The position numbers and the translations under genes are program-made. The notes beneath the pieces are model-generated. The model was given only the letters and a program-made list of their open reading frames with translations. It searched no databases and had not been told where the DNA came from. A stretch of 33,151 nucleotides of DNA from Deltaproteobacteria bacterium (GTDB lineage: Bacteria > Desulfobacterota > Desulfobacteria > Desulfobacterales > Desulfosarcinaceae). Where the stretch lies: contig JAKAFO010000013.1 in assembly GCA_021819735.1 (NCBI GenBank), positions 1 through 33,151 on the forward strand, written 5' to 3'. Of the stretch, positions 1 to 33,151 are shown piece by piece. Each line of letters opens with the position of its first letter. Positions within the stretch are counted from its first letter, which is position 1.

Positions 1-925
1 CTCTTCCACCCCGGTGGAAGAGAAAACCTACCCGCCCGGCTCGACCTATGTGTTCCTGCCCTTTATCAACGATTGGAACACCTTCGACACCAAGCTGCAG
101 AACCTGGAGATGGTCTTCGAGCGGGGCAAAGGGGACCGCGCCGTCCAGGACGACCTGCTGTTTAAAACCATCGACGGCAACGACATCAGCCTGGATGTGA
201 TCATCGCCTACCGCATCGACGGCGAACGGGCGCCCTTTGTCGTCCAGCAGGTGGCCGAAAACGACCGCAACCTGCGCGACAAGATCGTGCGCACCATCGC
301 CCGCAGCAAGCCGCGCGACATCTTCGGCGAACTGACCACCGAAGAGTTCTACGTGGCCGAAAAGCGCGAGCTGCAATCCCAGCGCGCCAAGGAGATTCTC
401 CAGGAGATGCTCGGCCCCATGGGCATCGTGGTGGAAAAAGTACTCACCAAGGATTACCGCTTCAATCCCGAGTATCAAAAAGCCATCGAAGACAAGAAGG
501 TGGCCGACCAGCAGGTGCAGAAAAACCGCTCGGCCCAGCACGCGGCCCTGGAAGAGTACAAGCGCAAGCTGGAAGAGGCCAAGGGCGAGGTCAACAAATT
601 GGTGGCCGACGCCGATGGCGCCTATCGCAAGGCCAAGATCGAGGCCGATGTCTACTACGAGCAGCAGCAATTGCTGGCCGAGGCCATCAAGGCCGAAGGC
701 ATCGCCGAGGCCAAAGGCATCCAGGAGATGAACCGCGCCCTGGCCGGCGCCGGCGGCGAAGCCATGGTCAAACTGCGCATCGCCGAAGCCCTGCAAGGCA
801 AGCGCATCCTGCTGCTGCCGGTCTCCGAAGGCGGCATGAACCTGAAGACCACCGACATCAATCGGTTGATCGAGACCATGGGCGTCAAGCGCTTGTCGGA
901 AAGCCCCGCCCAGACCAAACCCTGA
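1..925 (+). CDS. SPFH/band-7 domain protein (5' end outside window)
   Basis: The frame is open from base 2, so the true start lies upstream. The GTG at 14 used in the ORF track is only the first start-like codon. The visible part has the end of a prohibitin/stomatin-type SPFH domain (around FKTIDGNDISLDVIIAYRID and the RSKPRDIFGELTTEEFY stretch). A long charged, Ala/Glu/Lys-rich coiled coil follows (about residues 155-245), then a short C-terminal tail. Such proteins are usually anchored by an N-terminal membrane helix and oligomerise as membrane scaffolds or protease regulators. The anchor is not in the window. No partner gene is visible downstream, since the next gene is an unrelated diguanylate cyclase. 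Family call is firm; specific role unknown. Confidence 0.85.
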   Translation, partial: SSTPVEEKTYPPGSTYVFLPFINDWNTFDTKLQNLEMVFERGKGDRAVQDDLLFKTIDGNDISLDVIIAYRIDGERAPFVVQQVAENDRNLRDKIVRTIARSKPRDIFGELTTEEFYVAEKRELQSQRAKEILQEMLGPMGIVVEKVLTKDYRFNPEYQKAIEDKKVADQQVQKNRSAQHAALEEYKRKLEEAKGEVNKLVADADGAYRKAKIEADVYYEQQQLLAEAIKAEGIAEAKGIQEMNRALAGAGGEAMVKLRIAEALQGKRILLLPVSEGGMNLKTTDINRLIETMGVKRLSESPAQTKP

Positions 926-1032
926 CGGGCCATCCGCGGCCTGCCGATCGTCTGGGCTGGGTTCGATCATAGAGGCGCCCCGGTCCGTGGCGGGCGACAC
1001 AGCCGAAACCGTTTTCGCTAATAAGGACAGCG

Positions 1033-2073
1033 ATGAACAAACCGGATTTGCAGAATACCACCGAATTCTGGGTCGCCGTGAGCGGGCAGACGTTGGCGCT
1101 GATCCTGCACGGCATCTTTCTGGCGCTTTTTTACATCCACGGCATCCAGCCGCTGTACTATTTCAATTACTTCAGCGTGACATTGTTCGCCGTGGTGCTC
1201 TGCGTCACCCTGCGGATGCGGCGCCTGGCCGCCGGGGCCATGGTCGCGATGACCCTGGAAATTCTGCTCCACCAGTTCCTCGGCGTCTATTTGCTCGGCT
1301 GGGGATATGGCTTTCAATATTTTTTGATTGCGGTCTGCGCCTTCCTGGGCCTGGTGGGGTCCCGTCGATTGGCTACCCAGATGATCCTGGCCGGGATATG
1401 CTTCGGGACCCTGGTGGCGGCCTATTGGGTGCATCTGCGCGTGCCGCCGTCCTACGGTATGCCCGAGGGGCTCCGGACTTTTCTCTATATCTTCAACCTG
1501 GCCAGTACTTTCGTGATCATTGCGACCGTGGCCATGATCTTCTCCCATTCGGAAAGACAATACAAAGAGCGCTTGGCCGAGGAATCGCACACCGACCCGT
1601 TGACGCGGTTGTCCAACCGCCGGTGGGCCATGGAGTGCCTCAAAAACGAGTGCGCCCGGGCCCGGCGCTACGGGCGCGAGTTCGTGGTGGCCATCGCAGA
1701 TCTGGACGACTTCAAGCAGATCAACGACCGGTTCGGTCACCAGGCCGGCGACGATGCGCTTGTCGCCATCGCCAATACGTTGCGGCGGGAACTGAGAACC
1801 CAGGATGTCATCGTCCGGTGGGGCGGGGAAGAGTTCCTTTTTATCCTGCCGGAGACCAGCCTGGAGAACGGTTCGATGGTGCTCGATCGCATGCGTAAGA
1901 TCGTCGCCGCGCTGGATATCGAGAGCGGCCGCCATCGCCTGCGCGTTTCCATGACCTTCGGGGTCGCGGGCGCGGGAGCCGCGGATGAAATCGACGCCCT
2001 CGTCAAGGCTGCCGACGAGGCCCTCTATGAAGGAAAACGGCAGGGGAAAAATCGGGTGGTCTCGGCCCGGTGA
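1033..2073 (+). CDS. Membrane-bound diguanylate cyclase (GGDEF)
   Basis: This 346-residue protein makes cyclic di-GMP from two GTP. Residues 1-185 form about six hydrophobic segments (for example QTLALILHGIFLALFYI and FLYIFNLASTFVIIATVAMI), a membrane sensor region of unrecognised ligand. The cytoplasmic GGDEF domain covers about 190-346. The active-site signature is intact as GGEEF at 264-268. An inhibitory I-site RxxD (RTQD, 255-258) lies exactly five residues before it, so product feedback inhibition is expected. The start ATG has AAGGA a few bases upstream. No EAL domain is present. The gene stands alone between the SPFH gene and a convergent aldolase. A REC-PilZ gene about 13 kb away could be an effector, but that link is inference. 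Confidence 0.93.
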   Translation: MNKPDLQNTTEFWVAVSGQTLALILHGIFLALFYIHGIQPLYYFNYFSVTLFAVVLCVTLRMRRLAAGAMVAMTLEILLHQFLGVYLLGWGYGFQYFLIAVCAFLGLVGSRRLATQMILAGICFGTLVAAYWVHLRVPPSYGMPEGLRTFLYIFNLASTFVIIATVAMIFSHSERQYKERLAEESHTDPLTRLSNRRWAMECLKNECARARRYGREFVVAIADLDDFKQINDRFGHQAGDDALVAIANTLRRELRTQDVIVRWGGEEFLFILPETSLENGSMVLDRMRKIVAALDIESGRHRLRVSMTFGVAGAGAADEIDALVKAADEALYEGKRQGKNRVVSAR

Positions 2074-2097
2074 GGGAAGGAAGCGCAGGTGGCGCTC

Positions 2098-2133
2098 AAA
2101 AAAATTGCCGCGGAAGGCATTCCCCTCCGCGGC
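2098..2133 (-). terminator. Intrinsic terminator for the dapA-like gene
   Basis: An 8-bp perfect stem (GCCGCGGA / TCCGCGGC, 2107-2114 with 2126-2133) is followed, on the minus strand, by AATTTTTTT. It lies just past the minus-strand stop at 2150. On the plus strand the same stem is followed by only three T, so it would be weaker for the diguanylate cyclase gene. Confidence 0.75.
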
Positions 2134-2149
2134 TTTGAAATGGTCTGAA

Positions 2150-3190
2150 TCAATAACCGCCGTAGCAGAGTCCTTCCTGGTACTTGGGGTTGTCCAGGCG
2201 CTCGGCGATATCCACGCCGAAGAAGTCGCCGATGGGCTGGAGGATTTCCGGGTTTTGGGTCCACACCTTGCGGGCCGTGGCCAGCACGACCTCCAGTCCG
2301 GCGCGGGTCATCTTGCCCATGGGCGGCCGCAGCGGACCGGCGGGCATGCCCAGCAGGCGCATCAGGGTCTTGACCGCCAGGGGGTTGCGCGCCCGGCAGA
2401 CGACGTCGCCGTGGGCGGTGCGCTCCTTGGTCTTGACGGTCACCAGGTCGAAGAGCGGCGCCACGGCCTTTAAAATCTTTTCCGCGCCCGGCCGGTCGCC
2501 GGCCGCCAGCTTTTCCACCATGCGGGTCAGGGCATGCGGGGCGATGTTGCTGGCCACCGAGATCACGCCGGCCGCGGCGATGGCCGGGTCGCTCATCATG
2601 TCGACGGTCATGCCGTCGTCGCCCGAGAGAATCGTGTACTTGGGGCCGCAGCAGGCGCGGGTGCGGCGCATGTTATTCAGATCGGCGGTGGCCTCCTTGA
2701 CCGTGCTCACGTTGGGATGGGCTTGGTAGAGCAGGGCCAGGTCCTCGGGCAGCAGTTGGGCGCCGGTGCGGCCGGGGATCACGTAGGGGATGATCGTCAG
2801 GCTCGGAAAGCGCGCGGCGATGGGCGCCACGTATTCGCGCCGGATCTCCAGGGAGCTGGGGCCGTTGTAGTACGGGTCCACCAATAGCACGGCGTCGACC
2901 TTCTGCTGGGCGGCGTGCTCGGTGGCGTTCAAGGCCTCTTGGGTATTGTTGCTGCCGGTGCCGGCAACGCACAGACAGCGGCCCTTGCTTGCCCGGGCCA
3001 CGATGTCGATGACGGTGTTGTGCTCGTTCCAGGCCAGGGTCGGGCTTTCACCGGTGGTGCCCACGGCCAGGATGCCGGTGATGCCACCGGCGATCTGAAA
3101 GGCGGCCAGCTTTTCCAATCCTTCCGTGTCCAATTGGGTGCCATCGTTGGTGAACGGCGTCACCAGGGCGGTATAACAACCGGGTCTCAT
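2150..3190 (-). CDS. dapA: Dihydrodipicolinate synthase (DapA) family aldolase
   Basis: This is a class I (Schiff-base) TIM-barrel aldolase. The family's best-known member condenses pyruvate with aspartate semialdehyde in lysine and diaminopimelate synthesis. Visible residues are GTTGES (44-49), PYYN with the second tyrosine (107-109), the catalytic Tyr136 and Arg141 in YVIPGRTG, and the Schiff-base Lys165 in VKEAT. The start ATG is preceded by GGGGGAAA. At 346 residues it is about 50 longer than typical DapA. The extra length is a small insertion near 255-265 and a C-terminal tail after about 305. The usual Asn after the catalytic Tyr is Val here. No lysine genes are adjacent, so another DHDPS/NAL-family activity is possible. 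Confidence 0.8.
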   Translation of the reverse strand: MRPGCYTALVTPFTNDGTQLDTEGLEKLAAFQIAGGITGILAVGTTGESPTLAWNEHNTVIDIVARASKGRCLCVAGTGSNNTQEALNATEHAAQQKVDAVLLVDPYYNGPSSLEIRREYVAPIAARFPSLTIIPYVIPGRTGAQLLPEDLALLYQAHPNVSTVKEATADLNNMRRTRACCGPKYTILSGDDGMTVDMMSDPAIAAAGVISVASNIAPHALTRMVEKLAAGDRPGAEKILKAVAPLFDLVTVKTKERTAHGDVVCRARNPLAVKTLMRLLGMPAGPLRPPMGKMTRAGLEVVLATARKVWTQNPEILQPIGDFFGVDIAERLDNPKYQEGLCYGGY

Positions 3191-3531
3191 GTTTCCCCCT
3201 TTTTTATATGTGCAGTGTGATTATGTGTTTGCGACAGTTCGGGTCATGACCGGCGTTTAGCGCCCAGGCCCGGACGCCGTGGGCAGCCATGGCCGCCGGA
3301 CGCCGAAACCTGAACGCCTCCCGTCTGAGCGTGAAAGCCCGGCAACCGGAGGGTCGCCTGGGATGATGATTGCGGTAGCAGTATCATGGCTCATAAGTAG
3401 AGAAGCCGTATGTTCGTGTCAAGCGGATAATTGGCGGCCCCGGAAATGGCTTGACAAGCGACCGGGGGGCGGCATAACCATGACCCCTGTTTTCAAGGTT
3501 TCAACATCATATTCTTATGGGAACCCATCGT
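3191..3531. other. Gene-free interval between divergent dapA-like and TPR genes
   Basis: I see no coding region in these 341 bases; the short track ORF here lacks family signal and a ribosome binding site. The interval holds a perfect 10-bp palindrome GGTCATGACC (3242-3251), a short direct repeat CCGGACGCCG, and a candidate promoter for the TPR gene. It should also contain the dapA-like promoter on the other strand, which I could not place with confidence. Confidence 0.5.
3451..3478 (+). promoter_or_regulatory. Candidate sigma70-type promoter of the TPR gene
   Basis: A perfect -35 TTGACA (3451-3456), a 16-base spacer, and CATAAC (3473-3478, four of six matches to TATAAT). It would start transcription about 45 bases before the ATG at 3532. 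Called by eye only. Confidence 0.4.
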
Positions 3532-4146
3532 ATGAGCAAGGCAAACAACATCGACGAATACATCGCGCAGCAGCAGCGGGCCCTGGCGGGCAACCCCGAG
3601 TGCGGCACCACCCACTATAACCTGGGTGTGGCGCTCTTGGGCAAGCGCCAGGACGCCGAGGCCGAGCGCGCCTTTCTGTCGGCCATCGATTGCAGCCCCA
3701 GCCTGGCCGAAGCCTATGTGCAGTTGGGCGGCCTGTGTCTCAAGCGCGGCGATCTGGACGGCTGCCTGGAATGGAACAAACGGGCGGTCAAAGCCCGGCC
3801 CGGCTTTTCCGAAGGCTATGGCAACATCGGCTTCGTGCACATGCAGCGGGGCGAGGCGGACGAAGCCATCGAAGCCCTGAAAAAGTCAACGGTCTTCAAC
3901 TTCCGTTTCGTGCAAGGCTTTGCCACCCTGGCCACCGCCTACCTGATGAAGGGCGAGGTGGACAACGCCATCGAGGCTTGTCTCAATGCCCTCAAGGCCG
4001 AACCCAATTTTGCGGTGGCGCACAACAATCTGGCCATCGCCTACCTGGAAAAGGGCGATCGCGAGCAGGCCAAGGCCCATATCCAGCGGGCCCTGGAACT
4101 GGGCTACGAAGTGGCTCCCGCCATCCTCAAGGCCCTGGAAGATTAG
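3532..4146 (+). CDS. Tetratricopeptide repeat protein
   Basis: This 204-residue protein consists almost wholly of about five TPR units (near 25-58, 59-92, 93-126, 127-160 and 161-194). Their signature residues are visible in YNLGVALLGKRQDAEAE, IGFVHMQRGEADEAIE and NLAIAYLEKGDREQA. There is no signal peptide or membrane segment, so it is a cytoplasmic protein-interaction scaffold. An earlier in-frame ATG exists at 3517. I chose 3532 because the repeats fit either start, and neither start has a strong Shine-Dalgarno. It lies directly upstream of the unrecognised gene ending at 5325 and then dsrA, all on one strand. That suggests, without proving, a link to sulfite reductase biogenesis or regulation. 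Confidence 0.85.
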   Translation: MSKANNIDEYIAQQQRALAGNPECGTTHYNLGVALLGKRQDAEAERAFLSAIDCSPSLAEAYVQLGGLCLKRGDLDGCLEWNKRAVKARPGFSEGYGNIGFVHMQRGEADEAIEALKKSTVFNFRFVQGFATLATAYLMKGEVDNAIEACLNALKAEPNFAVAHNNLAIAYLEKGDREQAKAHIQRALELGYEVAPAILKALED

Positions 4147-4206
4147 CCGTTGTCGCAGGCGACCCCATCGCTGCCGATCACGTGTTGGGTGGGTGAGCCC
4201 CCTGCC

Positions 4207-5325
4207 ATGCTAACGGAGGCTGACGCCCAATGGCACCGGCCGCTGCCGGCGGATCGTCACGCCGGCCCTGCAACGCTCTCCGCGGTCAGCTACGGCGACT
4301 ACTTTACGGCGGTAAGCGACTACCTCAATGGTGACGGCCGGGATGCCTTGGCGCTGGCGGCCCAGGATCAATTGGGTCGCGCGTTTCACCTCTCGGCGTT
4401 GGACCGCATTCAGATCCACCTGGTCAAACACGGCGCCTTTTATCATCCGGCCCGGGTGACGGTGACCATCGGGACACGGCGTTTGGACGTGGTGCTCAAC
4501 GTGGCCGTGAGCCCGGCCGGGCGCGAGCGCCTGGCGGCCGAGGCCGCCCATCTGGCGCATCTGGCGGCCGACTTTTCCCCGCGCTTCATCCCCCGGGTCT
4601 ATGGCTGGGGGGCCGGGCGCATCGGTGACCGGGAACCGCTGCCCATGTTTCTCGGCGAGTGGTTGAACGGCTATCACGAGCTGCACCCCACCGTGGGCTC
4701 GGATCACCAGCGGCCCTGGGCCGTCTGGGACCCGGAGCATGGCCGCTGGCATCTGAGCGAAACCCAGGTGGCCGAATTTTTCCGCCAGGCGGTCTTCATC
4801 CTGACCCACTATTTCGATCCCCACACCATAGCGGCCATCCAGGCTTGGCACCACGCGGCCGGCGATTTCGTGGTCCGCGCCCAGGGCGCCGATTTGGAGC
4901 TACGTTTGATTACCGTGCGGCGTTACGGCCCGCTCTTGCTCCTGGTGCAGGACGACGAGCTCACAATCGAGCGCCTGTTGGAGGTTCTGGCGGTTTTTTT
5001 CCTGCGCACCTCGCTCTGGATGCGCTTGGATCGGCTGGATGGCGTGGGCGATCTGACCTGGGCCGGAGAGGCGGCTCTGCCGCCGATGTGGGAAGGCTTT
5101 GTCCAGGGTCTGGAGAGCATGGCCCGGCGCAACGATTTCCCGGGTAATTTCGTTCCAAGCGTCATCGCTTACCTGGCCGGCCATGGCCGGGACGAGTGGC
5201 TGGCCTTGGGCGAAACGATCCTGGCGCGATTTTCGGCCGAACTTCCCGAGGCCAACCTTCTGCGCCGCCACCTGGCGCGCCACACGGATGGCCTGGCACG
5301 GATCGTCAAGGCCTGGAAATCTTGA
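4207..5325 (+). CDS. Unrecognised protein upstream of dsrAB, kinase-like N-lobe
   Basis: I do not recognise a characterised family. The ATG at 4207 has GGTGA about ten bases upstream and is preferred. The track's TTG at 4150 would add 19 residues and put the start 3 bases after the TPR stop. The segment VVLNVAVSPAGRERLAAEAAHLAHLA, then IPRVYGWG and FLGEWLNGYHELH, resembles strand 3, helix C, strands 4-5 and the hinge of APH/kinase-type folds. The usual strand-3 lysine is not apparent, and I see no clear HxD or DFG motif, so it would be a pseudokinase-like fold at most. That reading is inference. The protein is cytoplasmic, rich in Trp and Leu, with no signal peptide. Neighbours are the TPR gene and, after the dsr promoter, dsrA. 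Confidence 0.75.
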   Translation: MLTEADAQWHRPLPADRHAGPATLSAVSYGDYFTAVSDYLNGDGRDALALAAQDQLGRAFHLSALDRIQIHLVKHGAFYHPARVTVTIGTRRLDVVLNVAVSPAGRERLAAEAAHLAHLAADFSPRFIPRVYGWGAGRIGDREPLPMFLGEWLNGYHELHPTVGSDHQRPWAVWDPEHGRWHLSETQVAEFFRQAVFILTHYFDPHTIAAIQAWHHAAGDFVVRAQGADLELRLITVRRYGPLLLLVQDDELTIERLLEVLAVFFLRTSLWMRLDRLDGVGDLTWAGEAALPPMWEGFVQGLESMARRNDFPGNFVPSVIAYLAGHGRDEWLALGETILARFSAELPEANLLRRHLARHTDGLARIVKAWKS

Positions 5326-5637
5326 GTCGGCAAGCAATATATTAATGATGCCCCGACAGACTCCGCGCATCGCCGCGGGAGGCCGAAACGAGCCCCTCGG
5401 GCACCTGAAAAATAGGGCTTTTTTATTGACAAGGCAGGTGAATCTCTTTATATGACCTTCCTTTGGAAAACGATATGTTCCGCTATCCCTAAATTTCCAC
5501 AGATTTATATAAAAACTGAATAAATAGATTGAAAAAACAATCAACGAATAGCGAGAGGAGGTGAAAAGTTTTTAATTTCAACCTGTTTTGTTGTGGAGTG
5601 GTACAACTCGTTTCAATAACCTAATTGGAGGTAAAAG
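5326..5637 (+). other. AT-rich promoter and leader region of dsrAB
   Basis: This 312-base gap is much richer in A/T than the surrounding genes. It starts with a weak terminator-like element (AGCCC 5391-5395 with GGGCT 5415-5419, then a T run to 5424). A good promoter and a leader of about 175 bases follow. In the leader are a tiny ORF ATG..TAA of five codons (5475-5492, MFRYP), an inverted repeat GATTG-AAAAAA-CAATC, a strong but apparently unused AGGAGGTG (near 5556-5563), and an inverted repeat GTTGT..ACAAC (5590-5607). The dsrA ribosome binding site TTGGAGGTAA ends the region. Confidence 0.65.
5426..5454 (+). promoter_or_regulatory. Sigma70-type promoter of the dsr operon
   Basis: A perfect -35 TTGACA (5426-5431), a 17-base spacer and a -10 TATATG (5449-5454) predict a start near 5461. 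That gives a leader of about 175 bases before dsrA. Assigned by pattern, not by experiment. Confidence 0.6.
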
Positions 5638-6954
5638 ATGGCAAAACACCAAACCCCGTTGTTGGACCAGCTTGAATCCGGACCGTGGCCGAGCTTTGTG
5701 TCCGACTTGAAGCAGCAAGCCGAGAAAAGGGCTAAAAATGCGGAAGGTATCGAATTTCAGATTCCCGTGGATGTCGTAGACGACCTCATGGGTATTCTCG
5801 AGCTTTCCTTCAAACAGGGCCGGACCCACTGGAAACATGGCGGCATCGTCGGTGTTTTTGGATACGGCGGCGGCGTTATCGGCCGTTACTGCGACCAACC
5901 CCAGATGTTCCCGGGCGTAGCCCATTTCCACACCATGCGCGTCGCCCAGCCGGGCGGCAAATTCTACACCACCGAGTTCCTGCGCAACCTTTGCCAGATT
6001 TGGGATATGCGCGGCAGCGGCATCACCAACATGCATGGCTCCACCGGCGACATCGTCTTCCTGGGTACCACCACCCCCCAATTGGAAGAGATCTTTTTTG
6101 AACTGACCCACAAGCACAATCAGGATCTGGGCGGCTCGGGCTCGAACCTGCGTACCCCGGCCGACTGCATCGGCCAGGCACGCTGCGAATTCGCCTGCTA
6201 CGACACCCAGGATCTGTGCTACGACCTGACCCAGGAATACCAGGACGAACTGCATCGTCCGGCCTTCCCCTACAAATTTAAGTTCAAGTTCGACGGCTGC
6301 CCCAACTGTTGCGTGGCCTCCATCGCCCGTTCGGACATGTCCTTCGTCGGTACCTGGAAAGACGATATCAAAATCGACCAGAAGGCCGTGCAGGCCTACA
6401 TCGGCGGCGAGCTGGCCCCCAACGCCGGCGCCCACTCCGGAAAGAACTGGGGCAAGTTCGACATCCAGAAGGAAGTCATCGGCCTGTGTCCCACCGAGTG
6501 TATGGTGATGGACGGCAAGACCCTCAAGATCAACAACCGCGAGTGCACGCGCTGCATGCACTGCATCAACGTCATGCCGCGCGCCCTGCGCATCGGCAAC
6601 GAACGCGGTCTGTCGATCCTGGCCGGCGCCAAAGCCCCGATCCTCGACGGCGCCCAGATGGGCACCCTGATCGTGCCCTTCATCGAAGCCGAAGCCCCCT
6701 ACACCAAGATCAAGGAAACAGTCATCGAGCCGATCTGGGATTGGTGGATGGAAGAAGGCAAGAACCGTGAACGTTTGGGCGAATTGATGAAACGCCAGGG
6801 TCTGCAGAAAGTCATCGAAGTGCTCGGTGTGGATCCCGATCCGCGCATGGTGCAAGAGCCCCGCTCCAACCCGTACATCTTCTGGAAAGAAGAAGAGGTC
6901 GAAGGCGGTTTCGAGCGCGACATCAACGAGTTCAGAAAACATCACCAGAGATAG
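5638..6954 (+). CDS. dsrA: Dissimilatory sulfite reductase alpha subunit
   Basis: DsrA is the alpha subunit of the cytoplasmic DsrA2B2 enzyme, which reduces sulfite with electrons delivered through DsrC, ending in sulfide. At 438 residues it is the normal family length. The siroheme-coupled [4Fe-4S] cysteines are seen as C-x5-C at Cys177/Cys183 (CIGQARC) and C-x3-C at Cys221/Cys225 (CPNCC). The inserted ferredoxin domain has Cys284 (LCPTEC) and CTRCMHC at 303/306/309. The start is fixed by TTGGAGG eight bases upstream and by the conserved [14 protein letters not shown]-terminus. dsrB follows after 11 bases, with its AGGAGG overlapping the dsrA stop, which indicates coupled translation. A long ORF on the opposite strand is a GC-driven shadow. 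Confidence 0.99.
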
Positions 6955-6965
6955 GAGGCGACACC

Positions 6966-8111
6966 ATGGCTTTTATTTCTTCCGGATACAATCCAGAAAA
7001 ACCGATGGAGAACCGCATCACCGACATCGGGCCGCGTAAATACGATGAGTTCTACCCGCCGGTCATCGCCGCCAACAAAGGCAAATGGCTGTATCATGAA
7101 ATCCTGCAGCCGGGAGTGTTGGTGCATGTGGCCGAATCGGGCGACGAAGTGTACACCGTGCGCTGCGGCGGTGCCCGTCTGATGACCACCACCCACATCC
7201 TCGAGATCTGCGAGATCGCCGACAAGCACTGCGGCGGACATGTGCGTTGGACCACCCGCAACAACATCGAGTTCATGGTGGACAACAAATCCAAGGTCAA
7301 ACCCTTGCTGGATGACCTGGCCGGCCGCAAGTTCAAGGGCGGTTCGTTCAAGTTCCCGGTGGGCGGCACCGGCGCCGGCGTCTCGAATATCGTCCACACC
7401 CAGGGCTGGATTCATTGCCACACCCCGGCCACCGATGCTTCCGGACCGGTCAAGGCGGTTATGGATGAGGTCTTCGCCGATTTCCAGAACCATCGCATGC
7501 CGGCCCCCGTGCGCGTCTCCCTGGCCTGCTGCTTGAACATGTGCGGCGCCGTGCACTGCTCGGATATCGCCATCCTGGGCTATCACCGCAAACCGCCGAT
7601 GTTGGATCATGAGTACCTGGACAAGATGTGCGAAATCCCGTTGGCCATCGCGGCCTGCCCCACCGCCGCCATCAAACCGGCCAAAGTGGAAATCAACGGC
7701 CAGAAACTCAACTCGGTGGCCGTGAACAACGAGCGCTGCATGTACTGCGGCAACTGCTACACCATGTGCCCCTCCATGCCTTTGGCCGATACCGAAGGCG
7801 ACGGCATCGTCATCATGGCCGGCGGCAAGGTCTCCAACCGCATCAGCGCGCCCAAGTTCTCCAAGGTCGTCGTGGCCTACATTCCCAACGAAGCACCGCG
7901 CTGGCCCAAAACCTCCCAGGTTATCAAACACATGATCGAAGTCTATGCCAATGACGCCCGCAAGTATGAGCGTCTGGGTGACTGGGCGGAGAGAATCGGC
8001 TGGGAACGTTTCTTCGAGAAGTGCGAACTTGACTTTACGCATCATCTGATCGATGATTTCCGCGATCCGGCGTACTACACTTGGCGCCAGACCACGCAGT
8101 TCAAGTTCTAA
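6966..8111 (+). CDS. dsrB: Dissimilatory sulfite reductase beta subunit
   Basis: DsrB is the beta subunit, and it carries the catalytically active siroheme in characterised DsrAB enzymes. At 381 residues it is full length. The siroheme [4Fe-4S] ligands are visible as Cys151 (IHCHTP) and Cys188, Cys189 and Cys193 ([12 protein letters not shown]). The ferredoxin domain is seen as AACPTAAI and [21 protein letters not shown] lies ten bases before the ATG. The paralogy with DsrA (same domain order, sulfite-reductase half-domains with inserted ferredoxin) is evident. After its stop there is an 82-base gap holding a very stable hairpin before dsrD, so downstream expression may be set independently. 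Confidence 0.99.
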
Positions 8112-8140
8112 GATCGACAGGTTCCATCACTTTTAATAAT

Positions 8141-8167
8141 GCGGGGGGCGTGTTTCACGCCCCCCGC
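8141..8167 (+). other. Perfect 12-bp GC-rich hairpin between dsrB and dsrD
   Basis: GCGGGGGGCGTG (8141-8152) pairs without mismatch to CACGCCCCCCGC (8156-8167) around a TTT loop. No T-tract follows (AACCCTTAGG), so it is not a classical intrinsic terminator. It could act as a 3'-end stabiliser for dsrAB mRNA, a processing block, or a partial attenuator. Confidence 0.85.
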
Positions 8168-8193
8168 AACCCTTAGGATGAAAGGGGACGGCA

Positions 8194-8439
8194 ATGGAAT
8201 TGGAATACGAAGCGGCAAAAGCGAAGATCATTGAAGAACTTACCAAGAAGCTGAAGACCAAGTCCAAGTTCTACTTCAACGACCTGGCCAAGATCATCGA
8301 AGCCAAACCGCGCGATGCTAAGAAGATCGTCAATAAAATGGTCGAGGAAGGCGCTCTGGAGTATTGGTCCAGCGGCAGCACCTCCATGTACGGCATGCCG
8401 GGCACCGGCAAGCAAGCTCACAGCGAGGGCGAAGACTAA
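8194..8439 (+). CDS. dsrD: DsrD, winged-helix activator of sulfite reductase
   Basis: DsrD is a small (81-residue here, about 78 typical) winged-helix protein encoded next to dsrAB in sulfate reducers. It has been shown to stimulate DsrAB activity allosterically rather than act as a DNA-binding regulator. The sequence is lysine-rich at the N-terminus (AKAKIIEELTKKLKTKSKFYFNDLAKII) and ends with the wing region (EYWSSGSTSMYGMPGTG). AAAGGGGAC lies upstream of the ATG. It is bracketed by two hairpins, at 8141-8167 and 8441-8458, which is unusual for a mid-operon gene and suggests its mRNA segment is handled separately. Confidence 0.97.
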   Translation: MELEYEAAKAKIIEELTKKLKTKSKFYFNDLAKIIEAKPRDAKKIVNKMVEEGALEYWSSGSTSMYGMPGTGKQAHSEGED

Positions 8440-8440
8440 A

Positions 8441-8458
8441 CCATTGCGTGAGCAATGG
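8441..8458 (+). other. 7-bp hairpin with GNRA-type loop after dsrD
   Basis: CCATTGC (8441-8447) pairs perfectly with GCAATGG (8452-8458) around GTGA, which fits the GNRA tetraloop rule. It begins one base after the dsrD stop codon. The loop contains GTG (8448-8450), which is in frame with the downstream cbiA-like gene and is a candidate start codon. Confidence 0.75.
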
Positions 8459-9974
8459 GCGTCTCGATGATCGTTCGGTTGAGTCTTTGAAACAAACGCC
8501 AACCCAGCCACAGCCCGCCCACTGTCCGGGCATCGTCATCGCCGCGTTGCGGGGCGGGTCGGGCAAAACGATCTTTTCGGTCGGCATTATCGCCGCACTG
8601 CGGAACCGAGGCGCTACTGTTGCGCCCTTTAAAAAAGGTCCAGACTATATCGATGCCGGCTGGCTGGCTTTGGCCGCCGGCCGGCCTTGTTATAATCTGG
8701 ACACCTTTCTGATCGACACCCCTGTCATTCAGCAATCCTACCTCAGGCACACCCAAAACACCGATGCGGCCGTGATCGAAGGCAACCGCGGCCTCTACGA
8801 TTGCATCAACGTCGAAGGCCGGACCTCCACCGCCGAATTGGCCAAATTGCTCGATCTGCCGGTGATTCTCTGCCTGGATGTCACCAAAACCACCCGCACC
8901 ATGGCCGCGATCGTGGCCGGCTGCGCCCAGTTCGATCCGGGCCTGCGCATTGCCGGCGTGGTGCTCAATCATGTGGCCGGCAGCCGTCACGAACGCATCG
9001 TGCGCGACAGCATCACCGGGCATTGCGGTATTCCCGTGCTGGGCGCGGTTCCCAAGTTGCGTCGCCAGATCTTCACCGAGCGGCATATGGGGCTGGTGCC
9101 GACCTATGAGCATCAATGGGCCCAGGAGGCGGTGGGCGCCATTGCCGACCTGGCCGAAAAATATGTGAATATGTCGGCGATCACCCAGTTGATTGGCTTC
9201 CGGTGTAAGGAACGAACCGCGGAATACGCCTTGCCCGCGCAAGAAGCGGCGGCCCGCGCCTACCCCGTGCCGACCTCCGCTGCCGATGTCGATCGGCCGC
9301 GCATCGGCGTTCTCCGCGATTCGGCCTTCCAGTTTTACTACCCCGAGAATCTGGATGCCCTGGTGCAGGCCGGCGCCGAACTGGTGGTGACCAGTCCCCT
9401 GTTCGAAGACAATCTGCCCGAGGTGGACGCGCTCTATATCGGCGGCGGTTTTCCCGAAACCCATGCGGCCCGCCTGGCCAAGAATGTCACCTATCGGGAG
9501 CAGCTCAGGCAGTTGGCCGATGGGGGACTTCCCATTTATGCCGAGTGTGGCGGGCTGATGTACCTGGGCCAGGAGCTGGTTTTGGAGGAAGGGACCTTCC
9601 CCATGGCCGGCGTACTGCCCATCTCGTTCGGTTTCTCCAAGCGTCCCCAAGGCCACGGTTATACCGTGGTGCAGGTGGACCAGGCCAATCCCTTCTACGC
9701 CATCGGCCAGACCATACGTGGCCACGAGTTTCACTACTCCAGCGTCATCAAAGGTGCGGAGGACTGCGGTCCGACCGCCTTCAAAATGGAGCGCGGCAGC
9801 GGATTGATGCCCGGCCGCGACGGTTTGTGCCGCAACAATGTGCTGGCCACCTATACGCACATCCACGCTTTGGGCACGCCCCAGTGGGCGCCGGCTCTGG
9901 TGGCCAGGGCTCGGGAGTATCGGAGGAGCAAGACTGAAGGTCGTGTTGACAATCCCAAGGCAACGCCTTATTAA
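8448..9974 (+). CDS. cbiA: CbiA/DsrN-type glutamine amidotransferase (siroheme amidase)
   Basis: The protein belongs to the cobyrinate a,c-diamide synthase family. An N-terminal P-loop ATPase (ALRGGSGKT, Lys near 40) activates the carboxylate. A C-terminal class I glutaminase has Cys367 in YAECGGLMYLG and a histidine near 471-473 in YTHIHALG. Next to dsrAB such enzymes are thought to amidate siroheme, as for DsrN of Allochromatium. A cobalamin role is the alternative, but no cob or cbi genes are nearby. The start is uncertain: no in-frame ATG precedes the domain. The choices are GTG 8448 (inside a hairpin loop) or TTG 8487, neither with a good Shine-Dalgarno. The track's 8364 start overlaps dsrD and is implausible. 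Its last 30 bases contain the promoter of the next operon. Confidence 0.9.
   Translation: MSNGRLDDRSVESLKQTPTQPQPAHCPGIVIAALRGGSGKTIFSVGIIAALRNRGATVAPFKKGPDYIDAGWLALAAGRPCYNLDTFLIDTPVIQQSYLRHTQNTDAAVIEGNRGLYDCINVEGRTSTAELAKLLDLPVILCLDVTKTTRTMAAIVAGCAQFDPGLRIAGVVLNHVAGSRHERIVRDSITGHCGIPVLGAVPKLRRQIFTERHMGLVPTYEHQWAQEAVGAIADLAEKYVNMSAITQLIGFRCKERTAEYALPAQEAAARAYPVPTSAADVDRPRIGVLRDSAFQFYYPENLDALVQAGAELVVTSPLFEDNLPEVDALYIGGGFPETHAARLAKNVTYREQLRQLADGGLPIYAECGGLMYLGQELVLEEGTFPMAGVLPISFGFSKRPQGHGYTVVQVDQANPFYAIGQTIRGHEFHYSSVIKGAEDCGPTAFKMERGSGLMPGRDGLCRNNVLATYTHIHALGTPQWAPALVARAREYRRSKTEGRVDNPKATPY
9946..9974 (+). promoter_or_regulatory. Promoter of the SAM-regulated met operon
   Basis: A perfect -35 TTGACA (9946-9951), a 17-base spacer and TATTAA (9969-9974) lie inside the last codons and stop of the cbiA-like gene. 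Predicted initiation near 9981 is about ten bases before the riboswitch P1 helix, which fits well. Confidence 0.65.
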
Positions 9975-9991
9975 TTTCGGTCACGAACATA

Positions 9992-10085
9992 TTCATGTGG
10001 AGTGGCGCGAGGGATCTGGCCCTATGACCGCCCGGCAACCTGACCATCAAGGTGCTAAATCCAGCCCGCAAGGGAACACATGAGG
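9992..10085 (+). ncRNA. SAM-I (S-box) riboswitch aptamer
   Basis: The conserved core is easy to read: GAGGGATCTGGCCCTATGA, then CCCGGCAACC, then AAGGTGCTAAATCC. Helix P1 closes it as TCATGTG (9993-9999) with CACATGA (10077-10083). Binding of S-adenosylmethionine stabilises P1. The 3' side of P1 runs into GAGGTCTG (10082-10089), which pairs perfectly with CAGACCTC (10107-10114) as an antiterminator. That pairing excludes the terminator, so high SAM should stop transcription before metY. Confidence 0.93.
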
Positions 10086-10109
10086 TCTGATGACAACATG
10101 GGTTGACAG

Positions 10110-10135
10110 ACCTCTCTATTCGGAGAGGTTTTTTT
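10110..10135 (+). terminator. SAM-controlled intrinsic terminator
   Basis: ACCTCTC (10110-10116) pairs with GAGAGGT (10123-10129) around TATTCG, followed by a run of seven T. Its 5' strand overlaps the antiterminator strand CAGACCTC, giving the mutually exclusive pairings of a transcriptional OFF switch. Confidence 0.9.
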
Positions 10136-10159
10136 GTCTCTAATCAAGGAGGACTTACA

Positions 10160-11458
10160 ATGACCGATACTTATAAAGGTTTCGCCACCCAGGCCATTCA
10201 CGGCGGGCACACGCCGGACAGCGACACCCATTCCCGGGCCGTGCCCCTTTACCAGACCACCTCTTATACTTTCGACGACACGGCCCACGCCGCCGATCTC
10301 TTCGGCCTGCGCAAGTTCGGCAATATCTACACCCGCATCATGAACCCCACCACCGGCGTGCTCGAACAACGCGTGGCGGCCCTGGAGGGCGGGGTCGGCG
10401 CGCTGGCCGTGGCTTCCGGCCAGGCCGCCGAGACCCTGACCATCCTCACCCTGGCCCAGGCCGGAGACGAGATCGTGGCCTCCACCGATCTTTACGGCGG
10501 CACGGTGAGCCTCTTCACCCACACCCTGCCCAAGCTGGGCATCCGCGTGCGCTTCGTGGCCCCCGGCGATTTCAACGGCTGGGAGCGGGCGATCACCGAC
10601 AAGACCAAAGCCTTTTTTGTGGAAAGCATCGGCAACCCCAAGCTGGATATCGTGGACCTTGGGAAGATCGCCGCCATCGGCAAGGCCCAGGGCATCCCCC
10701 TGGTGGTGGACAACACCGTCACCACGCCCTATTTGCTGCGGCCCTTCGACCACGGCGCCGCCATCGTGGTCCACTCGGCCACCAAGTTCATCGGCGGACA
10801 CGGTACCTCAATCGGCGGCATCATCGTGGATTCGGGCCAATTCGACTGGGCCGGCTCGGGCCGCTTCGCCGCTTTCCTGGAACCCGACCCGGCTTACCAC
10901 GGACTCAAATTTCATGAAGCTTTCGGCGCCATGACCTTTATCCTGCGCGCCCGGGTGCTGGGGCTGCGCGACATGGGCGCGGCCATCAGCCCGTTCAACG
11001 CCTGGCTGCTGTTGCAAGGGCTGGAGACCTTGGCCTTGCGCATGGAACGCCACAGCGCCAACGGCCTGGCCGTGGCCCGCTGGCTGGAGAAGCATTCGTG
11101 CGTGGCCTGGGTGCGCTATCCGGGGCTCGCTTCGTCTCCCACCTTCGGCCTCACGGAGAAGTATTTGCCCAAAGGCCAGGGGGCCCTGGTGGGCTTCGGC
11201 ATCCGGGGCGGCCGGGAGGCCGCGGTCAAGTTCATCGAAAGCTGCAAACTCTTCAGCCATCTGGCCAATATCGGCGATGCCAAGAGCCTGGTGATCCACC
11301 CGGCTTCCACGACTCATGAGCAATTGAGCGCGGACGAGCAAAAAGCCGCGGGCGTGACGCCGGATTTCATCCGGCTCAGCGTGGGCATCGAAGATATCGA
11401 AGATATTCTGGCGGATCTGGATCAGGCTTTGAGCGCCGGTGTGGGGTGTACGTTATAA
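10160..11458 (+). CDS. metY: O-acetylhomoserine sulfhydrylase (MetY)
   Basis: This PLP enzyme condenses O-acetylhomoserine with sulfide to give homocysteine. It is 432 residues, the length expected of MetY and longer than cystathionine gamma-synthases. Visible are the early MetY motif ATQAIHGGHTPD, the PLP-phosphate region SGQAAE, Asp184 (VVDNT) and the Schiff-base lysine Lys209 in HSATKFIGGHGTSIGG. The start ATG at 10160 has AAGGAGGA nine bases upstream. The longer track ORF begins at a TTG inside the riboswitch expression platform and is rejected. It is the first gene of the SAM-riboswitch operon and directly follows the dsr operon, whose product is its co-substrate sulfide. Confidence 0.96.
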   Translation: MTDTYKGFATQAIHGGHTPDSDTHSRAVPLYQTTSYTFDDTAHAADLFGLRKFGNIYTRIMNPTTGVLEQRVAALEGGVGALAVASGQAAETLTILTLAQAGDEIVASTDLYGGTVSLFTHTLPKLGIRVRFVAPGDFNGWERAITDKTKAFFVESIGNPKLDIVDLGKIAAIGKAQGIPLVVDNTVTTPYLLRPFDHGAAIVVHSATKFIGGHGTSIGGIIVDSGQFDWAGSGRFAAFLEPDPAYHGLKFHEAFGAMTFILRARVLGLRDMGAAISPFNAWLLLQGLETLALRMERHSANGLAVARWLEKHSCVAWVRYPGLASSPTFGLTEKYLPKGQGALVGFGIRGGREAAVKFIESCKLFSHLANIGDAKSLVIHPASTTHEQLSADEQKAAGVTPDFIRLSVGIEDIEDILADLDQALSAGVGCTL

Positions 11459-11460
11459 CC

Positions 11461-11533
11461 GTAGGGGCGACCGGCGGTCGCCCTGAACGTGATCTCGACC
11501 TGTTACGATAGGGCGACCGCCGGTCGCCCCTAC
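11461..11533. repeat. 24-nt perfect inverted repeat with self-palindromic arms
   Basis: The left arm (11461-11484) and right arm (11510-11533) are exact reverse complements separated by 25 bases. Each arm also holds a palindrome of its own, GGGCGACC-GGC-GGTCGCCC or its complement with GCC in the centre. So the segment can form one long hairpin or two small ones. It resembles REP-type or miniature intergenic repeats seen as multiple copies in many environmental genomes. It sits between metY and metX within the operon. Confidence 0.85.
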
Positions 11534-11577
11534 AAACCCGCACCCGCGTTTGCTGGGCTAATTGGAATCTGGGAACA

Positions 11578-12717
11578 ATGGATCGCAACTCGGTGGGCAT
11601 CGTCACGCCGCAAAAATTCACTTTCGGCAGCCTGGAAGATCCCATGGTGCTCGAATCGGGCCGCACCCTGGGGCCGGTGGAGATCGTCTACGAGACGTAC
11701 GGCCAGCCCAATGCGGATCGTTCCAACGCCATCCTGATCTGTCACGCCCTGTCGGGCAACCACCATGCGGCCGGCTATCACGACCCCCACGATCCCCAGA
11801 CCGGCTGGTGGGACACCATGATCGGGCCGGGCAAGGCCTTCGACACCAACCGCTACTGGATGATCTGCGCCAACATCATCGGCGGCTGCAAGGGTTCCAC
11901 CGGGCCGGTCAGCATCGATCCGGCCACCGGCAAGCCCTATGGCCTGACCTTTCCCATCGTTACCATCGGCGACATGGTGGAGGCCCAGAAGCGCCTGATC
12001 GACCATCTGGGCATCACCCGGCTCTACAGCATCGCCGGCGGCTCCATGGGCGGCTTCCAGGTGCTGGAGTGGGCCCTGCGTTATCCACAGATGGTGCGTT
12101 CGGCGATGTGCATCGCTTCGGCGGCCCGGCTCTCGGCCCAAGCGATTGCCTTCAACAGCGTGGGCCGCAGCGCCATCACCCGCGACCCGGAGTGGAAGCA
12201 GGGCGCTTACGACGGCAAGGGCCCCGAGCACGGCCTGGCCACGGCGCGCATGGTGGGCCATATCACGTATCTTTCGGAAATGCTGCTCGACACCAAGTTC
12301 GGCCGGCGGTTGCAATCGGCCAACCGGCTCAGCTACAACTTCACCACCGAGTTTGCCATCGAAGGCTACTTGAACCACAAGGGCAGCGCCTTTACCCAGC
12401 GCTTCGACGCCAATAGCTACCTGTACATCACCAAGGCCATGGATTACTTCGACATCGGCCGTTCCTACGGCCCGCTCAAGGAGGCTTTCGCTTCGGTGAC
12501 GGCCCGCTGCCTGTTCGTCTCCTACAGCAGCGACTGGCTCTTTCCCACCAGCCAGACCAAGGAGATGGTGCGCGCGCTGCTCAGCAACGGCAAGCCGGTG
12601 TCGTTCATCGAGATCGATTCGCCGTACGGCCACGACGCCTTTCTGGTGGAAGTCGAAAAGCTGGCGCGCATCGTTTCCGGATTCCTGTCCGGCGTACCCC
12701 AGGAGGTGGCCGCATGA
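11578..12717 (+). CDS. metX: Homoserine O-acyltransferase (MetX)
   Basis: MetX is an alpha/beta-hydrolase enzyme that activates homoserine with an acyl-CoA for sulfhydrylation by MetY. The triad is visible as Ser156 in GGSMGG, Asp319 in SSDWLFP and His352 in YGHDAFL. The family motif IIGGCKGSTGP is at 100-110. At 379 residues it is full length. The start at 11578 has GGGAA just upstream. Its stop overlaps the metW start (ATGA, 12714-12717), so the two are translationally coupled as in other metX-metW pairs. Because it pairs with MetY, O-acetylhomoserine is the likely product. Succinyl specificity occurs in some MetX proteins and cannot be excluded by eye. Confidence 0.95.
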   Translation: MDRNSVGIVTPQKFTFGSLEDPMVLESGRTLGPVEIVYETYGQPNADRSNAILICHALSGNHHAAGYHDPHDPQTGWWDTMIGPGKAFDTNRYWMICANIIGGCKGSTGPVSIDPATGKPYGLTFPIVTIGDMVEAQKRLIDHLGITRLYSIAGGSMGGFQVLEWALRYPQMVRSAMCIASAARLSAQAIAFNSVGRSAITRDPEWKQGAYDGKGPEHGLATARMVGHITYLSEMLLDTKFGRRLQSANRLSYNFTTEFAIEGYLNHKGSAFTQRFDANSYLYITKAMDYFDIGRSYGPLKEAFASVTARCLFVSYSSDWLFPTSQTKEMVRALLSNGKPVSFIEIDSPYGHDAFLVEVEKLARIVSGFLSGVPQEVAA

Positions 12718-13334
12718 ACGATCATTATGTGGACCGCCTCAGCCGCACGGATCGCGACGTGATTTTGACCCTGGTGCCCGAAGGCGTCACCGTGCTGGAC
12801 TTGGGCTGCGGCGATTGCAGCCTGCTGGCGGAACTGGCCGTCAAACGCAAGATCCGCGGCACCGGCGTTGACATCCGCGGCGATCAGTTGGTCGATGGAC
12901 TGGCTCACGGCTTCAATGTCTACCAGGGCAACCTGGACGAGGGGCTGGCCGACTTTCCCGACAAGGCCTACGACTACGTGATCTTGAACCAAACGCTTCA
13001 GGTGGTTAAAAACCCGCTGCTGGTGCTCACCGAAATGCTGCGCATCGGACGCTTCGGCATCGTGGGTTTTCCCAACTTCGCCCAGTGGCGGCTGCGCAGC
13101 GGACTTTTCTTCGGCGGCCGGGCCCCCAAATCGCCGGCCCTGCCCTTCGAGTGGTACAATACGCCCAATATCCGCGTGCTCTCCATCCGCGATTTCTTCG
13201 ATTACTGCCACCGGCAATCGATTCAGGTGGCGCAGGAGCGTTATCTGATGGCCGGCCGCTGGCTGCGCCGGGCACCGCTGGCCGCGACCAACCTGCTGGC
13301 CCACATCGGCCTGTTCGTCATTACCCGTAACTGA
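12714..13334 (+). CDS. metW: MetW, methionine biosynthesis protein
   Basis: MetW is a class I methyltransferase-fold protein of 206 residues that pairs with MetX and is required for efficient homoserine acylation in bacteria where it has been studied. The SAM-binding-like glycine motif is [12 protein letters not shown] (28-39). Family sequence continues with [16 protein letters not shown] and [12 protein letters not shown]. It overlaps metX by four bases. The next gene starts 26 bases downstream with its own strong ribosome binding site, and no terminator is visible, so read-through into the superoxide dismutase gene is possible. Confidence 0.95.
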
Positions 13335-13360
13335 ACGTACGATCCAAGAAAGGAGGCTTC

Positions 13361-14083
13361 ATGCAAACCAACCCAAGGCAGGCAATAAATTCTGCCCTGA
13401 GTCGCCGGGAATTTTTAGGGGCGTCCATGGGCGCCGCGCTGCTTTTCGCCATGGGTGGCGGCATCTCCTGTTCGGACAAGGCGGGCCCGGTGCAGATGCT
13501 GGCGGCCCTGCCTTACGCCGAAAGCGGTTTGGAACCGGTGATCTCTACCAAGACCGTCGGCTTGCACTACGGCAAGCATCATAAAGGCTATGTGGATAAG
13601 CTGAACAAGCTCACGAGCGGCACCCGGCTCGCCGGACTTCCCTTGGAGCAGATTATCTCCGCCACGGCCGGTCAGCCGGAGCAACAGGCGATCTTCAACA
13701 ACGCGGCCCAGGCCTGGAACCACGATTTCTACTGGCGCGGTCTGAAACCCAAAGGCGGCGGGGCACCGCCGGCGGCCTTGAAGCAAAAAATCGAGGCCTC
13801 CTTCGGTAGTGTCGAAGGCTGCAAAAAAGAGTTGGCCGCCGCGGCCAACGACCAGTTCGGCAGCGGTTGGGCCTGGCTCGTACAGGATGGCGAGCGGCTC
13901 AAAGTGACGCGCACCGGCAATGCCGATCTGCCGCTGACCCAGGGGTTGCGGCCGCTGCTGACCATCGATGTGTGGGAGCATGCCTACTACCTGGACTACC
14001 AGAACCGCAGGGCGGACTACGTTCAGGCCGTGATAGACAAATTGATCGATTGGGAGTTCGTGGAGAAGAATTTGTTGGCTTAA
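13361..14083 (+). CDS. Exported Fe-type superoxide dismutase with Tat signal
   Basis: This Fe/Mn-family SOD dismutates superoxide. Metal ligands are visible as His69 (LHYGKHH), His121 (WNH), Asp203 and His207 (DVWEHAYY). Gln117 in AAQAWNH marks the iron-type subfamily. Unlike the usual cytoplasmic enzyme it has an N-terminal twin-arginine signal, SRREFLG (14-20), then a hydrophobic stretch ending near GGGISC. A lipoprotein-like cysteine there is possible, but its -3 residue is atypical. Export folded with metal through Tat is therefore expected. AAAGGAGG precedes the ATG. It abuts the next gene directly (TAA then ATG). It likely guards the cell envelope of an anaerobe during oxygen exposure. 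Confidence 0.93.
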
Positions 14084-15136
14084 ATGAATCTGCTGGAGCT
14101 CACATACAGTCAGGTGCTGACTGAATTTCGCCAACGTTACGCCAAGGGCGACTTCCATGCCGCGGCCCTCTATCGGGCTTTCTACTCCCAGGCGGAGTGC
14201 GATCCGGCGCGCCTGCCGGCCTTTGCCGCCGCGCCGGAGCTGGCCCACCGGGTGCGCGAGGAGTTGGATAATACCCGGCCGGTCATCGTCGATCAGTGCA
14301 GCCAGGAGGGGGTGACCAAACTGCTCTTCCGCCTGGCCGACGGCTTGGCAGTGGAGAGCGTGGTCGTGCCCATGACCCGCCACACCACGGTGTGCATCTC
14401 GTGCCAGGTGGGCTGCCGCATGGGCTGCCGCCTGTGCGAGACCGGCCGCATGGGGTTGCGGCGCTCGCTTTCGGCGGCCGAAATCGTGGCCCAGGTGCAC
14501 GCCGTCAAGGTCGGGCTGGGATTGGAGGTGCGCAATGTGGTCTTCATGGGCATGGGCGAGCCGTTGGACAATTTCGAGCAGGTGGTCCAGGCCATTCGCG
14601 TTTTGGAAGATCAGCGCGGCCTGGATATCGCCAAACGCCGCATCACCGTTTCCACCTGCGGCCGGGTGGACGGCATCCGGCGCCTGGCGGCTTTGAACTG
14701 GCCCCAGCTCAAGCTGGCGGTGAGCCTGAACGCGGCCGACGACCGGACGCGCAGCGACTTGATGCCGGTCAACCGTCAATACGACCTGGCGGATCTCAAG
14801 CAGGCCTTGCGGGACTACCCGCTGGCCCGGGGCAATGTGCTGCTCATGGAATATGTTCTGATCGCGGGGGTCAACGACAGCGAGGACGATGCCCGGCACC
14901 TAGCCGACTACCTGGAAGGACTCTCGGCGCGGCTCAACCTGATCGTCTACAACCCCCGCCGGGAATCGCCCTATGCGGCGCCGTCGCCGGAGCGTTTGGA
15001 CCGCTTCCACCAGGCCCTGGTGGCGCGCAAGGTTTTCGTGCGGCTGCGGCGCTCCAAGGGCGCCGGCATTCGGGCGGCCTGCGGGCAGTTGGGGGCGGCT
15101 TTCAATCTCGAACAACCGGCGAGCGCTTGCCGGTAA
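14084..15136 (+). CDS. RlmN/Cfr-family radical SAM enzyme
   Basis: RlmN and Cfr methylate adenine 2503 of 23S rRNA by radical SAM chemistry. Here the cluster motif CxxxCxxC is Cys111/115/118 (GCRMGCRLC). The SAM motif is MGMGEPLDN. The two mechanistic cysteines are present: Cys104 (VCISCQVGC) and Cys333 (ACGQL). It is 350 residues, shorter than the 384 of E. coli RlmN, mainly at the N-terminus. It differs at conserved spots: CRLCETG instead of CxFCxTG, and SLNA where RlmN has SLHA. It is thus probably a paralogue rather than the housekeeping rlmN; its substrate is unknown. The start directly follows the SOD stop, so translation is probably coupled. Its 3' end overlaps the convergent gene by 35 bases. 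Confidence 0.85.
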   Translation: MNLLELTYSQVLTEFRQRYAKGDFHAAALYRAFYSQAECDPARLPAFAAAPELAHRVREELDNTRPVIVDQCSQEGVTKLLFRLADGLAVESVVVPMTRHTTVCISCQVGCRMGCRLCETGRMGLRRSLSAAEIVAQVHAVKVGLGLEVRNVVFMGMGEPLDNFEQVVQAIRVLEDQRGLDIAKRRITVSTCGRVDGIRRLAALNWPQLKLAVSLNAADDRTRSDLMPVNRQYDLADLKQALRDYPLARGNVLLMEYVLIAGVNDSEDDARHLADYLEGLSARLNLIVYNPRRESPYAAPSPERLDRFHQALVARKVFVRLRRSKGAGIRAACGQLGAAFNLEQPASACR

Positions 15137-15572
15137 GGTCGCTGATCTGGATGCGCCACACGCGCAGACCGGCCTGCGGCACCGGTATGGGTTGCGGCGC
15201 GTCCGGTGCGTACTGGCGCACGATGTGGCTCAATCCCAGGGCTTTGTCTTCGGAAGTGGCCAGTTCTTCCATGCGGCCGTTGCCGACCACGCTGGCATAG
15301 GCAAATCCCCAGTTGCAGGGATTGTCGCTTGCGGCCACGAGGCGCACATCGCAGGCCATGCTGAAGCACACCTGGGGATTGTGGCGGATAAAATCGATCT
15401 TGCGCCCCACGCCGGCCGTATGCACGTAGAGGCAGCGGCCATCGTAGCCGAAGCAAACCGGAATCACGTAAGGCGTCGTGTCGCGACAAAAAGCCAAGTA
15501 GCACACCTGGCAACGCGCGATGACGGCGTCAATCTCTTCGCGGCGGGTGATCTCTTTTTCTTTTCGAAGCAT
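15102..15572 (-). CDS. Pyridoxamine 5'-phosphate oxidase-like (NimA-type) flavin protein
   Basis: This 156-residue single-domain protein belongs to the split-barrel FMN-binding PPOX-related family. It resembles NimA-like small flavoproteins, with the family run EEIDAVIARCQVCYLAF, IPVCFGYDGRCLYVHTA and GRKIDFIRHNPQVCF, then a VVGNGRMEEL strand. Members bind FMN or related cofactors and reduce small molecules; the substrate here cannot be told. The much longer track ORF (to 16409) extends through the neighbouring gene in another frame. The true start is the ATG at 15572, although no strong Shine-Dalgarno is visible. It sits 23 bases after the REC-PilZ gene on the same strand and is probably co-transcribed with it. 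Confidence 0.85.
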   Translation of the reverse strand: MLRKEKEITRREEIDAVIARCQVCYLAFCRDTTPYVIPVCFGYDGRCLYVHTAGVGRKIDFIRHNPQVCFSMACDVRLVAASDNPCNWGFAYASVVGNGRMEELATSEDKALGLSHIVRQYAPDAPQPIPVPQAGLRVWRIQISDLTGKRSPVVRD

Positions 15573-15595
15573 GCGGGTATTCGCTGAAGCCGCCC

Positions 15596-16357
15596 TTATC
15601 CTTGGGCTTCCATTTGGGGATTTTCTTCTACGGCCGACCTGAAAAGTTCTCCCATGGCCGCCGTCTGTTCCTTGGCCAGTTGATGGAACACGAAGGTCAC
15701 GCGCATGGCCGCGGGGCAAGCGTTGGGTTGCCATTCGGTGACATTTACCCGCAGCAGCCGGCAGGCCAGAGCGCTCAAGGCGCGCGACCCATTGGCATCG
15801 GGTATTTGCAGGGTGACCCGCAGATCGCCGGCCATCAACAGTTCGGGCGAATAGGTGATCAACTCCAGCAGAATGCCGCCCCGGCTGATATTGATCAGCG
15901 AGGCGCCCAGGGAATTGCCCTGAACATCGATGCGTACGTCGGTTTTGGGAATGTAGAAGCGTTTGTCTTTTCGCCACATGCGCGGATCGCACACTTCGTT
16001 GATCTTCTCGATCAGCTCGGCCGGGCGCACGCGCAGGGCCACCACATGCTTGAAGCCCAGTTGGTGCAGGCGTTGCTGGTCGTCGCCGTTCTCTTCTTCG
16101 GACAGGATGATGAAGGGCGTCATCTCGTTGTGCGGGCTCTCGGCCAGCTTGGATTTGAGTTCGGGGGCCGGCATATCGATCAAGCGGGTGGTGACGATCA
16201 CCACGTCGAAGGGATTCACGTTTAACTCGCCGAGCGCATTGCAGCCGTTCTCGCATTCGAAGAATTCCACGTCGCTCAATTCCGAAAAGATATACTTCTT
16301 GATCAAGGCGCGGGTGGAACGGTTGGGGTGGACCAACAGGATTTGACGAAAGCGCAT
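15596..16357 (-). CDS. Degenerate receiver domain fused to PilZ c-di-GMP-binding domain
   Basis: This 253-residue cytoplasmic protein has a CheY-like N-terminal domain (about 3-122) and a PilZ domain (about 128-235). PilZ binding residues are present: RxxxR at 129-133 (RKDKR) and NxSxxG at 156-161 (NISRGG). That predicts c-di-GMP binding. The receiver lacks the acidic pair after strand 1 (LLVHPN) and the phospho-acceptor aspartate at the end of strand 3 (VVIVTTRL). It is therefore a pseudo-receiver, unlikely to be phosphorylated. AAGGAG lies upstream of the ATG. The diguanylate cyclase at 1033-2073 is a possible signal source. The output partner is unknown. Confidence 0.88.
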   Translation of the reverse strand: MRFRQILLVHPNRSTRALIKKYIFSELSDVEFFECENGCNALGELNVNPFDVVIVTTRLIDMPAPELKSKLAESPHNEMTPFIILSEEENGDDQQRLHQLGFKHVVALRVRPAELIEKINEVCDPRMWRKDKRFYIPKTDVRIDVQGNSLGASLINISRGGILLELITYSPELLMAGDLRVTLQIPDANGSRALSALACRLLRVNVTEWQPNACPAAMRVTFVFHQLAKEQTAAMGELFRSAVEENPQMEAQG

Positions 16358-16523
16358 GACCGTCTGCTCCTTGCAAAAGCAATGGGAACGACCTTATCGG
16401 GCTTCCCAAAGGGAAGACCGCACAGCTTCGTAAGACTACAAATGCAGCTCAGGGTCCCGCGTGCCGCGGAAAGTGGATGAAAAGTTGGGGCTTTCTATAG
16501 CACAGGTGCGCGATGGGGCGCAA

Positions 16524-17375
16524 TCAGTCAATCGCGGCCAGCCGCAACAATGCCGCCGCATTGCCGCCGCAGATCATCTGCTTGTGGGCCGCGCTCACGC
16601 CGGCTTGATCCATTTCGGCCAAGTAGCGCTTGGCCGACAGCAGAGGATAATCGGTGCCGAAGAGGATTTTCTCCGGCCCGGCCAGCTCCACGGCCAGGCG
16701 GTATACCTCCGGGCGGTAGAGATAGGGCGAGGCGGCCGTGTCGAACCACACATGGGAAAGGGCTTGCGCCACCTCTTTTTTCATCAGGTTGTACCAGAAG
16801 ATGCCGCCGCCCCAGTGGGCCAGGATCAGCCGGTTGCCGGTGTACTTTTTGACCATGGCATAGATCTGGGCCAGGGTGTTCTTGGTCTTGCCCGGGTAGT
16901 CGTGGCCCACCGGCTCGTTGGTGTGGATCATCACCGGCCGGTCGAAGCTTTGGGCCAGGGCCATGATCTCGTCCATGGCGCCCATGTCCTGGCACTCCAG
17001 GTCGGAGCAGTAGAACGCCAGTTCGCCGACGCCCCCAAGGCCGGCCTTAAGGCAGCGCTCGACTTCGGCCGGCGCCGAGGGTTCCAGGGCGTCCATGCAG
17101 CAAAAGCCGATGAGGCGGTCGGGATAGCGCGCCACGGCCTCCAGGATGTAGTCGTTGTGGCGCTGGAAGGTTTCGGCCGTGCGCCAGGGAAAGCCGAAAG
17201 TGACCGCCTTGTCCACCCCCTGGGCATCCATTTCGGCGATCAGTTGCTCGGCGCCGACCATTTTGGATTTGGACGATTCGTAGAGCAGGGTGAAGGCCGG
17301 CTCGTCGGCAAAGTAGCGCGCGCGGTCGTCACGGATGAAGTCCGGGAAAATGTGGGTGTGGAAATCGATCAGCAT
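16524..17375 (-). CDS. Amidohydrolase-family (metal-dependent TIM-barrel) protein
   Basis: A 283-residue amidohydrolase-2-type protein with metal-site motifs His6-x-His8 (DFHTHIFP), His151 (MIHTNEP), His187 (LAHWGGG) and Asp242 (FGTDYPLL). Relatives are decarboxylases or hydrolases of small cyclic or aromatic acids; the substrate cannot be inferred. The start at 17375 is chosen because GGAGGAG lies just upstream and the family N-terminus MLIDFHTH begins there. The longer track ORF adds 23 unrelated residues. It lies 99 bases after the pterin-binding methyltransferase gene on the same strand and may be its operon partner. Confidence 0.88.
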   Translation of the reverse strand: MLIDFHTHIFPDFIRDDRARYFADEPAFTLLYESSKSKMVGAEQLIAEMDAQGVDKAVTFGFPWRTAETFQRHNDYILEAVARYPDRLIGFCCMDALEPSAPAEVERCLKAGLGGVGELAFYCSDLECQDMGAMDEIMALAQSFDRPVMIHTNEPVGHDYPGKTKNTLAQIYAMVKKYTGNRLILAHWGGGIFWYNLMKKEVAQALSHVWFDTAASPYLYRPEVYRLAVELAGPEKILFGTDYPLLSAKRYLAEMDQAGVSAAHKQMICGGNAAALLRLAAID

Positions 17376-17474
17376 GGCGCGTGTTCTCCTCCAGAGGGTA
17401 GATCCGAGTCGGTCGCCGGGCCGCCCCGGCGGTCGGGATTCCATACCATAGCGGCCGGGGCGTGTCGCCTGCTT

Positions 17475-18269
17475 TTATCCGTCCGGCGGCGTCCAGGCGA
17501 AGACGCCTTCGGCCAGCAGGTCGGTGCAGATGCGGGCGGTTTCCAGGGTCGGGCCGTGCAGGACATTGACCAGCAGCAGATCGAGTCCGGCCGCGGCCAG
17601 CATGGGCAGAAAGGCTTGCTCCAGGGCGATCTTGCGGGCCAGGGGCAGGGCGCCCGAGGCCAAATTGGAGAGCCCGGCCATGGTGCGCACCGGCATGCCC
17701 AGCAGCTCGGGCAGTTGGCGGATCAGGGTCAGCACCGCCCGGTTGTGGCGGGTCCCGTCGGGCCAGGAGAGCGGCGCGATGACCGGATCGACGATCAGCC
17801 GCGCCGGGTCCAGATCCAGGGCGCGGTAGGCTTCGAACAAGTCCACCGCCAGAGCCATCAGCTCGTCGGCGGCGTGGGGCACGCGGCTGTCGGGGTGCAG
17901 CAGGTAGCCCACGATCTCGGCATCGTAGCGGCGGGCCAGGGGCAGGATGGCTTCGAGCTTGGCCGGCTCCAGGGAAAAGCCGTTGATGATGGCCCGGCCG
18001 CCGCAGGCCGCCAAACCGGCGTCCAGGGCCGTGGGATTGGTGGTGTCGAGCAGCAGGGGCAGATCGGTGACGGCCCGCACCGCCTCGACCAGGAAGCTCA
18101 TGCGCCGTTCGGGGGCGCGGGTCAGCGGCCCGCAATTGAGGTCGATGGCTTGGGCCCCGGCCTGGACGCAGCGCCGCACCAGGTCTTGAATCGGCTGCGG
18201 GTCCAGCGCCTCCAGGGCCCTTGCGATTTCCGGGCGCACCACATGCAAGTTGTCGGCGACAATCAGCAC
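17475..18269 (-). CDS. Pterin-binding methyltransferase (AcsE/MtrH-like)
   Basis: This 264-residue protein has the dihydropteroate synthase/methyltetrahydrofolate methyltransferase TIM barrel and the size of AcsE, which moves a methyl from methyltetrahydrofolate to a corrinoid protein in the Wood-Ljungdahl pathway. Pterin-site residues are visible: DLNCGP (43-48), Asp75 (LLLDTTNP), Asn96 (INGFS), Asp161 (VDPVI) and Asn202 (GLSNLASG). These match the positions important in characterised methyltransferases. The start is GTG at 18269 with GGGGGTGAGG upstream. It begins 15 bases after the VWA-OmpA gene stop. No corrinoid protein or other acs gene is in view, so the methyl acceptor is unknown. Confidence 0.85.
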   Translation of the reverse strand: MLIVADNLHVVRPEIARALEALDPQPIQDLVRRCVQAGAQAIDLNCGPLTRAPERRMSFLVEAVRAVTDLPLLLDTTNPTALDAGLAACGGRAIINGFSLEPAKLEAILPLARRYDAEIVGYLLHPDSRVPHAADELMALAVDLFEAYRALDLDPARLIVDPVIAPLSWPDGTRHNRAVLTLIRQLPELLGMPVRTMAGLSNLASGALPLARKIALEQAFLPMLAAAGLDLLLVNVLHGPTLETARICTDLLAEGVFAWTPPDG

Positions 18270-18284
18270 AACCTCACCCCCAGT

Positions 18285-20363
18285 TTATTGCTTTTGCAGA
18301 TAGTCCAGCGTGATGGTCACCGTGCGGTTCAGGGCCCGGCCCTCGGGCACGGCGTTGTCGTAGAGCGGCGCGTTGGGGCCGATCCCCAAAACGTCCAGGC
18401 GCGCGGCGGTATCCACGTCGGCCTCGATGATCGAGGCCTGCACCGCCTGGGCCCGGCGTTCGGACAACTGGGTGTTGTAGGCCTGGCTGCCGATGGCGTC
18501 GGTGTGGCCCGTGACCGTGATGCTGGCCTCGGGCACCTCGCGCATGCGCTTGATGATGCGCTCGACGATGACTCTGTTGCGTGCCTTGATGGCCGCGCTG
18601 TCAAAGTCGAAGAGGATCAGGGCATACTGCTCCTTGACCCGGTAGCCTTGGCTCTGGGTGGCCTGCTGGGTGCGCTGCACGAAATGGATCGGCAGGGTGG
18701 CCGCTTCGGATTTGTTCAGTTCGTTGGCCTCCGTGTCGATGGCCTGGAACTGCATATCGACCTTTTCGCAGGCGGCCATCTCGTCGAGCAGCGCGCCTTC
18801 CAGGGGCACGGCCCACTCGGTGGGCAAGGCGCCCCGACCCTTGAGGGTGCGGATCTCGCGCTCGCCGCAACGCAGGTTGAGCCGCCAATCGGCGATGCCG
18901 GCCTCGGATTGAATCTGCTGGAAGATGCGCAGTTGGCCCAGGTCGGTCACCTTCTGCACATAGGCGCTGTCCACCGTATCCAGGATGGCCTCCTGGTCGG
19001 CATGGATCTCCACGCGCTGGTTTTCGGCCTGCCCCTCGGCGATGCGGCTGGTGCTGGGTTTTTCGGGCAGGTTGCGCGGCTCGACGGTCATGCGCCGGGG
19101 TTCGATGCCCCAGACGTAGCGCAGGTAGGCGCGCACCGACTCCGCCCGGCTCAGGGAGAGATCCTTGCGCCCCTTTTCCGGTCCCACATTGGCGTTGCAG
19201 CCCACCAGGCGCAGGTTGGCCTCGGGATACCGCCGCAGGCGGCTGCCGATGATGTTGAGCACCTGGCGGTACTTTTCCATGGCGCCTTTGAGCTGCTTTT
19301 CGTCGAAGCCGGCGGTTTCGTCCTGGTTCCGGAAGAGCACATAGCGGTCGGTGAGCTCGCTTTGGCCGGTCGCAAAGTAGATCTGGTTGAGCAGCGGCGA
19401 GCTGTCGATGGTGGTGATCTCCTCGATGGTCAGCTCGGGGGCCGCGAAGGCCACCTGGCCCGTGGGCGGTTCCAACAGGCGATAGGTGACGATGTAACGG
19501 TGCAGCATGGTGGAGGCGAAGGCTTCGAAGATCGGCAGCAGTTCGGTGGCCGAGGCCGCCTTCCAGGCGCGGCCGCCGTGGCTGCCGGCCAACTGGCCCA
19601 GGAAGGGGTCGAGGGCCGGCGTCGGCATGTAGTCCACGGCAAAGGCCGAAAAGTTGGGGATGCCCTGGGCGGCCCGTTCGACCTCGTCCTTGGTGACCGT
19701 GGAGTTGATGTCCTCGCCGTCGGACATGACCACCAGAATCTTGTGCTGTTTCTCGGGCATGGTGCGCGCTGCGTCCAGGCCGGCCATCAAGGCATCCATC
19801 AGATAGGTGCCTTCGGTCAGGCCGCTGCTCATGCTCGCCGAGAGAAAGGCGCGCAGCGTGGCCTCATCGCTGGTCTGCAAAACCCGGGCGTGCAGCGGGC
19901 GTCCGTTGACCGTGGCGGTCTGTTTTTCGTCAAAGATCACGGCCGTCACCTGGTCGATGGGCCGCAGCATTTTGTAAAAAGCGTTGAGGGCCGAGCGCAA
20001 CGGCTCGATGGCCTGGCGAATGCGCATGGATTTGGAGTTGTCCACCACCAGTACGATATTGAGCGGCACCTCTTTGCTGGTGGCCAGCGGCTCCACGGAA
20101 ACGATCTTGGCGCTTTTGGTGCCCAGCCGGAGGCTGAAATCCTTGGCGGTCAACCCTTTGATGGGCACCTCATCCCGATCGGTGACCGATACGAGCAAAC
20201 GGCCGTCTTCCATGGTTTGAAAGACCACCTGGGCGGCGGTTTCAGGGCCCAGCAGATTCAGGGCGGGGGGCACGCTATCGACCGTGGCCGCCTGGACCGG
20301 CGAGACGGTCACCATTATAATCAACAGCCCTATTGCCAGAAACGTTTTGATTCGCACGATCAT
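18285..20363 (-). CDS. Secreted von Willebrand A / OmpA-like envelope protein
   Basis: A 692-residue exported protein. It has a signal peptide (MIVRIKTFLAIGLLIIM..., cleavage near VQA at 23-25), then a short beta-rich region (to about 95). A VWA domain (about 100-280) has an intact MIDAS motif DNSKS at 108-112. An OmpA-like segment (about 310-470, LRLVGCNANVGPEKGRKDLSLSRAESV) comes next. A clear C-terminal OmpA peptidoglycan-binding domain (about 575-692, ITVTGHTDAIGSQAYNTQLSERRAQAV) ends it. It probably sits in the periplasm on peptidoglycan and binds a protein or metal-bridged ligand. The start at 20363 is fixed by AAAGGAG and the signal peptide. The track's extra 31 residues are upstream of it. 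The methyltransferase gene follows after 15 bases. Confidence 0.9.
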   Translation of the reverse strand: MIVRIKTFLAIGLLIIMVTVSPVQAATVDSVPPALNLLGPETAAQVVFQTMEDGRLLVSVTDRDEVPIKGLTAKDFSLRLGTKSAKIVSVEPLATSKEVPLNIVLVVDNSKSMRIRQAIEPLRSALNAFYKMLRPIDQVTAVIFDEKQTATVNGRPLHARVLQTSDEATLRAFLSASMSSGLTEGTYLMDALMAGLDAARTMPEKQHKILVVMSDGEDINSTVTKDEVERAAQGIPNFSAFAVDYMPTPALDPFLGQLAGSHGGRAWKAASATELLPIFEAFASTMLHRYIVTYRLLEPPTGQVAFAAPELTIEEITTIDSSPLLNQIYFATGQSELTDRYVLFRNQDETAGFDEKQLKGAMEKYRQVLNIIGSRLRRYPEANLRLVGCNANVGPEKGRKDLSLSRAESVRAYLRYVWGIEPRRMTVEPRNLPEKPSTSRIAEGQAENQRVEIHADQEAILDTVDSAYVQKVTDLGQLRIFQQIQSEAGIADWRLNLRCGEREIRTLKGRGALPTEWAVPLEGALLDEMAACEKVDMQFQAIDTEANELNKSEAATLPIHFVQRTQQATQSQGYRVKEQYALILFDFDSAAIKARNRVIVERIIKRMREVPEASITVTGHTDAIGSQAYNTQLSERRAQAVQASIIEADVDTAARLDVLGIGPNAPLYDNAVPEGRALNRTVTITLDYLQKQ

Positions 20364-20504
20364 GCTCCTTTCGTTGTCCTTGCCGTTGAACCTTTGAAGC
20401 AATGGATGTACCATGGGGCCTGTGGCCGCAAGCCATCGGCATTGCTTCTTTTGCAACCCGGAAGGAAACCGCCTTGATTACCTTTTTTGCACTTGGATTT
20501 CAAG

Positions 20505-21779
20505 ATGGATGACCCCTTGATCCGCCTCAAGGAACGACACCTGGCCGGAACGGCAGGTGGCCAGTTCGCCGTCTGCTCGGCCCACCCCGTGGTTTTGGGG
20601 TGTGCCCTGGAAATGGTCCGGACCACCGGGCGCTGCTTGCTGGTGGAGGCCACGGCCAATCAAGTCAATCCGTTCGGCGGTTACTCGGGCCATACGCCGG
20701 CGCAATTCATGGCCTTCGTGGGGGAGTTGGCCGGCCGGGAGGGTTTGCCCTTGAGCCGGGTAGTGGTGGGCGCCGATCACCTCGGACCGCATGTCTGGAA
20801 GGCGGAGCCGGCGGAATCGGCCCTGCGCAAGGCCGAAACCCTGGCGCGGCAATGCGTGGCGGCCGGTTTTCAAAAGCTCCACCTGGATACCGCCACTGCC
20901 TGCGCCGATGACCCGGCCCCCCAATTGCCGGTGGCCGAGGCGGCCCGCAGGGCGGCGCGCCTGTGTCGTGCGGCCGAAGCGGCGCGCGCGGATCGGGCCC
21001 AGGGGCCATTGTATGTGATCGGCAAGGAGGTGCCGCCGCCCGGTGGTGCCCTGGCGGCGGGCGAGACCCCGGCGGTCAGCGATCCCGAGCACATTCTGGC
21101 CGACCTGGCGGTCTATCGCCGGGCTTTCGAAGCCGCCGGCGTGGCTGCGGCCTGGTCCCGGGTGCTGGCCGTGGTCGTGCAGCCCGGCGTGGATTTCGGA
21201 GACCATGGGGCGGCCGCCTACGCGCCGGAGCGGGCCGCCGCGCTTTCCGCGGCCCACGGGCAACTGCCCGGCCGTATGACCTACGAGGTGCATGCCACCG
21301 ATTACCAAACGCCGGCCGCCCTGCAACGTATGGTGCGGGACCATTTTCTCCTGCTCAAGGTGGGGCCGTGCCTGACCTTTGCCCTGCGCCGGGCGCTCTA
21401 CGCCCTGGCCGAGATCGAAGCCGAGCTGGATGGGATCGCCGCGCCCGCGCGGCTGCCCGAGGTGATGGAAGGCTTGATGACCGAGCGTCCGGAGCACTGG
21501 CGCTCACACTATCGCGGCGACGAGGTGCGCCTGCGCCATTTGCGCCACCACAGCCCCAGGGACCGTATCCGCTACTACTGGTCCGATGCGCGCGCCAGCC
21601 AGGCCGTGGAACGCCTGCTGGGCAACCTGAGCCGCCCCTTGCCGAGCGCGCTGCTGGAAGCCAAGCTGCCGGAACTATTCGCCGAGATCCGTCACGAAAA
21701 AGTCTTCGCCAATCCCTCCGCCATCGTGCGCGTGGCAGTGCGCCACGCACTGCGGCCCTATCTGGACGCGTGCCGTTGA
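20505..21779 (+). CDS. D-tagatose-bisphosphate aldolase non-catalytic subunit-like (GatZ/KbaZ)
   Basis: This 424-residue protein belongs to the GatZ/KbaZ family: VCSAHPVVLGCALE, LVEATANQVNPFGGYSGHTP, GADHLGP and YEVHATDYQ are all family signatures. In enteric bacteria this subunit stabilises the class II aldolase GatY/KbaY. Here no aldolase, sugar kinase or PTS gene is adjacent, so its role is open. Stand-alone members are common and poorly characterised. The ATG at 20505 is preferred over the track's TTG at 20487 because the family N-terminus starts there. It has only a weak GGA upstream. It is divergent from the VWA gene and ends 13 bases from the convergent patatin gene. Confidence 0.85.
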   Translation: MDDPLIRLKERHLAGTAGGQFAVCSAHPVVLGCALEMVRTTGRCLLVEATANQVNPFGGYSGHTPAQFMAFVGELAGREGLPLSRVVVGADHLGPHVWKAEPAESALRKAETLARQCVAAGFQKLHLDTATACADDPAPQLPVAEAARRAARLCRAAEAARADRAQGPLYVIGKEVPPPGGALAAGETPAVSDPEHILADLAVYRRAFEAAGVAAAWSRVLAVVVQPGVDFGDHGAAAYAPERAAALSAAHGQLPGRMTYEVHATDYQTPAALQRMVRDHFLLLKVGPCLTFALRRALYALAEIEAELDGIAAPARLPEVMEGLMTERPEHWRSHYRGDEVRLRHLRHHSPRDRIRYYWSDARASQAVERLLGNLSRPLPSALLEAKLPELFAEIRHEKVFANPSAIVRVAVRHALRPYLDACR

Positions 21780-21792
21780 GAACCCAGCCGGC

Positions 21793-24700
21793 TCAATTCT
21801 TCGCCGGTTGGGCTGCCACCGCTTCGTTCGCTTTCTGCGCCGGCGGGTTGAGCCGGGAGAACTTCGCGATTTCGCGGTTGATGATACGGGCCATGCGCCA
21901 GCGCGCCCCCGGGACCTGCTCCTCCTGCTCGGGGTAAATCTCCAGGTAGATGCGCCGGTGCCAATGTTCTTCCGTGGGCACCATTTTGTCGATGCGCATC
22001 TGGGTGACCTGGGCAGGCATCGGCTTCTGGCCCGCGGCCATCTCCATCATCGCTTTGCGGGCCAGGCCCATGCGGCGCATGGCCGGCCGGATGCGCAGGT
22101 AGAGCAAGGTGGCTTTATCCTCGGGCGGGGTTCCCTGGGGCTGGACGATGGCGAATCCCACCGTGATGGTGGCAAAGGCGTCCCGGCGGATCTGGGTCGG
22201 GTCTTCGGTGGTGATGCGCAACGGGAAGATGTGAAAGCAGTCGGGGATCGTATTGCCGCGTTTTTGCCGCGACGTGCAATAGAGGCGCAAGTATTCGTGC
22301 GCCAGTTGGGTCTCGAAAAAGTCGAAGCCGAAGAGCCGTTCGGCCCGCCGCCAGGGATCGTCCAGCCCGGTTTGTTTGGGCTGCCGGGCGATTTGATGGT
22401 CGGCCGGCTGCAGGTCGAAACCGTCGCCGTTGGGTTGCACATTGACTTCCAGGGGCTCGGCCCAGGAGAGTTCGTTGACCTCCAGGCGCAGATGGTGGGC
22501 GCAGAAGGTCTGGAAGCGGGTGCTGTAACAGCCGGCGCTCATGGACCAGGTGTAGCGTACCATGCGCGACAGGGACCAGCGCAGCAGCAGGCTCATCCAG
22601 CCCCGGTGGCTGGGGGCATCGTAGTGGATATCCAACCGCAGTTCGTGGAAGATCTGCTGCATGAATTGAATCAACCGCCGACAGAAGAAAAAGCCGGCCC
22701 GCAACTCTTCGTAGCTGTCGGGGACCCAGGGGACCGCGCGATGGTCCAACCGGGCGCTGCGCACCATGCGGCCCAGATCCGGGTAAAGCTGCCAGTCGAG
22801 GAAGGCCAGGTTGGGGTCGCTGCGCATGGTGTCGAGCAGGTCCCCCAGCAGGGCGTCATGATCGCCGATAGGCTTTTCAGCGTTCTCCACGTGGGGGTAC
22901 CATTGGTTGCTCACCTCCATGAAGAGTTCCTTGAAAAATACTTCATCCGCCAGTGTGCGCGTGCCCAGCGCCCGGGCGGCCAGGTTGCGGCGCACCACCT
23001 GCACCGGCATGGCCAGCACCGAGGCTGCGATGTGGTGCCCCAGCGTCCGGTAGCTTTCGAACTGCATCTCGTCGAACCACTGGTCGGCTGTGGACTGATG
23101 CGGAAAAGCCGGGTTTGCGGCGGCATAGGTGGCGATATCCTGGGGCTCGTCGCCGATCAGGGAGGCCTTGAGGTAGAGCAGGATGCCATCCGGCTGGGCT
23201 GCATCGGCCTGGCCGTAGCGGATGCGGCCCACCGCGCAGTGCCAGCGGCTGTGCCCGGTGACCGGATCGTGGCGCAACTGGCTGACGTCGATGTCGATGG
23301 GAATGCCGAAATCGGTGCGGCAGCGTTCGATGGCGATGCCCAACCCGCCGAAGGTCATGCAGGCGTCTTCCTCCGCATCGCAGGCCACGATAAAACGGCA
23401 GCGCCGGCGCACCAGTTCGTAGACGCCCAGGTTTTCGAAATGGCCGCCGTCGGAGACATAGGCGAACTTGCGGCCGGCATCGGTCAGGCCGAGCAGTTCG
23501 CGGGCCAGGAAGAGCAATCCGAGGCTCGGCCCCGGTTTGCGCCACAGCGTGGGGTCCGGCAGCGCCGTATTGGGCAGCCACCAGCCCAGGCGCACGTTGA
23601 AGACCGTCATCAAAAACGCCAGGGCCGGAGAGGTGCGATAGCCCATGTTGGGCGAGGCCGCCGCGCCCGAGATGGTCATGGCCTTGCCCAGGGAGATGCC
23701 TTTGTCCGAGCGCTTGCCGTCCGCGTACACCTTGCTCGATACATACCCGCCCAGCTTTTCTTGCGGCTGATCGTCGCGCTCGCCCTCCTTGGGGAACTCA
23801 TAGCCGCAGTAGAGCGGAGAAAACAGGAAGGCCCCGGCCTTGCGCTGCTGCCAGGCCAGCCGGGTGGCGTGCACCAGGTTGATGGCCGCGTTGATCAGCA
23901 GATAAGGGCCGCGGTACTCTTTCCGATTCGGCACCAGATCGGACAGGCGCACCTTGTTGTCGTCCAGATCGAAGCCGGTGAAGGGATGGTGACGCCGCCC
24001 GAGATTCGAGGCCCCCAGGTAGGCGCGGATCAGGCGGTTGCCATACAAGGCGTGCAGCGAGAAGGTGTTGACCCCCACCCGCCAGGACCAGGCCAGGGTG
24101 ATCACAATGAAGGCGGCCCCCGTCAAGAGACAGAGCCCCAGGGCCTTCCAGGAGACATTGGGCATGACTTGCCAGGGGATCTCCAGGTTTTCGACATGCA
24201 TCTGATAAGCGAGCAGTTTGTTGACCGCGGAGCTGTCCAGGGCGCCGATCAGGATCACCAGCAAGCCGGCGATGAAGACCACCGGCGCCACGGCCATGAC
24301 GGCTTTGCGGATCGCGCGGCCGAACCCTTCGGTCTGCTTCTCTTGGCCGGAGCGGCCCAGCCAGGCGCCGGCGGCGCTGATGGCTGCCCACAGCGCGCCC
24401 AGAATGCCGTGGGGATAGGAAACCAGCTTTCCATCGAGCCAGCGCAGGGCCATGGGCGCGCCGATCACGGCCACCGTCAATAAGCAGAAGAGAATGGTCC
24501 ATTTGGTGATGGCCGCGAAGATGCGCGCCAGCCACTCCCGCTCCAACTCCTCGAGATCGCGCCCGGCCAGGCCGATGAAGACCATCGCAAAAAGGGTGAA
24601 GGCCGCGAGCATCAATGGCGGGCCGATCAACAACCCCATCCAGTATTCCGCTCCCAGCCAGGCAAAGGCGCCGGCCGAGCTGTTGAACCAGTGGCAAATA

Positions 24701-25770
24701 CCCCAGATCGCGAGGAAGAAAGAGGTCGCGCCCCCTAATGCCGCCATGCCCCGCTTGCATTTGCTCCACAGGCGTTCGGGCTCAGCTCGGTGGGCCGGGT
24801 CGCTGGGCCGCGCTTTGCTTTCGGTGTTGCCCGGGGCAAAAAAGGTGCCGAGCACGCCGCCGCAGAAGACAACGCCCAGGGCGATCACGAAAGCCCGGAT
24901 CGTTCCGACCTCATTGTCCACGGCCATAAAATCGCTTCTGTGTTGCCACAGAACGCAGGCCCCCAGCCAAATCGCCAGGGTGGTCATGATCACCGACAGG
25001 CGCGCGGCGAAATTGGAGCAGTCCTTCTGGCCGGCGGCATTCGCGCGGCAACGCCGCAGATCCCTGGATGCGGCAAAGGCCGTCACGCTCATGGCCAGGA
25101 TGAAAAGCCAATAGATCCCTTCATTGAGATGGGTTGCCGCGCCGTCGAGCATCAAGGCCTCGAGCACGATCGTGCCGCGTACCCAGAAAACCAGCGCGAT
25201 CAAGGCGCCGACGAGCACCGAGAGGGTCAGCAGAAAATTGCGCAGATAGGCGACGGCCACGGTCCAGGTGTCGGTTCCCCACAGCCCCTTGCGCGGGGTC
25301 AGGTAGTTGGAGAACTCGCGCAGGTGGGCAATGGGCGAGGGTTCGTGGCGGCCGGTCTGGGCAGTGGCCTGGGACTTGAAACTGCCCACCGACTGCCCCA
25401 GGGCATCCATTACCTCCTGAAAGCTCTGCTGGCAGTGATCGGGCCCCTGCTTCTCGATGCGTCGCCGCAGCCAGGCCGCCAGCCAACTGCCGATATAGCC
25501 ACCGCCCGATACGGTGGAGAGATAGTCGAACTTCTCCAGAATACCCAGGCTCGCCAGGGCCTGGAGCACCCCCAGGTTGAAGGTGGCGCTGCGGATGCCG
25601 CCGCCGGAGAACGCCAGCCCGGATAGATCCGCCGCGTGGGCGTCGGTGATGGGGTCCTCCGAAGCTTGCAGTGTTTCACCGCGCAGGGTCGTTAACTCTT
25701 GGCGCAGGACTTGTTTAAAATCCAGACGGGTCTCTTGGGGCGGAAGCGATGTTTCGGCGTGGGTCGTCAT
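21793..25770 (-). CDS. Patatin-like phospholipase with inserted membrane domain and GNAT-like C-terminus
   Basis: A 1325-residue protein. The N-terminus has the patatin oxyanion motif (LAFSGGGIRS, Gly56-58) and nucleophile Ser88 in STVSGGGY. About ten hydrophobic helices follow between roughly residues 150 and 570 (for example NFLLTLSVLVGALIALVFWV and ALGLCLLTGAAFIVITLAW). The patatin catalytic Asp774 appears only afterwards, in YVSDGGHFENLG. So the lipase fold is split by a membrane domain of several hundred residues. Near 1180-1300 the stretch LLYLRIRPAMRRMGLARKAMM resembles the acetyl-CoA-binding motif of GNAT acetyltransferases; this is inference. AGGAGG lies before the ATG. Function is probably membrane-lipid hydrolysis or remodelling. 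There is no nearby partner of obvious relevance. Confidence 0.87.
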   Translation of the reverse strand: MTTHAETSLPPQETRLDFKQVLRQELTTLRGETLQASEDPITDAHAADLSGLAFSGGGIRSATFNLGVLQALASLGILEKFDYLSTVSGGGYIGSWLAAWLRRRIEKQGPDHCQQSFQEVMDALGQSVGSFKSQATAQTGRHEPSPIAHLREFSNYLTPRKGLWGTDTWTVAVAYLRNFLLTLSVLVGALIALVFWVRGTIVLEALMLDGAATHLNEGIYWLFILAMSVTAFAASRDLRRCRANAAGQKDCSNFAARLSVIMTTLAIWLGACVLWQHRSDFMAVDNEVGTIRAFVIALGVVFCGGVLGTFFAPGNTESKARPSDPAHRAEPERLWSKCKRGMAALGGATSFFLAIWGICHWFNSSAGAFAWLGAEYWMGLLIGPPLMLAAFTLFAMVFIGLAGRDLEELEREWLARIFAAITKWTILFCLLTVAVIGAPMALRWLDGKLVSYPHGILGALWAAISAAGAWLGRSGQEKQTEGFGRAIRKAVMAVAPVVFIAGLLVILIGALDSSAVNKLLAYQMHVENLEIPWQVMPNVSWKALGLCLLTGAAFIVITLAWSWRVGVNTFSLHALYGNRLIRAYLGASNLGRRHHPFTGFDLDDNKVRLSDLVPNRKEYRGPYLLINAAINLVHATRLAWQQRKAGAFLFSPLYCGYEFPKEGERDDQPQEKLGGYVSSKVYADGKRSDKGISLGKAMTISGAAASPNMGYRTSPALAFLMTVFNVRLGWWLPNTALPDPTLWRKPGPSLGLLFLARELLGLTDAGRKFAYVSDGGHFENLGVYELVRRRCRFIVACDAEEDACMTFGGLGIAIERCRTDFGIPIDIDVSQLRHDPVTGHSRWHCAVGRIRYGQADAAQPDGILLYLKASLIGDEPQDIATYAAANPAFPHQSTADQWFDEMQFESYRTLGHHIAASVLAMPVQVVRRNLAARALGTRTLADEVFFKELFMEVSNQWYPHVENAEKPIGDHDALLGDLLDTMRSDPNLAFLDWQLYPDLGRMVRSARLDHRAVPWVPDSYEELRAGFFFCRRLIQFMQQIFHELRLDIHYDAPSHRGWMSLLLRWSLSRMVRYTWSMSAGCYSTRFQTFCAHHLRLEVNELSWAEPLEVNVQPNGDGFDLQPADHQIARQPKQTGLDDPWRRAERLFGFDFFETQLAHEYLRLYCTSRQKRGNTIPDCFHIFPLRITTEDPTQIRRDAFATITVGFAIVQPQGTPPEDKATLLYLRIRPAMRRMGLARKAMMEMAAGQKPMPAQVTQMRIDKMVPTEEHWHRRIYLEIYPEQEEQVPGARWRMARIINREIAKFSRLNPPAQKANEAVAAQPAKN

Positions 25771-25945
25771 GCTTGCCTCCTGGGTAGGTTGTCACATCAA
25801 AGGCGGCCCCCGCGGCACGATTGCTGGAGCATGCAAAACACGATGGCGACATCGATCGGCATCCGATCCGAATGAAGAAAGCTGAGCAGGGGTTAATCGA
25901 AAGAATACTTTAGCTATATCCAAAAGGGCCTGTGATGTAAATGAA

Positions 25946-27160
25946 TTAGATGTAGATCCAGGCCGCCAGCACCAGCAGCGACCAGGCCGTCACGGCCAGG
26001 CCCACCTTGGCGTGGGTCTTGAAGTCGATGGCGATGCCGCAGTCGGCGGCCTGCTCGATGACGATCAGGTTGGCGATGCTGCCGATGGTGATCAGGTTGC
26101 CGGCAAAAGTACTGGAGAGCGCCAGCAGATACCACTGCTCGGGCCGGGCCGCGTCCAGGAAGCGCACCAGCAGCATGGTGGCCGGCACGTTGCTGACGAT
26201 GTTGCTCAAGAGGGTGGAGACGCCGGTGAGCACCAGGGGGTGTTGGATGTCGATGCCCTGAACGGAGAGATAGCCCACCAACTGCTCGGGCAGATGCACC
26301 GCGCTGATGCCTTCGATGACCACGAACAGGGCGCAAAAGAGAGTCAGCAGGTACCAATCCACCAGGGCGATGATGTGGCGCGATTGCATCTTGCGGCTGC
26401 ACAGCAGCAGGCCGGCAATGGCCAGGGCCGAGAACTCCCGGGGAATGGAAGTAAAGAAGAGCGCCACCAGCGCGCAGACGGCCACCAGCCCCTTGCCGCT
26501 TTGCCAGGGGTTGAACAGCGGCCAGTAGCGGCGCCGCTCCTGCCGGGGCGCCGGCGTGGGCGCGGTCCAGCGACCCCGGTAGATCCAGACGATGATGGCG
26601 AAGGCGCCCGCGAAGGCTGCGATCACCGGCGGCGTGCACCAGGCCAGGAAGGCGCCGAAGGAAAGGCGGCCGAGCTGGCCGATGAGCATGTTCTGGGGGT
26701 TGCCGATGATGGTGGCCGCCGAGCCGATGTTGCTGGCCACGGCCAGGCCGATGAGAAAGGGGATGGGGTTCATGCCCGCGCCCATCAACGCATAGGCCAG
26801 CACCGGAGTAAAGGCCAGGCAGACGATATCGTTGGCCAGCAGGGCCGAGAGCAGCGCGCTGACCGTCATGCAGATCAGCAAAAAGGTCCGCGGGTGAAGG
26901 CACAGGACCGCGATGCCCTGGGCCACGCGGGTGTAAAAGCCGCCCAGGCGCAATTGGGCCGAGATGATCATCAGAGCATAGAGCAATATAATGGTGGGAA
27001 AGTCGATGCTGGCCACAGCCCGGTCCAGGGCCACCGATCCGCCCACCACCATGGCGATGGCGCCCAGCAAGGCGATGCCGGTGCGGTCCAGCAGCAGGTA
27101 AGGGATGCGGCCGATGGCCACGCCCAGGTAGGTCACGATGAAGATTACAATCGCCCACAT
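25946..27160 (-). CDS. Ion-transporter-superfamily permease (ArsB/NhaD/SLC13-like)
   Basis: A 404-residue integral membrane protein with about 10-12 helices. Family signatures are ALLANDIVCLAFTPVLAYAL and GSAATIIGNPQNMLIGQ in the first half and LLSNIVSNVPATMLLV with NLITIGSIANLIV in the second. This inverted-repeat pattern is typical of the IT superfamily of carboxylate, arsenite and sodium/proton transporters. The substrate cannot be decided; no arsenic or dicarboxylate genes are next to it. GAAAGG precedes the ATG. The upstream gene on the same strand stops 21 bases away, so they may be co-transcribed. The +2 frame ORF of 414 residues is a shadow. Confidence 0.9.
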   Translation of the reverse strand: MWAIVIFIVTYLGVAIGRIPYLLLDRTGIALLGAIAMVVGGSVALDRAVASIDFPTIILLYALMIISAQLRLGGFYTRVAQGIAVLCLHPRTFLLICMTVSALLSALLANDIVCLAFTPVLAYALMGAGMNPIPFLIGLAVASNIGSAATIIGNPQNMLIGQLGRLSFGAFLAWCTPPVIAAFAGAFAIIVWIYRGRWTAPTPAPRQERRRYWPLFNPWQSGKGLVAVCALVALFFTSIPREFSALAIAGLLLCSRKMQSRHIIALVDWYLLTLFCALFVVIEGISAVHLPEQLVGYLSVQGIDIQHPLVLTGVSTLLSNIVSNVPATMLLVRFLDAARPEQWYLLALSSTFAGNLITIGSIANLIVIEQAADCGIAIDFKTHAKVGLAVTAWSLLVLAAWIYI

Positions 27161-27181
27161 GCGGGAACCTTTCTCATGGGT

Positions 27182-29074
27182 TCAATTGGGGCGGCCGGCA
27201 TAACCAAAGGGATCGTAGTCGTCGGCGATCAGCACCATCCAGGCCGTGGCGCAGGTGCTGGGAATGGGATTGGCGTGCCAGCCGAAAGGAATCATGGCCC
27301 GGCGGCTGGCATACAGATAGGGCAGCGATTGGGTTTCGATCAGGCCGGCGTAATTCTTGGGCTTGCCGGGGAAATCCACGGTTGCATAGCGGTCGTGGCG
27401 CAAATTGCCGAGGGCCGCCAGCATGGCCTGCTCGTCCCCATCGAGGCTCTCCACGTAGCGCTGGACCTCGGGAGATCCGCCGCCGGCCGCCACGCCGCGA
27501 TAGTACTGGCGCATGTTGCGCAGCATGCAGATGGCCCCGGCGCTCCACTCCGCCGAAAAGATGCCCTGCCGGTAAGCGCCCTCGGGCGTTACCCCATTGC
27601 CGTCCTGGTCCGAAAAACCTACCCCCCAGAGGGTGCCGTCCACGCCATAGGCGCCCCAGCTTTTCACCTGTTGCCACAAGTTGAAGGCCGATCCATTGCC
27701 GAACCAGGCATCGATCTGCCGGGCGCCCAGGGCGGCCACGGCCCAGGTGTTGACATCCACGGCCTTGGGTGCCAGGGTCGGCACCCAGGCGTCAGCCTGG
27801 CCCGGGGCATTGGCCAGCCCGCCCTGCACGAAGATGCCGTCGCGCCAGGCCCGGTGCCGGAAGAAATCCAGCAACCCGGCGGTCGACCGGTTGCGGCCCA
27901 GTTGCCCGCCATGCAGCATGGTTTGGACCGTGGACAGGGCTTGGCGGATGGCGCGTTTGTCGCGGCCGCTTAAATCGCTCTGGCCGGCCAGTTCGGTGCG
28001 CAGAATGGCGCGCAGTAAATTCAATCCGGCGTAGAGCGAGAAGTTGTTCTCCACCGCCACCTGGTGCGGATCGACGAAAGTGCCGCTCACGTTACCCGCC
28101 GTGCCCGCGGGTGCGTAGTACACCGCGCCGATTTCGGATTGCATGGCCGCAAACGCGGGCAGCACGGCCAGGGCCTGTTGGATCGCCAAATCCTCAAAGG
28201 GTACAAAGGTTTTCTGCAGATAGCGGATATGGTGCAGGTAGGCGGCCTGCAACGGTCCGAGGAGAAAGGCCCAGGCGTTTTCGCCGCTGATCGGCTTCCA
28301 GTCCGACCAGGTGATCTTGCCGCGACGATATTCCGGGCGGCGGGCCGGCAGTTCGTTCACCTGGATCAAGGCCTCGTAGGGCGATCCCATGAAGGGATCT
28401 TCCGAAAGCCAGTCGCGTCCGAGCATGCGGAAGAGATAGGCGTTGCGGGGATCGCCGATCTCCTGGCCGTTGTAGACAAACAGCTTCTTTCGGGTCACGG
28501 CCCGGTTGGCTCCGGTCACGGCCACCATGGCATCCCCGCAGTGGCTCTCCCGGAGCAGCAGGTTCTGGTGGCCGGCCAGGTCATAAGCATTGGCGGCATA
28601 GGGGTTGCCAAAGCCGTTGGCCACCTGCCCCAGGACCACGGCAATCTGCCAGACGGCGGCATCATAGATGTTGGCGCCGTTGTGCACGTTGACCCGCTCG
28701 GTTTGCAGCTCTCCGGCCGGTCCCGGCGCCGGCGCCAGCGAATAGTCCTGGGGGTTATAGCGATCGGCGACCGTGCAGGATTCGGGCGGCGCGCACACAT
28801 GCGTGCCCCAATAGGCGGCGCTATCGAGAAAGCTCAGGGGCAGGGCCCGGCCCTTGAGGTCGCCGGCGGTGGCGATATAGAGGGCGCCGCCCCGGGTCGC
28901 CCGCTCGCTGACCAGGAAGCGGTAGCTCTTCTCCAGCTCCCCGATGCCGCCCTGTTCCTGTGCCCCGGCCGCCGAGCAGCACAAGAGCGCGAACCCCATG
29001 CCCAAGCAGTATTTCCGGAAATTACCCCAGCAGAATTTCACTACCTGCCCCCTGTATGGTGTCCTGGGTCGCAT
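27182..29074 (-). CDS. Large secreted protein of unknown function
   Basis: A 630-residue protein I do not recognise. The N-terminus has a long signal-like segment (KFCWGNFRKYCLGMGFALLCCSAAGA, likely cleaved after AGA). The start at 29074 has AAGGAG nine bases upstream and is preferred over the track's 29101. The mature part is rich in Trp, Tyr, Ala and Gly. It contains repeated helical segments such as NAWAFLLGPLQAAYLHHIRYL and NTWAVAALGARQIDAWFG, plus aromatic-rich turns (GTLWGVGFSDQDGNG, WHANPIPSTCATAWM). This look is reminiscent of all-alpha toroid glycosidases, but I see no family motif and regard that as speculation. It precedes the permease gene by 21 bases. A periplasmic enzyme paired with a transporter is one reading. 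Confidence 0.75.
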   Translation of the reverse strand: MRPRTPYRGQVVKFCWGNFRKYCLGMGFALLCCSAAGAQEQGGIGELEKSYRFLVSERATRGGALYIATAGDLKGRALPLSFLDSAAYWGTHVCAPPESCTVADRYNPQDYSLAPAPGPAGELQTERVNVHNGANIYDAAVWQIAVVLGQVANGFGNPYAANAYDLAGHQNLLLRESHCGDAMVAVTGANRAVTRKKLFVYNGQEIGDPRNAYLFRMLGRDWLSEDPFMGSPYEALIQVNELPARRPEYRRGKITWSDWKPISGENAWAFLLGPLQAAYLHHIRYLQKTFVPFEDLAIQQALAVLPAFAAMQSEIGAVYYAPAGTAGNVSGTFVDPHQVAVENNFSLYAGLNLLRAILRTELAGQSDLSGRDKRAIRQALSTVQTMLHGGQLGRNRSTAGLLDFFRHRAWRDGIFVQGGLANAPGQADAWVPTLAPKAVDVNTWAVAALGARQIDAWFGNGSAFNLWQQVKSWGAYGVDGTLWGVGFSDQDGNGVTPEGAYRQGIFSAEWSAGAICMLRNMRQYYRGVAAGGGSPEVQRYVESLDGDEQAMLAALGNLRHDRYATVDFPGKPKNYAGLIETQSLPYLYASRRAMIPFGWHANPIPSTCATAWMVLIADDYDPFGYAGRPN

Positions 29075-29302
29075 CCATAGGCTCTCCTTCGCCAAGTGCA
29101 CGAATAGGCGTTGTCGGTCGGTCCAGGCAATGCATGCCGGCGTGGGTTCCGTACCCTACATCCCATGCTAAAAGCAAGGGGTATGGGGGCCGGATGTCCG
29201 CTGCGCGGGATTGCCCTGATGAAGAAGTTGATTTCGATTGATCTTCATGAACGGGTGCCCTATGTTCTTACCTGATTCTTACTTTGGTCCGGGAGGGTTA
29301 CC

Positions 29303-29557
29303 ATGCGAACAACCAAACTGTCGAGCAAGGGACAGGTCATCATACCGAAGGCCTTGAGAACCCGATACAATTGGAGCCCGGGGCAGGAGTTGTCGGTGAT
29401 CGATACGCAGGACGGCATCTTGTTGAAGCCGTTGCAACGGTTCAAACACTCCGACATCGAGGATGTCGCCGGCATTTTGAAATATTCGGGAAAGCCCGTC
29501 ACGATCGCGGAAATGCAAGCCGCGATCGAAAAAGGAGCAAAGGAGCGGAAGAAATGA
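29303..29557 (+). CDS. AbrB/MazE-type antitoxin
   Basis: This 84-residue protein has an N-terminal SpoVT-AbrB swapped-hairpin DNA-binding domain (TTKLSSKGQVIIPKALR...GQELSVIDTQDGILLKP, about 3-47). A C-terminal tail (DIEDVAGILKYSGKPVTIAEMQAAIEKG) probably wraps the partner toxin. GGGAGG lies before the ATG. Its stop overlaps the start of the PIN toxin by ATGA, the normal arrangement for a VapBC-like type II module. Such antitoxins usually repress their own promoter. An inverted repeat ATGAAG..CTTCAT (near 29219-29249) lies upstream as a possible operator. Confidence 0.92.
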   Translation: MRTTKLSSKGQVIIPKALRTRYNWSPGQELSVIDTQDGILLKPLQRFKHSDIEDVAGILKYSGKPVTIAEMQAAIEKGAKERKK

Positions 29558-29943
29558 TTTCGGTAGATACCAACGTCATTGTCCGCTTGCTGACAGGGGA
29601 TGACCGCGCGCAATTCAAAAAAGCCAAGGTATTGTTCGCAACGCAAGACGTTTTGATTACGACCTCGGTGATCTTAGAATGCGAGTGGGTTCTTCGATAT
29701 GCATATCGCTTCAAAGCGCATGAAATAGCGGATGCCTTCCAATCGCTGTTTGGATTACCCAACGTCCAATTGCAGGAACCGATGGCGGTTTATGATGCCA
29801 TCGAATGGCACAAACAGGGGTTGGACTTCGCGGATGCCCTCCACTTGGCCAAATCGCAAGATGCCGATTCCTTCGCGACTTTCGATAGACAATTGATAAA
29901 CGCCGGCTCCAAAATAATAACCCTTCCTCTCATGGCGCCCTGA
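29554..29943 (+). CDS. PIN-domain toxin (VapC family)
   Basis: This 129-residue PIN-domain ribonuclease has the acidic active site in place: Asp5 (SVDTN), Glu42 (ILECEW), Asp94 (DFADALHLA) and Asp111 (FATFD). VapC toxins cleave specific RNAs when released from the antitoxin. The start is the ATG overlapping the antitoxin stop, with AGGAGCGGAAG upstream. The track's longer ORF reads through the antitoxin gene in another frame. The pair marks the left edge of a less GC-rich, accessory-looking segment. Confidence 0.93.
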   Translation: MISVDTNVIVRLLTGDDRAQFKKAKVLFATQDVLITTSVILECEWVLRYAYRFKAHEIADAFQSLFGLPNVQLQEPMAVYDAIEWHKQGLDFADALHLAKSQDADSFATFDRQLINAGSKIITLPLMAP

Positions 29944-30624
29944 CCACCGCCAGGACGGCCGAAACATCACGCCGCTTTTCATACCCGCAATTCAAGAAAC
30001 CGAACCGAACGACGTTCTATTTTTGTGTCCGTCGCCGGCAGTTCTCTATCTTCTCCGCGGCGCGAATCGGACCTCTCCTCAAATCCGGTTAGGCCGATGC
30101 CGATTTGGTAACCGTTGCCCGTGTTCTCGACTTTCAATTGTCGAGGCGCATGGGAATAACGACGTCGAACGCAGCTACTATTGGCGCGGTCCATCGTAAG
30201 TCGAGGTCATGGCCAAAGAACCCTTCGAAGGCGATCTCGTTAGGAACCGGACATTGCGGGCAATCTCGGAAACAGGTTTTGCGAACCTGAATTATAGGAA
30301 GTTCCTAATTGTCAGACATGGCGCCTGATCGTATAGAGAAGGAACAAAAGAAGCATTTGTGAAACTTAAGGCGATATTGTTCTTGCGTTCTGCTTCTGCC
30401 CTTGGCCGCATCCGGCCTTATTCCGGTTCACTCGTTTTTAGTCCCGCTGGGGTTTTCCATGCCGCTGCGCGCGAGTGTATGGTTTGAGTGGTCCTATCGT
30501 ATTAACTCTTTCAAAAGGAGGAAATCTAAAGAAAAATCTGCGCATTCGATTGTTGGTCAGCATGGATTCGATAAGGATTGATCCATCAAAAACCAATCAT
30601 TTGCTTAAAAAGAGGGGGGATTTC
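29944..30624. other. Gene-poor interval after the toxin gene
   Basis: About 680 bases without a supported gene. Short ORFs on both strands (for example 29979-30194 minus) show no family signal. I see a small palindrome TAGGAAGTTCCTA near 30295-30307, a short hairpin GGCCG..CGGCC, and a strong AAAGGAGG near 30513-30520 with no ATG in range. The region becomes more AT-rich toward its right end. It may hold decayed coding sequence. Confidence 0.45.
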
Positions 30625-31332
30625 ATGAAAAGAAAAATTCTATTCGCCTATGCATTGCTTTCGATGGTCAGCGTTTTAGCCCTTATTGGCGTAAGCTGCG
30701 TCCCGGCTCTGGAAACAAGAGATTGCGTGGTGATGCTGGGTGACTCCATTTTCGATTTATCCGATGCTGAAACCGGATACCTGGAAGAGTTATCCGGCCA
30801 CCAGTATCGCACCTATTATTTGAATGGCGCCCAAATGGACGGCGGCACCATCCAGGATATCGAATCGCAATACGACAGCGCCATTCGGGCCGGCGCCATC
30901 CGTACGATCATCATGGACGGTGGCGGCAACGATTATCTGATGGGCAACGGTTCCGAGGAGGAGATCGCCGAGGAAGTTCGACAGGCCTATGCCCGGATTC
31001 TCAACAAGGCGCAAGAAGACGGGGTTCAGAACATCGTTGTGCAAGGCTACTATCTCACCGATAACTCCCCGGACGGTTATGCCGAGTCCGCGGCCGCACT
31101 GGGCGCGGGGCTGGAAGCCGCCGGCGCGAGTCGCGGCATAAAACTGGTTTACGTCAATCCAGTTGCCGACGCATGGTTCTCGAGCCGCAGACCCTCCCAA
31201 TACACCATCAGCGATGGGATTCATCCCACCGATGCCGCCTCCGAACGGCTGGCCCAACTGGTGTGGAATGCCATGGTGGCCAACGGTATCGAACAGGGCG
31301 CCGGCTGCCCCTCTAGCGGCGGCTGCAACTGA
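30625..31332 (+). CDS. Exported SGNH/GDSL-type hydrolase
   Basis: A 235-residue esterase or lipase of the SGNH fold. Block I is GDSIFDL with the nucleophile serine, block III is GGGNDYLMG, and block V is DGIHPTD with the Asp and His. An N-terminal signal (MKRKILFAYALLSMVSVLALIGVSC) ends at a cysteine, suggesting possible lipoprotein anchoring, although the -3 residue is Gly rather than Leu. The start at 30625 has AGAGGGGGGA upstream. The track ORF from 30475 adds 50 implausible residues. The C-terminus is cysteine-containing (GCPSSGGCN). It is convergent with the DAPG-hydrolase-like gene, with a long hairpin between them. Substrate unknown. Confidence 0.88.
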   Translation: MKRKILFAYALLSMVSVLALIGVSCVPALETRDCVVMLGDSIFDLSDAETGYLEELSGHQYRTYYLNGAQMDGGTIQDIESQYDSAIRAGAIRTIIMDGGGNDYLMGNGSEEEIAEEVRQAYARILNKAQEDGVQNIVVQGYYLTDNSPDGYAESAAALGAGLEAAGASRGIKLVYVNPVADAWFSSRRPSQYTISDGIHPTDAASERLAQLVWNAMVANGIEQGAGCPSSGGCN

Positions 31333-31352
31333 TAGCATAAAGCGTTGAGATT

Positions 31353-31385
31353 CGGTTCGCCGCCGATGATGTCGGCGGCGAACCG
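31353..31385. terminator. 14-bp hairpin between convergent genes
   Basis: CGGTTCGCCGCCGA (31353-31366) pairs perfectly with TCGGCGGCGAACCG (31372-31385) around TGATG. It lies between the stop codons of two convergent genes and could end transcription from both sides. Neither side has a good T-tract, so termination may need Rho or be partial. Confidence 0.55.
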
Positions 31386-31411
31386 TTCCAACCCCTTAAT
31401 TCTTGTGGGGT

Positions 31412-32281
31412 CTATTTGAATTCTTCAAATATCTCCGGGAGGAAAGCGGCGAGATGGTTGTACTCCGTGGCGCAATGCACGGCTAAGCTCATGGCCGTGT
31501 TCTGATTGATTGCCAGTTTACGCAAAGCTTGGCTATCGAGCCCTTGCCCCAGCCAGAAACGGCTTCTGAGTTCCAACCCATCGGCCGTCCTGCGAAACAT
31601 GTGAACCATATAGGTGTGTTCAACAGGGATGCCGGCGACCATATACCCAACAACGCCGCAGACAACGGCTTCGATGCCCGTTTCCTTGAATCGCGAGGTG
31701 TCGAAACCGAAATCTTCAGGCGAGATGAAGCGGATCGACAGGCGCCGGACACCGGTTCCGACATCCTCCACGGGATACTGAGGATTGTTCAGGTATCGCT
31801 GCTGATAGGACAACGCGGCATCGTTCATCTGCGCCATATCTTCCACGCCGATCCCATAATGCGCGCCGGGACACCAGATTTTGTAGCGGATATCTTTGAG
31901 CGCGTGCCACCAGAACCACCAGTGGATCATCTCTGCGCTGGCGCCGGGGAATTCGGTCCGCACCGCCACGAAACCCGTACCGTCCGGGTTCAGGCCGTAT
32001 CCATTTTCCACAGCCAGGTAGCCGGGTTCGAGCAGGTCGTTGAGATCTTCGAATTTCAGGGCCTTGGTGCTCTCGACGGGTCCGTGGGACAACCCGGCCG
32101 CCACCTCCTCCGGAAAGGGCGCAAAGGTCGAATCATAATAGCTTGCTTCCGGCATCTTTTTTTCCCAGAAAGTGAGCCCCGAAAACCATGCAAAACAGAC
32201 CGTGGCTCCAAGAAAAATGAGTAAAACCGAGATGATGGATATGTAAACGCCCTTGCCCCATTTCATTTTGTATCTTTTCAT
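31412..32281 (-). CDS. Membrane-anchored DAPG hydrolase (PhlG)-like protein
   Basis: A 289-residue protein with one N-terminal membrane helix (YISIISVLLIFLGATVCFAWF, about 13-33) and a C-terminal domain like 2,4-diacetylphloroglucinol hydrolase PhlG and phloretin hydrolase. These zinc enzymes cleave a carbon-carbon bond between an aromatic ring and an acyl group. Signature elements are EMIHWWFWWH (117-126), RYKIWCPGAHYG, and the HxxxE pair His269/Glu273 (HCATEYNHLAAF). The membrane anchor is absent from the characterised soluble enzymes, so it may act at the periplasmic face. GGGAGGA lies seven bases before the ATG. Two palindromic operators and the tetR gene lie upstream. The actual substrate is unknown. 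Confidence 0.82.
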   Translation of the reverse strand: MKRYKMKWGKGVYISIISVLLIFLGATVCFAWFSGLTFWEKKMPEASYYDSTFAPFPEEVAAGLSHGPVESTKALKFEDLNDLLEPGYLAVENGYGLNPDGTGFVAVRTEFPGASAEMIHWWFWWHALKDIRYKIWCPGAHYGIGVEDMAQMNDAALSYQQRYLNNPQYPVEDVGTGVRRLSIRFISPEDFGFDTSRFKETGIEAVVCGVVGYMVAGIPVEHTYMVHMFRRTADGLELRSRFWLGQGLDSQALRKLAINQNTAMSLAVHCATEYNHLAAFLPEIFEEFK

Positions 32282-32310
32282 AACGATTCCTCCCTCGTCC
32301 CTGTTTGTAT

Positions 32311-32324
32311 TAGAACGCGTTCTA
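32311..32324. promoter_or_regulatory. Operator 1, perfect palindrome
   Basis: TAGAACGCGTTCTA, a perfect 14-bp palindrome, just downstream of the predicted -10 of the hydrolase gene. It is identical to operator 2; the centres are 52 bp apart, about five helical turns. Probable binding site of the adjacent TetR protein. Confidence 0.8.
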
Positions 32325-32325
32325 T

Positions 32326-32354
32326 ATATAAATGGTGCTCAGGGATGGCGTCAA
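32326..32354 (-). promoter_or_regulatory. Promoter of the DAPG-hydrolase-like gene
   Basis: On the minus strand: TTGACG (32349-32354), a 17-base spacer, then TTATAT (32326-32331), or TATATA with an 18-base spacer. It lies between the two palindromes. The predicted start falls within operator 1, so bound repressor would block it. Confidence 0.6.
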
Positions 32355-32362
32355 CGAAAAAA

Positions 32363-32376
32363 TAGAACGCGTTCTA
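32363..32376. promoter_or_regulatory. Operator 2, perfect palindrome
   Basis: Second exact copy of TAGAACGCGTTCTA, eight bases upstream of the hydrolase -35 and about 100 bases before the tetR start. Confidence 0.8.
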
Positions 32377-32478
32377 AAATATTGAACGATAGGAAGCGCC
32401 AAGGCAATTCTCGATGTGAACGCGCTGTGAAGGTTCGCCCAAGTTGACTTCTGACGACTAACCCACTATGGGATAGCC

Positions 32479-33129
32479 ATGAAGAGAGATCAGCATAAAT
32501 TGGAGATTCGAAGCAAAGTGTTGGATGTGTCCAAACGGCTCCTTGTGGCACAGGGCTATTCGAGCACAACCATCCAGCAGATTATCTCCGAAGCCGGAAT
32601 TACAACCGGCAGTTTGTACCATTTCTTTCGGAACAAGGAAGATATCCTGTTGCATGTCGCCGAAGAGATGTTCCATATGGCCTCGCAATTGGCGGACAAC
32701 ATCTTCACCGACACGGACAATCCCGGCCTGAGATTTGCCCTGGAGATTGCGTTACAACTTCAGTTTATCCTAGAATATAAAAGTATCGGTGAGATCTACC
32801 TTGCCGCATACGGTTCGAGCCAGATTTCGGAACACATTTGTACCTGGGCAACCGCTAGAAATGCGGAGCTGTTCAAAAAACACAACCCGGGCTTTACCCA
32901 TGAAGACTTTTATACTAGGTCGCTGGCCGTCAAGGGTATTCTGCACAGCTTCATCGATGAGTATGTCCACTATAACAAGCTCGCGGACCGCAAGCGGATC
33001 GACAGCATCCTGGAGCTGACCCTTTCATTATTTGACCTCCCCGATGAAGAGATTCGGGACATTATCAAAAAAAGCAGCAAGCTGATCAAGAGTGGCTTAG
33101 CGAAATTACGGGGCAATATACCAACCTGA
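32479..33129 (+). CDS. TetR/AcrR-family transcriptional regulator
   Basis: A 216-residue TetR-type repressor. The N-terminal helix-turn-helix (about 8-55) reads VLDVSKRLLVAQGYSSTTIQQIISEAGITTGSLYHFFRNKEDIL. The remaining helices form a ligand-binding and dimerisation domain of unknown specificity. It is divergent from the DAPG-hydrolase-like gene and shares the intergenic region with two identical palindromes, so autoregulation and control of the hydrolase are expected. The ribosome binding site is weak (GGGAT). A candidate promoter TTGACT-17-TATGGG (32444-32472) would start transcription at or near the ATG, hinting at a leaderless or short-leader mRNA; this is weakly supported. Confidence 0.93.
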   Translation: MKRDQHKLEIRSKVLDVSKRLLVAQGYSSTTIQQIISEAGITTGSLYHFFRNKEDILLHVAEEMFHMASQLADNIFTDTDNPGLRFALEIALQLQFILEYKSIGEIYLAAYGSSQISEHICTWATARNAELFKKHNPGFTHEDFYTRSLAVKGILHSFIDEYVHYNKLADRKRIDSILELTLSLFDLPDEEIRDIIKKSSKLIKSGLAKLRGNIPT

Positions 33130-33151
33130 GGCCCTGTGCCCTTTCATGCCT

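Follow-up and report, generated by a model that had tools for sequence, protein, structure and literature searches.

A TetR-family regulator gene and a pair of palindromic putative operators at the predicted promoter of a phloretin hydrolase-like gene conserved in Desulfobacterota

The window considered here, that is, the whole stretch of DNA analysed, comprises 33,151 nucleotides of a contig from a member of the Desulfosarcinaceae (JAKAFO010000013.1), which ends at position 33151, just after a tetR gene. Since it holds dsrA and dsrB at 5638-8111, both over their NCBIfam cut-offs, this DNA can fairly be assigned to a sulfate or sulfite reducer, and its attribution to a sulfate reducer in an earlier sequence-only reading is reasonable. 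Close to the contig end, two divergent genes are separated by an intergenic stretch of 197 bp. The one on the minus strand (31412..32281) encodes an enzyme of 289 aa resembling DAPG and phloretin hydrolases, and the one on the plus strand (32479..33129) encodes a TetR-family regulator of 216 aa. Two exact copies of the 14-bp palindrome TAGAACGCGTTCTA lie between them, one proximal to the hydrolase gene (op2, 32311..32324) and the other distal (op1, 32363..32376), neither having a strand assigned. The description given in the sequence-only reading, two identical palindromes 52 bp apart next to a minus-strand hydrolase gene and a divergent tetR, is thus confirmed by exact matches and domain calls.

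The enzyme belongs to the PF18089 family (E = 1.3e-77), its match reaching 260.7 bits against a curated cut-off of 22.7. A phmmer search relates it to phloretin hydrolase (5xe5/5xey, E = 1e-45) and to PhlG (3hwp, E = 6e-38), with which it shares the domain and the same four zinc ligands. When aligned with PhlG (3hwp) and phloretin hydrolase (5xey), the enzyme has these ligands at H141, E172, H269 and E273, all invariant in ten homologues and facing H129, E160, H270 and E274 of PhlG. The window enzyme differs from these characterised proteins in having an N-terminal hydrophobic segment, and in carrying Phe242 at the position of PhlG Tyr229, which is also Phe in nine of the ten homologues. Taking into account that the PhlG equivalog model NF047887 gives 137.5 bits against a cut-off of 600, DAPG should not be assumed to be the substrate.

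The hydrophobic segment covers residues 12-30 (32192..32248, minus strand; hydropathy 2.5), and may be either a signal anchor or a degenerate lipoprotein signal around C29, a residue that aligns with the lipobox-like cysteine of five orthologues. Such a segment ending near a Cys is present in all seven hydrolases of the module described below, and five of these show a lipoprotein-like signal (e.g., LTGC in locus L007 or LMGC in genome G462). In the window and in locus L006, a Val precedes the Cys (C29 in the window enzyme, whose lipobox is non-canonical), and here the segment may serve as an anchor that is not cleaved. The membrane-anchored hydrolase proposed in the sequence-only reading is supported in part by this strong hydrophobic segment and by the lipoprotein-like orthologues, the non-canonical lipobox of the window enzyme counting against it. 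The segment was not found in three sampled chromosomal homologues that lack this TetR. A plasmid homologue from Pantoea agglomerans (L085 2219-3262) has a twin-arginine-like start, SRRKLLRS, and therefore export in the PF18089 family may not be unique to the module.

As for the regulator, its membership of the TetR family is given by the TetR_N domain (PF00440, E = 4.4e-14) together with a predicted all-helical fold (pLDDT 82.7), and this protein would bind both operators. No match named PhlH was found among its NCBIfam, sequence and profile matches. When the ligand domain was searched alone against solved structures, no sequence relative was obtained, and in consequence the inducer cannot be guessed from sequence. 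A tentative tetR promoter (TTGACT-N17-TATGGG; 32444..32472, plus strand), whose -10 box is weak, lies close to the ATG and clear of the operators, and a like arrangement exists in L006 and L007 only.

Perfect 14-bp palindromes are not rare per se, the window holding four of them against about 3.7 per random window. Repetition of a perfect one was seen in one out of 200 random windows with the same dinucleotide make-up, and two sites keeping at least nine of the ten outer bases would fall in the 197-bp intergenic stretch with a probability of about 5e-5. Within three mismatches, op1 and op2 are the only occurrences of TAGAACGCGTTCTA in the window (chance mean 0.44), and they are again the only ones at zero or one mismatch in the 5.3-Mb genome to which it belongs, where two sites with two mismatches, both TGGAACTCGTTCTA, were also found. 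The search for further genomic copies suggested in the sequence-only reading therefore reveals no scattering of the palindrome. The looser pattern TAGAAYNNRTTCTA occurs in this genome at background level (three sites against two in a reversed control), so that a wider regulon was rejected, and the extra TAGAAYNNRTTCTA sites of this and related genomes either fall within coding sequence or have unrelated genes nearby. A single TAGAATATGTTCTA of the same genome (L054 1501; contig C101, 30508) is placed upstream of an isochorismatase-like gene, identified by eye, the count of such sites being that of the background. Paired sites were not found in viral contigs, and an Rfam search of 31300-33151 gave no match.

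A genome scan led to two orthologous regions, L006 from a Desulfobacterales MAG (93% identity for the hydrolase and 85% for the TetR) and L007 from HGW-Deltaproteobacteria-13 (56% and 55%, respectively). The former contains TAGAACGCATTCTA twice, 52 bp apart, and the latter TAGAATGCGTTCTA and TAGAATAAGTTCTA, 55 bp apart. Searching the order with the TetR alignment yielded four further close TetRs, in genomes G405, G462, G466 and G629. In each case the tetR gene diverges from that of a PF18089 hydrolase, and the intergenic region carries sites of this type. In total, seven loci (the window and six from other Desulfobacterota, with hydrolase identities down to about 50%) combine the TetR, the hydrolase and the sites, although they are not fully independent, since six of the seven come from one order. 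This co-occurrence supports the TetR/hydrolase switch put forward in the sequence-only reading.

In every locus of this module the TetR orthologue is divergent from the hydrolase, and the consensus of the sites is TAGAAYnnRTTCTA. Two clear sites exist in six of the seven loci, the exception being L040, with one clear site and a degenerate one, its op1 having decayed to TCGAACCCATTTAA at the expected place. The stretch ITTGSLYHFF of the recognition helix is invariant in the seven TetRs, strong TetR orthologues appear once per genome, and over the loci a Pearson correlation of 0.88 links hydrolase identity to TetR identity. Regarding controls, nine other PF18089 regions of the phylum, without this TetR, have no such site adjoining the hydrolase, and in some of them the hydrolase adjoins a different TetR. 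Such sites are likewise absent from three plasmid PF18089 regions, homologues from Pantoea and Mycobacterium among them, and no exact site of this kind was found near the genes of distant TetR paralogues (29-37% identical). Taking into account these control loci and the background level of the extra sites, it can be said that the sites accompany this particular TetR, and a single promoter appears to be their target. In three of the loci op1 and op2 have one and the same sequence, which differs from locus to locus, with central CGCG twice in the window (32311-32376), CGCA twice in L006 (3906-3971) and TACA twice in L041 (1115-1174), which fits one protein reading both.

The promoter assigned to the hydrolase gene would be formed, on the minus strand, by a -35 box TTGACG (32349..32354) and a -10 box TATATA (32325..32330) with an 18-nt spacer, and a ribosome-binding site, GGGAGG (32289..32294, minus strand), precedes the hydrolase ATG by 7 nt. 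A plain sigma-70 consensus scan of the window found no promoter, these -35 and -10 boxes included, and for this reason the promoter claim rests on conservation. The order toward the hydrolase in each locus is op1, 7-8 bp, TTGAC(A/G), 17-18 nt, a -10-like hexamer and op2. The start of op1, even where this site is degenerate, lies 21-22 nt before the start of the -35 TTGAC in all seven loci, leaving 8 bp between op1 and the -35 box in the window. An equivalent of op2 exists in each of the other six loci, and op2 begins 23-24 or 30-34 nt after the start of the -35 box, so that it overlaps the -10 box or falls on the predicted start site; in the window it directly abuts the -10 box and covers the predicted transcription start.

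The distance between both operators, measured start to start, is 52 bp in the window (4.95 helical turns) and in L006, 55 in L007, 45 in L038, 54 in L039, about 56 in L040 and 46 in L041, which means a range of 4.3-5.3 turns over the seven loci. Since this spacing differs between orthologous loci, the helical phase is not conserved. In sum, the place of each operator relative to the core promoter is fixed, whereas the spacing between operators is variable.

Release from DNA by a ligand is the usual mode of action of TetR-type repressors, and it is highly probable that the locus works as a switch of this kind with a single target, in which TetR dimers would occlude the hydrolase promoter from both sides. 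The neighbouring TetR is most likely the protein that runs it. According to this proposal, the TetR would bind as dimers to both palindromes. One dimer would lie a few base pairs upstream of the -35 box and the second would cover the -10 box and the start region, which would deny RNA polymerase access from either side. The inducer would be a small molecule, most likely the substrate of the hydrolase or a compound related to it, whose binding to the TetR would lead to the release of the DNA and to the synthesis of the enzyme. The hydrolase would be carried to the membrane or the periplasm and, by means of its zinc site, would break a C-C bond in an acylated phenol or a similar diketone-like compound.

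With regard to the inducer, this reading could be refined by assuming that the TetR senses a simple phenol, as is the case for RolR, the resorcinol regulator. The predicted fold of the TetR is matched best by RolR (TM 0.70), which also ranks second by sequence when the profile of the seven TetRs is searched. However, TetR folds are all alike, and this sequence match comes chiefly from the DNA-binding domain, no relative being obtained with the ligand domain alone. Furthermore, the essential Asp149 of RolR (PMC3086911) is not kept, the aligned residue being variable or, with a one-residue shift, Asn128. A RolR-type ligand pocket was rejected because this key Asp is missing, and RolR-like sensing of a simple phenol is considered unlikely.

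It has also been considered that the sites could act mainly in tetR autorepression, the hydrolase being affected only incidentally. TetR regulators often repress their own synthesis, and KstR does so through a palindrome identical to that of the window, as reported in PMC1995591. However, the distance from the tetR start to the nearer site goes from about 100 bp in the window to about 280 bp in L041, the distances of the sites are fixed to the hydrolase promoter and not to tetR, and the tentative tetR promoter adjoins the tetR ATG, all of which makes this explanation quite improbable. The sites may nonetheless act on tetR as a second effect.

The sequence-only reading had interpreted the distance between operators as same-face spacing, suggestive of two dimers that bind cooperatively or loop the DNA. 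The 52 bp (4.95 turns) of the window and L006 agree with this idea, but the other loci, with spacings of 45, 46, 54, 55 and about 56 bp (4.3 to 5.3 turns), do not, and op1 is nearly lost in L040. Moreover, taking into account the stiffness of DNA, the distance between the dimers would not allow them to touch, and so short an intervening stretch would not loop easily. Cooperativity or looping through the same helix face was thus rejected on the variable spacing, and we regard it as very improbable; the fixed placement of the sites with respect to the promoter, combined with this variation, favours occlusion by separately bound dimers.

Finally, that the TetR could be a KstR counterpart controlling lipid genes in a KstR-like lipid or steroid regulon is scarcely credible, because, in spite of the identical 14-bp motif TAGAAC(N2)GTTCTA (PMC1995591) and of a fold match to the KstR-DNA complex 5fmp with a TM of 0.63, genomes with KstR contain 16-31 of its sites each (PMC1995591) against two here, both at one promoter, RolR is a better fold match, and no KstR model was found among the NCBIfam matches.

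The proposed switch run by a ligand-released repressor has its closest known counterpart in the control of phlG by PhlH in the Pseudomonas fluorescens group. There, PhlH acts as the repressor of phlG through an intergenic operator, from which DAPG releases it (PMC8003664), the compounds causing release including flavonoids or pyoluteorin (PMC8003664, PMC11878095). Both systems have in common a TetR-type repressor adjoining a PF18089 C-C hydrolase and an operator between the genes. In Pseudomonas, however, the pair is part of the DAPG biosynthesis cluster. In the sulfate reducer it forms a stand-alone unit, its hydrolase promoter is bracketed by two operators, and the hydrolase bears a predicted export or anchor segment. 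The window shares with the KstR system of Mycobacterium the operator motif, but not the many sites of a large lipid/cholesterol regulon, its only exact sites serving one promoter. A KstR site overlapping the -10 region, as well as an intergenic region with two copies, have been described (PMC1995591).

Therefore, the DNA motif is not new, being equal to the KstR operator, and the novelty claimed in the sequence-only reading does not extend to it or to the regulatory logic, which is that of PhlH-phlG. It applies to the occurrence in a sulfate reducer and to the putative export or anchor segment. The new elements would be an exported or anchored hydrolase, the bracketing pair of sites and a conserved stand-alone module in Desulfobacterota. 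Overall, the system is real and conserved, and its proposed mechanism is ordinary.

A broader role can be proposed with considerable reserve, its likelihood being rather low: the Desulfobacterota module might couple a cytoplasmic TetR sensor to an exported, lipid-anchored C-C hydrolase that would work outside the cytoplasm and destroy acylphenols, such as plant dihydrochalcones or DAPG-type antibiotics, serving the anaerobe for defence or food-gathering. Clusters for the phloroglucinol pathway and its degradation have been reported in diverse bacteria, sulfate reducers included; some of the clusters hold a hydrolase of this type, and phloretin hydrolase is reported within those of Mycobacterium (PMC10470551). 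In view of these clusters, the module may bear on the turnover of polyphenols without oxygen. The locus offers a clean and testable repressor-operator pair in the little-studied sulfate reducers, learning what induces the TetR would give a lead to the natural substrate of the hydrolase, and the layout of paired sites could be used as a search key for further members of the module.

Other features of the window deserve mention. An open frame of 1338 aa on the plus strand (16461-20477) and a protein of 639 aa on the minus strand (27182-29101) have no Pfam match, the gene of the latter adjoining a CitMHS-type transporter, as it does in L006. Between this 639-aa gene and a GDSL-lipase gene, the translations suggest, by eye, a toxin-antitoxin-like pair formed by an AbrB-like and a PIN-domain (VapC-like) protein (29303-29943). 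Since the GDSL-lipase and 639-aa genes are only about 150 bp apart in L006, the pair looks inserted in the window or lost in L006.
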